Shown here: positions 1-64,000 of the stretch, piece by piece
How the letters are laid out: the number at the start of each line of letters is the position of its first letter
How positions within the stretch are numbered: the stretch's first letter is position 1
Assembly: GCA_963383645.1 (NCBI GenBank)
Contig: OY726565.1
Coordinates: 33,336,529-33,400,528 of the forward strand
Origin: Muscardinus avellanarius
Taxonomy: Eukaryota > Chordata > Mammalia > Rodentia > Gliridae
Length of the DNA: 64,000 bases
Direction: 5' to 3'
Notes under the pieces: generated by a model
What the model saw: only the letters and a program-made list of their open reading frames with translations
What the model was told of the DNA's origin: nothing
The model's database searches: none
Program-made: the position numbers and the translations under genes

Positions 1-1593
1 AGGACCTACGTCAAGAGCGAAGCTCAGAGCACACAAATTCCCCCAGCTGATTTCTGATTATAAGTGAAAGCTGCACGCCAACATCATCTAAAGCCCATGT
101 GCGTCATTCACCAAGGAGTATATTACCAAGCTGTCAATTTCCATTAACCTGCCTCGCTTTATAAATAGCCTCAACTTCCCCAGCTAAATAGGTTGTTGCC
201 CTTTTCTCAGAAGCGAAGGGAACAACATGACAAAGAAGCATGAAAAATAAATGAGCAAACAGGAGACAGTTGACAGTGAGCTGGCTCCAAGTCCAAACTG
301 AAGAGCTATTAATAAAATAAATCTCAAAAGAATGAAGAACCAGTTTGAAACAGAAAATAAACAATATTCACTAAATGCATCTGCTGTTTTGAAAATATCT
401 GTCAGTCTGGCTGCAGCAGGAATTAACTCAAGGCCCACATACAGAGGTAAATACAAATACCGTAATTTTGATCTTTAATATGGCTCCCAAAGTAGTAGAA
501 TATAAAATCCACAAATGACTGAATTTGGCAAAAAGAAAATAAATTAGTTGGGGAAAGTAAATTATATTATTCTATTCTAAATCTGAAATATTTATAACTT
601 TTTAACTTATAGCATCTTAATTCCCTATGTACGCTCTAGATATTTATTCCTCTAAAATCAGTTATAGCCAAGAAATCCTACACATCACTTCTGTAACCTA
701 ATTACTTGTGTAGTCTGGTTTGCCCGCCAATGAACAAATAAAAGCAGAACCAGAAAATGAATCAATGGAATTTATCAAAAAGCAGAAAGTGGCTGGTATG
801 GATCATTAATCAAGCCAGTGAATCCATTAGTATATCCAGCTGATAATATATTGAGTGGAAAATATAGTGGCCCATATGGATCTCAGCAAAATATGTGTGA
901 ACTCATGTGTATTTAAACACACACATATACATCCATCATCCAGGCAATGCTTAAAACCCTTTTTAAAAATAGAATAATAATGACATCTCACATATTTTAA
1001 GGACAGATTTCAGCTCACTGAAATGTCAGACACAACCAAAAATATAAATTAAGCTTAATCAACAGATTTCCGAACAATCAAAAAGAATGACAAAATTGAC
1101 TTCACATTATTAGAAAAAGTCCCTTACGCCTTCACTCACAGCAACTTTAGAAAATTCCATCAGAAGTCACTCACTGATATGTGACACACTATGTCAGTTA
1201 CGTGAATCATCGCTTGATTTCCTTTATTTGCACTAAATCATGACAGCTGGCTTCCATTCTTCCATTCATTGAACCAATTTTATTGTTGGGTACTATTATG
1301 GGCATCATGGGAGAAAGTGGGATGAGTCATGAGTCATATATATATAAGTCAATATATGACAGAAAAACAGTACTATGAGTTATAGGTAAGGGGCTAGACA
1401 GACACAGTTGAGAAGAATCACTTCTAGGTAGTAATGGCTGTGAGAAAGATACACAGGATCTGGAATACAGGTTAGATTTGAAGTAGAGTGATAACATAAG
1501 AAAGGCAGAGGGGCCAGGAACACTGGGTGCAACTAGTGGGCCGTGCAGCTAAGAAACGGCAGAAAACTGAAGCTGTGACCAAAAGGGAGCACC
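1..1593. other. AT-rich intronic sequence, nothing recognised
   Basis: Mostly unique AT-rich sequence with no SINE signature. The open frames at 134-456 have no recognisable protein features. A short TATATATATA run occurs near 1338. Confidence 0.5.
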
Positions 1594-1788
1594 GAGCCCG
1601 GGACAGTGGTGCAGGACTGTGATCTCAGCCACTAGGGAAGCCACAGCAGGAGAATCCCAATTTGATGCTGGTCTCAGCAACATAGCAAGACCTAGTCTCA
1701 AAATAAAAAATAATAAGGGCTTGGGATGTAGCTAAGTGGTAGCGCTCCCCTGAATTCAATACCAAATGACAAAAAAAAATTAAAAAAT
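1594..1788 (+). mobile_element. Diverged B1-dID-type dimeric SINE
   Basis: An old copy: a degraded left monomer (AGCCCGGGACAGTGGTGCAG) leads to CTCAAAATAAAAAATAATAAGG and an ID-like half (GGATGTAGCTAAGTGGTAG), then an A-rich tail. It is more diverged than most copies here. Confidence 0.7.
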
Positions 1789-2317
1789 TGAACCAAATCA
1801 CTTTAGATCTTCAATGCTAAGCTAAGAAAACTAGACTTTACTATTAAACTCAGCGAAGGTTTTAAGCAAGGAAGTATTGACCAGAGCTGTATTGGAGGGA
1901 AAAATTCATCTCACAGATAATTTTAGATAACAACAGGAACTGTGCTAGCAAGGATAGGAAGACAAAGACTCTTAGGACACATGTTATAGCTGTTCAGATG
2001 TAAAGCAATGAGACTCTGAAGAGACAGTAGTGAGGGAAACCTCGAAGTGAATGAAACTCACAGGAGTGGACAGCTCCAGGGCTTTCATGTGCACTGTGCT
2101 GAGGCTCCACAGCAGTCTCCAAGAGACAAGCCAAGCTTCATCATACAGAAGACAATGCAGGCAGACTGAAACTGGCCAGATCACGTGTGTGCAAGTACAA
2201 ATATGTAGAACAAATCCCACTATTTTTTCTGCTTTTACAACATTGTTTTTACTTTAACATTTGTAAATTAGAGGACTTTGCTGTTTGGAAAGTTAGGTTT
2301 GGCTTTAATTTTTTAAT
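1789..2317. other. Intronic sequence, nothing recognised
   Basis: No repeat family or coding signal recognised. Overlapping open frames on both strands at 1984-2257 show no conserved motif. Confidence 0.4.
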
Positions 2318-2450
2318 TGGCGTATTGTAGTCATACATCTCAATGGAGTACAAGATGGTAGAGCCATATATGCACACATCACCCAATTAGCCCTTACCAA
2401 ACAAAATCCTGCCCCATTTCCTCCCCTCTCCCTCCTTCTCATGTTTAGCT
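2318..2450 (-). mobile_element. L1 3' end fragment, antisense
   Basis: On the minus strand this reads as the L1 3'UTR terminus: GGGCTAATTGGGTGATG, then ACCATCTTGTACTCC and TGACTACAATACGCCAATT. It matches the plus-strand L1 ends at about 9.7, 34.0 and 48.2 kb. Only about 130 bp is present (5' truncated). Confidence 0.8.
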
Positions 2451-2639
2451 TAGTGACTGACTTTGAAGAATCCCACTATTACTTGTAATCATAAGTATCA
2501 ATAATTAAGCAAAAGAAAATATCAGCAGGAAGATTTCTACTTTGATATGAAACTAATAAACATATGCAGAAGGATGAGAGCCATTTGAAATACAATGGAT
2601 ACCAATAACTTCTCTTTTATATCAAATCCATTTCTATTT

Positions 2640-3085
2640 TCCAAATACTTTTATTGATGCGTTGTAATTATACATCATAGCAAGGTTCAAAGTGATGCAA
2701 ACACGCACGCAGACCTCACGTGCTGCTTTTCCCTCCACGTCCCCCAACGCTCCACCACTCCCTGTACGTTTAGTGAGACTGGCATTGATATTTTCATATA
2801 TAGACATAACATTATTTGATTTGTTTCTTTCCTCAATCTTCCTTTTCCCCTCCCCACCTCCCACTCCAATCCCCTTTCACTATTCTACTGGTCTCTCTCA
2901 TTGTTTATCTAAATCCCTTCTGTTTTATATTTTCTCTCTAGCTTCCACATGTGAAAGAAGACATGTGAGCACTGACTTTCTGAGATTGGCTGATCCCTTT
3001 TAGCATAATATTCTCTAGTTCCATCCAACTTCCTGCAAATGACATAATTTTGTCCGAGTAAAGCTCCATTGTGTGTATATGTATG
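2640..3085 (-). mobile_element. L1 ORF2 tail plus 3'UTR, antisense
   Basis: The minus strand runs from the conserved ORF2 C-terminal region (complement of TTCCATCCAACTTCCTGCAAATGACATAATTTTGTC near 3020) through a purine-rich 3'UTR to the terminal CAATAAAAGTATTTGG-like end at 2640. Truncated at the 5' end. A scrap of SINE (CGCCACCACGCCCAGCT) abuts at 3098-3114. Confidence 0.8.
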
Positions 3086-3154
3086 ACATGTATATGCGCC
3101 ACCACGCCCAGCTATTCTCTTTAATTTAACCACAATGTCAGGTTTAATCCTAGA

Positions 3155-3385
3155 AACATGTTGTGTTGGCTGGGAAACCTTAGGGAAGTTACTTAATCAC
3201 TTCACGCCACAGTTTCTATAACTGAAAAAAATGAAATAACAATAGAAGTATCCTCACAGGATTGTGAGGACAGGATGAGTCAACGTGTGTGAAGTGCTTA
3301 GAATAGCGCTGATCATATACTCACTACAGGAGTGAACAGCTACTATTATCATCACTGGCACTTGAGTATCAGTATTACTATACTA
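3155..3385 (+). mobile_element. MIR SINE remnant
   Basis: Contains the MIR order: GGGAAACCTTAGGGAAGTTACTTAATCACTTC, CACAGTTTCTATAACTG, TCCTCACAGGATTGTGAGGA, GTGTGAAGTGCTTAGAATAG. A typical ancient mammalian tRNA-SINE core. Confidence 0.75.
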
Positions 3386-4170
3386 GTGGCAAATACCTAG
3401 ACAAGGAAACACAGTACCAAAAATTATCCCCCAATATTTATTCTCCTGCTCGTCTACAGTAAGAGTGCCCAGAATTTTAGCTGAGCACGTATCTGCACAG
3501 AATAAAGACTACATTCCCCAGACTCCCTTACATCTGGTGTTTTGTAACCTTTCCATGGAGAATTAACCTCCAGGATCTTGACGGGTGGCAGAGAAAAGCT
3601 GGAGACATGAGAGTTTCTTCAAAAGACTTTCAATCAATTCCCCCTATTCCAGAGCCTCGCTCCCCCACCTCTATTCCAAGAGGTACCTGATGTTGCCAGT
3701 TCTGGAGCCCTGAGATAATTCCATGATGTAAACCAGGCTAGTTCTTGTTGTCCACTTTGGATTGTCTTTATAAGCCTACTAATTCCCTTACCTCCCACTT
3801 CAAACATTTTTTTCAGGTTGTCTCCAGCCTTATGGTTCCCATCCCTGTAGGGTCGGCCCTTTACAAAGGAAGGTGCCTTGTAATTTTAGTGAAATTTGGA
3901 GGGAACAAAAGTAGATCCCTATGTTCAAAAGTATATTTTTCCAGAGAGCCTAGCTGCCATTTCTGTAACTCTCAGTGCATGATGTAATTCACTCTCTGTT
4001 ATTTAAATTCTGGCCTAACTAAAAAACAAAAGTTTCTTGGCATCTCTTACAGTTTTATATTACTTCATTCTTACAGTATTTTACTTCCTATGTAATTTTG
4101 CTTTGGCTCATCCAATATATTGTGATTTCCTTAAAGGTAGAAACAACATATTAAAAATGTTAGTACTTTC
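3386..4170. other. Intronic sequence, nothing recognised
   Basis: No clear repeat or coding match. The open frame at 3745-3987 has no domain signature. Confidence 0.4.
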
Positions 4171-4295
4171 TAGAGCAGTAGTTCTCAGTCTTGGTGGTAC
4201 ATTTGAATCTCCTAGGGACCTTTCAAAAATCTAAGACTGTGGCCATACCCCCAGAGAATCTCTAGGAAGCCTCAGCATCAGTACTGCTGCAAACC
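4171..4295 (+). mobile_element. MER5A-like hAT-Charlie remnant
   Basis: AGAGCAGTAGTTCTCAGTC then GTACATTTGAATCTCCTAGGGACC and CCCAGAGAATCTCTAGGA follow the MER5A pattern of a nonautonomous hAT-Charlie DNA transposon. Confidence 0.65.
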
Positions 4296-5582
4296 AGCAA
4301 GGACAGAAGGCAGTGCGAATGCAGCAGCTGTCCAGAGAGCTGCTCTGAATATTTATCCCACATATGGACACAGAGAGCTCTAAGGATAGGCCTAAGGTGG
4401 TATCTCCAAAAGTCCTAATAATTGATCTTTAAAACCAGAAAAGTAACCTGTGTAAGTCCAAAATATGCTAAAGAACAAAGTTCAGTGGGGTCTTTTCTCC
4501 TCCTCGGACAACGCTGTAACATTAGCTACCTACTCCCCGTGCCCGCCAGCCACTGTGGCCGCGGCGGCCTCCTCAACTCCACGCGCTGCAGACCCACCGC
4601 CTTCCATGCCTTCAGTCGGCCAGCAGCTGACCCAGCAATCACACCACCTGCATGAAGGGACCCAGGGCTATTTGGGGTGGCAGACTTCCAATTCTGCAGA
4701 AAGTATAAAATTGACCAAATAAATAAAACTGATAAGAGTCACCAGGCAGCAAAGGCTTCAAAATATCTGTATCACAAGAGGAGCTTAGAAGAATCATTTC
4801 CGCTGGAAACTAAAGCCAGAGGCTTGTCTCAAAGTTACATTTTCATAGCAGGTCTGTTGTTCTTACAATCGTTTTGTATTATGTGGTTCGGGAGAATTGG
4901 CGATGACTAAAGTCCTCTCAAGCATCCCTAATAACACAGTGTTAGCAAATACAGGGACCACAGACCTATATAGTCCTGCACCATCAACCAAGGTCTCTTC
5001 ACTTTCACCCGCTCCCAGGGTGGGGGCTGTTCCCCAGAGGCCCGAGGATGGACATAGGCCCACTCATGGCTGTGTGCAGTGGTGGCAAGAAGAGGCAGGT
5101 AAGTCCTCTGACCAGCTGCAGAAGTCCCCACAACTGGGAGTGAGGGAAAAATAGAATCCATTTGTGGTCTGGAAGGGGCAGTTCATATCAAATGCTAAAA
5201 ACTGCATCTAATAATCCCTTTACAATCTAATACAGAGACCAAAATGAAGTCAAATAGCACCAGAGTGGGGCCTGCAAAAATAAAGCTGAGCAAGGAAATC
5301 CCGATACATTAGACTCTTCCCCATCAAAGTCATGTGTGATGTATTCTTCTCAAAAAGAACAGTGCCTATTCTCTCCTGTACTTCCCTGGGACGTGGAGAG
5401 CAGAGAAATGGAGGTGGGATGTCGATATGGCACTGCGCCTCTTCAGAAGAATATAAACAGTGAGAGATGGCAGGACCACTTGGCTGCTGCTGCCTTAATG
5501 ATGTGAATACTGAGGAACTAAGGATCATTTAGGCTCTAAAAATATTGGAAACAAATTTTATTGAAATTTTGCTTCACTGAAT
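4296..5582. other. Intronic sequence with a small GC-rich block
   Basis: A GC-rich patch at about 4535-4680 (CCGCGGCGGCCTCCTC) stands out from the AT-rich surroundings and has open frames on the plus strand, but no product is recognised. The rest, to 5582, shows no repeat signature. Confidence 0.4.
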
Positions 5583-5773
5583 TTTTTTTTTTTTTTTTTT
5601 TTGGTACTGAAGGTTAAACCCAGAGGTGTTCCACCTCCAAGCTACACCCATATTTTATTTTTTATTTTGAAACAGAATCTTGCTAAGTTGCTAAGGCTGG
5701 CCTCAAACCTGTAATCCTCCTCTCTCAGCTTCCCAAGTACTAGGATTATAGGTGTGCACAAACATGCCGGGCT
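5583..5773 (-). mobile_element. B1-dID SINE, antisense
   Basis: A poly-T start followed by the ID half (GGTACTGAAGGTTAAACCCAG, GTTCCACCTCCAAGCTACACCC) and the B1 half ending ACAAACATGCCGGGCT. Full length. Confidence 0.88.
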
Positions 5774-6037
5774 ACTGACATCTTTAATATAATAATGTAA
5801 TAGATGTCCTCTACCCTCACGCTCTAAGAAAGAAATAGAAATACAGGTCTTTTGGCAAAAAACTGAAACAGGAACTTCTTGGTTGAGTGGTTGAGACTGT
5901 CTCAGTCTCTTGACAAGTGTCTGATAGAAACCAGGAGAGGCCAGGCAGATTGGAGATTCCCAACAGATCCAAGTCCCTGTCCTGCTTCACTTTCAGCAGA
6001 CAGTGGGATTCTGGAAGCCATTCAAAACAGCACAAAT

Positions 6038-6315
6038 GCCAGGCGTGGTGGCGAACACTTGTAATCCCAGCATTAGGGAGGCTGAGACAGGAAGAGCACA
6101 GTTCGTGGACAGCCTCAGCTACTACTTAGTGAGGCCCTTTGCAACTCAGTGAGACCCTGTTTCAAAATAATGAATAAAAAATAGGGCTGGGGTGTCATTT
6201 GGATGTAGACTGCCCCCGAGTTCCATCCCCAATACAAAAAAAAAAAAATAGGACTGGGGGTGTACTCAAGATAAAATGAACCTGTTCCATCCCCAGCACA
6301 GAAAGAAAAAAAAAA
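6038..6315 (+). mobile_element. B1-dID SINE with an extra ID unit
   Basis: GCCAGGCGTGGTGGCGAACAC through the ID half ends at a poly-A (about 6238-6250). A second ID-like unit (GGACTGGGGGTGTACTCAAG ... CATCCCCAGCACAG) with its own A-tail follows to 6315, giving a B1-ID-ID trimer. Confidence 0.85.
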
Positions 6316-6692
6316 GGATACAACTAGCACAATTATTGTATACCAAGATACCAAACTTCTCTTTTTATGTAAAAATTATACATTATGAGTAGAGTTGTAC
6401 CATTCTTTTATATATATGGACAGAATAATTAAATACTAAATGATCCTCAGGCAGAAACTCCACAGAATCTTTATTTGCCCAAAGAAAAGGTACTTTCTTT
6501 GGGCAAATGACTAGATTGTTTAATTGGACTTATGAATTTATTAAGAATACTGTGGAAATTTCCTCTTCAATGACAATTCTAGCAATATTAATATTTAAAT
6601 CAATACAAAGGGCTAGCTCTATCTAATATGTTCCATTTCTTCCTTTGATTAAAGAATTAAGATGTCCCTACAGTGATTTTAAGTTTCCTTTT
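6316..6692. other. Intronic AT-rich sequence
   Basis: Nothing recognised except a perfect 18-bp inverted repeat arm CAAAGAAAAGGTACTTTCTTTG near 6479-6500, capable of a short hairpin. Confidence 0.4.
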
Positions 6693-6879
6693 GAGCTGAG
6701 TGTGATGGTACGGACCTATAATCCCAGTACTTGGGAGGCTGAGACAAAAGGATAGCAGGTTTGAGGACAGCCTCAGCAACTTAGTGAGGTCCTCCACAAC
6801 ACGTTGAGATCATGTTTCACAATAAAACAGAGCTGGGGATGTAGCTCAGAGGCAAGCACCCCTGGGTTCAATCCCCAGT

Positions 6880-6881
<2 letters not shown>
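6693..6881 (+). mobile_element. B1-dID SINE
   Basis: GAGCTGAGTGTGATGGTACG through AATCCCCAGTAA. The tail has become the adjacent CA microsatellite. Confidence 0.85.

Positions 6882-6919
<38 letters not shown>
6882..6919. repeat. (CA)n microsatellite
   Basis: About 19 CA units grown from the tail of the preceding SINE. Confidence 0.97.
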
Positions 6920-6921
<2 letters not shown>

Positions 6922-7762
6922 TTCTTCTTGTCTTTAAGGAACTTTCAGTTTTTAAAAAATGAAATACCCGAATTACGGGGAAGATGGCGACCGAGAAAAG
7001 CGGGGCTTAAGAGTCCCGCTAACAACCAATCTCCATTACCACAAAAAGAGCGCCTTTCATAGCCAGAAAACACCATCACCAGAAAAACAAAAAAACCACC
7101 AGGCTCCAGAGAGAAAGCGGACTGAGAACAGAGCTCAGGGCCACAGAGGAGACACACGCGCCCGAGGACGCGGCAGCAGCGCCATACTGCCGGCGGCAGC
7201 GGCGAACTCAGCGGACGGCTACAGCAAGCCGAGGTGAGCCGATGCGGAACAGCCAGGCGGGATCTTTCGGCGCAGACAGCATTTAAAGCTCCCAGTGGCT
7301 GAGCTCAGCACACACTGCAGGGATTCAGAGTGGAAATCAAAACCAGAGAAGAAAAAATACGCCAGCCTCATGGCCGAGGGCGTGGCAGAGGCGCCATATT
7401 GCCACCGGCGGCGGCAGCAGCAGTGAATTCACCGAGTCCAGTACAGCTACATCTACGTACTCAAGAACAGTGAGTCAAATTGCGGGCCACAGAGGAGAAA
7501 TCCCAGTATTGTGCCTCCTGGGACTTGACCCAGTGAGGGAGTGGTGGTGGCAGAGATATCACACCATAGGAGAGCGTGCAACCTGGCACCCCCCATAGTT
7601 TAAAGCAGCCTCTATTGACTCCCTGGGTCGGAGACTCTGTGATACAACTCTGTAAAGGAGTAGTAGGGTCTGAGATAATACAGACTCGAGATCCAGAGCA
7701 CCTTAAGTGAAGCCATAGTGACCCAAGGGAAGAACCCAGAGAAGGCACAAACCTCCGAAATC

Positions 7763-8680
7763 ATGGGAAAGAGGAATAACACTGAAGTAATGAATGTGCA
7801 CAACCCCACAACATCAGAACCTGATAAAACAGAAAATCAGAGATTTCTAGAAGATCAAATCAGGAAAATAACTGTAGAAATAATAGAGGTGCTTCGAAAA
7901 GAACTCAGAGAGAGCCAAAAAGAGATAAAGGATGCAATTAATGAAGTAAAGGCCTCAATTCAAAGCACAAACAACCGATTAGACCACATGGAGAACAGAA
8001 TCTCGCTCTTAGAAGATGAGCAATCCAAAAATGAATGCATAGTTTCTAATCTAGAAAAAGATATCCAACAGTAGGAATCTGACATTGAAGAAATATGGGC
8101 CCATCTTAAGAGAGCTAACCTAAGAATAACTGGAATAGAGGAGGGAAAAGAAAGTGATACCAAAGGGATCAACAATCTCTTCAAGGAAGTAATAGCAGAA
8201 AATTTTCCAAATATAGAGCAAGAGGTTGATACACAGATCCAGGAAACTTATAGAACTCCCTTTAGACAGGATCCGAGAAGAGGATCCCCACGCCATATAA
8301 TTGTCAAAATGACCAATGTGGAAGCCAAGCAGAGAATCTTAAAGGCAACAAAAACAAAGGGCCAAGTGACATTCAGAGGCAAACCAATTAGAATCACTCC
8401 AGACTTCCCAAACCAAGTCATGAGAGCCAGAAGGGCTTGGAGTAACATATTCCAAACTCTGAAAGAAAACAACTTCCAGCCAAAAATGTCCTACCCAGCA
8501 AAACTTTCTATCAAATTAGATGGAGAAATAAGAAGCTTCCATGACAAACAGAAACTGAAGGAATTTATGTCTTCAAAACCAGCGCTAGAGAAAATACTCA
8601 AAGAGATTAACTACAAAGAAGAAATAGGTAACACTCACCAGAACCAGAGAAACAAGAGTTTCCATCCAACAGACAACTAA
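7763..8680 (+). pseudogene. L1 ORF1 (RNA-binding chaperone), one premature stop
   Basis: L1 ORF1 protein is a trimeric coiled-coil RNA-binding chaperone that coats the element's RNA. The frame is open from ATG 7763 (MGKRNNTEVMN) to 8680 except for one TAG at 8072-8074, where copy 3 has CAG, so a single C-to-T change. The region from about residue 25 to 110 is charged and heptad-like (LRKELRESQKEIKDAINEVK, then NRLDHMENRISLLEDEQSK), typical of the coiled coil. The C-terminal half has the RNA-binding motifs KGQVTFRGKPIRIT, RARRAWSNIFQTLK and YPAKLSIKLDGEIRSF. About 305 codons, near the usual ORF1 length. The upstream in-frame GTG at 7718 is not the likely start. Confidence 0.9.
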
Positions 8681-8799
8681 GATTGGTTATCTGTGGAGAT
8701 TCATTATTTATGTTAGTCTTTTACCTATCTCTAAATTGTATTGTTTGCCTTTATTGTTGTTAATTTTTAGGATTTCTAGTTGGAATATTAATATACCTT

Positions 8800-9400
8800 C
8801 AGATATAGCATTTGGAAATATTTTATCCAATTCTATTAGTAACTTTTAACTCTGTTTACATTGTCTTTGGATATACAATATTTTCTTTTATTTTTTAGGG
8901 AGTTTGTATATTCTTCTGTTGCCTGTGCCATTGAAATCATATCCAAGAAATCACTGCCAATTTCAATGTTGTGAGGTTTTATGACCCAGATTTTCTCCTA
9001 ATAGTTTATAGTCTTAAGATTTATATTTAGGTCTTTTATCTAGTTTGAGTTAATACTTGTATGTGGGATTAGGTAAGGGTCCAATTTTATTCTTTTCCAA
9101 GTAATTATTATTTTTCAACAATATTTAGTTAAAAGATTATTATTTCCACCACCAAATCTTCGTGGAAACCTTGTCAAAAATAACTTGACAATATAGGGAA
9201 GAAGTTAGCTCTAGGCTTGTATTTAACTCCAATGGTCTATATATCTGCCTTTAGAACAGTACTACACTGTTTCAATTATTGTAGCTTTATATGGTTTGAA
9301 ATCAGAAAATATACATCTTCTAGCTTTGTTTTTGCTTCGAGATTGTTTTGGGTATCTAGAGTCCATATTCCATATCAGGATAGATTTTTTTCTGAAAAAT
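8800..9400 (-). mobile_element. Captured ancient L1 ORF2 segment inside the composite element
   Basis: On the plus strand this reads as antisense ORF2: GTTGCCTGTGCCATTGAAATC, GGTCCAATTTTATTCTTTTCC, CTTGTCAAAAATAACTTGAC, TATTGTAGCTTTATATGGTTTG. The antisense L1 at 13.2-13.9 kb carries the same landmarks in the same order. It is older and more diverged than the ORF1 next to it. The left boundary is uncertain. Confidence 0.75.
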
Positions 9401-9744
9401 AAATATATGATAGTTTCACCTAAAAAAAAGAAAAAAATATTCTCTGGTAAGAAAGAAAGCAAAAAGAAATATTGAAATGTTATCTTTAAGTCATCAAAAG
9501 CTTGGTATCTAACAAATGAAACTGTTATGTGAGATTATCATTTTTAATTTTGGATAAATTGCTATAATACTAGATGTCAACCACTAAGCCAAGCATGGGA
9601 GGGAGGGATGGGGAGAGAATGGGGTGGGGATCGGGTGGGGGCTGACTGGGCGATGTGTGCATGTATGTCTACAAAAGTTTGTATCCCACTATGATGTATG
9701 AATACAGTGCACCAATAAAATAAAATTAAAAAAAAATGAAATAC

Positions 9745-10589
9745 TCTAAGTGTATATGGTCTTGATTAATTAAGAATGTAACACTGGGTTTGTGTGTGTT
9801 CCATTTTGGCTTAGAAACAAATTTCTTGTTTCCGCTGGATGCCATAACTGGCAAGGACCAGAAAAAGAGGAAAAGATGGGTTAAATAAGCAGCCTGCCCA
9901 GAAACTATGAAGAAATTTCTTGTTACCAAAGATACTTGAGTTTCCAGGAGCCAAAACTACAGAATAAGAATCCTCTGGCCAATTTACAACTGGCCACTTG
10001 CCATGCCTTCTGGCCGGTGGCCAGAGGATGTGTGGGGAGGGGTGGCGGGTGCCACAGAGGTCACGCGCTCCACGCTAATGCCGCCTCTGGGTATCTGCTC
10101 ACCAGGAAACTGAAAACTTGGGTCCAACAAGCTCCCCGGGTGATTTCTTAGCACATGACATTGGCCAACCTTTACCTAACTGATCCTTTATCCACTCTCC
10201 AATCAAAGCAAAAGAGAAAATTGCATCTGTGTTAAACAGGAACAGAAAATAAAGCCGTGTGCTCCAATCCTTCATGACTTTTACATAGGCAAGTGCACAA
10301 TGACAAATACTTGGCAAATTATATTAATGTTATCCACACTGCAAGGCTGTTTTTACTGGCTATTCCTCGTCTGACTAAAAAATTATTTTTCCTAGTGAAT
10401 TTCATTATTATCATCGTTACATTATGTGGCTTTATAACTGTATTAAAGGCACTAGGCAATGAACTCTAAATTAACATTACAGGCCCAGAATAGTTGTGTA
10501 AAAACCTTCACATTTAGATTCAAGCTTCCTGAGAGGCAGAAGGATGACTTCAGGTAAGTCACAACATGAAGTCAGTATCACCACATGGA
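9745..10589. other. Intronic sequence, nothing recognised
   Basis: No repeat or gene recognised. A GC-richer stretch at about 9995-10090 contains an imperfect palindrome (CTGGCCACTTGCC...GGCCGGTGGCCAG). Confidence 0.4.
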
Positions 10590-10785
10590 GCCGGGCATGG
10601 TGGCATACACACTGGAGGCTGAGATAGATAGGAGGATCCCAGGTTTGAGGATAGCCTCAGCAACTAGTAAGACTTTCATCAACCTAGCAAGACCCTGTAT
10701 CAAAAGAAAAACAAAATAGGGTTCAGGGGGTAGCTCAGTGGTAGAATGTCCCTGTCTTTAATCCTTGTCCTTAAACCACACACAC

Positions 10786-10823
<38 letters not shown>
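10590..10823 (+). mobile_element. B1-dID SINE with long poly-A
   Basis: GCCGGGCATGGTGGCATACAC with a small deletion in the left monomer, then the ID half and an almost pure poly-A of about 35 nt (10789-10823). The long tail suggests a fairly recent insertion or slippage. Confidence 0.85.
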
Positions 10824-10826
<3 letters not shown>

Positions 10827-11755
10827 CAGCATGGTGTCAACCTGCCCTATAACTGCTACAGCCATCAAACATGCAACTTCTAGAAAGAAAAGCATGTTCA
10901 GATGCAATTTAACAGACTTTATGATTTATTTCAAATTGCACCAAATAGGATGGGAGGACCTGGACATTCCAAGACATCACTGATCAATCTGAAATATTGT
11001 ATAAAAATTGTTGTACTCATTCTCTTTTCATCCCTAATAATTCAGAAAACCCAAGTTGGCTATATTTAATGATAGTTTTACTAGCTAATTTCTCTCTTCT
11101 TTTTTTTTTTTTTGAGGAATTTGATAGAAGTGTTAAACTGATAACCCCCAGTGGCCTCTGAGGTGTGCCACTTCCCAAGAGCCTCCAGAGGAGGAAGGAG
11201 ACTGTGCCGCCCCTCCAGGGTTGTTCTGAGGTCCCAGGAAGGAGGCTCAGGAAAAAAAACATCTCAACGAGCCCCTGTCCTTCTTCATAGCCATTCTGTG
11301 AGGAAGTGGGAGCCAGAGGCCTTTCAAGGGAGGCCCAGCGCTGCTCGGCATAACAGCAGATCACTGTAAACAACAACCAAAAACTGGGAGCGAAGTCTGG
11401 AGTCCCCTTCTGTGGAAGAATGATTGACTACCACTCACCACGTGTGACTTCTCAACTTCCCACTGCAAGTACCATTTCTAAATAGGAATTGTCAGCCCCT
11501 GGTGCTTGTCTCATGTCTACCTGAAACAGTTTGAGAACCTGTTACTGTTTTAAAATGCATGCATGTGAAGATGAAATCTTCAACATGAAGAAAAAATAAA
11601 ACTCAAGAGCAAATAAAACTTTGTGTAAAAAAAAAAAATGCAAGGCTATCTAAAGAAAAAATGTTTGCAATTGCTCTGGTCCAAGCCATTATGTGAATCT
11701 CCAAATGACAGTGGCAGTGGGTCCACTGTTAATCTTTGGCTTTTCTGTGAAAAAG
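10824..11755. other. Intronic sequence, nothing recognised
   Basis: Contains a purine-rich GC block at about 11150-11340 with opposing open frames (72 and 119 codons). Neither shows a recognisable domain, and both are probably chance. Confidence 0.4.
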
Positions 11756-12180
11756 AGAAAAATCAACGTGACTGAGGATAAATGAATAATGTGGTATATA
11801 CGCACAATGGAGTTTACTCAGCCATAAAGAACGAAATTATGTCATTTGCAGAAAAATGGATGGATTTAGACAACATCGTGCTAAGTGAGATCAGCCAGAC
11901 TCAGAAAATCGAGGGCCACAGGTTTACGGTGGCGCACGCTTGTAATCCCCGCGCTTGGGAGGCGGAGACAGGAGGATCGCGCAGGTTCAAAGCCAGCCGC
12001 GCTGGCTTAAGAGACCCTCTTTCCAAATTTTAAAAAGTATAGCCTGGAGGTCTGGGAGTATAGCCTGGAGGTAGAAGGGCTTCCAGGAACCCCAGCACCA
12101 CCAAAATATATATATATATATATATGAAAAAAATGTTATGAAAGGGAGGAGACAGGTAGAATAATGGAAGGGTTGAGGAG
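11756..12180 (+). mobile_element. L1 ORF2 tail fragment interrupted by a SINE
   Basis: ATACGCACAATGGAGTTTACTCAGCC, GAAAAATGGATGGATTTAGACAAC and GCTAAGTGAGATCAGCCAGAC are the conserved C-terminal ORF2 segment. The L1 resumes after the SINE with ATGTTATGAAAGGGAGGAGAC. Confidence 0.8.
11921..12105 (+). mobile_element. B1-dID SINE in L1
   Basis: TACGGTGGCGCACGCTTGTAATCCCCGCGCTTGGGAGGC is a CpG-rich, young-looking left monomer. The ID half is partly duplicated (GTATAGCCTGGAGG occurs twice at about 12038 and 12059). A (TA)n run follows at 12106-12124. Confidence 0.82.
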
Positions 12181-12215
12181 GGAACTCTAATGTCTACATT
12201 ATGTGGCGATGGCCC

Positions 12216-12412
12216 AGATCAGGGCTTCTCAACCTCAGTGCTAACGACCTCTTTGGCCAGTCAGTTCTTCAACAAGGAAGTGCTGTCCTGTGCACTGTGG
12301 AATATTTATTAGCCTACCTGGTTTCTATTAACAGATGCCTGTGTCATCCCTTGGTTCTGAGAACCGGAAATATCTATTGACATTGTCCAAATCACCATCA
12401 ATTGAGAACTAT
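12216..12412 (+). mobile_element. MER20-like hAT remnant
   Basis: GGGCTTCTCAACCTCAGTGC then CTGTCCTGTGCACTGTGGAA and TGAGAACTATT follow the MER20 nonautonomous hAT-Charlie pattern from end to end. Confidence 0.75.
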
Positions 12413-12795
12413 TAATATATGTTGCTTTTAATAAAATACAGTCTTGTTTTTCTAATTATTAATCTTTAATTTCTCTCCTGTTCTGATATCCTACAAAATA
12501 CAGTAAATATCTTATTTTCTCAAATTATTTATTAAGCCACTGGTGAACAGACCAACTGTGAAAATACCCATTTTGCTTTTTAGAAAAATTAAAATATGGA
12601 GACCATTTGTACCAATTCTAATTTTAGAAGATTCTAAAATCTTTATTTGAAATAAAAATTCCCAAAAGGCCATTGAAGCAATAAATTTTAAAAAGCAAGT
12701 AAATAAAGTATGATTACAACTCCTTTTTTCCCATTTCTTCTAAGATTAACTCCTTTGTTTAGTTTTGATTTGGGATATTTTGAGGGTTTATTTTA
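12413..12795. other. AT-rich intronic sequence
   Basis: Nothing recognised. Confidence 0.4.
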
Positions 12796-13020
12796 GGGTG
12801 GGATTGCAGTCCTGGGGATTGAACCCAGGGGCATTCTACCTCTGAACCAGAACCTCCCTCCTCAGCCCTACATATTTTTCTTTTTTTTATTTTGAAACAG
12901 TGTCACTAAGTTGCAGAATGCCTAACTAAGTAGCTGAGGCTGGCCATGAGATCTGCCATCCTCCTGTCTCAGCCTCCAAGTACTGACTGGGATTACAAAT
13001 GTGCACCACCTTGCCCAGCT
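12796..13020 (-). mobile_element. B1-dID SINE, antisense
   Basis: CCTGGGGATTGAACCCAGGGGCATTCTACC through CACCACCTTGCCCAGCT. Full length. Confidence 0.88.
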
Positions 13021-13390
13021 AGAGTAACTCCTTTGACAGAATAAGAGAGAGAGGGCATGCTTCTGGGCCATATGGTTATTTTGATTTTCTGAGGAACTAC
13101 CATACTGTTCCCCGTAATAGTTGTACCATCTTACGTCCCCACTATCTGTACACAAGGGTATCAATTTCATTACACCCTCAACCACACCTACTTCCTGTTT
13201 TTTGTTTGTTTGTTTTTAATAGAAGCCATCCTATTGTGGATAAAATATTATCCTACTGTGATTTTGGTTTCTTTTCCCTAGTATTTAGTGGTGTTGAATA
13301 TCTTTTCATGTGGCCATTGGTCATTTGTCCACTTTTTTTGGAGAAAAGACTGCTCAAGTTCTTTGCCTATTTTTTAATCGAATTGCTAGG

Positions 13391-13391
13391 G

Positions 13392-13437
<46 letters not shown>
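13391..13437. repeat. (TTG)n microsatellite
   Basis: About 15 GTT units inside the inverted L1 segment. Confidence 0.97.
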
Positions 13438-13933
13438 ATAGTGTTTTAGGAAGTCTCTATATATTCTGGATAATAATCATATTTATACTTATAGTTTCCC
13501 ATTTCGTGGGCTCTCTCTTTACTGTGCTTACAGTGTCCTTTGAAACATAAGTTTTTTATTTTGATGAAATTCAGTTTGTCTGTTGCCTATGTCTTTGGAA
13601 TCATATGCAAGAAATTATTATCAAATCTAATGTCATAAAGTTTTTACCCCACATTTTTTTAAGAGTTCTATAATTTAAGGTGTCTTTGAGCCATTCCAAT
13701 TTAATTTTTATATATGGTATTAGGATCCAACTTTATTCTTTTACATGTGAATATCCACTTTTCCCAGCAACACTTGTTGAGAAGACTGTCCTTTTCTCAT
13801 TGAATGGCCTTGGCAGTCTTGTCAAAAAATATTTGACCATACATTCAAGAGTTTACTTCTGAATTTTCTATTATATTCCATTAGTCTACATGCCTCTCTT
13901 TATGCCAATGTCACTGTTTTGATACTAAATCTT

Positions 13934-14161
13934 TTTTTTTTTTTTTTTTTTTTTTTTTGCGGGTTTGGGGATGGAACTCAGGGACATTCGACCTCTGAGC
14001 TACATCCCCTGCCTTATTTTTTTTATTCTTTACTTTTTGAACAGGGTCTCACTAAGTTGCGAAGGGCCTCACTAAGTAGCTGAGGCTATCCCTGAACCAT
14101 GATCCTCCGGTCTCAGCCTCCCAAATGCTGGGATTACAAACGTGCGCCGCCACATCCGGCT
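13934..14161 (-). mobile_element. B1-dID SINE, antisense, in L1
   Basis: Full length with a poly-T start. Target-site duplication GATACTAAATCTT (13921-13933) and GATACTGAATCTT (14162-14174). Confidence 0.92.
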
Positions 14162-14399
14162 GATACTGAATCTTTGGAGTAAGTTTTAAAATAAGGAAGT
14201 GTAAATCCTCTGACTTTATTCTCCAGAATTAAAAACAGGGACATGAAGAAATATGTGTATACCCATGTTTATAGCAGCACTATTCACAATAACTAAGAAA
14301 TGAAAGCAACCCAAATGTTCATCAGTAGCTGAATGATAAACAAAATGTATTATGTACACACAATAGAATATTATTCAGCCTTAAAAATTAAGGGAATAT

Positions 14400-14511
14400 T
14401 TTCTTCGGACAAGGTCTTGCTACATTGCCTAAGCTTGTCTCAAACTCACTTTCTTCCCACCTTATCCTTCAAAGTAGCCGGAATCATAGGCCTGCACCTC
14501 TGTGCCTGGCT
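14400..14511 (-). mobile_element. B1-like monomer, antisense, in L1
   Basis: ACAAGGTCTTGCTACATTGCC ... GTAGCCGGAATCATAGGCC ... TGTGCCTGGCTC is a B1-type monomer without an ID half. It splits the L1 ORF2 tail. Older than the dimers. Confidence 0.65.
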
Positions 14512-14704
14512 CAAAGAAGGAAATTTTTACACATGCTACAACTTGGATAGACTTTGACAACATTATGCTAAATGAAATAAGCCAGTCAAAAGACAAATAC
14601 TACATCATTCCACTCACGTGAGATACTAAGCAAATTTAATTAGCAGAGACAGAAATTAGCATGGCAGCTGTCAAAGGCTGGAGGTGGGGAGAAGTTACTT
14701 CTTG

Positions 14705-14880
14705 GTGTGTGTGTGTGTGTGGTACTGGGGATGGAACCCAGGGGCATTCTATCTCAGAGCTACACCCCCAGCCTTATTTTTTATTCTTTATTTTGAAACA
14801 GGGTCTCACTGAATAGCAAAGGGCCTCACTAAGTATCTGAGGCCGTCCAAGAACCGCGATCCTCCTGTCTCAGCCTCTCA
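14705..14880 (-). mobile_element. B1-dID SINE, antisense, in L1
   Basis: Starts with a short (GT)n then GGTACTGGGGATGGAACCCAG. The 5' end of the element is truncated. AAGTTACTTCT flanks both sides (14692 and 14882). Confidence 0.85.
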
Positions 14881-15061
14881 TTAAGTTACTTCTGATGGGT
14901 ATGGTACTCTGGTTCTATAAGAGGAAAAGTGCTCTAATGATGAGTGGTAGTGATAGACAGACACAACATGGATGTACTTATTACCACTGAACCATATGTA
15001 TGCTTAGAAATTATCAAACGGATAAATTTTGTGTTATGTATATTTCACCACAAAAAAATAT

Positions 15062-15199
15062 TGTTTTGTGGTTCTGGAGATTGTTTGTGGTTCAGGAGCA
15101 TTCTACCTCTGGGCTACACCCTCAACCCCAATTTTTTATTCTCTATTTTGAAAAATGGTCTCACTAAGTTGTGGAGGGCATGAGCCACCATGCCCAGCT
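15062..15199 (-). mobile_element. B1-dID SINE, antisense, internally deleted
   Basis: The ID half (GCATTCTACCTCTGGGCTACACCC) is joined directly to the end of the B1 half (GCATGAGCCACCATGCCCAGCT), so most of the left monomer is missing. Confidence 0.8.
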
Positions 15200-15219
15200 T
15201 TACCACAAAAATTTTAACT

Positions 15220-15222
<3 letters not shown>

Positions 15223-15253
<31 letters not shown>

Positions 15254-15450
15254 ACTGGGGACTGAGCCCTGGGGCATTATACCTCCAAGCTACAACCCAG
15301 CCCTATTTTATTTTATTTTATTTTATTTTTGAAACAGGGTCTCACTATGCTAAGAGTCTCACTTCTTGCTGAGGCTGTCCTCAAACCTGCGATCCTCCTA
15401 TCTCAGCTTCCAAGTATTAGGATTACAGGTGTGAGCCACCATGCCTGACT
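15223..15450 (-). mobile_element. B1-dID SINE, antisense, with (GT)n tail
   Basis: (GT)n of about 14 units replaces the tail complement, then CACTGGGGACTGAGCCCTGGGG through ACCATGCCTGACT. Confidence 0.87.
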
Positions 15451-15596
15451 AATTAACCTTTTTTTTTTTTTTTAGGAGCACCGAAGGGGAGAAAAAAGGG
15501 CATTACTAAGCATGTATATCTAGTTCTACTGTATGAATATTTTTAGAAAACACAAGAATGTTGTAATATCAAGAGCAATTTAAAATGACACTCCAG

Positions 15597-15782
15597 AGCC
15601 GGGCGTGGTGCCACACGTTTGTAATCCCCATGCTTGGGAGGCAGAGACAGGAGGATCACACAGTTTCGAAGCCAGCCTTGCTGGCTTAAGAGGCCCTGTT
15701 TCCAAATAAAATATAAAAAATAGGTCTGGGAGTGCAGCCCGGAGGTAGAAGGGTTCCATCCCCAGTACCACAAAAAAAAAAA
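15597..15782 (+). mobile_element. B1-dID SINE
   Basis: GCCGGGCGTGGTGCCACACG through CAGTACCAC and poly-A. Target-site duplication GACACTCCAG at 15587-15596 and 15787-15796. Confidence 0.93.
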
Positions 15783-15839
15783 AAAAGACACTCCAGAGGT
15801 AATAAAGATACTTAAAACCCACTAACAATCGTATATTTC

Positions 15840-16053
15840 TTTTTTTTTTTTTTTTTCAGTACTGGGAATTGAACCCAGGGGCATTCTACCTCTGAGCTAA
15901 ACCCCCAGCCTGTTTTTTTTATTTATTTTAAAACAGGTCTCACTAAGGTGCAGAGAGCCTAACTAAGTAGCTAGAGCTGGCTGCAAACCTATGACCCTCC
16001 TATCTCAGCCTCCTAAGTAATGAGATTTCAAGCATTTGCCACCATGCCTGGCT
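15840..16053 (-). mobile_element. B1-dID SINE, antisense
   Basis: Full length: poly-T, CAGTACTGGGAATTGAACCC through GCCACCATGCCTGGCT. Confidence 0.9.
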
Positions 16054-16067
16054 CTAACAATCCTTTT

Positions 16068-16278
16068 TGTTTGTTTGTTTTTGCACTCCTAGGGATAGAA
16101 CCCAGGGGCATTCTACCTCTGAGCTACACCCCCGGCCCTATATTTTATTGTTTATTTCAAAACAAGGTCTCACTGAGTTGCAAAGGGCCTAAGAAGCTGA
16201 GGATGTCTGCGAACTGTGATCCTCCTGTCTCAGCCTCCCGAATGCTGGGATAACAAGAGTACACCACTATGCCCAGCT
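16068..16278 (-). mobile_element. B1-dID SINE, antisense
   Basis: Full length, 15 bp from the preceding copy. ACAATCC flanks both ends (16057 and 16281). Confidence 0.9.
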
Positions 16279-18350
16279 TTACAATCCTATTTGCAAGTAA
16301 GCATTTCAGGGGGGTAAAAAGTTATAACAATAGATCAATACCTTTCTTCACTCTAAATTTATGGAACACTTGGACATTTTACTATTTACATCTGGTATTA
16401 AATCTGCTTTTAAGTCATAAATATATATACTTCATATATCCTATTTTCCTGATGAAGTTTATGAATTTTACTAAGTTCTTTTTTCAGTAAAATAAGTTTC
16501 AATTGCCCAAGGTCAAGCTCCCACCTGACAAACTGTCATTCTTTAGAGGAACCCTGACAATAAATCCAAAAATATGATTATCACTCAGGTAATTCCTTCT
16601 TGAAGCAAGGACATATAATAAAAGTTTGCTTACTCTGCTAACGGTGTTGATTTTACATTTTATGTAAAACTACAAAAAACCTATAAAAAACAGTTTGCTC
16701 ACATCCCTCAAATTTAGAACTTGCCACGCTGAAAAAAACAAGCTTCTTAAGAGAAAATTCAATTAAGTGCCTAAGATAGCCTAAGTTCTAAGATGATATG
16801 GCAATCGTTCTATTCAGAAGCCTCTAAATGGAAAAGTAATCAATGCAAGAAAAAATCGTGTTCCTCTTTTGTAAAAAGAAATAAAAGCTCAAAGGTTACC
16901 TGAATGTGTGCAGAGGGTCCATGAGGATCACCTGGCCCTTTCCCTTCACTTACTGACGAGGACACTGAGGCTCTAAGTCAACTTCCAAACACTGGCCTAT
17001 TACAGATGAAAACTTGCCTTCTCCACACGCCTGTCCTAGTTTTCCTTCCCGACTTCGGTGTATTATAAGTATCTGGTTATACAATTTCTGTGATGTTTAC
17101 ACAAGAAAACAAGTAAGTGGTTATATGAGCTGTCCCAAGCTGCTATGACAGTCGCACTTGTGGTGCAAAGGAATGAACACAGTAATGGAAACACATCAGG
17201 ATCTGTGAGAAGGAAGATGTATACTCATTTGGCAAATCCTCCACTGCTGTCTTTCTCACCTAAGTTTCCTCCAATAAGTGGGTCAAACAGTCTGAGAATG
17301 ACAGCCCAGTGATATTTATATCAGAACAGAATGTTAAATAAAAACATGCCTTGAACCTGACACACCAGTCATACTTAAATGAAACACATATATACACTCA
17401 AAAGAATGACAATCAGGAAGGCAGATTTTGTACATGCATGTGGCTTTTAACATAAAGTCACACACACACACTACACAGGTCAACAGCTTTGATCTACCAT
17501 CTCCCAGCCCCACTTCCCTAGAATTTCCCAGGTTCCAACTATTGCCCCATCAACAGATCTCATGGCCTTGAGAGTTTAAAGCTACTGTTAGCATGCAGTG
17601 TGTTGATGAAGATGCAGAACTCTATTTCTTTCCATTTTCAAGGCTTTCATACTATTTTGTTCTATCAAAGGACAAGGGAGGCGTCGGGAAGGAGGATAAT
17701 GGTGTTAAACTCACACTCATCTGGGTCGACTGGCATACAAAATAGCTCTGTCTCCCTTTTTTTTAATAGCACTGCCTCTAATGATACACTTCCTTCTTCA
17801 TTTTAATATTAAGTAGCACCCAGTTTTATGATATTATGTCAGAAAACCCACAATCCTTTGACTTTCTCTTCTGATGGGATATAAATGCCTCAGGGCAGTT
17901 CCTGAGTATGGCTATTTTGTCAACAGGGATGGTCTCATTACAAAGGGTAGGCTGCCACCTACCGACCATGATGTTGCTAAGACATTTCACGCAATGTATT
18001 CAATTAAGTCAACTTAATCTTTTAGCTTTTTTTAAATACAAATCTTTTAAATTAAGCAAAAAAAAAAATGCTGAGCAGATAGGCTTCTGCATAGCTAAAA
18101 TTTTCTGGCCTATACTCCAAAGATCAGAAACTGTAAAAAGAAAAGTTGTTTTTGTTTTGGCAAATCAGATTCAAGTGTTTTGGGGTTTGTTTTTTTTTTT
18201 TTACTATACACACACAATCTATTCTAATATATATGTTCTCTTTACCATTCCCTTTATCTTTTACTTCTGAAAACAGAGGCCCACTCAGTCTCACTGAAGT
18301 ATGGTAGTAATTTAACTGTCTGTCTTGCTTAAGTTACAATTATTAAAAGT
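16279..18350. other. Largely unique intronic sequence
   Basis: Two kilobases with little recognisable repeat. A possible antisense MIR scrap lies at about 16930-17010 (CTTACTGACGAGGACACTGAGGC). This is the longest SINE-free stretch of intron 3 that is not L1. Open frames at 17600-17806 and 17908-18270 have no recognisable domain. Confidence 0.45.
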
Positions 18351-18561
18351 TTCCCGGGCATGGTAGTGCATGCTTTAATCCCAGCATTTGGGAGGCTGAG
18401 ACAGGAGGATCACAGTTTGCAGACAGCCTCAGCTACCTAGTGAGGCCCTTTGCCACTGAGGGAGACCCTGTTTCAAAATAAAGAATAAAAAAAAAGGCTG
18501 GGGGTATAGCTTGGAGATAGAATGCCCCTGGGTTTCATCCTCAGTAACACGAAAAAATAAA
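18351..18561 (+). mobile_element. B1-dID SINE
   Basis: CCCGGGCATGGTAGTGCATGC through CATCCTCAGTAACACG and A-tail. Confidence 0.9.
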
Positions 18562-19004
18562 AAAGAATTATTAAAAATTTGAATTCAGTCTTAAAACTGT
18601 TTAAAAAATCATAGAAGCTATTGACAAAACTAAAAATCCAGTAATTAACTCAGCCCCTTTGCCATGTAGACACAAATCTGTAGGTGCCCTCCAAGAACAC
18701 TGAAGTGCTTTTTAAAAGTAAATGTCCCCCTGTGTTAACCCATTTTTGAAGAAAAAGAAATCGGACCAACTAAAATAATTTCAGAAAGACAAGAAAATCA
18801 CCTTTCTGAGGCAGTAGGCCACTCTCTTGGTTAGCAAATAATGGGCAAATTCATTCAACAACATTCATTTAATAAATACCACTGGATACAATATTAGGTA
18901 CTAAAGATGTGACTTAAAGAGCTATTGTTGTGAGAAGCTGTCTGATGGAAAACATTCAGGGGAGATACTTACAATTTAACTTGTAAGATGTAAAAGACAC
19001 ACAT
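18562..19004. other. Intronic sequence, nothing recognised
   Basis: No repeat family recognised. CATTCAACAACATTCATTTAATAAATACC near 18853 could be an L2/MIR tail but is too short to call. Confidence 0.35.
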
Positions 19005-19504
19005 TGAGCATGGGAGCACATAACCCATAGTCTCAGTACTTAGGAGGATGAGATAGTAGGACTGGAGGTTCAAGGACATCCTCAGCAAGTAGTGAAACAG
19101 TCATCAACCTAGTGAAACCTTGTTTCAAATTATAAGTAAAGCTGGAGGTGGTGGCACACGCTTGTAATCCCAGCCTTTGGGAAGCTGAGACTGGACAGAA
19201 TCATGGTTCACCGACAGCCTCAGCTACTTAGCAAGGACCTTTGCAACTCAGTGAGACCCTGTTTCAAAAATAAAAAGACTAGCCGGGCATGGTGGCGCAC
19301 GCTTGTAATCCCAACATTTGGGAGGCTGAGACAGGAGGATCGCAGGTTCATGGACAGACTCAGCTACGTAGTGAGGCCCTTTACACTCAGTGAGACCCTG
19401 TTGCAAAATAAAGAATAAAAAATAGGGCTGAGGTAGATCTCAGAGTTAAAATGCCCCTGGGTTCTATCCCCAGTACCACAAAAAAAAAAAAAAAAAAAAA
19501 AAAA
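19005..19504 (+). mobile_element. Cluster of three B1-dID SINEs in tandem
   Basis: Three successive left monomers start at 19005, 19141 and 19282. The first two lack their ID halves, while the third is complete (GCCGGGCATGGTGGCGCACGC through CAGTACCAC) with about 25 A. The pattern suits serial insertion into the central A-rich linker of the preceding copy. Confidence 0.85.
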
Positions 19505-19656
19505 GCAACCTAACCAGTGATAAAATAGTGCCTAAGTCAGTTTGGAAGGTTAGAAAGAGCTTCACACAGAAACCTTTTGAAAGAGAAATAGGAGTTTGCC
19601 AGGTAATCAGATGAGAAGAGAGATCCATATGGCATATGCAAAATAATAGAAGGCTT

Positions 19657-19868
19657 GAGCTGGGCAGTGGTGCACACCTGTAATCCCAATATTTGGGAGG
19701 CTGGGAAAGGAGGATCGCAGGTTTGAGGACAGCTTCCGCAAGTAGTGAGATTCTCATCAACCTAGTTTCCAAATAAGAAATAAAATCAGCCTGCAGGACA
19801 GGAGGTATATACCTTACAGGTAGAATGCCTCTGGGTTCAATCCCAGTACCATAAAAATAAAAATAACA
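19657..19868 (+). mobile_element. B1-dID SINE
   Basis: GAGCTGGGCAGTGGTGCACACC through CAATCCCAGTACC and an A-rich tail. Confidence 0.88.
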
Positions 19869-20027
19869 AAGAGATTAGAAGAAACATCCAGCAATTCAAA
19901 ATTTATAAAGAATAGAGTGGATGAGATCAGGTAGAGACGTAGGTAGTTATCGAAGTCGTCTGTATATCCTGCTAAGAAGTATGCATTTTGAAATGATAAT
20001 AGCACTGACAATAAAGTAGGGAAACAA

Positions 20028-20180
20028 GCCAGGCGTGGTGGCACACGCGTATAATCGCCGCGCTTGGGAGGCGGAGACAGGAGGATCGCGCAGGTTCGTG
20101 ATCTGGAAGTGTAACCCAGACATAGAAGGGTTTCCAGGAACCCCAGTACCACAAAAAAATATATATATATATATATATAT
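20028..20180 (+). mobile_element. B1-dID SINE, internally deleted, with (AT)n tail
   Basis: The CpG-rich left monomer (GCGTATAATCGCCGCGCTTGG) jumps to the end of the ID half (GGGTTTCCAGGAACCCC). The tail expanded to (TA)n at 20158-20180. AAAGTAGGGA flanks both sides (about 20014 and 20187). Confidence 0.87.
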
Positions 20181-20964
20181 TAAGTAAAGTAGGGAATGGT
20201 GGTAGGGAGGGTGGTACCAAAAGAAGGATGATTTATTATGGAAAGAAGTGAAATTGCCCAGGCAGAGAAAGCTAAAGTCCAAAGCATCAGGGCAAAAATA
20301 TTGGAAAGGAGGGCCCTGGTTAAGGACAAACTATGAAGATAAATTAAAGGGCTTGGCTGGACCAGGGAAATGAAGAAGAAGGAAGACACTAGGACCTCCT
20401 CGGTTTCTGGCTTGGGTGACTAAATGGATGGTGATACATTCACCAAAACAGTAAATGCAGCAGGAAGCACAGATTTGTTGGGTGAGTAGAACAGGCTTAG
20501 CTTTGGGAATGTTGCATTCTAAGTGACTGTGAAATGCTGGGGTAAACACATGTAACAGAATAGTGAACTTAGAGATCTGTAGCTCAGGGGCGTGGTCTGA
20601 GCTGTAGACAGAAACTTGGAAATCGCTGGTTTGTGATTAGCAGGTGACAAGCATGAGATGTCCCAGACAGAATGAGTACAGGAGAAAGCCTGGTATGGAT
20701 GGATGAGGACCTGGGCTGACAGTCCACAGAGGATTGCCCAGCTTGAGCAAGCACACGGCCCGCTGCTACACTGTGTCAGGCAATATGGGACGCTAATAGC
20801 TAGAGACTGCTCAATGGCTCAACAACACCTGAAAGAAAAAAGGCAAAGTTACAAAAGAATAATTCTATCTTTTAAATTTTAGTTAATATATGCAAACGTA
20901 TTCAACTATGATCCAGAAGGGTATATGTAACTTTTATTTCTTCCTTTAAGTTTTTCTCTTTCCT
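20181..20964. other. Intronic sequence, nothing recognised
   Basis: No clear repeat signature. The minus-strand frames at 20180-20549 lack recognisable motifs. Confidence 0.4.
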
Positions 20965-21131
20965 CCCCCGCCCCCCCCCAGTACTGAGACTGAACCCAGG
21001 GGTGCACTCCCACTGACTGAGCTTTGAAACAGGGTCTCACTGAGTTACCCAGGCTGGCCTAGAACTTGCAATCATCCTGCCTCGGCCCCCTAAGTCACTG
21101 GAATTACATGCACACATCACCACGCCTGGCT
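20965..21131 (-). mobile_element. Dimeric SINE, antisense, shortened
   Basis: CAGTACTGAGACTGAACCCAGGGG, then GAAACAGGGTCTCACTGAG through CACCACGCCTGGCTC, with a deletion in the linker. Confidence 0.82.
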
Positions 21132-21737
21132 CATTACTAAACGTCCTACAGTGTATAGGCATTCCTTTTCAAATCAAATGTACAGAGGAGTTTAATGTTT
21201 TCTTAAAGTTTTAGATATCTTTGGAAGCGTGAGTATGAGAGATCATCTTTTGCCCACTTCCTCGAAGTCTAACAGATCTTAGAACAGATAGCTAAGCAAA
21301 AGCAGAGTGATTGGACCCAAAAACTTAACTTACCACAGCCAGAAGAGAAAAGAACAAGCTGGAAGTTCCCAGTAAGTGAGATGGAACATACTATGGTCTC
21401 TTGGATTTAAACACATCATAATCTCAGGAACAGGGCATTTCTGTTGCTCTCAAACTCAGAACTCAGACAGCAAGAAGACTGCTCCTTGGCAGGGGAAGGA
21501 CAGTGGTCAGAACTCTACAGAGGAACAGTCGAAACACAGTGGAACTGGACGCAGCACAGAGAGCGGAGGATGGAAAAGAGCTTCATGTGTCTTGCCAGGT
21601 GAGCAGAGGGTAACAGGAGCACCATTACCCCTGGCTGCTGAAATGGTGGCTCTAAGAGACGGACTCCAACAAAGGGGAGCAGATCTTGTTTAGCCAGTGA
21701 CTGCAGAAAACTATCATCAAAAGCAATCACACTCTTG
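21132..21737. other. Intronic sequence, possibly old L1 5' region
   Basis: Sequence at about 21300-21700 has the purine-rich, CAG-rich look of an L1 5' region and precedes the L1 at 23.2 kb, but I could not match it to a family. Confidence 0.3.
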
Positions 21738-21948
21738 AGCCAGGCGTGGTGGCGCACACTTGTAATTCCAGTACTTGGGAGGCTGAGACAGGAGGATCTG
21801 GGTTCAAAGACAGCCTCAGCTATTTAGTGAGGCCCTTGGCAACTTAGTGAAATCCTGTTTCAAAATAAAAAATTAGGCTGGGGGTGTGGCTCTGAGGTAA
21901 AATGCACCTGGGTTCAATCCCCAGCACACACCAAAAAAAAAAAAAAAA
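21738..21948 (+). mobile_element. B1-dID SINE
   Basis: Full length with poly-A. Target-site duplication CAATCACACTCTTG / CAATTGCACTCTTG (21724 and 21951). Confidence 0.93.
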
Positions 21949-23190
21949 ACAATTGCACTCTTGTCCACACTCACATACCTCCAGACTCATCTCCCCAGAC
22001 CACCCAGAAAGATGACTCAGTTAAATCCTGTAGCTGGAGCTGAACTGAGACCAAGAAACACCAAGACCTTCCTGTAGGGACCCCAGCAGCTACATCCCAC
22101 CTTGTCACTGTGAATCTACAGACCAACCAGGCAAACACCCCGCAAATTCCTGTGGCTTCAGCTGAACTCATCTTTCCCTGCAGGGACCTGATTGGTATTG
22201 TAGACCTTGAGTTTTCAAAATGTCCCAGCAGGAACCTATGAAGCTACATGGACTTTCATGACCACAAACAGAAGGCAGGGGCTACAGTCAGACAGAAGAG
22301 AAAAATGAATTAGCAGACAGTACCCAGGAACATTTGGGTGGGAGGGACCAAGGATTGGCAGTCCACCTCGCCCCTGCAGGGTCTCTAGCTATGAACTGCC
22401 AGAATTGGTGTCTGTGGTTGGAAATAACTCACACAACCATGTTGCAGGCTCAGAAGGCTATAAACTCATGCCCAGCAGTGTTGGGGCACTACAAGCACCA
22501 AGGCCAGAAGCCAGCAATGTCTTGCATGATAGCAGCCACCCAGAGCAACAGCAGTGTCCCTGGGGCTAAATAAATAAGCCACCCAAGCCCCAGGCTCAAA
22601 ACAGTACAATCTCTCTCCTAGGGCTTGGCCCTGAAAACAGTGAAACCAGAGACCCTCAGAGGTTCAAGCAATCACAAGTACAGCGTGGGAACACAATACT
22701 CTCTCAGCCAGCAGTTTGGGCCTGCTGTGCATGCATGACAGAGACTGACAGTGTTCCACATGATTATAACCACATGCAAATCAGCAGTGGTGTCCCTGAA
22801 CTCAGCCAGCCAGGCCACAAGCTCAGAACACAGTATTCTCTGACAGCTTTGGCCCAGTGTCCACAGAGGTCGGAGATCAACACTCTGCAGAATTTCATGA
22901 GTTCACAACCAAGAAAGGAGCAGTGGGGTCTGTGGGATATTAAATCCCAACCAGCAAGCTGTAAGCTCTGAATGGAATATCATAGTCTCTGGCCATACAG
23001 AGTGTGAGCATGGAGAGCATGGTGGCCTGCAGCCAATCAGAGACTCCTGTTTGCTTGCACTGGCTAAGAACTATGTCTTCTTAAAGAAGCTCTGGGGGAC
23101 AAACTCAAAAGTTTAATTATATGAGACAAAGTCATAGAGACAAATATATCCCCCAGCATAGGCCTTATTATAAAGGGAAAATAGATACAG
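21949..23190 (+). mobile_element. Probable 5'UTR of the L1 that follows
   Basis: A moderately GC-rich stretch directly upstream of recognisable ORF1, with loosely repeated phrases (GCTCAGAA.., GTGTCCCTGGGGCTAAAT / GTGTCCCTGAACTCAG). Position and composition suggest an L1 5'UTR. The assignment is inference. Confidence 0.45.
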
Positions 23191-24994
23191 GACTCTCACA
23201 TAAAGAAGAATATGCCAAGACAACAAAAATACAGAGCAAAGAATTCTGAAAACATGAAACTGAGGATCAGCGAGGAAACAATAAACTCCCACATCTCAAC
23301 AAGGGAGGTCACCAATACTAAGCTGCAGAAAATGCCAGAAGGAGAATTCAGAATTTTGATTTTCAATATGATCAAAAGCCTCAGAGATGAAAGCAGAGAA
23401 TGTGTATAGGAAATAAAATAAAATGCGGGTAGAGAAATTGAAGTCAATAAATGAATTAAAGACCTCAAAAGAAACCATCCCTGAAGGGATGGACCACATG
23501 GAAAATAAAGTCTCACTCTTAGAAGATAGAGAAGACAATAAGACAACAAGACCAGTACATCCAAAATATGTGGGATATTATGAAATGACCTAATTTATAG
23601 ATAATACACTGAAAATTATCTAGAAGCATAAATCAAGGCTATTAGAAACCTCTTCAGATAAATAGTATTAGAGAGTTTCCCAAACATAGAAAAAAGACCT
23701 TAATAGTCACATGCAGGAGACATCCAGAATACCAACAAGACAAGATCAAAGAAAAACTTCTCCATGCCACGTAATAATCAAAATGAATAACACTGAGTCC
23801 ATAAAAAAAAAAATCTTAAAAGCATTAAGAACAAAAAAATGGGGGGCATTCAGAGGCAAAACAGTAAGAATCAATACATTAGCCAGCACTAGAGAAAATA
23901 TTTTTTTAAAATAAAACAAAGAAGAAAAAAAAGTAAATACCAGAACAAGAGAAAGACTAAATTTCACCAGATGGGTAAATAAGTGAAAGAGAAATAACAC
24001 TATATCAAACAGAAAGTATAACTAAAAGGATAGGAAACAAAAATCATCTCTCAATAATAACACTGAATGTCAAAGGTTGAAACTCCCCAATTAAAAGGCA
24101 TAGACTAGCAATACAAATTAAAGAGTAGAATCCAATTATATGCTGCTTGCAAGAAACTCACCTTACTGGCAAAAATACCCATAGACTAAAGGGGAAAGGA
24201 CAGCAAAAGTTATATCATACAAATGGAGATTAAAAATAAGCAGGAGTAGCAATGCTTATATCTGACAAAGCAGACTTTAAGCTAAAACTTATAAGAGACA
24301 AAGCAGTCACTTCTTATTAATAACAGAAACAATCCAACAAGAAGATGTAATGATAATAAATATTTATTATACCCCAAATGTGAAAGGGCAGCAAAGAAAT
24401 TCAAATAGAAAAAGAATTAAAATTATGTTTATTTGTAGATGTCATAATCCTATATTTGGAAGACCCAAAAACTCAACCAAAAGACTACTAGAGCTGATTA
24501 GCAAATTCAGTAAAGTGGCAGGATACAAAAATCAACATAAAACAAATCAGTAGCTCTTCTATATGCCAACCAAAAATCCACTGGGAAAAAAAAATCCAGA
24601 AAACAATTCCATTCACAATAACCTCAAAACCAATACCTAGGAATATAACCAAGCAGGTAAAAGACCTTTACAGTGATAATTATAAAACACTAAAAAAAAA
24701 AAAAAGAAAAGAAAAGAATTAAAGATCTTGGAAGATGGAAAGATCTCACTTGCTCTTGGATAGACAGAATAAATATGACCAAAATAGCCATTCTACCAAA
24801 AGTAATCTACATAGTCAATGCAATCCCTATCAAAATGCCAATGTCATTCTTCACAGACCTAAAAAACTTAGTCATAAATTTCACATAGAGAAACAAAAGA
24901 CCTTCAATAGCCAAAGCAATTCTCACCAATAAAAACCATGCAGGGAGCATCACAATTCCTGACTTCAAATTACACTACAGAGCTATAATAATTT

Positions 24995-25212
24995 TTTTTT
25001 CTTTTTTTGGTGGTACTGGGGGTGGAACCCAGAGGCTTTATACCTCCAGGCTATACTCCCAGACCTTTTTTTATATTTTATTTGGAAACAGGGTCTCACT
25101 AAGTTGCTGAAAGCCTCACTAAGTAGCTGAGGCTGGCTTCGAACCTGTGCGATCCTCCTGTCTCAGCCTCCCAAGCGCAGGGATTACAAGCGTGCGCCAC
25201 CACGTCAGGCTA
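24995..25212 (-). mobile_element. B1-dID SINE, antisense, in L1
   Basis: TTGGTGGTACTGGGGGTGGAACC through CGCCACCACGTCAGGCT. Target-site duplication AGCTATAATAATTT (24981-24994 and 25213-25226). Confidence 0.94.
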
Positions 25213-25680
25213 AGCTATAATAATTTAAAAAAAAAAAAAAACCAGCATGCTACTGGCACATCAATGGAACAGAGTAGAAGATACAAAAACAAATCCACAC
25301 ATTTACAGCCAACTTATTTTTCAACAAAGGTGCCAAACACATACCAAAACTGGTATCCATTTGTAGGAAAATAAAATTAAATCTTTACCTCTCACCCTGC
25401 ACAAGAGTCAACTCAAGATGGATCAAAGACCTGGAAATTAAACCACAAACTTTAAAATTACTAGAGAACGGCACAGGACCAACACTCAAACACACAGGCA
25501 CAGGTAGAAATTTCCTCAATATGACCTCCAAAACTCAAGAAATTAAAATAAGAATTAATACATAGGATGGCATTAAACTAGAAAGTTGCTGCTTATCAAA
25601 GGAAACCATTAGGTGCCTAAAGAGAGACCCTAAAGAATGAGAGAAGATCTTTGTCAGCTGTCCCTCTGCAAGAGGACTAA

Positions 25681-26135
25681 TGTAGCAATGGTATTGATGT
25701 TGATTGATTGATTGATTGATTGACGGACTGATAAGTAGTTTCTCACATAAATGACAATGGAGTCAACCTGGCAGCTAGAGAGGCTGGAGGAGAGAGATGT
25801 CTCTACTCTACCGTGCTTCCACTAGCATCTTGTTTTTATTACAGATTATAATCAAAACATTTTAAGATATTATTAATCACAAGAAATAACAAAGCAATCA
25901 TGGGGTGAATGAGGGAATAACACCAAGGTAATCATAGATGAAACAGAGAAGGAAAGAGTAAACTAGGAAATTGTCGGGATCTTTGTTTATTGGTCAGGGT
26001 CGCTGGTTATCAGTACCATTTGGTCCTTGGAAACTTGTCTGCATGCAAACAATTCCCACTAGGGTGGGCAGTTTGTGCCCCTCCCAAGCCAGACCAAGGT
26101 GACCTCAAAGAAGATGACTAACAATGCTCCCAGCA
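25681..26135. mobile_element. Solo LTR of an endogenous retrovirus in L1
   Basis: A 455-bp insertion beginning TGTAGCAATGG and ending GCTCCCAGCA, the TG...CA ends of an LTR. It interrupts the L1 ORF2 phrase AGAGGACTAATATCTAGAA exactly, with a perfect 6-bp duplication GACTAA (25675-25680 and 26136-26141). A 6-bp duplication is usual for class II (ERVK-like) elements. No viral genes are present. It contains (GATT)n at about 25701-25722. Orientation was not settled. Confidence 0.82.
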
Positions 26136-27085
26136 GACTAACATCTAGAAATACATAAGGTACCTAAAAAACTCAACACTAAAAAATTAGCAACCCAATC
26201 ATACAATCAGCAACTGAACTAAATACACTTCACAAAAATGCAATGGCCAATAAATACATAAAAAGGCTCCACATCATTAACAGAGAGACACAAATTAAAA
26301 CTACACTGTTGATTCCATCTAAGTCCAATCAGAAGGGCAATCATAAAGAAGTCAAACAATAAAAGCTGGTGAGGATGTGGGGAAATAAAAACCCTTTTGA
26401 TTGCAAATTAGTATAGCCACTATTAAGATCAGTGTGGGGATTCATCAGAAAACTGGGAATAGATCCACCATGATCTAGCTATACCATTCCTGGGTATCTT
26501 CCCAAAGGGAATGAAATCAGAAAATCATAGTAATATATGGATATACATGTTTATAGCAGCACAATTCACAATAGCCGAATTATAAAAACAACCTAGGGGC
26601 CTATCAACAGATGAATAGATTATAAAATTATGAGATATACACACAATGAAATTCTACTCAGCAATAAAGAACAAAACAATGTCATTTGCAGGAAAATGGA
26701 TGGACCTGGAGAACATTATGTTAAGTAAGATTAGCCAGTCACAGAAAATAAAGGGTCATGTTTTATTTCATATGCAGAAGCTAGGGAATAATTGGGATAC
26801 CAGCTAGACATCAAGTAATAGAGGAGAAACTCCAGTGGAGCCAGAGAGGTGGTACAGAGGAAGGAGGGGGGAAAGAGAGGATAAATGAAGGAATGACTTC
26901 CATGACATTGCATACATATGTGAGAATACCAATATCAATCTCAATATCCTGTATGGGGAAGGGAAGGGTGGGGAGGAAGCCAAAGGAAAGCCCACCACGT
27001 GCTGTGTACAGGTATGTCAGTATCATTATGAACTACATTACAGTGTGAGACTATAATGCACCAATAAAAGTATAAAAAAGAAAAA

Positions 27086-27480
27086 AATCTCAGAAACAGT
27101 ACAACAGGAAAAAAGACAAAAGTTTAAAAGAAAAAAACTTTAAAACCCTCACTCCTCACCCTGTAAACACACGTGAGCATTACAGGGCAAAGGTAGAAGA
27201 GAGGAAGGTGTACACTTCATCTAACCCTAAACTTCTCTGCTGACATCCAGATTAGATGAGCCTGAAAGAAGAAAGCAAAATAAAAGGCAGCTCAAGGGCA
27301 TCCTGAGCACACACTCCTTACGTAGCAAGTCAGAGGGATGGGAATTGAAGGTGGGCCAACAAGTGTTCTGAGGGTTCTATGTCTGACTCAAAAGAAATGA
27401 ACAAAAGCAACAAGCAGAAATCAGTTCCATGCAGGAAAAGACACCAAGCAGCTGGGAGCTGGGGTGAAACAGGAAGGAAG
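27086..27480. other. Intronic sequence, nothing recognised
   Basis: An A-rich start (L1 tail), then sequence without a recognised family. Confidence 0.35.
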
Positions 27481-27900
27481 GAGTACATGATGGTTCATTT
27501 TACATCAAGCTGGCTAGGCCATGGTGCCCAGCTATGTGGTCAAACATGGGTCTAAATGTTGCTGTGAATGTGTTTTTAGATAGGATTAACTTTTAAATCA
27601 ATAGCTTTAAGTACAGTAGATTGTACTTCACAATGTGGGTGGGCCTGACCTAATCAATTCAAGGCTTTAACGAGAAAAGACTAAGGTTTCCCAAATAAAA
27701 AGGAATTTGGCCTCAGAAATGAAACATAGAAACTCTGCCTGAGTTTCCAGCATGCCAGCCTGCCCTACAGACTTGCCAGTTCCCACAATCGTATGAGCCA
27801 ATTCCTTAGGAAATCAATCTCTCTCACTCTCTCTCCAACAAAAGATGAAATTTGTTCATAGGGACCAATAGGCAGAATCTTGAACTAGAGGAAATTGGCT
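27481..27900 (+). mobile_element. Ancient interspersed repeat, family not named
   Basis: CATCAAGCTGGCTAGGCCATGGTGCCCAG, ATAGGATTAACTTTTAAATC, AATGTGGGTGGGCCTGACCTAATC and GAGCCAATTCCTTAGG...ATCTCTCTCACTCTC together form a phrase order that I recognise as a common old mammalian repeat. I cannot name the family with certainty. Confidence 0.5.
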
Positions 27901-28108
27901 AAGGCATGTAGCAATAAGACATCAAAGGTTCTTGGAGAGATGAACATGATAAACAATACATTTAGTAAAGATTATTTTGACACTTATAATACATGTAATA
28001 TGAACTAGATTAGAATATATTTGTAGAAACCTAGGTCATAGTAGAAAAGGACTCTGTAGGTCACAGTGGGAAAGAAGCCCACTTATACAATAAGAACACA
28101 GCAATTCA

Positions 28109-28288
<180 letters not shown>

Positions 28289-28365
28289 CTAAATGATGCT
28301 AACCATGAAAAAGAAGTAATTTAAATGTTTATATTTTAAATGATTAAACAGAAATAGACCATAGG

Positions 28366-28560
28366 TTGAGGTTTCTCAACTTCCGCATTATCAACATATT
28401 GGACTGAATAATTCTTTTATTGGGGGGGCTTTTCCTGTGCATTGTAGACAGAAAGCAGCATCCCTGGTCTCTACCTGCTGTGTGATGGCAACCATCATAC
28501 ATGTGACAACCAAGTATCTCCAGTCACTGCTAAAGGCACAGGAAGCAGGGCAGAGGCTAA
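28366..28560 (+). mobile_element. MER20-like hAT remnant near BCKDHB exon 3
   Basis: GAGGTTTCTCAACTTCCGC, CTTTTCCTGTGCATTGTAGAC, AGCATCCCTGGTCTCTACC and GTGACAACCAAGTATCTCCAG match the MER20 order. It lies 120 bp upstream of the exon 3 acceptor in transcript direction. Confidence 0.75.
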
Positions 28561-28671
28561 CAAAAGCCCCAGCTGCGACAGAACCACCAATTTTGTCTCG
28601 TCTTGTCCATGAAGAAAATGATGCCAGAGGAGTAGCAGAGTGACTTGCCAAGTCCGAAAGCTAGCAGCAGA

Positions 28672-29179
28672 GTCAGGCATGGTGGCATACTTGCAATCCT
28701 AGTACTTGGGAGGCCAAGACAAAAGAATTGCTGGGTCAAAGACAGCCTCAGCAATTTAGTGAGGCTCTCAGCAACCTAGTGAGACACTGTTTTCTAAATA
28801 AGAAATAAAACTGGGCCAGGCATGGTGGCACATGCTTGTAATCCCTGCACTTGGGAGGCAGAAACAGGAAGATCGCACAGGTTCAAAGCCAGCCTCACTG
28901 GCTTAAGAGACCCTGTTTCCAAATAAAAATACAAAATAGGTCTGGGAGTGTACCCAGAGGTAGAAGGATTTCCAGGAACCCCAGTACCACCAAAAACAAA
29001 CAAACAAAGGAAGGAAGGGAGGGAGGGAGGGAAAGAGAGGAAGGAAGGAAGGAAGGAAGGAAGGAAGGAAGGAAGGAAGGAAGGAAGGGAGGGAGAGAGA
29101 GAGAGAGAGAGAGAGAGAAAATTGGTCTGGGTGGGGGTGTAGCTCAGAGGTAGAATGCCTTTGGATTCAATTCCCAGTA

Positions 29180-29180
<1 letters not shown>
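28672..29180 (+). mobile_element. Nested B1-dID SINEs with purine microsatellite
   Basis: An outer element starts at 28672 and its ID half lies at about 29125-29180. A second element (28815-28998) has inserted into its central linker. The inner tail expanded into (GGAA)n/(GA)n at 29006-29118. Confidence 0.87.
29006..29118. repeat. (GGAA)n/(GA)n purine tract
   Basis: About 110 bp of uninterrupted purines on the plus strand, grown from a SINE A-tail. Confidence 0.96.

Positions 29181-29207
<27 letters not shown>
29181..29207. repeat. (CAAT)n microsatellite
   Basis: About 6.5 AATC units at the tail of the outer SINE. Confidence 0.95.
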
Positions 29208-29210
<3 letters not shown>

Positions 29211-29290
29211 ACACTAACAGAAGAACTATGACTCACATGCTAGGCTCCCAGGCCAGCAGTTTTCTTATACATTCTACATAGTAAGAATCA

Positions 29291-29468
29291 GCCAGGCAGG
29301 GGTGGTGGCGCATGCCTATAAACCTAGTACTTAAGAGTCCAACGTAGGAAGATTGCAGATTCGAGGCCAACCCACAGAAATCTAGTGAGATCCTGTTTCA
29401 AAATTAAAAAGAGCCGAGGGTATAGCCAAGTGGTAGAACACCCTGGGTCCTACCCTCAGTACCACAAA
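29291..29468 (+). mobile_element. B1-dID SINE
   Basis: GCCAGGCAGGGGTGGTGGCGC through CTACCCTCAGTACCACA. The tail became a purine repeat. Confidence 0.87.
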
Positions 29469-29469
29469 A

Positions 29470-29571
29470 AGAGGGGGGGAAGGAGGGAGAGAGAGAGGGA
29501 GAGGGAGAGGGAGAGGGAGAGGGAGAGGGAGAGGGAGAGGGAGAGGGAGAGGGAGGGAGAGAGAGAGAGCA
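29470..29571. repeat. (GGGAGA)n purine tract
   Basis: About 13 hexamer units GGGAGA, pure purine. On the minus strand it reads as long Ser/Pro frames that are not genes. Confidence 0.97.
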
Positions 29572-29954
29572 CCATCTGAGTTGCTGAAGTAGAGCCTTCC
29601 AAAGGTAAAGAAAGGGTCTCAAATAAGACAGAAACTTAAGACTCTGAAATGGAAAGGACACGAGTTCAGTGGAACACAGAGCAGGGAAAGAATTAGGAAA
29701 GTGGAAATTGTGAGAAGCATTATAGTAAAGCAAGAAAAATCAAAGAGGGGTTATCAAGCCCTTGAATCTAGTCTCATGAAGGAATCTAACAGTTTTATGG
29801 CCCTTTTTTATGGTGAGAAAAATAAGTCACCCTGCTCCATGCTTCATTCAACTATGCTGTCATTCTCAGATAGCATTCAAAATAAATAAAGGTCTAATCA
29901 GCCTCTAGCCTAGCTCTCACTTTCTCCTAAAAAAATATAACCTGCTTTTCACTT
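29572..29954. other. Intron 2 sequence, nothing recognised
   Basis: No repeat family or coding signal recognised. Confidence 0.4.
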
Positions 29955-30240
29955 TTTTATTTTTATTGGTGAGTTATAATCATACATCATAATGAAATTT
30001 ACAGTGATAGAGAGATACATGCACACCACACTTGGTGAGCTGCCCCCAGTTCCCACCCCATTCCCTCCCCTTCTCCATATACAATATTGAGATTGGTATT
30101 GATAATTTTATATATCTGAATTGTGTCAATTGAAGTGTTTCTTTCATCAAATCTCCCTCCTCCCACCCATCTCCCTCCCCTAGACCCCCTTCATTACTCC
30201 ACTGAGGTTTCTTTGTCTGGAGTTCCTGAATACAATAAAG
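29955..30240 (-). mobile_element. L1 3' end, antisense
   Basis: TTTTTATTGGTGAGTTATAATCATACATCATAATG then CCCATTCCCTCCCCTTCTCC is the reverse of the L1 3'UTR purine tract and terminus. Truncated at its 5' end. Confidence 0.8.
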
Positions 30241-30385
30241 TGTTTGTGTGTTTGTAGTAGTAAACCCACCCAAATTTAGAAAACATAACAAGATAACTGT
30301 TTATAACCATTTAATAAGATGAAGAACAAGTTGCCTATAAAACTATTTATAAGCCTTAAATTCATTATTCTTAAAAATCTGATAA

Positions 30386-30597
30386 GCCGAGTGTGGTGGC
30401 ACACGCTTGTAATCCCAGCATTTGGGAGACTGAGACAGGAGGATCGTGGTTTGAGGACAGCCTCAGCTACTTAGTGAGGCCCTTTGCAAATCAGTGAGAC
30501 CCTGTTTCAAACTAAAGAATAAAAAATAGGACTGGAGGTATAGCTCAAAGGTAGAATGCCCCTGGGTTCCATCCCCAGTACTGAAAAAAAAAAAAAA
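30386..30597 (+). mobile_element. B1-dID SINE
   Basis: GCCGAGTGTGGTGGCACACGC through CATCCCCAGTACTG and poly-A. AAAAATCT flanks both ends. Confidence 0.92.
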
Positions 30598-30695
30598 TCT
30601 TACAAGTTGAATCACAATGTAAAAAGTCATAAAATATGAAAATCAAGTGTTCATTTTATAAATAAATACTCAACAATATGGTATTTCCTGGTTTT

Positions 30696-30699
<4 letters not shown>

Positions 30700-30743
<44 letters not shown>

Positions 30744-31141
30744 GTACTGAAGACTGAACCTAAAGGCATTCTACTTCTGAGCTAAACCCTCAACTTGATT
30801 TTATTTTTAAACAAGGTCTCACTAGGTTGATGAGATCCTTACTACTTACTGAGACTGTCATCGAACCTGTGATCTTCCTGCCTCAGCCTCTCAAGTACTA
30901 ACTGGGATTACAGTCATATGCTACCACCCCTAGCTCATAAATTCACTTTTATTGTGTGTATAGCACTAGAGATTGAACCCAGGGGCATTCTACCTCCAAG
31001 CTCCAACCCTAGCCCCATTTTATTTTTTCGTACTTTGAAACAGAGTCTCATTAGGTTGCTGAGACTGGCTTCTAACCGGCAATCCTCCTGTCTTAGTCTC
31101 CCAAGTACTGTGATTACAAGCATGCACCACCACACCCAGCT
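30700..31141 (-). mobile_element. Two antisense B1-dID SINEs with (GT)n
   Basis: (GT)n of about 20 units (30701-30740) leads into one element (30741-30934). A second follows at 30955-31140. TCCTGGTTTTTT lies on both outer sides (30686 and 31141), so the block entered one target site and later grew. Confidence 0.87.
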
Positions 31142-31295
31142 CCTGGTTTTTTCTATATGTTAAAGAAACAGGAGCACATAGTAGGTATTCATCCAGAAAG
31201 TAGAATAGTAGGATTACACATACAATAAAAGTTAACTTAATGTACATATGCATAAGAACTAATTTGTAATGAGTAAATAAAATGTGTTAATAATG

Positions 31296-31508
31296 CAGCT
31301 GGGCATGGTGGAATACACCTGGATTCCCAGTATCTGAGAGGCTAAGACAGGAGGATCCCAGGTTCAAGGACAGCCTCATCAAGTACTGAGATTCTCAGCA
31401 ACCTAGTAAGAACCTGTTTCTAAACAAAAAAAAAAGAAAATTAAGGGTTAGAGGTGTAGTTTGAAGGTATACTACTTCTGGGTCAGATCTCCAGTACCAT
31501 AAAAAAAA
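31296..31508 (+). mobile_element. B1-dID SINE, 155 bp downstream of exon 2 in genomic order
   Basis: CAGCTGGGCATGGTGGAATAC through CTCCAGTACCAT and A-tail. It lies in intron 2 close to the exon 2 donor. Confidence 0.87.
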
Positions 31509-31665
31509 TGCAATTTGATCATTTAACTTTAATCATTTGATCATTTCATTTAAAAATTCCTGAAAGATATCATTGTTAATTATGAAACCCCAAACAAATA
31601 TTTTGAGCAAGACTTCAATTCTGGCATTAACACAGAATCTGCAGTCCAGTTCAAATCAAGGTTAC

Positions 31666-31743
31666 CTGCAGTAGGATCTCTGGCCAGCGAGATATCCAAC
31701 GCACTTGTTATTGACTGGAAAAGATTCATTTTCTGAGTTTGCC
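31666..31743 (-). CDS. BCKDHB: BCKDHB coding exon 2
   Basis: This 78-bp exon follows acceptor ...TTTCCACAG (last base 31744) and ends at donor GTAAC (31665-31661). It completes the split Gly codon of exon 1 and reads [10 protein letters not shown] then [15 protein letters not shown], before a split Val codon. The match to the human E1-beta segment that I recall is near-perfect, with conservative changes (Val to Ile, Lys to Arg) and one Asn to Ile. The segment lies at the start of the mature subunit, before the thiamine-diphosphate-binding region. Length and splice phase match the human exon. The donor is GTAAC rather than GTAAG/GTGAG, so slightly weak. It is 18.3 kb downstream of exon 1 and 3.4 kb upstream of exon 3. 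Confidence 0.95.
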
Positions 31744-31845
31744 CTGTGGAAACCAAAAGAAACATCACTTGAGGCATTGTAAAGTATGTAAAAAAATAAC
31801 CAGTTTCTTAACAATTGACTACAACTTGTTTAAAACCAAAGGTAA

Positions 31846-32053
31846 GCCGGTTGTGGTGGTGCACACTTGTAATCCCCGCGCTTGGGAGGCAGAGACAGGA
31901 GGATTGCGCAGGTTCGAAGCCAGCCGTGCTGGCTTAAGAGACCCTGTTTCCAAATAAAAAATATAAAATAGGTCTGGGAGTGTAGCCGGGAGGTAGAAGG
32001 GCTTCCAAGAACCCCAGCACCACCAAAAAAAAAATAAATAAAATAAAATAAAA
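31846..32053 (+). mobile_element. B1-dID SINE close upstream of exon 2
   Basis: GCCGGTTGTGGTGGTGCACAC through CCAGCACCACC and an (AAATA)n tail. It lies about 100 bp from the exon 2 acceptor, antisense to BCKDHB. Confidence 0.9.
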
Positions 32054-32235
32054 TGTAGATTAAAAATATAAACAAGATAAACCACTACCCAAACTAACCT
32101 TTTGGAAGAGAGAATCAATCCAAATTATGAAAATAAAAGATGAAAAAGGAGATATTACCACCAACAGTGTAGAAATCCAGAGGGTTACCAGAGACTACTT
32201 TGAAAAACTATACTCCAACAAAATGAAAAATCTGA

Positions 32236-32445
32236 GCCGGGCGTGGTGGCGCATGCTTGTAATCCCTGCGCTTGGGAGGCTAAGATAGGAGGATTGCACA
32301 GGTTTGAAGACACCATCAGTTGGCTTAAGAGACCCTATTTCCAAATAAAATATAAAACAAGTCTGGGAGTGTAGCCCGGAGTTAGAAGGCTCCTTGGTTC
32401 CATCCCTAGTACCACCAAAAAAAAAAAAAAGAAAGAAAAAAAAAA
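32236..32445 (+). mobile_element. B1-dID SINE in L1
   Basis: GCCGGGCGTGGTGGCGCATGC through CCCTAGTACCACC and A-tail. GAAAAATCT flanks both ends. Confidence 0.93.
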
Positions 32446-32861
32446 GAAAAATCTTAGAGAATTGACAACTTCCTAGATAAATACAACCTTCCTAAACTAG
32501 TAAAGAAGTAAAGAAGATATAAAAAAAATTAAAGCAACCAGTAGCAATCAAAAAGACTGAAGCAACAATAAAGATCCCACCATCAAACAAAAGCCCAGGA
32601 CCAGATGGTTTCCCAAGTGAGTTTTATAAAACCTTTATAAAAGAGCGAATCCCAGTACTACTCAATCTATTTCATAAAACAGAAAGAAGCAAGACTCTCC
32701 CAAATACATTCTATGAAGCTAACATCACAATATTACCAAAATCAAATAAAGACAGATCAAGGAAAGAAAACTACAGGCCTAAATCATTGAAGAACTTAGA
32801 TTCATAACTGCTAAATAAAATATTAGCAACATGCATTCAAAACCACATCAAAAAAATCATA

Positions 32862-32967
32862 AGCCAGGCAGTGGAGCATGCATATAATCCCAGCATTCGG
32901 GAAACTGAGACAAAAGGATCACAGTTCATGGCCAGCCTCAGCTACTTAGTGAGGACCTCTGCAACCA
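32862..32967 (+). mobile_element. B1-dID SINE, left monomer only, in L1
   Basis: AGCCAGGCAGTGGAGCATGC ends abruptly at CTCTGCAACC where the L1 resumes. Confidence 0.82.
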
Positions 32968-34078
32968 AAAGGTAGATCAATACATGGGACTACATTAAAC
33001 TGAAGAGCTTCTGTACAACAAAGAAAACTATCAAGAACCTCAACAGAGAGCCAACAGAATGGGAGAAAAATTTTGCCAACTATTCTTCCAACAGAAGACT
33101 AATATCTAGAATATACAGAGAATTCAAGAAACTCAGCACTAAGAAAACAAGTAACTCAATCAAAAACTGTCAAGTGAACTAAATAGACACTTCACAAAAG
33201 AAATTCAAATGGCCAATAAATGTATAAAAAAATGTTCAACATCATTAGCCATCAGAGAGATGCAAATCAAAACTACCCTGAGATTCCACCTAACACCAAC
33301 TAAATGGCAATCTTTCAAAACAAACAACAACAAATGCTGGTGAGGATGTGGAGAAATGGGAACTCAAATACATTGCTTGTGGGACTGCAAATTAGTGCAA
33401 CCACTTTGAAAAACAATATGGAGGATCCTCAGAAGAATGAGAACGAACCTACCATAGGATCCTGCAATACCACTTCTGGGTATCTACCCTAAAAATGGAA
33501 AGCAAACTACCAAATTATGCATGCGTATCTAAGTTATTAGTCACACAATTCACAATTGTCAAACTATGGAACCAGCCAAGATGTCAATCAACAGATGAAT
33601 TGATTATAAAATTATGGGATATGTACACAATGAAATTTTACTCAGCCATAAAGAACAAAATTACACCACTTACAGGGAAATGGGTGGAACCAGAGAACAT
33701 TATGCTAAGTGAGATTATCAGTCACAAAAAGTAAGAAATCAAATGTTCTCCCTAATATGCAGAAACTAGGGAAAAAAATGATCATAGGAGGAACTCTAGA
33801 CAAAAGAAGAAAAACCATAGATGAGCAAAAAAGGAGGCCTAGCTGGGGATGATTGGAGGGGGAAAGAGTAAAATTCCCTAATGTACATGATGTACATTCA
33901 CAAACATATCAAAGTCAATCACTAAGCCAAACATGAGCAGGAGGGAGGGGGAGGGAATGGGGTGGGAATTGGGAAAGGGCTAAATGAGTGATGTGTGCAT
34001 GTGTGCCTCTACCATCTTGAAACCAATTAAGATGTATGAGTACAATGCACCAATAAAAAAATTTAAAAATAATCAAAG

Positions 34079-34276
34079 GTAGCTGGTGCATGCTTGTAAT
34101 CCCAGCATTTGGGAGGCTGAGACTGAAGGATCAGGGTTTGCCAACAGCCTCAGCTACTTAGTGAGGCTCTTCATAACTCAACAAGACCCTGTTTCAAAAT
34201 AAAGAATAAAAAAAAATAGGGCTGGGAGTGTAGCTCAGAGGTAGAATGCCTCTGGGTTCCATTCCCAGTACTGCAA
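34079..34276 (+). mobile_element. B1-dID SINE after an L1 tail
   Basis: Starts AGCTGGTGCATGCTTGTAATC (first bases missing) through CATTCCCAGTACTGC. A (TTAA)n run of about 5 units follows at 34276-34297. Confidence 0.88.
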
Positions 34277-34297
34277 TTAATTAATTAATTAATTAAC

Positions 34298-34641
34298 CAG
34301 AGGTAGAAAGAGAGATACAGAATATATCATGTGGATTTACTGGATTGTTTACAATGATAGTTTGTGGAAGATACAAAAGTAATATAAACCAACAGAAGCT
34401 TGGTGATGAAGCAAAACTTACACATATTAGATAATTTTTAAACATGTAAAAAAAAAAAGAAAAAATATAACCAAGTGACTAAACATGTGCAGGCAAGTGC
34501 AGGCAATAAAAGCTATGTCAGCTAGAAAAGGTAAGAGTGAGAGCTAGATTGGTGGTCTAGAAAGACACCCTGAACAGGTGTTAGGAACCTAAGCCATGAG
34601 GAATGCTCATGACCAGTGGCTGTGATAAATATGCCATAACA
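34298..34641. other. Intron 1 sequence, nothing recognised
   Basis: No family recognised. Confidence 0.35.
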
Positions 34642-34848
34642 AGCCCAGTTAGTGGTGCACACCTGTAATTCTAGCACTTGGGAGGCTGATACATGAAGAT
34701 CGTATGTTTGAAGACAGCCTCAGCAATGTAGCGAGACCCTCAACAACTTAATGAGACTCTGTTTAAAAACAAAAAATAAAAGAGGCTGGAGGTATACCTC
34801 AGAAATAGAATATCCCTGGGTTCAATCCTCAATACCACTAAATAAATA
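34642..34848 (+). mobile_element. B1-dID SINE
   Basis: AGCCCAGTTAGTGGTGCACACC through CAATACCACT and (AAAT)n. Target-site duplication ATATGCCATAACA / ATAAGCCATAACA. Confidence 0.9.
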
Positions 34849-35179
34849 AATAAGCCATAACAAACAGTCACAGCCCATAAAATGATTTAAAAAAAAAAAA
34901 AAAAAGGCTACAGACACACTTTCCAAACTACTGGTGTTCAGAAAAAACAGTAATGCCATGCCTCAACCTGTCAGCTTCAGTCCTTCCTACTGTGTCATGG
35001 CTTAAGTAGAATCTCTACAAGCCAGTGACTATCTCCCAAATTGATTTTTTGGGGGAAATAAATGGAGCAATTCACATGACAACACTCAGAGCAAGGAGTG
35101 GCATGGCAAGTGCTAAATAAATGTTAGCTCTCTGTTCTTGGATCATGTCCTCCATCACTTCTGCATGATTCTTTGATTT

Positions 35180-35263
35180 TTTTTCGGGGGGCAGGGTACT
35201 CAGGTTGAACTCACAGCCTCACACATCCTAGGCCAGTACTCTACCACTGAGCTACCTTCTCAA
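35180..35263 (-). mobile_element. ID element, antisense
   Basis: GTACTCAGGTTGAACTCACAGCC then GGCCAGTACTCTACCACTGAGCTACC is the reverse of a stand-alone tRNA-Ala-derived ID unit with intact A-box and B-box-like parts. Confidence 0.78.
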
Positions 35264-36299
35264 TCTTCCTGAGAAATATTTAAAATAGTACAAAGGCTTT
35301 ATCTGATAAAGTTCCAAGCACTGGAATTCAGAAACATCATGACTTTAGAGCTGCAGTTGCCCCGTGGGTGCTGCCCACTACGCATGCTCATCCTGGATCT
35401 CTAGATCAGCTCCTCTTCAAGCACTGGCAGAGCTCACACAGACCTACTCTGGTTTTCTAATTCAGAAGCCCAGTTCTCAGTGCATGATCTCTCTGGTGGC
35501 AGTCACCTCCAGCTGCGGCTTACCCATCAACCTCCATGCTGGCACTTCAGTCACCGGCTGTACCCCAGATGTCAAGGTCTCACTCCCAGTGTGTGTCACA
35601 ACAGCCACTACTGCTGCCTCCAACTCTCTGACCACCGGACATCCGCCACTTCTCCTTTTCCTGGGAACCCATCTCCAACCCCAGCCCAGCCAGTCCCACG
35701 GCAGGCTCTGCCCTACAATAGCTCATCCCATTCACTGACACCTGGCCCTGGCTGTGTGCTGCTGGACCTCACAGGTCTCTCCAGTGCCTACCAAGTGCTC
35801 AGTGCCCAGGCTTCAGGTAGGCTCTCTTACACTCTGTGTTCAGAAAGAGGAGCCTACCCATCTTCTTATTTCCAGTGGAAATCACAGGAACATATTTAGA
35901 AAAAGTACTGACAGTATCACCTATGCCAAAGGAAACAATCATTCCACACATCCAGGGCACTCCTAATGTATTTCTCTTCAGCCTAAGGCTCTGTCACCTC
36001 ATAGATAATTTACTTTCATCTTTCTCTGTTCTTTACATATTCTCAAAGTACTTATTAGTGCCCAGCATCAGATCATAACAGTTTAGAATAAACTTTTTTT
36101 CTAATTATAATTACATTCCCCTTCTTTCTCCTATTTCATTGCATACATCTCAAACAATAATAATTTTAACGTTTTAATAATTTTAATCAATTAGGAGTTT
36201 CATTGTTAAGGACTCAGAAAAAATGACTTAGTATCTAAGCTGGTATTAATTTTAATGCTTCTGAATATTTGAATTAATACTGAATGCCCCCCCCCAATT
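35264..36299. other. Unidentified GC-richer block in intron 1
   Basis: From about 35345 to 35830 composition rises and overlapping plus-strand frames of 124 and 139 codons are open. They are rich in Pro, Ser, Thr and His and I recognise no domain. The minus strand, sense to BCKDHB, has no comparable frame. It could be an old retroelement remnant or a chance-open GC-rich patch. The remainder to 36299 is AT-rich and unassigned. Confidence 0.35.
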
Positions 36300-36381
36300 T
36301 TTTTTTTAATTGCTGGGACTCTAACATAGGGCCTTGCACAGGCTGGTCAAGTGCTGTAACACTGAGCTACATCCCCAGTAC
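36300..36381 (-). mobile_element. ID-like unit, antisense
   Basis: ATTGCTGGGACTCTAACATAGGGCC ... GTGCTGTAACACTGAGCTACATCCCCAG resembles a diverged ID unit. Confidence 0.65.
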
Positions 36382-36412
36382 ATATTATTGCATTGATGCT
36401 CAGCAAGTTTTT

Positions 36413-36593
36413 GGGTTGTTTTATTTTGGGAATTGAACCCAAAGACAGTCTTTCTCTGGGCTAAAGTCCCAGCCCTTTTGTTTTTTATTTTGAAACAGGA
36501 TCTCACTAAGTTGCTAAGGCTGGCCTTGAACTTGTGATCCTTCTGTCTCAGCCTTCCAAGTTTGGGGATTACAGGCATGTGCCACCATCCCAT
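36413..36593 (-). mobile_element. B1-dID SINE, antisense
   Basis: GGGAATTGAACCCAAAGACAG through GCCACCATCCCATATTCAGC. Diverged. Confidence 0.82.
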
Positions 36594-36729
36594 ATTCAGC
36601 AATTTCTTAGTAGAAAAAAAGCAAAGCCTTTAATAATAAAAATCATACAAAGTAAACTTGGAAAATATTGCTTGATACCACAAAGAATTTATTCATCTTA
36701 TATAAAATAATTTACAAATAAGGGTTGTT

Positions 36730-36943
36730 TTGTCTGTTTTTTTGTGCTACTGGAGGTGGAACCCAGAGGCTTTCTACCTTTGAGCTATCCTCCCATAACT
36801 ATTTTTATATTTTATTTAGAAATAGGGTCTCACTAAGTTGCTGAGAGCCTCACTAAGTGGTTGAGGCTGGCTTCAAACCTGTGTGATCCTCCTGTCTCAG
36901 CCTCCCAAGCACAGGGATTACAAGCATGCGCCACCATGCCTGG
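36730..36943 (-). mobile_element. B1-dID SINE, antisense
   Basis: TTTGTGCTACTGGAGGTGGAACC through CGCCACCATGCCTGG. Target-site duplication ACAAATAAGGGTT / ACAAATAAGGTT. Confidence 0.92.
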
Positions 36944-37034
36944 ACAAATAAGGTTATTTAAAAGTTATACTTCTATGTTAACACACAAACCATACTTTCA
37001 CTCTTGGATATTTTTGCAAAATAGATTTCAAAAC

Positions 37035-39145
37035 CTTAGTTTTAAGACAAGGATGTCCATTATCACCACTTCTTTTCAATATAGTACTTGAGACTCTAGC
37101 CAGAGCACTAAGGCAAGAAAAGAAAATCAAAGGAGTACAAATAGGAAAAAAAGAACTCAAACTTTCACTATTAGCAGATGGCATGATACTATATTTAGAA
37201 GACCCAACAAACCCAACCAAAAGGCTTATAGAACTTATTAAGAAATTCAGCAAAGTGTCTGGATACAGAATCAATATTAAAAAATCAAAAGCTTTTCTGT
37301 ATGCCAACTATAAATCTACTGAAAAAGAAATCCAGAAAACACTTCCATTCAGGATTTCCCACAAAAAATAAAATACTCAGGAAAAAACTTAACCAAGGAG
37401 ATAAAAGACCTCTACAAAGAAAATTTTAAAACATTGAAAGAAAATCAAAGACCTTAGAAGATGAAAGATCTTCTATGTTCATGGATAGGAAGAATAAATA
37501 TCATCAAAATAGCCATACTTCCAAAAGTGATCTAGAGATTCAATGCAATACCCACTAAATTACCAAGATCATGCTTCACAGACATAGAAAAATCAGTCCT
37601 TAAATTCATTTGAAACAACAAAAAGCCCAGAACAGTCAAAGTAATTCTTGGCAACAAAAAACATGCAGGAAGAATTTCAATACCTGACTTTAAATTATAC
37701 TATAAAGCCATAATAATAAAAACAGCATGATACTGGCACAAAAGCAGATACATAGATTAAAATAGAAGACTCAGAAACAAATCCCCACACACTTACAGCC
37801 AATTGATTTTTGACAAAGGACCACCTACACTGGAAAAAAGATAGCCTCTTCAACAAATGGTGTTGGCAAAACTGGTTAACCATATGCAGAAAAATGAAAA
37901 TAAATCCCATTTTCTCACTCTGCACAAATGTCAATTCAAGATGGATTAAAGACTTGGAAATTAGACCAGAGAGAGACCTTGAGGCTCCTTCAAGAGGGCA
38001 TATGTCCACAACAGCAACACAGGAACAGATAAAAACTTTCTCAACAAGACCCAAAAGGCACAAGAAACTAAAAGGCAAATCAATACATGAGATTGCATTA
38101 AACTGAAGATCTGTACAGCAAAGAAAACTAAAATGGGAGAAGATTTTTGCCAACTACTTCTCCAATAGAGGACTAATATCTAGAATATACAGAGAACTCA
38201 AGAAACTCAGCACTAAGAAAACAACTCAATCAAAACATGGGCAAGTGAACTAAACAAACACTTCATGAAGGAAGAAATTCAAATGGCCAATAAATGAGCA
38301 ACATTATTGGCAATCAGAGTGATGCGAATCAAAACTACCCTGAGAGTTCACCTAACTTCAACTAGAATGGCAATCATTCAAAACACAAACAACAACAAAT
38401 GCTGGTGAGGATGTGGAGAAGTGGGAACTCTAAAACATTGTTGGTGGGATTGCAAATTAGTGCAACCACTTTGGAAAACAGTATGAAGGATCCCCAGAAG
38501 AATGAGAACAAACTTGCCATATGATCCAGCAATACCACTTCTGGGTTTCTACTCAAAAGAATGGAAACCAAACTACCAAACTAATGTATGTGTATCTATG
38601 TTCATAGTCACACAAATCACAATTGTCAAACTATGGAACCAGCCAAGATGACCTTCAACAGATAAATTGATTACAAAATTATGGGATATGTACACAATGG
38701 AATTTTACTCAACCATAAAGAACAAAATTACATCATTTACAGGGAAATGGATGGAACTGGAGGACATTATGCTAAGTGAGATTAGTCAGTCACAAAAAAT
38801 AAGAAATAGGATGCTTTCCCTAATATGTGAAAGCTAGGGAGAAAATGGGTCATAGGAAGAACTCTAGACAGAAAAAGAGATACTATAGATGAGCAAATAA
38901 GGTGACCTAACTGAGGAGGTGGGAGGAGAGAAGAGGGAAATTCTCTAATACACATGATATACTTTAACATACTTTAACAAACATATCCATGTACTAAGCC
39001 AAACATAAGAAGGAGGGAAGAGGAAATGAAGTGGGAATTGGGTAAAGGCTAAATGAATGATATGTGCACATATGTCTCCACCATCTTGCATCCCATTAAG
39101 ATTTATGAATACAACACAACAATTAAAAAATAATAAAGAAAGAAA
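37035..39145 (+). mobile_element. Truncated L1, from reverse transcriptase to 3' end
   Basis: Starts within ORF2 ([26 protein letters not shown] region at about 37040). The catalytic box reads LADG instead of the family's F/YADD (about 37175-37186), followed by [10 protein letters not shown] and the C-terminal domain in broken frames. The 3'UTR ends TTATGAATACAACACAACAATTAAAAAATAAT near 39133. The young L1 end is CACCAATAAA, here mutated. Confidence 0.88.
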
Positions 39146-39230
39146 AAGAAATTTAAAAAGAAAAACAAAACTTGGTTTTTTTAATTATTCTTCTACTTGA
39201 TGCTTTTACACGTTATTCATGACAATTTTT

Positions 39231-39537
39231 TTTTTTTTCAAAACTGGGGATTGAACCCAGGGGCATTCAACCTGTGAGCTACACTTCCAGCCCTATTTTT
39301 GTTCTTTTTTAAATTTTTTTATTGGTGCACTGTAGTTGACTGTAGTTGTACATCTTAATGGAATACAAGATGGTAGAGGTATACATGCACATATCACCCA
39401 ATTAGCCCTTACTAAACAGGGTCTTACTAAGTTGCAAAGGGCCTCACTTAAGTAGTTGAGGCTGGCTGCAAACCTACTATCCTTCTGTCCCAGCCTCCCA
39501 AGTACAGGGATTACAAGCATGCACCACCATTCCCAGC
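39231..39537 (-). mobile_element. B1-dID SINE, antisense, split by an L1 3' end
   Basis: Poly-T then CAAAACTGGGGATTGAACCC; the B1 half finishes at CACCACCATTCCCAGC. Target-site duplication CATGACAATTTTT at 39218 and 39538. An antisense L1 terminus (about 39305-39415, ATTTTTTTATTGGTGCACTG ... ACCCAATTAGCCCTTACTAAAC) lies in its middle. Confidence 0.9.
39305..39415 (-). mobile_element. L1 3' terminus inserted in a SINE
   Basis: Only about 110 bp of the L1 end, antisense, with a small internal duplication (GTAGTTGACTGTAGTTG). It is a very short 5'-truncated insertion within the central linker of the SINE. Confidence 0.8.
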
Positions 39538-39805
39538 CATGACAATTTTTAATATGATAACATTTACTATCGACTCTTTTTAAAGTTGCAGAAAGAAGTG
39601 TGGATGGGACAGAAACAAATCATTTTATTTACAGGTAAGATATTTTAAATTTATTGTCCTGAGAATTATTTATTCTTCTGTAGGTTACACCAAAGATCAT
39701 CCTTAGAATGTGCTTTGGTTCCCTCTCGGTAAGATAAATCTACTCATAACATGTGCTAACCAAAGAGTACCACTGCTAAGATCTTTGTATAAAATTTGTT
39801 TGTTT

Positions 39806-40156
39806 GCAGTGGTAGGAATTGAACCCAGGGCATCATGCATGCTAGGCAAGCACTTTACTTGTAAGCTATTATCAGGTGTGGTGGTGCACAACTGTAATAC
39901 CAATACTTGGGAGGCTGAGACAGAAAGATCACTAGTTTTGAGTCCAGTCTCATGTAACTTAGTGAGACCCTCAGCAACTTAATGAGATCTTGTTTCAAAA
40001 TAAAATTTAAAAAGGGCTGGAGGTGTAGCTCAGAGGTTGAATATTCCTGGGTTTAATCCCCAATACTAAATAAATAGTGGTACTGAGGGTATAGCTCAGT
40101 GGCAGAGTGCTTGCCTAGCATGTGTGAGGACCTGGGATCAATCTCTTGCAATACAC
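39806..40156 (+). mobile_element. ID unit (antisense), B1-dID SINE (sense), ID unit (sense)
   Basis: 39806-39869 is an antisense ID unit (AATTGAACCCAGGGCATCATGC). A full B1-dID at 39870-40068 interrupts its end. A sense ID unit follows at 40076-40156 (GGGTATAGCTCAGTGGCAGAGTGCTTGCCTAGC). Confidence 0.82.
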
Positions 40157-40589
40157 ACACAAACTAGATTATGTCCAATGCAAAAAAACTATTAAGCACA
40201 TATTCCATATAATACAATTATGAATACTAATAAATGGCTGCCAAATTTCAAAAACAGACTGGTGATTCTTTTTCAAGAAAAAATTACAACAGAACAAAAA
40301 GAATAAAGCACCATAACTTCTTAGACAAGGCTGCAAGCTAATGGCTGCCCGTTTGTAAAACTGGGCACTGTGGTTGAGACCCAACACAGACCTCACTCTG
40401 AGTTCCTGACATCTATCGCCAACATTCAGCAATTCACTACTTGGGTGTTCTGGGCTTTTCTAATTCAAAAAGCACAAAACTGAACTCTTACTGTCTGCTC
40501 CCAACACCGGTCTTTCTGCAAACAACACTAACCCCCACCAGGTGCCCAGGCCAGGCCCCTTGACATCTTCCTTGTGTTCATCTACCACA
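40157..40589. other. Intron 1 sequence, nothing recognised
   Basis: No family recognised. Confidence 0.35.
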
Positions 40590-41095
40590 GCGAGCCCATG
40601 GTGTCCTGCTTCCAACAGAGCCTGAAATCTAGCACTACCACGTCCTATTTCCAGAGCTCATCACCTCTTTCCTATTCTAAAAAACTGTCCTCCTCAGCCC
40701 TCTAAAGAGTTACCAAAGATCTGCTATAATGAGAGTCCAAAAAAGCAAAACACATCATGTTACTCCCATGCTCAAAACTCTACAAAGACTGCTGACTACT
40801 CAAATAACCCCACTCCTCACCATGTCTACACTGCCTGCCTGATCCCAGCCCGCCCACCCCGCAGTCCCATTTTGCACCACTGTTCCCAAGGTGCTCCCCT
40901 AAAGTCTTCAACCCACCATCCACATCCCCGCCACCTTAGACAATGTCACATGCCACCCCCCCCAGCACCTCTTCCCAGGATGTGCATATCTTTAGATGGT
41001 CCTTTCAGGGGGGTGGTTGAATGTTACCTCCTCCTGCCAGGTCTCCAGTATTCTGTTTGCCTAGAGAATATTCCTTGAATATTTCCTTCAAGTCA
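40590..41095 (+). mobile_element. L2 LINE remnant
   Basis: CATCATGTTACTCCCATGCTCAAAACTCTACAAAGACTGC and CACCTCTTCCCAGGATGTG resemble the L2 3' region in gene-desert remnants. Old and diverged. Confidence 0.55.
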
Positions 41096-41244
41096 TTTTC
41101 TATTATTGCAATTGATTCAATCATGCATTTATTTGCTATTTTTTAAAATCTTTGACATTCATTTTTTATACCATAACATTACCAAAGTCTCTGTGCATAA
41201 GCTATGTAATAAAAATACTCATTTGATCTATGTTTTTCTTTTTT

Positions 41245-41330
41245 ATACTTTTATTGGTATGTTGGAGTTATACATCATAGTGAGGTTCAAAGTGATACAA
41301 ATATACATGCACACATAATTTGATGTATTT
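41245..41330 (-). mobile_element. L1 3' terminus, antisense
   Basis: TTTTATACTTTTATTGGTATG ... ATACATCATAGTGAGGTTCAAAGTG matches the antisense L1 end at 2640-2700. Confidence 0.75.
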
Positions 41331-41484
41331 GTATTTTCTCTTCTCTTACTGTACAATAGGAAATAAGTTCAAATCCTATTAACCCTTACTCATTTTAGGT
41401 TAGATGCATCCAACACTAGGTTCACACAAATAAATGCTAAGAGTTAAACTTAGAGACCTAAGAGCTATTTTCACACTTGTCATA
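41331..41484. other. Intron 1 sequence, nothing recognised
   Basis: No family recognised. Confidence 0.3.
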
Positions 41485-41630
41485 CTGTATTATAGTGTTT
41501 GCTTCTTTTGTTGACTGTGAAGTCCTCAATGGCAGGAAACCACTTCTTGTCCCCTCTGTCCACAGTGCTTATCAATGTCAACAGCATAATACACATTTAA
41601 AAGATATTTTTGTACTAAATCAATAACCTT
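41485..41630 (+). mobile_element. L2 3' end remnant
   Basis: GACTGTGAAGTCCTCAATGGCAGG then CCACAGTGCTTATCAATG follows the L2 3' consensus order. Confidence 0.65.
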
Positions 41631-42394
41631 ACTTAGATAAAGATCTCTTCTTTGCTAGTTCTTAGGTTTCACATTCACTGGAAAGTATTCAAAATACAGG
41701 CTCCAATTTAATAATCATCTTACTTCTATTCAATTTTGCCTTCTAAAAGACAAACTAGTCCGTGTGCATAGACTTCAGACCCTAATTCTGAATTCTCACT
41801 TTAAACAACTTATATGTTTGTAAGGGCAGGAAATGATACATTCTAAATCAATTTTACTTTATCATCTTTGGATCTTAGTTAAAGGGGTCAGTACTGATAA
41901 CCTCTTTTGAAAACAATCAATTCTGTGTCGTTGGATTTTTATCTCTCTGGAGAACTACTTTTATCACTGTCAAGCTACTTTGCTGGCTTCCGCCCAGTAT
42001 TCACTTTAGGCTTCACAGCTGCTAACAAACACAATGTGACAAATGTTGATCTTTGGGCTCTTAAAAATGATGTATTTACATAAATATTTTAATATTGCTT
42101 GTGTATGTTAGGGCTGCAATAAAGAAACAAAACTTTCAAAATGTACTAAATGCTGAAACAAATACTTTGATTTGCTGCAAAAAAAAATTATTGCATTTTG
42201 TTGGTAACCAACCCTTTTTTTCTTAACAAAGTAAACAGGACTTTGGGGGTGGGATAGGTTTCTTCAAGACTAATTTCTATGTAGAATGGTCCAATGAGGA
42301 ATAATAGAATTTTTGTATTTCAACATTTTTATAATGTTACCTCTCCATTTTTTATTAATTTTCTTTACTGGAACTTGTTATTTTTTGCCCATCT
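41631..42394. other. Intron 1 sequence, nothing recognised
   Basis: AT-rich, mostly unique. Confidence 0.4.
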
Positions 42395-42480
42395 CCACTA
42401 GTCATCAAATTCCATGAGGACAAGACCATATCATAGCACCTAACACACAGTTTGGCATCCAGAAGAAAATAAAGATGCAT
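42395..42480 (+). mobile_element. L2 3' end remnant
   Basis: AATTCCATGAGGACAAGACC then TAGCACCTAACACACAGTTTGGC resembles the L2 terminus; immediately followed by a SINE. Confidence 0.6.
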
Positions 42481-42481
42481 A

Positions 42482-42670
42482 AGCTGGGCATGGTGGCACA
42501 CTCCTATAATCCCAGTATTTGGGAGGCTACAATAGGAGGATAGCATGTTCGAGGACAGCCTCAGTAACTTAACAAGAAACCTAGTAAAACCCTGTTTCAA
42601 AATAAAGATGAAATAGGGCTGGGAGTATAGCTTAGAGATAGAATGCCCCTAGTACCACACAAAAAAAAAA
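42482..42670 (+). mobile_element. B1-dID SINE
   Basis: AGCTGGGCATGGTGGCACACTCC through CCCCTAGTACCAC and poly-A, which passes directly into the purine microsatellite. Confidence 0.88.
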
Positions 42671-42940
42671 GGATTAGAAGAATTAGAAGGAGGAGGGGGG
42701 GAGGAGGAAGAGGAGGAAGAGGAGGAGGAGGGAGGAGAAGGAGAAGGAGGAGGAGGAGGAGGGAGGAGAAGGAGGAGGAGGAGGGAGGAGGAGGAGGAGG
42801 AGGAGGGAGGAGGAGGAAAGGAGGAGGAGGAGGAGGAGGAGGAGGAGGAGGAGGAGGAAGAAGAAGAAGAAGAAGAAGAAGAAGAAGAAGAAGAAGAAGA
42901 AGAAGAAGAAGAAGAAGAAGAAGAAGAAGAAGAAGAAGAA
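42671..42940. repeat. Long (GGA)n/(GAA)n purine tract
   Basis: Almost uninterrupted purines on the plus strand for about 260 bp after a short GATTAGAAGAATTAGAAGG transition. The first two thirds is GGA-rich; the last 84 bp or so (about 42857-42940) is roughly 28 pure GAA triplets, followed by (TCA)4. It grew from a SINE A-tail in BCKDHB intron 1. The transcript strand carries TTC/TCC. Confidence 0.97.
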
Positions 42941-42950
42941 TCATCATCAT

Positions 42951-43590
42951 CAAGAGTCTGCCATGGCCAATATAATATAATTTGAATCCACGTGAAATGC
43001 ATAATCAGAGTTTGGGGCATACTGTAGATAGCAATTCATTCAATCCCCAGACCTTTATTCTAAATTTTAAGGCAACATTTACCCTTTCAAATGCACTTCC
43101 TACTCCTTCCTTTTTTCCTCCAAATAAACTCACAATTTCCCCATTCCTCATACAAACACCATGCTTCCTAATCTATCTTTACTTATGTTCTTTTCCCTAT
43201 AAACTCTAATACTGAAAAGAAAACCTTCATCCTCTCAAAGGGCCCTGATCTTCAAGAGATCTGCCTGCCTCCCCCTATTCAAAACACCAACCACAATGTC
43301 TTTCTCGGTGGCTACAGCACCAGCTCCACCACGCAGCCCGCCCTCCTTTCTATTTCTCCCTGAAAAACACTGCTCCACCTGGTCTTTGCAGAGGTGATGC
43401 CTTATTAAAGCTTGCCATGCAACTTAAATGACACCAAATCAGAATGCACTGTGACCACCACCTCGCTATGCAGCCCCTTTTATATGTCGAAAAAAATTAA
43501 AGAATGAAAAGTATTTGCAGCATACACAAAAGGCAGAAAGTTAATATCTTTACTATAAAAAAATTTAGTGGATAAGGCTAAAATGTAGGT
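42951..43590. other. Intron 1 sequence, nothing recognised
   Basis: No family recognised. Confidence 0.35.
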
Positions 43591-43712
43591 TATCAAGTCA
43601 GACACACTAGGGTTTAAGCTCTGAGCATTATACTGTCTTGTTCAGGTTATTGTGAGGATTATGAACTGATGTCTACAACAAATGCAAGAAAGCAGTTACT
43701 CAGTAATGGTAG
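43591..43712 (+). mobile_element. Probable MIR remnant
   Basis: CAGACACACTAGGGTTTAAGCTC then TTATTGTGAGGATTATGAACTG suggests a MIR core. Confidence 0.5.
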
Positions 43713-43814
43713 AGTATTAAGACTGACAGAAAAAAATTGTGCAACTGTTTAAATATGAAAAAAGCATGGAACACACAATTCACAAGAGAAAACAAATCTA
43801 ATAAAAAAGTATAT

Positions 43815-44190
43815 GGCCGGGTGTAATGGCACACCTTTGTAATCCCAGTACTTGGGAGGCTGAGACAGGAGGATCACAGGTTCCCAGCCAGCCTCTGCTA
43901 CTTAGTGAGGCCTTCCACAACTTAGTGAGACCCTGGTTCAAAATTAAAAATAAAAAAAAAAGGGGGCTGGAGGTATAACTTGGAGGTTGAATGCCTCTGG
44001 GTTCAATCACCACTACTGCAAAAATAAATAAATAATAAAAACAGCAATTAAGAAGACCCATGCTCAGCTGAGTGTGGTGACACACACCTGTAATTTCAGT
44101 ACTTGGGAGGCTGAGACAGGAGGATTGCAGGTTCCAGGACAGTCTTAGCAACACAGTGAGGCTCTCAGCAAAATAAATAAATAAATAGGA
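43815..44190 (+). mobile_element. Two B1-dID SINEs
   Basis: A full copy (43815-44040, GCCGGGTGTAATGGCACACC). A second (44067-44190) keeps only the left monomer, then (AAAT)n. The second shares about 22 bp of upstream flank with the SINE at 48504. Confidence 0.88.
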
Positions 44191-44240
44191 AAAGGCTCCT
44201 CAACAGAAATGAAATAAATGCAAATTTAAACCAAGTACAA

Positions 44241-44438
44241 GCCTGGCGTAGTAGCACATGCTTTTAATCCCAGTATTTGGGAGGCTGAGACAGGAGGATC
44301 GCAGGTTTGCGGCCCACATCAGCTACTTAGGCCGCAACTTAGTGAGATCCTGTTTCAAAATAAAGAATACAAAATAGGGCTGGTGATATAGCTCAGAGGT
44401 AAAATGTCCCTGGGTTCAATCCCCAGTACAAATACCCT
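44241..44438 (+). mobile_element. B1-dID SINE
   Basis: GCCTGGCGTAGTAGCACATGC through CAATCCCCAGTACAAA. AAGTACAA flank suggests a short duplication. Confidence 0.88.
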
Positions 44439-44591
44439 AGAGTGTGTGTGTGCAAGTGCACCAATTTTAGCATTAACAACACATATACTCTTATATACTC
44501 TCATATTTAATATACCATAGCACTCATATACTCTTCTATAGATGGAGTATAAACTGGTTATCTGGACTATGCATTTAAAAATCCATTAAAG

Positions 44592-44808
44592 AGCTGGGCG
44601 TGGTGGCGCACGCTTATAATCCCAGCATTTGGGAGGCTGAGACAGGAGGACAGCAGTTCACGGACAGCCTCAGCTACTACTTACTGAGACCCTTTGCAAC
44701 TCAGTGAGACCCTGTTTCAAAATAAAGAAAAAAAATAGGGCTGGGAGTATAGCTCAGAGGTAGAATACCTGTGGGTTCCATCCACAGTACTGAAAAATAA
44801 AAAAAATA
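44592..44808 (+). mobile_element. B1-dID SINE
   Basis: GCTGGGCGTGGTGGCGCACGC through CCACAGTACTG and A-tail. Target-site duplication AAAAATCCATTAAAG / AAAAATACATTAAAG. Confidence 0.93.
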
Positions 44809-44984
44809 AAAATACATTAAAGCATTCATATTTTTTAGTCAGAAATCTCACATCGAGGCTCAAACCTGAAGATATAATTTCAGATAGATAATAGCTATAT
44901 ATACATGAACTGCTTATTTCTGCATTATTTATAAGACTGCAAAATTGTAACAACAAAAGTACAGCAGTAATTATCAAAAGTTTC

Positions 44985-45170
44985 CATTTACTGAATGTGT
45001 GCTTCTTAGTTGTCAAACACTGCATTAAGTATACTATAAACATCTTATTTAGGCCACCTACCTGCTTTCTGCAGTAGGTATTGTTATTAACCCCTTACTT
45101 ATAAAGAAACCAAGGTAAGTGATAACTCCAAAAATCACAGGTGGCAGGGACAAGACAGGGCCTAGAACAA
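44985..45170 (-). mobile_element. MIR remnant, antisense
   Basis: TTACTGAATGTGTGCTTCTTAG, CAAACACTGCATTAAGTATAC, GGTATTGTTATTAACCCC and AAAGAAACCAAGG are the MIR 3' half in reverse. Confidence 0.7.
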
Positions 45171-46069
45171 TGTAATGCTAAACACTGAACTGCAGCATCT
45201 CTACTCTTTGAAACATATCTTCTCCTAAATCTTACAGAGGTTAAAACAACCATGTAGCCTTTTGGGAAAAGGTTTCTGGTTAAATAATGCAAATCATATT
45301 TGTATTAAAACTACAATTACAGAAAACTAAATACAGACTTCCGGGAAGATGGTGACCAAGAAAAGCGGGGCTTAAGAGCCCCACTAACAACCAACCTCTA
45401 TTACCACAAAATCGGCGCCTTTCATAGCCAGAAAACACCATCACTAGAGAAACAAAAAAATCACCAGCCCCAGAGAGGAGAGGGACTCAGAACGGAGCCA
45501 CAGAGCCACAGAGGAGATACACCGGCCTCGACAGCAGCGCCTTACTGCTGGCAGCAGCGGCAAGCTCACCGAACAGCTACGGCTACAGACCAACGCACTC
45601 AACAGCCCACCAGGCTCCAGAAAGGAGCAGCGGGCAGCGAGCCGAGGGACTCAGAGCAGAGCTCAAAACCAGAGAAGAAATATGCCAACATCACGGCCAA
45701 GGGCGTGGCAGCGGCACCATATTGCCACCGGAGGCAGCAGCAGCAAATTCACCGAGTCCACTACAGCTCCATTTGCGTACTCAAGAACAGAGAGTCAAAT
45801 TGTGGGCCCCAGAGGAAAAATCCCAATACTGACTCCCAGGAACTTGACCCAGTGGAGGAGTGGCGGTGGCAGAGATATCACACCATAGGAGAATGCGCAA
45901 CCTGGCACCCCCCATAGTCTAAAGCAGCCTCTATTGACTCCCTGGGTCTGAGACTCTAGTAAAGGACTAGTGGGGTCTGAGATACCACAGACTCGAGATC
46001 CAGAACACCTTAAGTGAAGTCGTAGTGACCCAAGGGAAGAACCCAGAGAAGGCTCAAACTTCCGAAATC

Positions 46070-47067
46070 ATGGGAAAGAGGAATAATACTGGAGCAATGA
46101 ATGCCCACAACCCCACAACATCAGAACCCAATAAAACAGAAATTCAGAGATTTCTAGAAGATCAAATCAAGAAAATAACTGTAGAAATAATAGAGGTGTT
46201 TCGAAAAGAATTCAGAGAGAGCCAAAAAGAGATAAAGGATGCAATTAATGAAGTAAAGGCCTCAATTCAAGTACAAACAACCGATTAGACCACATCGAGA
46301 ATAGAATCTCGCTCTTAGAAGATGAGCAATCCAAAAATGACGCATAGTTTCTAATCTAGAAAAAAATATCCAACAGCAGGAATCTGACATTGAAGAAATA
46401 TGGGCCCATTTTAAGAGCGCTAACCTAAGAATAATTGGAATAGAGGAGGGAAAAAAAGGTGAAACCAAAGGGATCAACAATCTCTTCAAGGAAGTAATAG
46501 CAAAAAATTTTCCAAACATAGAGCTAGAGGTCAATACACAGGTCCAAGAAACTTATAGAACCCCCTTTAGACAGGATCAGAGAAGAAGATCCCCACACCA
46601 AATAATTGTCAAAATGACCAATGTGGAAGCCAAGGAGAGAATCTTAAAGGCAACAAAAACAAAGGGCCAAGTGACATTCAGAGGCAAACCAATTAGAATC
46701 ACTCCAGATTTCCCAAACCAAGTCATGAGAGCCAGAAGGGCTTGGAGTAACATATTCCAAACTCTGAAAGAAAACAACTTCCAGCCAAAAATTTCCTACC
46801 CAGCAAAACTTTCTATCAAATTAGATGGGGAAATAAGAAGCTTCCACAACAAACAGAAACTGAAGGAATTTATGTCTTCAAAAGCAGCGCTAACTGCCGG
46901 GCATGGTGGCGCACGCTTGTAATCCCCGCGCTTGGGAGGCGGAGACAGGAGGATCGCGCAGGTTCGAAGCCAGCCGTGCTGGCATAAGAGACCCTGTTTC
47001 AAAAATATAAAATAGGTCTGGGAGTGTAGCCCGGAGGAAGAAGGGCTTCCAGGAACCCCAGTACCAC

Positions 47068-47099
<32 letters not shown>

Positions 47100-47185
47100 A
47101 GCGCTAGAGAAAATACTCAAAGAGATTAACTACAAAGAAGAAATAGGTAACACACCAGAACCAAAGAAACAAGATTTTCCATCCA
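46070..47185 (+). pseudogene. L1 ORF1, frameshifted and SINE-interrupted
   Basis: MGKRNNTGAMNAHNP start at 46070. Small deletions near 46270 (2 bp) and 46340 (1 bp) shift the frame in the coiled coil and then restore it. The RNA-binding half (46614-46890) is intact in frame until the SINE at 46893. ORF1 resumes after it (GCGCTAGAGAAAATACTC) and ends near 47185. Not functional as it stands. Confidence 0.88.
46893..47098 (+). mobile_element. B1-dID SINE inside composite element copy 2
   Basis: TGCCGGGCATGGTGGCGCACGC, CpG-rich and with about 30 A, so young. Target-site duplication CAGCGCTA (46885-46892 and 47100-47107). Confidence 0.94.
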
Positions 47186-47329
47186 ACAGACAACTAAGAT
47201 TAGTTTTCTGTGGAGATTCATTATTTATGTTAGTCTTATACCTATCTCTAAATTGTATTGTTTGCTTTTATTGTTGTTAATTTTTAGGATTTCTAGTTGG
47301 AATATTAATATACCTTCAGATATAGCATT

Positions 47330-47920
47330 TGGAAATATTTTATCCCATTCTATCAGTAACTTTTAACTCTGTTTACATTGTCTTTAGATACACAATATTT
47401 TATTTTTTAGGGAGTTTGTATACCCTTCTGTTGCCTGTGCCATTGAAATCATATCCAATAAATCACTGCCAATTTCAAATGTTGTGAGGTTTTATGACCC
47501 AGATTTTCTTCTAAAAGTTTACAGTCTTAAGATTTATATTTAGGTCTTTTATATATTTTTATTTTATATTTAAGTCTTTTATATATATTTGTATATGGGA
47601 TTATGTAAGGGTCCAATTTTATTCTTTTTCATGTAATTATTATTTTTCAACAATATTTAGTTAAAAGATTATTATTTCCTCCACCAAATGTTCGTGGAAA
47701 CCTTGTCAAAAATAACTTGACAATATATGGAAGAATTTAGCTCTAGGCTTTTATTTAATCCAATGATTTATATATCTGCCTTTAGAACAGTACTACACTG
47801 TTTCAATTATTGTAGCTTTATATGGTTTGAAATCAGAAAATATATATCTTCTAGCTTTGTTCTTTTTCGAGATCGTTTTGGGTATCTAGAGTCCATATTC
47901 CATATTAGGATAGATTTTTT
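47330..47920 (-). mobile_element. Captured ancient L1 ORF2 segment in copy 2
   Basis: The same antisense segment as in copy 1, with a local ATATTT duplication near 47545-47590 absent from copy 1. Confidence 0.75.
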
Positions 47921-48503
47921 CTGAAAAATAAATATATAAATATATGATAGTTTCACCTAAAAAAAAAAAAAGAAAAAAATATTTTCTGGTAAGAAAGGAA
48001 GCAAAAAGAAATATTGAAATGTTATCTTTAAGTTATCAAAAGCTTGGTATCAGACAAATGAAACTGTTACGTGAGATTATCATTTTTAATTTTGGATAAA
48101 TTGCTATAATACTAGATGTCAACCACTAAGCCAAGCATGGGAAGGAGGGATGGGGAGGAAATGGGGTGGGGATCAGGTGGGGGCTGACTGGGCGATGTGT
48201 GCATGTATGTCTACAAAAGTTTTTTTGTATCCCACTATGATGTATGAATACAGTGCACCAATAAAAAATTTTAAAAAAATAAATAAAACTACAATTACAG
48301 AAAATACACTAAACTGTAAGAATTTACCAAAAATGCTAGAAATATTTGCTATAGTGGTAAAAATCACTTTTTTTTTTACTTTTCCATTATGCAAATCATG
48401 TTATATACTTGTATTATTTTTATAACAACATATAAATGTGGTATAACTAAGATTTTAGTAATTTCACAATTATGGAAAGAGCAATTAAGAAGACCTATGC
48501 TCA

Positions 48504-48700
48504 GCTGAGTGTGGTGACACACACCTGTAATTCCAGTACTTGGGAGGCTGAGACAGGAGGATTGCAGGTTCCAGGACAGTCTTAGCAACGCTTTGAGATT
48601 CTCAGCAACCTAGTGAGACCCTGTTTTCAGTCAAAAAATAAAAAGGGATAGGGGTGTAGCTCGAAGGTAAAATGACCCTGGGTCCAATCTCCAACACTGG
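48504..48700 (+). mobile_element. B1-dID SINE
   Basis: GAGTGTGGTGACACACACCTG through CAATCTCCAACACTGG. Its left monomer and about 22 bp before it match 44044-44160 closely. Confidence 0.87.
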
Positions 48701-48869
48701 GACAAAGTTTCTTTTGCTGTACAGACAGCATTAAAGGTTCTTCTTGTTGATGGAGACAAAAAAAAATGCTATTCACCTTTATGGTATCTACTATCTACTA
48801 TTACACAAAACAGGGACAAGCTCTTAAGAAGCAAATTATTTCTACATGCATTTAATACCTTATTTAAAT

Positions 48870-49065
48870 GGCAGCTCTAGAATCTGAGATTCCAAAACTA
48901 AGTTAATTGTGTAATCTTGGATAAACCACCTCAAGATCTAAGTGAATCTAACTCAAAAGGGAAGTAAAAACATTACATAGTATTTAACTGAATGAGATGA
49001 TGAATGTAAATTTCCCAGCTCAGTATTTTCCAATCATAAGCACTCAAGAAATATTCCTATTATTA
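48870..49065 (+). mobile_element. MIR remnant
   Basis: TCTAGAATCTGAGATTCC, TTGTGTAATCTTGGATAAACC and AACTGAATGAGATGATGAATG fit a diverged MIR. Confidence 0.6.
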
Positions 49066-49374
49066 ACAAGTAAAGGCATACTTCCAAAAATGTCAGCCCT
49101 AGCACATAAGAAGTCACTGGACAAGTAAACAAGAAAATGTGTGTACTGTTTCCTGATATTCTGATAAGAGACACTGGATCTTTAGAAGATTACATAAAAC
49201 TTGCAGAAGAAATGATCAAAGTCAAGCAACAGCCATACTATTCGGCATTTGCTACTTAACCTCCCCATAGTTTCCTCCTCCCATCACCTGCATGGATCAC
49301 CCCTCCTTAGCTAAGGCCCAGTGCAAGCTCAGAACTAGTCCCAAATAAAAAGCCTGGATTCTTGAGTGTTCATT

Positions 49375-49548
49375 AGGGGGTGAGGGGATGCACTGGCGAC
49401 TGAACCAAGGGCAGCTAGCGTGCTGGGCTTGTGCTCTACCACTGAGCTCCATCTCCAGCCCTTCCTATTTTATTTTGAGACAGGGTTTGGCTAAGTTGAC
49501 CAGGCTGGTCTGGAACTTGTCATTTCCCTGCCTCAGCCTCCCAAAAGG
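49375..49548 (-). mobile_element. Older dimeric SINE, antisense
   Basis: CACTGGCGACTGAACCAAGGGC ... GTGCTCTACCACTGAGCTCC ... GTTGACCAGGCTGGTCTGGAAC. The ID-type half and the B1 half are closer to their stand-alone ancestors than in the young copies. Confidence 0.8.
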
Positions 49549-50066
49549 CCTGTATTCTTTCCCATCTCCAAGAGGAAACTGTTCTGTGACCTTGGAAAGA
49601 TCAATTCAGTTAATTGGTCCCTCACCTTATTCTTATCTACTATAAGCAAAGAGGGAGAATCTTTCTTTTAACTGCGCCTTCTTGAAGTTGGAGGCCCCGT
49701 CCTGGGCAAGCTGTTAACAGTACCTAAGGCCTGTGGTGGGAAAGCAGGGATGGAGAACCAGGAAGGGGAGGAGTCCCTTGGGCACCACTTCTCCACTCTC
49801 AGGCCGTCCAAGAAGGTGCTGTGCCCTCTCACCTGTCTTGCAGGTGCCTGGAGGATGTGTCTCGAGGGCTTAACAGTAACAAAAACACTGGGAGAACAGT
49901 CAGTCCCTGAGACAGAGGTTGTAGAGTAGGCGGAGATTAAGCAAGGATGAGAGGACATCGGCCAGGCAGCCCCCGGGCCGCTCGGCGGGGCGGCTGTCCT
50001 GCGAGTTCCCGCGGGCCCCGGGAGTCTGGTGGCGGCGGGACTGGACAGGGTCGCCCCCCGGCTCAC

Positions 50067-50268
50067 CGTACTCCTGGGACTCCGGGTCGGGCTGGAAAGT
50101 GAAGTGAGCCACCTGCCGCGTCGGGGCTGCATTCTCGCCAGCCAAGGCGGGTTGCAGGAAGCCCCGCGCCAGTCCCTCGCCACGCAGCCGACGCCAGTGC
50201 CCCCCCGCTCGGGCAGCTCGCAGCCTCAACAGCCGGCCCGCAGCCACCGCCACCGCCACCGCCGCCAT
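50067..50268 (-). CDS. BCKDHB: BCKDHB coding exon 1 (E1-beta of branched-chain 2-oxoacid dehydrogenase)
   Basis: This exon encodes the N-terminus of the E1-beta subunit, the thiamine-diphosphate-dependent decarboxylase partner that with E1-alpha oxidises the 2-oxoacids of Leu, Ile and Val in the mitochondrial matrix. The ATG reads 50268-50266 in a good Kozak context (G at -3 and +4). Residues 1 to about 52 are rich in Ala, Arg and Leu ([19 protein letters not shown]) with few acidic residues, as in a matrix-targeting peptide. The mature start motif [13 protein letters not shown] follows, then QEYG. The exon ends after the first base of a Gly codon with donor GTGAGC at 50066-50061. Coding length is 202 bp, against 196 bp that I recall for human. 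The two extra codons lie in the Ala/Val run encoded by GCGGTG repeats. Identification rests on sequence recognition and on exons 2 and 3 following in order on the same strand. Confidence 0.95.
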
Positions 50269-50500
50269 CCCCGCCGGCCGCCCAGGTTAGCGAGCAGAGC
50301 AGCCCCACGCTGCCGGCGAGGAGGGCGGAGCCCCGAAGTGGCTTCCACATTGGTCGGCCCTGAGGGGCGGTCCCTCGAAACAGACCAGTAGGAAGCCAGG
50401 ATTCGGGGGCGGGGAAGGTGACTAGACCAAGTGGCGTAGGCTGTGGTGCGCATGCGGAATGAGTTCCGGGGCGGACGCGGCGGAGAGGCTCAGCCCCAAT
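50269..50500 (-). promoter_or_regulatory. BCKDHB: BCKDHB proximal promoter
   Basis: This is the GC-rich sequence directly upstream of the BCKDHB ATG. Visible sites are an inverted CCAAT box (ATTGG on plus, 50349-50353), GC boxes at 50364-50370 (GGGGCGG) and 50405-50414 (GGGGGCGGGG), a palindromic NRF1-like TGCGCATGCG at 50447-50456, and an ETS-like TTCCGG followed by another GC box near 50464. There is no TATA box at a sensible distance. This fits a housekeeping TATA-less promoter, and NRF1/ETS/Sp1 sites are typical of nuclear genes for mitochondrial proteins. The transcription start was not determined. Confidence 0.75.
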
Positions 50501-50659
50501 GAAATTGTTCTTTAAGTGGCTACTTCCCAAAAGAGCTGTGAGGTCCAAACCTGAGGCGGCAGGTCTGCAAAGTTCCACAGTGCGCCTGGATTTATTCTTT
50601 TCCAGTATCATTTACAATGCCATTTTTAGTAGCTTTTTCATTTTAAAATTTACACTCTA

Positions 50660-51115
50660 GCCTGGCGTAGTGGTGCACGCTTGTAATCCCAGTACTTGGG
50701 AGGCTGCGACAGGAGGATCCCGGTTCGCTGCCAGTCACAGATAATCAGGATCCTCCACAACTTAGTGAGACCCTGTTTTAAAATAAAAGAATTTTTTTTT
50801 AAATCCGGCTTTAAAAATCCGGCTGAGCCGGGCGTGGTGACGCACGCTTGTAATCCCCGCGCTTGGGAGACTGAGACAGGAGGATCGCACGGGTTCGAAG
50901 CCAGCCTCAGCTACTTAGTGAGGCTCTTAGCAATTTAGTGAGACCCTGTTTCCAAATAAAATATAAAATAGGTCTGGGAGTATAGCCCGGAGGTAGAAAG
51001 CCTCTGGGTTCCGCCCCCAGTACCAAAAATAAAAATAAAAATCCGGCTGAGAGGTGTAGCTTGGAGATAGAATGCCTCTTGGTTCAATCCCCAATACCAC
51101 AAAAAGAAAAAAATA
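50660..51115 (+). mobile_element. B1-dID SINE with a nested B1-dID
   Basis: The outer element starts at 50660 (GCCTGGCGTAGTGGTGCACGC) and its ID half is at about 51045-51115. A young CpG-rich copy (50827-51036, GCCGGGCGTGGTGACGCACGC) sits in its linker with target-site duplication AAAATCCGGCTGA on both sides. Confidence 0.92.
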
Positions 51116-51131
51116 ATTACACTTTCGTTGG

Positions 51132-51212
51132 GCCAGATATATCTCAGTGGTAGAGTGCTGGCCTAGCACGAGCGAGGCCCTAGGTTAATACCCAGCACTG
51201 GAAAATATATAT
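51132..51212 (+). mobile_element. ID element
   Basis: GGGCCAGATATATCTCAGTGGTAGAGTGCTGGCCTAGC through AATACCCAGCACTGG; then a short (AT)n tail. Stand-alone tRNA-Ala-derived unit. Confidence 0.85.
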
Positions 51213-51362
51213 ATATACTTTCTTAAAAATGTAGCCCTTTTTATTTTTTCCTATTATTCTTTGTCTCTAATACCCTATACAGGAGGGTTGAATAAGGTCA
51301 CTGATTAGCATTGGTTACTGCGTTTGGGATGGATGTGCTTGGTAGGGGAGAGTTGCTAGAAT

Positions 51363-51531
51363 GCCAGGGGCATTCTACCTCTGAGCTACACCCTCAGCCT
51401 TATTTTTTATTTAGAAACAGGGTCTCACTAAGTTGCTGAGAGCCTCGCTAAACTGCTGAGGCTCAAACCCGCAATTCTATTTTAGCCTTCCAAAAATTGG
51501 GGTTACAGGCATGCGCCACCACACCCAGCTG
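51363..51531 (-). mobile_element. B1-dID SINE, antisense, 3' truncated
   Basis: GCCAGGGGCATTCTACCTCTG through CGCCACCACACCCAGCT. The ID half starts internally. Confidence 0.85.
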
Positions 51532-51612
51532 GTTACTGGTTTTGAGTTTCAAATGACTCTTATTGTAAAATGCTTAATAAGCATATATAGTATTGTTTTG
51601 TTTTGTTTTGTT

Positions 51613-51688
51613 TTCTGGTGATGGGGATCAAACACAGGACCTTAGGCAAACTGGGCAAGTGCTCTGCCACTAAACTCTCAGCCCAGCA
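51613..51688 (-). mobile_element. ID element, antisense
   Basis: TCTGGTGATGGGGATCAAACAC ... GCAAGTGCTCTGCCACTAAACTC after a (TTTTG)n run at about 51594-51614. Confidence 0.8.
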
Positions 51689-51902
51689 TATATAGATTTT
51701 TTAATTGATTTTGTTTTTCTCTATTTAGATAAGAGTAAAAAAGATAAAATTAGATTTCATCTTGCAAATCTGCTGAATAGGAATTGCAATGCATTTTTGC
51801 CCAGATGCAGTGAAAGTTACCTGACCTTTTTTCCTAAGTAGCTTAGAAACCTGGATAATTAGAATCATTAATTTACATTTGCAATAATCAATTTTGCAAT
51901 TT

Positions 51903-52055
51903 GGGGGGGACACCAGGGATTGAGCCCAGGGATGGTCTGCCTCTAAGCTACACCCCCAAGCCTATTTCGTTTTTATTTTAAAAAAGGGTCTCACTAAGTT
52001 TCTTAGTGGAACATTTCTTCTGTCTCAGTTTCCCATGTACTGACATTACAGGCTA
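51903..52055 (-). mobile_element. B1-dID SINE, antisense, partial
   Basis: ACACCAGGGATTGAGCCCAGG ... AAAAAGGGTCTCACTAAGTTTC then a degraded B1 half ending CATTACAGGCTAAAT. Confidence 0.78.
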
Positions 52056-52097
52056 AATTTTATTTTTAAAAATTCAAGTGTTTAAAAGATACCTCTT

Positions 52098-52305
52098 TGC
52101 TGGGTATAGTGGTGCATGCCTGTAGTCCCAGTTCTTGGAAGGCTGAGACAGGAGGATTACAGGTTGAAGAACAGCCTCAGAAAGTAGTCCAACTCTCATC
52201 AACCTAGGGAGACTTTGTTTCAAAATAAAAATAGGGCTGAGGGTGTGGCTTAGAGGTAGAATGCCCTGGGTTAAATTCACACTACCATAAAAAAACAAAA
52301 ATAAA
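52098..52305 (+). mobile_element. B1-dID SINE
   Basis: GCTGGGTATAGTGGTGCATGCC through ACACTACCAT and A-tail. Confidence 0.88.
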
Positions 52306-52635
52306 TAAAGGATAACTTGTATTTCCATTAATTTACAAAGCACATAAAAGTGTATCAGATGAATGGAAGGATGACGTGCTTAAAACATTTTTAAGAAAAG
52401 GGAGAGAATAAAGCGGAAGGAGCAGAAGGAAAGCATTCTTCTGTTGCTCCTGGCCTTCCATCCCATCTTTGGTTTTGCAAGGAGGGAAGGGAGGAGACAG
52501 AAGAAATGGGTGAGAGGAAAAGCAGAGATATGTCCCAATTTTGTATTTTGTGACTTGGATTGAGAAACAGACCCAGACTGTATCTCCATTATTTATACTC
52601 ATACTCTAAACCCAAAATTCCAACATTTGTATGCT
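52306..52635. other. Upstream intergenic, nothing recognised
   Basis: Purine-rich on the plus strand at about 52390-52530. No repeat family or coding signal recognised. Confidence 0.35.
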
Positions 52636-52875
52636 TTTTTTTTTTTTTTCAGTACTGGAGATTGAACTCAGGGGCATTTTACCTCCAAGCTATACTCCTA
52701 GCCCTATTTTTTTTATAATTTATTTGAAACAGCCTCACTAAGTTAACAAGGTCTCACTGAATTGCAAAGGGCCTCACTAAGTTGCTGAGTGTGGTCTCTA
52801 ACCTTTGACCCTCCTATCCTCTTATCTCAGCCTCCAGAGTACTGGGATTGCAAGTGTGAACCACCATGCCCAGCT
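52636..52875 (-). mobile_element. B1-dID SINE, antisense, with duplicated linker
   Basis: CAGTACTGGAGATTGAACTCAGG through ACCATGCCCAGCT. The linker contains three CTCACTAAGTT/CTCACTGAATT repeats, so it is longer than usual. Confidence 0.87.
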
Positions 52876-52954
52876 GTCCAGTATTAGTAGCGTTTTTAGT
52901 TTTTTATTCGTATTTGTAGGATTTTGCTTTATAATAGTATTCACTTCTTTGTTT

Positions 52955-53556
52955 GTTTGTTTGTTTGTTTGTTTGCAATACTAGGGGTGGAACCCAGGGG
53001 CATTCTTCCTCTGAGCTATACCCCTAGTCCTATTTTTTTTTTTTTAGTCTTTTTATTTTATTTGTTTAGGCCAGGCATGGTGGTGCACGCTTGTAATCCC
53101 AGCATTTAAGAGGCTGACAAGAGGATCGCGGTTAGTGGACAACCTCAGCTACTTAGTGAGGCCCTTTGCAATTCAGTGAGACCTTGTTTCAAAATAAAGA
53201 ATAAAAAGCAAAAGGCTGGATGTGTAGCTCAGAGGTAGAATGCTCCTGGCTTCCATCCCTGGTACCAAAAAAAAAAAAAGTATTTTTATTTTTTATTTTT
53301 TATTTATTTATTTTTGGTGGTACTGGGGTTTCTGGAAGCCTTTCTACCTCCAGGCTACACTCCCAGACATATATATATACATATATATATTCCCCTTTTT
53401 TGAAACAGGGTCTCTTAAGCCAGCGCTTCTGGCTTTGAACCTGTGCGATCCTCCAGTCTCCGCCTCCCAAGCACAGGGATTACAAGTGTGCACCACCACA
53501 CCCAGCGTCTTTTTATTTTTGAAACAGGGTCTCACTGAGTTATGAGGCCACCATGC
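52955..53556 (-). mobile_element. Three-deep SINE nest
   Basis: The outer antisense element has its ID half at about 52975-53045 and the remainder at 53508-53556 (TTGAAACAGGGTCTCACTGAG). Its linker holds a sense copy (53070-53279) and an antisense copy (53310-53507). GTCTTTTTATTTT occurs at both edges of the inserted pair. Confidence 0.87.
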
Positions 53557-53669
53557 TCAATAGAGTATTCACTTTTACCTTTTTATTTGGGTAGGGGTGT
53601 TTGTGGGTAGGGGGCTGTTGTGGGGGGTTTTTTGTTGTTGTGTTTTTTTGGGGGTTTTGTTTTTTGTTT

Positions 53670-53884
53670 TCTTGTAGTACTGGGGTTGAAACCCAGGGGC
53701 TTTCTACTTCCAGGCTATACTCCCAGACCTCTATATTTTTTTTATTTTTTTTATTTGGAAACAGAGTCTCATTAAGTTGCTGAGAGCCTCACTAAGTAAC
53801 TGAGGCTAGCTTCGAACCAGTGCAATCTTTCTGTCTCAGCCTCCCAAGTGCAGGGATTACAAGCGTGCGCCACCACGCCCAGCT
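53670..53884 (-). mobile_element. B1-dID SINE, antisense
   Basis: TTGTAGTACTGGGGTTGAAACCC through CGCCACCACGCCCAGCT. A G/T-rich stretch (53585-53668) leads into it. Confidence 0.9.
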
Positions 53885-54253
53885 GTGCTTTTATTATTAT
53901 GTGCATGAAGGGTATTTTCTTTTAATGAAAGTGAGAGGTAACAAAATACAATTACATTTAAAGAATCAAATTTTAATTTTAAAATAGAGGACAATGAAAA
54001 AAATAAATCAAGTTTTATATTCTGAGTTTACTGAGAGTCTAAGGCACTGGGGTACTGAAAAAACTTAGGCCTGGGAAAAAAAAGAAAAAATAGTAAAAGA
54101 ACTGGTAATAATATACTGAACTTCTGTGATGTACAAACCAAAGACAAGCCATTGTTGAGACAAATATGACCAAGATACAGTCCACTTTTAGAATATAAAA
54201 ATTGGTAGAGAAAAGAGACAGATTAGACAGCTACAATCAAATATGATAGGAGG
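53885..54253. other. Upstream intergenic, nothing recognised
   Basis: AT-rich, no family recognised. Confidence 0.35.
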
Positions 54254-54460
54254 AGCCGGGCCTGGTGGTGCACACCTGCGATGCCTGTCATTCCAGCTAC
54301 TTAGGAGACTAAGGCAGGAGAATGGCAAATTCAAGACCAGCCCCAGCAAGTTAGCAAGACCCTATCTCAAATTTTAAAAAAATATTTTTTGAAAGGCCTA
54401 AGGATGTAGCTCAGTGATAGAATCCTGCTGCATTCCATCCCCAGTATTGCAAAAGAAAAT
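54254..54460 (+). mobile_element. Dimeric SINE, older type
   Basis: GCCGGGCCTGGTGGTGCACACCTGCGATGCCTG, with a B1 half close to the generic consensus (GGAGACTAAGGCAGGAGAATGGC) and an ID half GGATGTAGCTCAGTGATAG. Confidence 0.87.
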
Positions 54461-54987
54461 AATAAAATTTAAAAGATTCTAGAAGAACACTAAGTTGCAG
54501 CACCTAAAAGATAGCTCAAAGTTTAGCTGTCATAGTGCAAAAGGAAAGGTCTTCCCAAGAAAAACCACATGCAAAATCTCCTGGACATGAAAGAACACAG
54601 TGGCTTCCATGAAGGAAAAGTAGTTTGATGCTGCTAGATTCAGAGTATAGACAAAGATTCAGATTCAAGAGAGTGACAGAAAAAATAGGGAAAATAGATT
54701 TAAAAGTTTTTGAAGGTTTTTGTATGCTAGTCTAAAAAGTTTAGACTTCCAGCCATATCCAGCCTGGAGAGACAACTTGAGCACATCACAGTTGACTGCC
54801 CCACATAGTATTTTGAACGGGAGTATTTTCCTCTACCCACAATAGCATCTGCCTGTGACCATGGTGATGTCTACATTGTTAAAGCAGGGCCCTCCCTGCT
54901 TTCCTGACTGCTTTGCTTGATCTTGTTGGGAAACTGAGTGACCTTTTCTGGGAATTTCAGAAGTGTAATTTAAAAAGAAAGATCAGG
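54461..54987. other. Upstream intergenic, nothing recognised
   Basis: No family recognised. Confidence 0.35.
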
Positions 54988-55180
54988 TGCTGGGCGAGTT
55001 GGCACCCACCTATGATCCCAGTACTTTAGAGGATGAGACAGGAGGATTGCAGGTTAGAGACCACCCTCAGCAATTTAGCTAGACTTTCAGCACCCTAGGG
55101 TGATCCTGTTTCAACACCAAAAATAAAAAATAAAAAGGGCTGGATGTATGGCTCAGAGGTAGAAGCCCCTGGGTTCAATC
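54988..55180 (+). mobile_element. B1-dID SINE
   Basis: GTGCTGGGCGAGTTGGCACCC through GGGTTCAATCCAG. The tail is a purine repeat. Confidence 0.87.
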
Positions 55181-55295
55181 CAGAAAGGAAAGAAGGGAGG
55201 AATGGAAGTAGGGAAGGAAAGAGAGAGGGAAGGAAAGGAAGGAAGGAAGGGAGGGAGGGAGGGAGGGAGGGAGGGAGGGAGGGAGGGAGGGAGGG
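55181..55295. repeat. (GGAA)n/(GGGA)n purine tract
   Basis: Pure purine except for single interruptions; ends in about 12 GGGA units. SINE-tail derived. Confidence 0.96.
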
Positions 55296-55946
55296 ATATC
55301 TTTAAATGCCCCCTGGGAAATGCAAAACTAGTTTTCAGCCATCTTATCAATCAGAAAAGGTCAATAAGTGCCACATTTGAGTTTCTGATTTCATTTGTTC
55401 CTGGAGCCTAACTGCTTTCTAGACATTGGGTTCTGTGAGACACCACTGTATCCTTAAAATGGATTCTTCTCTTGGTTTGAGCTACTTCCAGTTGCACTGC
55501 TGATGCCTTAACCTTCCTGAACCCATAGAGGAACCATGGCTATGGAGCTGGAAAACAAATCAAAGCTGCTCTTCTCTCTTCAGAGTCATGCTGAATCACT
55601 TTCTGACAGTGAGTTATACTACAACTCATGCAACTGGTAATTATGTAGTCTCCTGTTTGCTTTTGGACAAGTATTTTACATAGCAAGATGATAGTTTGCA
55701 TCATGAAATCCTCATATTCTTGCCCCTACGCCCTGTCAAACTCAGAGGCTGAAGGGAAATGGTAGCAAAGTAATCCAATCCGTGCTTTTCAAATTTAAGT
55801 AGACTTTAAAGCTAACTCAGACACAATTATTTGAGAAAATAGTTTGGGATTTAAAAGCTGACTTTTTAATATTGAACCTCAAAAACCTGGATGATATGGG
55901 GCAAAAAGCTTAGAGCCCAAATGAAAACTTTTAAAAAGCATACTGA
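55296..55946. other. Upstream intergenic, nothing recognised
   Basis: Mostly unique sequence; no family or coding signal recognised. Confidence 0.4.
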
Positions 55947-56147
55947 ATCCAGACATGGTAGTGCACAATATGGAATATTGTAATTCCAATATTTGGGAGG
56001 CTGAGACAGAAGGATCATAGGTTCACAGCTAGATTTAGCTACTTAGACCCTCCAAAATTTAGTGAGGCCCTGTTTCAAATTAAAGAATAAAAAATAGGGC
56101 TGGGGATATAGCTCAGAGGTAGAATGTCCTTGGGTTCAGTCCCTTTT

Positions 56148-56193
<46 letters not shown>
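55947..56193 (+). mobile_element. B1-dID SINE with (CA)n tail
   Basis: ATCCAGACATGGTAGTGCAC through CAGTCCCTTTTAAAA, then about 22 CA units (56150-56193). Probable target-site duplication AGCATACTGA / AGTATACTGA. Confidence 0.88.
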
Positions 56194-56199
<6 letters not shown>

Positions 56200-56221
56200 A
56201 CTGATCAAAAATCCAGTATTT

Positions 56222-56380
56222 GCCAGGCATAGTAGTGCATGCCTGTAGTCCCAGTACTTGGGAGGCTAAGACAAGAGGGTCACAAGTTTGAGGCCAGCAT
56301 GATAAGTAAGACCTGGAGCTATAGATATAACTCAGAGATAGGACTCCCCTAGGTTCAATATCCTGTATGACAAAAAAAAG
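56222..56380 (+). mobile_element. B1-dID SINE, internally deleted
   Basis: GCCAGGCATAGTAGTGCATGCC joins early to the ID half (GGAGCTATAGATATAACTCAG). Confidence 0.82.
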
Positions 56381-56580
56381 GCAAGCTAGTATTTCCCATT
56401 GTACCCCTGTGTTTTAGATCTGTAGAGTAGAAAGAGCTTCCAGTATCTCTCTTTGTATATGGGCCTGGAGGAGTATCACTAAGTCCACAAGCTCCCCAGC
56501 ATGGCATGCCATTTAGAACAGCAGAATGCTACCCTGGGGCCATGAGCGATGCAAATGTGGCATCAAGATCCAGGGAAGTT

Positions 56581-56748
56581 CTAGGCATAGTGGCACACAC
56601 CTGGAATCCCAGTATTTGGGAGACAGAGGCAGGAGGATCTCAGGTTTGAAGCCAGCCTCAGCAACTTAGGGAGACCCTGTTTCCACACCAAAAATAAAAG
56701 TGGGCTGGGAGTGTAGCTAGGAGGTAGAATGCCCCTGAATTCAACCCC
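56581..56748 (+). mobile_element. B1-dID SINE
   Basis: CTAGGCATAGTGGCACACACC through CAACCCCCAAATT. Confidence 0.85.
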
Positions 56749-57396
56749 CAAATTATCCAGTGTGTCAAAGGACAAAGAGCTCATTCATTGTTGATGGGCA
56801 TACAAACTGGCACAGTCATATTGAGAGACAAGTTTGGTATTTTCTTATAAAACTAAACATACTTTTACCCTATAATCCAGTGATTTGTGTTTTGATTTTT
56901 CTCAAATGAGCTACAAATTCATAATAACATGAAAACTTCCACAGAATATTTATGATAATTTTATTCATACTTGCTAAAATGTGAAAGCAAAGAAGATGAA
57001 CTTCAGGAGGGGAGTGTTTAAATATACTGTGGTACTTCCAGAAAGTAGAATATTATTCAGCACTAAAAAAAAAAAAAAAGCTACCAAACCATAAAAAGAT
57101 GTAGACATTAAATACCTATCACTAAATGGAAAAAAGCCAATCTAAAAATGCTACATACTGTATGATACCAAGTAGATGTCATTTTGGAAAAGACAAAATA
57201 TGGAGATAGAAAAAATATCAATAGATCTCAAAGAGGAGGGATGGAAAAATAAATAGGCAGAGCACAGGGGACATATAGGGCTGTGTAAACATCCTGTATG
57301 CTATCGTGATAGTGAATACATGCTATTATACACTTGTCCAATAGAATCTATAACCTCAAGATTTAACTCTAACCTATGGTCTTTGAGTGATAATAA
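56749..57396 (+). mobile_element. Ancient L1 ORF2 tail and 3' region
   Basis: CATTGTTGATGGGCATACAAACTGG, CCCTATAATCCAGTGATTTG, ATAGAATATTATTCAGC-type phrase near 57045 and CATACTGTATGATACC near 57157 are diverged ORF2/3'UTR landmarks of an old L1. Confidence 0.7.
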
Positions 57397-57872
57397 TGCG
57401 TGGTGGCACATGCTTGTAATCCCTGCACTTGGGAGGTGGAGACAAGAGGATTGCACACGTTCGAAGCCAGCCGCGCTGGTTTAAGAGACCCTGTTTCCAA
57501 ATTTTAAAAAGTATAAAATAGGCTGGGTGTGGTGGCACATGCTTGTAATCCCCGCGTTTGGGAGGCAGAGGCAGGAGGATCACGCAGGTTTGAAGCCAGC
57601 CACATGCACTGGCTTAGGAGACCCTGTTTCCAAATACACACACACAAAAAAAGTAAAAATAAGTCTGGGAGTGTAGCCCAGAGGTAGAAGGGCTTCCAGG
57701 AACCCCAGTACCACCAAAAAAAAAAAAAAAAAAAAGCATAAAATGGGTCTGGGAGTGTAGACTGGAGGTAGAAGGGTTTCCAGGAACCCCAGTACCACAA
57801 AAAAAAAGTATAAAATGGGTCTGGGAGTGTAGACTGGAGGTAGAAGGGTTTCCAGGAACCCCAGTACCACCA
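57397..57872 (+). mobile_element. Nested B1-dID SINEs with duplicated ID tail
   Basis: The outer left monomer (57397-57505) is interrupted by a full copy (57522-57730), with target-site duplication AGTATAAAATAGG / AGCATAAAATGGG. The outer ID half (57736-57798) then repeats as a second near-identical copy (57808-57871), period 72 bp. Confidence 0.9.
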
Positions 57873-57934
57873 AAATAATCATCAGTGAAGGTTCTCAGGG
57901 TGACAAATGTGCCACTCAGGTGAGGAGGGTGGTG

Positions 57935-58090
57935 TGGTACTGGAGGTAGAACCCAAAGGGAATCTACCTTCAAGCTGTACTCCCAGCCCTTTTTTTATTG
58001 TTATCCTCAACTGAGGTCTCTCTAGGTATCTGAAAATCTTGCTAAATTGCTGAGGCTAATCTTGAACCTGTGATCCTCCTGTCTCAGCCT
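57935..58090 (-). mobile_element. B1-dID SINE, antisense, truncated
   Basis: GGTACTGGAGGTAGAACCCAAAGGG through GATCCTCCTGTCTCAGCCT; the 5' part of the B1 half is missing. Confidence 0.83.
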
Positions 58091-58129
58091 GGGGAAGGCT
58101 ATGTATGTGAAGGCATCTGGGAATTCTTG

Positions 58130-58325
58130 GTCCCATTCTCCCCAATTTTCTGTGACTCTTAAGAAATGGGCAAAAGATCTAAACAGATATTACTTCAAAG
58201 AAGTCATACCAATGGCAAATAAACATTTTTAAAGGCTCAATCTCATTAGTCATTAGAGAAATGCAAGTCCAAATTACAATGAGCTATCCTTTCACATCCA
58301 CTAGCATGGCTAAAATAAAATAACA
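58130..58325 (+). mobile_element. Old L1 ORF2 fragment
   Basis: ATGGGCAAAAGATCTAAACAG, GGCAAATAAACATTTTTAAAGG and CATTAGAGAAATGCAAGTCC are the ORF2 segment that normally precedes the C-terminal region. Confidence 0.8.
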
Positions 58326-58521
58326 CCTAGCTAAAATTACAAGCATTTGGGAGGCTGATGCAGGAGGATCGTGGTTCACGGATAGCCTCAGCTACTTAGT
58401 GAGGCCCTTTGCAACTCAGTGAGATCCTGTTTCAAAATGAAAAATAAAAAATAGGGCTGGGAGTGTCGCTCAGAGGTAGAATGCTTTGGGTTACATCCCC
58501 AGTACTGAAAAAAAAAAAAAA
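58326..58521 (+). mobile_element. B1-dID SINE, 5' truncated
   Basis: Begins within the B1 half (AAATTACAAGCATTTGGGAGG) and runs to CATCCCCAGTACTG and poly-A. Confidence 0.87.
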
Positions 58522-58720
58522 TCCAGAAAACCTGTGAAAACATTAAAAGAACAAACCTAAGGGCAATTGGTATTGAGAAAGGTTGGAAAGCACAAACCAA
58601 GTGTGTGATAAACTTTTCAGAGAAATAAAATCAGAAAATATTCCCAACATGAATAATGAGATGGATATTAACACCTAAGAGCCACTCAGAAATCTAAATA
58701 GACAAGATCATCTATCTTCT
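58522..58720 (+). mobile_element. Old L1 ORF1 fragment
   Basis: AAAAGAACAAACCTAAGGGCAATTGG and ATTCCCAACATGAATAATG align with the ORF1 segment KRANLRIIGIEEG ... ENFPNIE of the younger copies, in broken frames. Confidence 0.7.
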
Positions 58721-58743
58721 ACTTCAATATGTTGTTTGGGGTT

Positions 58744-58934
58744 GTTTTTTTTGGGGGGGAGGGGGTAGTGATACTGGAGATTGAATCCTAGGGCATCCTA
58801 CATCCAGACTTGTTTTTCAAAACAGGGTCCTGCTATATTGCTGAGAGTCTCACTATATTGTTGATGAAACTGCGATCTTCTGGTCTCAACCTCCAAAGTA
58901 CTGGAATTACAGGCATGCTTCACCATGCCTAGCT
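58744..58934 (-). mobile_element. B1-dID SINE, antisense
   Basis: GTGATACTGGAGATTGAATCC through TTCACCATGCCTAGCT. The linker is shortened. Confidence 0.85.
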
Positions 58935-59039
58935 TGGGGTACTTTTAATGTTAAGAATCTGATTCTATTATTCATTAGTATGTAATGTGTATTGAGAGCC
59001 TTGCATGTGCCAGTCACTGTATTTGAGTCAATATAATTT

Positions 59040-59929
59040 TTTAATATTTTTATTGGTGCATTGTAATTATATATCATATTGGAATACAAGACTTGAGAGG
59101 ATATACAAGTACACATCGCCCAATTAGCCCTCATCCACTCCCCATCCCATTCCCTCCCACTCCCTCGATCCCATGCTTGATTGGTGATTATCTTTGATAC
59201 ATTTGTTTATGTACTTCCTGAGTTTTAAAGAGGTTCCATCCTCCCCATCCCATCCCCTCTGATTGGTCACCTTAATTGCTTCTCTATAGGGCCCTTTCTA
59301 CAACTCAACCTCCTCCTTTTACCCCTTTCCTCCTAGTTTTTGCTAATTAGGGGAAGCATCTGGTTTTTATTTTCTGTGATATTTCTCTGTGCATGCCACA
59401 TTGCAAGTTCCGATCTCACTCTTGATGGCCCCAGTAGTGGCCTGGCCACCCGGAGGGCTCTGATCCCGACCTCACTGGCTCCAGCACTGGCCTTGCCTCA
59501 TGGGAGGCCCTGATCCTGGCCACACTGGCCCCCACACCAGCCTAACCCCTCGGCTGGATCCGATCCCGGCCTTGGAGGCCCCAGCACCAGCCTTGCCTCA
59601 TGGCAGGCTCCAATCCCGGCCTCACTGACCCTGGCACCAGCCTAACCTCTCAGCAGGCTCCTATCCTGGCTTCTGAAGCCCCAGCACTGGCCTTGCCTCA
59701 CAACAGGCTCTGATCCTGGCCTCACTGGCCCCGGAACCGGCTTTAACCCTTGGCAGGCTCCAATCCCGGCCTCGGAGGCCCCAGCACTGGCCTTGCCTCA
59801 TGGCAGGCTCCAATCCCGGCCTTGCTGGCCCAGGCACCGGCCTAACCCATTGGCAGGCTCCAATCCTGGCCTCGGAAGCCCCAGAACCAGCCTTGCCTCA
59901 TGGCAGGCTCTGATCCCAGCCTTGGAGAC
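59040..59929 (-). mobile_element. SVA-like VNTR/L1-3'UTR composite element, copy A
   Basis: Read on the minus strand: about ten GC-rich units of about 50 bp (59929 to about 59411), a short linker (CTTGCAATGTGGCATGCAC), then L1 3'UTR from just after the ORF2 stop (AAAACCAGATGCTTCCCC, a purine tract GGGAGTGGGAGGGAATGGG) to the terminus ACAATGCACCAATAAAAAT and A-rich tail at 59040. TCAATATAATTTTT / TCAATAATTTTT flank it, a likely duplication with a 2-bp loss. The insertion lies in the left target-site duplication of the SINE at 59945. There is no open frame for a transposition protein. Confidence 0.8.
59411..59929. repeat. GC-rich minisatellite of copy A
   Basis: About ten 50-bp units of the form CAGGCTCCAATCCCGGCCTC + GGAGGCCCCAGCACTGGCCT + TGCCTCATGG, alternating with a form that ends GCCTAACCCCTCGG. 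CpG sites are frequent but many have decayed to TG/CA. Confidence 0.93.
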
Positions 59930-59944
59930 TCAATAATTTTTTTA

Positions 59945-60160
59945 TTTTTTATTTTTTGCAGGTCTGGAGATGGAACCCAGGGACGTTCTACCTCCAAGCT
60001 ACACCCCCTGCCCTATTTTTTTTTTATTCTTTATTTTTGAAACAGGGTCTCACTAAGTTGCAGAGGGCTTCACTAAGTAGCTGAGGCTGTCTGAGAACTG
60101 CGATCCTCCAGTCTCAGCCTCCTGAATACTGAGATTACAAGCATGCCCTACCACACCCAG
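59945..60160 (-). mobile_element. B1-dID SINE, antisense
   Basis: TTGCAGGTCTGGAGATGGAACC through CCTACCACACCCAG. AGTCAATATAATT lies at 60163 and at 59027, beyond VNTR copy A. So the SINE is older and the VNTR element entered its left duplication. Confidence 0.9.
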
Positions 60161-60410
60161 TAAGTCAATATAATTCTAAGACAACCTATAGATTAAGCCA
60201 CCCGTCCCAACCAGCATTGGAGTTACCCTCTTTCCCTCTTCCCAAAAATCTTGGCAACTTCTACCCTCTTGTCTTCTCCTGAGTCAGGTGCTTGAGATGC
60301 ACTATAACCAGTCTTTCAGGGTTCTGAACTATCCAACACAGGTAGGGCCCAAGGTGCAGTCCCTGCAGAAAGCATCCTTCAAAGTGACATGATCAAAAGT
60401 TGGTGCTCAG
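60161..60410. other. Unique spacer
   Basis: Nothing recognised between the SINE and the L1 5'UTR. Confidence 0.4.
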
Positions 60411-61680
60411 GACTTCCGGGAAGATGGCGACCGAGAAAAGCGGGGCTTAAGAGCCCCGCTAACAACCAATCTCCATTACCACAAAATCAGAGCCTTTCAT
60501 AGCCAGAAAACACCATCACCAGAGAAACAAAAAAATCACCAGGCTCCAGAGAGAAAGCGGACTGAGAACAGAGCTCAAAGCCACAGAGGAGATACACAGG
60601 CCTCATCCCCGAGGATGCAGCAGCAGCGCCATACTGCTGGCAGCAGCGGCGAGTTCACCGGACGGATACAGCAAGCCGAGGTGAGCCGCTACGGAAGAGC
60701 CAGGCGGGATTTCTCGGCGCAGGGAGCTTCTAAAGCTCCCAGTGGCTGAGCTCAGCACACGCTGCAGGGATTCAGAGTAGAACTCAAAACCAAGAAGAAA
60801 CACGCCAGCCTCACAGTCGAGGGAGTAGCAGCAGCGCCATATTGCCACCGGCGGCAGCAACAGCAAATTCACCGAATCCAGTACAGCTACATCTGTACTC
60901 AAGAACAGTGAGTCAAATTGCGGGCCACAGAGGAGAAATCCCAGTACTGTACTCCCTGGGACTTGACCCAGTGGGGGAGGGGCGGTGGCAGAGATATCAC
61001 ACCATAGGAGAACGTGCAACCTGGCACCCCCCACAGTCTAAAGCAGCCTCTATCGACTCTCTGGGTCGGAGACTCTGTGATACAACCCAGTAAAGGAGTA
61101 GTGGGGTCTGAGATACTACTGACTCGAGATCCAGAACACCTTAAGTGAAGTCATAGTGACCCAAGGGAAGAACCCAGAGAAGGCACAAACTTCTGAAATC
61201 ATGAGAAAGAGGAATAATACTGGAGCAATGAATGCCCACAACCCCACAACATCAGAACCTGATAAAACAGAAAATCAGAGATTTCTAGAAGATCAAATCA
61301 GGAAAATAACTGTAGAAATAATAGAGGTGCTTCGAAAAGAACTCAGAGAGAGCCAAAAAGAGATAAAGGATGCAATTAATGAAGTAAAGGCCTCAATTCA
61401 AAGCACAAACAACCGATTAGACCACATGGAGAACAGAATCTCGCTCTTAGAAGATGAGCAATCCAAAAATGAACGCATAGTTTCTAATCTAGAAAAAAAT
61501 ATCCGACAGCAGGAATCTGACATTGAAGAAATATGGGCCCATTTTAAGAGAGCTAACCTAAGAATAATTGGAATAGAGGAGGGAAAAGAAAGTGAAACCA
61601 AAGGGATCAACAATCTCTTCAAGGAAGTAATAGCAGAAAATTTTCCAAACATAGAGCAAGAGGTCGATACACATCTAGGC
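60411..61680 (+). mobile_element. L1 5'UTR and partial ORF1, third copy
   Basis: GACTTCCGGGAAGATGGCGACC at 60411 starts the best preserved 5'UTR here, then ORF1 from ATG 61201. ORF1 stops matching at EQEVDTH (about 61672), mid-gene. A roughly 130-bp unassigned stretch follows, then antisense ORF2 begins at about 61810. The 3' half of ORF1, sense ORF2 and 3'UTR are absent. Confidence 0.85.
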
Positions 61681-61701
61681 CACAGAGTTCAGAAAAAATA
61701 A
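61201..61701 (+). pseudogene. L1 ORF1, 3'-truncated but open
   Basis: Starts MRKRNNTGAMNAHNP and stays open through the coiled coil (NRLDHMENRISLLEDEQSKN) into the RNA-recognition region (ANLRIIGIEEGKESETKGIN, LFKEVIAENFPNIEQEV), with no internal stop. It then runs into foreign sequence and stops after GHRVQKK at 61701. About 166 codons against about 305 for a full ORF1. It lacks the C-terminal RNA-binding domain. Confidence 0.88.
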
Positions 61702-61809
61702 GCAAAACTAACAAAAATGGGTTAAAAATATGTCAAAAAACCCAACTAACTTGGGTTCAAGCCTTATCCTTAATCCTGTTTAAAATTATATTCCTTTGGT
61801 CTGCAGTAC
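61681..61809. other. Junction sequence, unassigned
   Basis: A-rich stretch between plus-strand ORF1 and minus-strand ORF2. Not recognised as L1 or SINE. Confidence 0.4.
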
Positions 61810-62479
61810 CATTGCATCCCTATAGGCTTCCTCTTTAGGTTCTTGATGGTTTCCTTTGATGAGAAGAAACTTTTTAGTTTGATGCTGTCCCACTTGTTAA
61901 TTCTTGTTTTTCCTGCACTTTGGAAGTCTTATTGAGAAAGTTACTGCCTGTGCCTATATGTTAGAGTGTTGGTCTTATGCCTTTCTCTAATAACTTCACA
62001 GTCTCTGGTCTAATTTCTAAGTCTTTGATCCATCTCAAGTTGATTCCTGTGCATGGTGAGAAGTTAGGATTCAGATCCAACTTTCTACAAATGGACAGCC
62101 AATTTTCCCAGCACCGTTTGTTGAAAAGGCTGTCTTTTCTCCCGCGTATGAGTTTGGCCCCTTTGTCAAAGATCAATTGACTATAGATGTGTAGGTTTGT
62201 TTCTCTATCTTCTATTCTGTTCCACCGGTCAGTCTGCCTATTGTTGTGCCAATACCATGTTGTTTTTACTGCTATTGCTCTATAGTATAATTTGAAGTCC
62301 GGGATTGTGATGCCTCCTGCCTGGTCTTGTTGCTGAGAATTGCTTTGGCTATTCTGGGTCTTTTCTTTCTCCACACAAAATTCATAACTGATTTTTCCAG
62401 GTCTATGAGAAATGTTGTTGGTATTTTAATGGGAATTGCATTGAATCTATAGATCACTTTTAGCAGTATGGCCATTTTT

Positions 62480-63853
62480 TTTATTGTATATATACATATT
62501 TTATTTTATTTTATTTTTATCATTTTTTAATTTATTTTTATTGGTGCATTGTAATCATACATCACATTGGAATACAAGACTTGAGAGGATATAAAAGCAC
62601 ACATCATCCAATTAGCCCTCATCCACTCCCCATCCCATTCCCTCCCCCTCCCTCAATCCCATGCTTGTTTGGTGTTTAACTTTGATACATATGTTTATGT
62701 ACCTCCTGCTTTTTAAAGAGGCTTTATCCTCCCTTATTTCATACCCTCTGATTGGTCACCTTAATTGCTTTACTATAGGGTCCTTTCTATAGCTTTACCA
62801 CTTCCTGTTGCCCCTTTCCTCCTAGTTATTGCTAATTAGGGGAAGCATATGGTTTTAATTTTATGCGATATTTCTCAGTGTATGCCACGTTGCAAATACC
62901 GATCCCACTCTTAACAGCCCCAGTTGTGGCCTGGCTACCCGGTGGACTGATCCAGACCTTGCTGGCTCAAGCAGTGGCCTTGCCTCGTGGGAGGCCCCGA
63001 TTCTGGTTTTGCTGGCCCCGACACTGGCCTAACCCCTCAGCTGGCTCCGATCCCGGCCTCAGAGGCCCCAGCACCGGCCTTCCTCACAGCAGGCTCCGAT
63101 GCTAGCCGATGGCCCCGGCATCGGCCTAACCCCGTGGCAGGCTCTGATCCAGGCCTCGGAGGCCTCAGTAGCAGCCTTGCTTCACAGAGGGCTCCGATGC
63201 CGGCCGCTGGCCCCGTCACTGGCCTAACCCCTCGGCAGGCTCCAATCCCGGCCTCAGAGGCCTCAGTAGCGGCCTTGCCTCACGGAAGACTCCGATGCCG
63301 GCCAGTGGCCCCAGCACCAGCCTAACCCCTCAGCAGGCTCCGATCCTGGCCTCGCTGGCCCCAGCACCGGCCTAACCCCTCGGCAGGCTCTGATCCCGAC
63401 CTCGGAGGCCCCAGCCCCGGCCTTGCCTCGCGGCAGGCTCCAATGCAGGCCACTGGTCCCAGCACCAGCCTAACCCCTCAGCAGGCTCCGATCCCGGCCT
63501 CAGAGGCCCCAGCACAGGCCTTGTCTCATGGCAGGCTCCAATGCCAGCCTCGCTAGCTCCAGCACCGGCCTAAACCCTTGGCAGGCTCCAATCCCGGCCT
63601 CGGAGGCCTCAATAGCGGCCTTGCCTCACGGAAAGCTCCGATGCCGGCTGCTGGCCCTGGCACCGGGCTAACCCCTCAGCAGGCTCTGGTCCCAACCTCG
63701 GAAGCCCCAGCACCAGCCTTGCCTCACGGCAGGCTCCAATCCCGGCCACGCTGGCCCTGGCACCGGCCTGACCCCTCGGCAGGTTCCGATCCCGGCCTTG
63801 GAGGCCCCAGCACTGGCCTTGCCTCATGGCAGGCTCCGATCCCGGCCACGCTG
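62480..63853 (-). mobile_element. SVA-like VNTR/L1-3'UTR composite element, copy B
   Basis: The 1374-bp insertion splits the L1 ORF2 between ...YYKNGHT and MAILL.... A perfect 17-bp target-site duplication GCAGTATGGCCATTTTT lies at 62463-62479 and 63854-63870. On the minus strand: about nineteen 50-bp GC-rich units (63853 to about 62900), linker (TTTGCAACGTGGCATACAC), L1 3'UTR (AAAACCATATGCTTCCCC ... GGGAGGGGGAGGGAATGGG) and terminus ACAATGCACCAATAAAAAT with a long A/T-rich tail (62480-62540). The modules and the linker junction match copy A; only the unit count differs. Confidence 0.9.
62900..63853. repeat. GC-rich minisatellite of copy B
   Basis: About nineteen units of about 50 bp. Two unit types alternate: one has GGAGGCCCCAGCACCGGCCT + TGCCTCACGG, the other GCTGGCCCCGGCACCGGCCT + AACCCCTCGG, so the higher-order period is about 100 bp. 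Many CpG sites are retained, more than in copy A. Confidence 0.95.
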
Positions 63854-64000
63854 GCAGTATGGCCATTTTTATAATATTTATTTTGCCTATCCATGAGCAA
63901 GTGAGGTCTTTCCATCTTCCAAGGTCTTCTTCAATTTCTTTCTTTAATGTTTTGTAGTTTTCTCTGTAGAGGTCTGTTACATCTTTGGTTAGGTTTATTC

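Follow-up and report, generated by a model that had tools for sequence, protein, structure and literature searches.

In the 64,000-nucleotide stretch of DNA analysed here (the window), a GC-rich tandem array is fused to the 3' end of an L1, and the fused unit lies inside the ORF2 of another L1. This arrangement raises the question of whether the unit is an unusual L1, a tandem repeat that came to lie beside an L1 end by chance, or a mobile element of its own kind. The original prediction was an SVA-like composite retrotransposon. Its observation is confirmed and its interpretation partly supported by the results presented below: with a probability of roughly 85%, the element belongs to a dispersed family of composite retrotransposons that are apparently non-coding and non-autonomous and are moved in trans by L1, and it is a copy shortened at its 5' end.

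The element in question (copy 1) is a 1,374-bp unit on the minus strand and is bounded, as predicted, by exact 17-bp duplications. The duplicated sequence, GCAGTATGGCCATTTTT, is the sole exact match of at least 10 bp between the two junction regions (62400-62519 scanned against 63800-63899). When the flanks are joined and one duplication is kept, the L1 ORF2 frame (frame 2) is open across the site, with stops further on. Tandem Repeats Finder places an array with a period of 50 at 63014-63847, in agreement with the predicted GC-rich units of about 50 bp. Six ORFs of at least 60 aa overlap copy 1, all of them wholly or mostly inside this array, and no protein-coding capacity is apparent, which is what had been proposed. 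The features of copy 1, of its insertion site and of a second copy in the window are collected in the table.

Table. Features of the two composite element copies and their surroundings (window positions)
Feature	Position	Strand	Remarks
SINE-like unit, from copy 2 5' end to its likely target duplication	59936..60167	-	Read by eye
Composite element copy 2	59031..59935	-	Also starts in VNTR; 82% identity to copy 1 (899 positions aligned)
L1 ORF2 sequence hosting copy 1	61721..64000	-	Stretch includes the element and reaches the window end
Target-site duplication, element 3' side	62463..62479	.	Exact 17-bp match, GCAGTATGGCCATTTTT
Composite element copy 1, 5'-truncated within VNTR	62480..63853	-	5' end at 63853, A-rich 3' end at 62480
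A-rich tail	62480..62530	-	Position approximate
L1 ORF2 end and L1 3'UTR, assigned to an old L1 lineage	62530..62868	-	Bounds approximate; AATAAA signal included
Linker of ~55 bp, VNTR to start of L1 homology	62869..62925	-	Bounds approximate
GC-rich VNTR, ~50-bp units	62926..63853	-	Lower bound approximate; units elsewhere in the family chiefly 50 and 48 bp, their order at the 3' end common to copies
Target-site duplication, element 5' side	63854..63870	.	Exact 17-bp match, GCAGTATGGCCATTTTT; A-rich at the start in sense orientation

A single search of the 2.5-Gb genome from which the window comes gave 40 scored dispersed places, the window copy included. Because the first look had yielded 13,794 candidates, this figure is a minimum and no copy number; the copies examined, being those that match the window copy best, form a non-random and biased selection. 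All 39 other places were retrieved with their flanks and oriented by the L1-derived part (the 3' module). In every one of these 39 copies the VNTR adjoins the 3' module on its 5' side.

The two-part layout that had been predicted, VNTR followed by an L1 3' module, holds for both of these parts but is incomplete. A common domain of ~560 bp (the 5' domain) precedes the VNTR in 30 of the 39 copies, a few of which have it cut, deleted or interrupted (L019, L032, L045 and L047), and upstream of this domain there are usually GC-rich monomers of 91 bp. At their assigned starts, 27 of the 30 copies with the 5' domain begin within these monomers; the monomer array comprises 0.7 to 8.9 units in the 24 of 30 copies where it is measurable. 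The remaining 9 of the 39 copies, together with both window copies, start in the VNTR. Because 30 of 39 copies continue upstream of the VNTR into the 5' domain, copy 1 of the window is 5'-truncated.

The VNTR itself varies from 749 to 4,553 bp, with a median of about 1,295 bp (30 copies), and its spacings in the 40-60 bp range are dominated by 50 bp (633) and 48 bp (218), with 49 bp seen 48 times (39 copies). The final 160 bp before the 3' module are similar in the 12 copies printed, and by eye the 5' end is likewise common to copies. Outside CpG, the median divergence from the majority sequence is 2.3% for the 3' module (41 copies, both window copies included) and 2.9% for the 5' domain (30 copies), as expected for a family that spread over time. 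The 63-kb and 59-kb window copies stand at 4.6% and 8.3%, respectively. The closest pairs of copies differ by 1.55% in the 3' module and by 2.9% in the 5' domain; very recent insertions are thus not seen in this sample.

GC-box and CCGGAAG motifs were counted in the monomers of four copies, and on this basis the 91-bp monomer array is likely a promoter. The positions of the 5' ends within the monomer were also compared. A first test with 20 copies found no clustering (p 0.67); with arcs of 1, 2, 3 and 7 nt, post hoc tests of 27 copies returned p values of 0.02, 0.19, 0.12 and 0.0075, respectively, a mixed outcome that is suggestive at most of a start-site signal. The 5' domain was considered as a captured gene and rejected as such: Pfam returned for four peptides a single sub-threshold CNNM match (E 0.031), Rfam gave 0 matches (L022 and L027), and three matches among PDB sequences (E 0.46 to 0.90) were treated as chance. 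In L027 (1035-1618), the 5' domain contains, by eye, two diverged copies of an ~80-bp stretch (GAATGCTACC...GACAA...), and the pair looks like an old internal duplication.

Target duplications were sought in flanks taken at the element ends, with a threshold score of 10. They are present in 26 of 40 copies, compared to 1.5% of 1,560 mismatched flank pairs scoring at least 10. Their length is 11-19 bp (median 15), and 24 of the 26 are exact, the other two having one mismatch; 14 copies fall below the threshold, L021 and L044 coming closest to it. Each copy has a different duplication apart from L009 and L017, whose duplications overlap in an A-rich sequence within SINE-like flanks and are weak as insertion evidence. 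In 21 of 26 cases the duplication has an AAA among its first 6 nt, compared to 12.5% of control positions, a contrast that the adjoining A tail inflates somewhat. Duplications, A tails and A-rich sites are what L1-type target-primed reverse transcription leaves behind. From these traces, and from the apparent lack of coding capacity, we infer that L1 proteins are the movers. The proposal of a family moved in trans therefore gains support from the 39 further dispersed copies and from the duplications that many of them carry.

From 5' to 3', the longer copies comprise the 91-bp monomers, the ~560-bp domain, the VNTR (about 0.75 to 4.6 kb in units of 48/50 bp), a linker of ~55 bp, the ORF2 end with the 3'UTR of an old L1 lineage, and an A-rich tail. 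In the proposed mechanism, RNA polymerase II would initiate in the monomers, and the transcript would terminate at the L1-derived AATAAA signal. L1 proteins, the presumed enzyme source, may then bind in trans to the transcript's 3' end, which is L1-like and A-tailed, after which an A-rich target would be nicked at a TTT/AAA-type site and the RNA copied by target-primed reverse transcription. An early stop in copying would be the probable cause of 5'-truncated copies such as copy 1, whose truncated structure is directly visible.

The 3' module aligns to the window L1 ends at 34.0 and 39.1 kb from the final ORF2 codons through the 3'UTR to the tail. The original prediction had called this part an L1 3'UTR; the 3'UTR is indeed there, but the ORF2 tail is included as well. 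In addition, the last ~150-195 bp of the module match the window ends at 9.7, 34.0 and 48.3 kb with 75-80% identity. Ten old-lineage L1 loci were taken from 40 scored (one is the window's own 39-kb L1), and all 10 match the 3' module at 66-73% identity with an identical module start position. For young L1 3' ends, seven stretches were retrieved, five of them with the ORF2 C-terminus; a recognisable ORF2 end was not found in the other two, L053 and L056. When the module was compared by BLAST with the five young ends, a single A-rich piece of 49 nt matched, in one end, and a forced local alignment to one of these young L1 ends, L054, yielded only weak and gapped similarity. Judged by these alignments, the source of the 3' module is an old L1 lineage and not the young L1s sampled.

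The alternative that survives best makes the family an internally deleted L1: an old L1 whose 5'UTR consisted of the monomers, the 5' domain and the VNTR would have lost ORF1 and most of ORF2, which would leave this 5'UTR fused to the ORF2 tail. The start of the module inside ORF2 is what such a deletion would leave. Mouse L1, moreover, has a monomeric 5'UTR, with a variable number of GC-rich monomers and copies that start inside a monomer, as here; the units described here are 91 bp, however, and no ORF1 or ORF2 follows them in the composite copies. The 5' domain, VNTR and module are without match at E 0.1 in the 5' regions of the young L1s L049, L050, L051, L069 and L071, and in the window, where an L1 5' end is present, BLAST of the 5' domain yields nothing below E 0.027. 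A tblastn comparison with 17 open frames of at least 120 aa from nine L1 loci gave only E values of 0.24 and 0.028, taken as chance. Among L1 5' ends, these comparisons covered those of the sampled young L1s and the one in the window. Overall, we regard an internal deletion as unlikely.

The VNTR might instead be a normal part of an L1 3'UTR, the copies being ordinary 5'-truncated L1s; some L1 3'UTRs do have GC-rich repeats, and the 3' module is L1. However, the 30 copies that extend beyond the VNTR pass into the 5' domain and not into ORF2, and the 10 old-lineage L1 ends match only from the ORF2 tail onward, with no VNTR match at E 0.01 in any of them. The five young L1 ends have no BLAST match even to the module, apart from the one A-rich piece. 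Within the window, L1-like 3' ends lie at about 9.7, 27.0, 34.0, 39.1 and 48.3 kb, and BLAST of the element confines the VNTR matches to 59.4-59.9 and 62.9-63.9 kb; this agrees with the claim that the other window ends have no VNTR. An L1 with the VNTR in its 3'UTR is, in our view, highly improbable and is rejected for the copies examined, as none of the L1s sampled carries it as a normal feature and a single composite-L1 junction stands apart.

At this junction (L048, one of four loci retrieved from the ORF1 search), a composite copy directly abuts a young L1, the junction falling within the ORF1 of the latter, and the 3' module of the composite breaks off there about 100 bp short. With CpG included, the composite part diverges by 8.9% from the majority, and the L1 part is 99.1% identical to another L1, L050, over 1,905 bp. 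In L072, the sequence that follows the L1 tail does not hold the missing end of the composite; the ends in L072 and L048 are assumed to belong to one L1, with ~2.7 kb between them unread. An insertion with a deletion and a template-switch chimera would both fit. A recurrent composite-L1 chimera was also considered and rejected: L071, which has the same 249-aa frame, shows an ordinary L1 5' side without a match to the VNTR, 5' domain or module, so recurrence of the L048 junction was not found in one further case. The composite copy at the L048 junction (L048 1-3294, L070 and L072; C1:6705700-6714700, partly read) has a very long and regular VNTR of more than 3.2 kb, the end of which was not reached.

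If the family is a composite in its own right, its relation to the known VNTR composites has to be considered. Two papers describe such composites as specific to hominoid primates (PMC4432496, PMC7353768); a review lists as SVA-like elements LAVA, PVA and FVA, from primates other than human, together with one human variant (PMC4982230). No rodent or squirrel counterpart was among the matches listed in the open-licence literature. Like the gibbon LAVA, the element has a central GC-rich VNTR with conserved end units, an L1 fragment at the 3' side, poly-A and flanking duplications. LAVA differs in its CT-hexamer/Alu-like 5' part and in its 3' Alu and L1ME pieces (PMC4432496, PMC7353768), whereas the element described here has 91-bp monomers and a different domain at 5', and an L1 ORF2 tail with 3'UTR at 3'. 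SVA of great apes and human has a similar VNTR unit length, with 49-bp K-type units in hominine SVA (PMC7353768). Flanking duplications are found in both. On the other hand, the 3' part is L1-derived in our element and HERV-K-derived in SVA, and the CCCTCT-type hexamers that form the CT repeat at SVA, LAVA, PVA and FVA 5' ends never occur three or more in a row in the 5' parts of the 30 copies. The hominoid composites further have an antisense Alu-like 5' domain; the 5' domain of our element gave no BLAST match below E 0.027 to the window, SINE-like repeats included. The sequence of the VNTR unit also looks different from that of the SVA unit.

Descent from a common ancestor with the hominoid composites would account for the shared order of VNTR, 3' module and poly-A, for the similar unit length and for the shared VNTR ends (PMC4432496). 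It is nonetheless very doubtful, given that 91-bp monomers and a different domain make up the 5' region of the longer copies, that runs of three or more CT hexamers are missing from the 5' parts of all 30 copies, and that PMC4432496 and PMC7353768 place SVA and LAVA in hominoids only. A dispersed minisatellite or a segmental duplication lying beside an L1 end by chance has next to no probability and is rejected for the copies examined: GC-rich minisatellites may spread inside larger duplications, but the copies have their own flanking duplications (26 of 40, two overlapping in sequence) and common internal junctions, and among 39 copies none of the 741 pairs is alike on both flanks, which means that these copies are not one segmental duplication.

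The preferred reading is a non-autonomous VNTR composite moved in trans by L1. Of the features of the hominoid composites, the element has the central VNTR of 30-50 bp GC-rich units, a separate 3' domain with a poly-A end (the L1 module and A-rich tail), and L1-type duplications at A-rich targets (26 of 40 copies); of those of an L1 derivative, it has the L1 3'UTR and ORF2 end. It is not filed as an SVA/LAVA member because its 5' part differs. The element is built like SVA and LAVA and appears to work like one, with mobilisation in trans. It probably represents an independently assembled VNTR composite family in a non-primate genome, in which mouse-L1-like promoter monomers replace the CT-hexamer/Alu part. 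If so, a GC-rich VNTR of ~50-bp units with conserved ends would be a recurrent solution for L1 copying in trans, rather than something that ape evolution produced by chance. The role of the VNTR in SVA mobilisation could then also be studied by comparison with another family, built separately, that is similar in VNTR unit length and in its shared VNTR ends but has a 5' part that looks unrelated. The element would, in addition, be a non-autonomous one apparently carrying its own monomeric promoter.

Young L1s with an intact ORF1 are common in this genome: 150 ORF1 matches were scored, most with a 329-aa open frame. Many of the 150 have the same 329-aa frame and the same score. The repeated frame points to recent L1 activity. 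For the ground squirrel, a review describes LINE/SINE quiescence (PMC5857283), so that this genome, in which intact ORF1 frames are numerous, may be that of a different species.

The second window copy was absent from the original prediction. Its likely target duplication, read by eye, is GTCAATATAATT at ~59025 and ~60169. The SINE-like unit between the 5' end of this copy and the duplication looks like a later nested insertion, joint insertion being the alternative. Finally, from 60414-61720 onward the window shows an apparent L1 5' end on the plus strand, followed by the ORF2 in opposite orientation that hosts copy 1; this arrangement is possibly a 5'-inverted L1, or two adjacent L1s.
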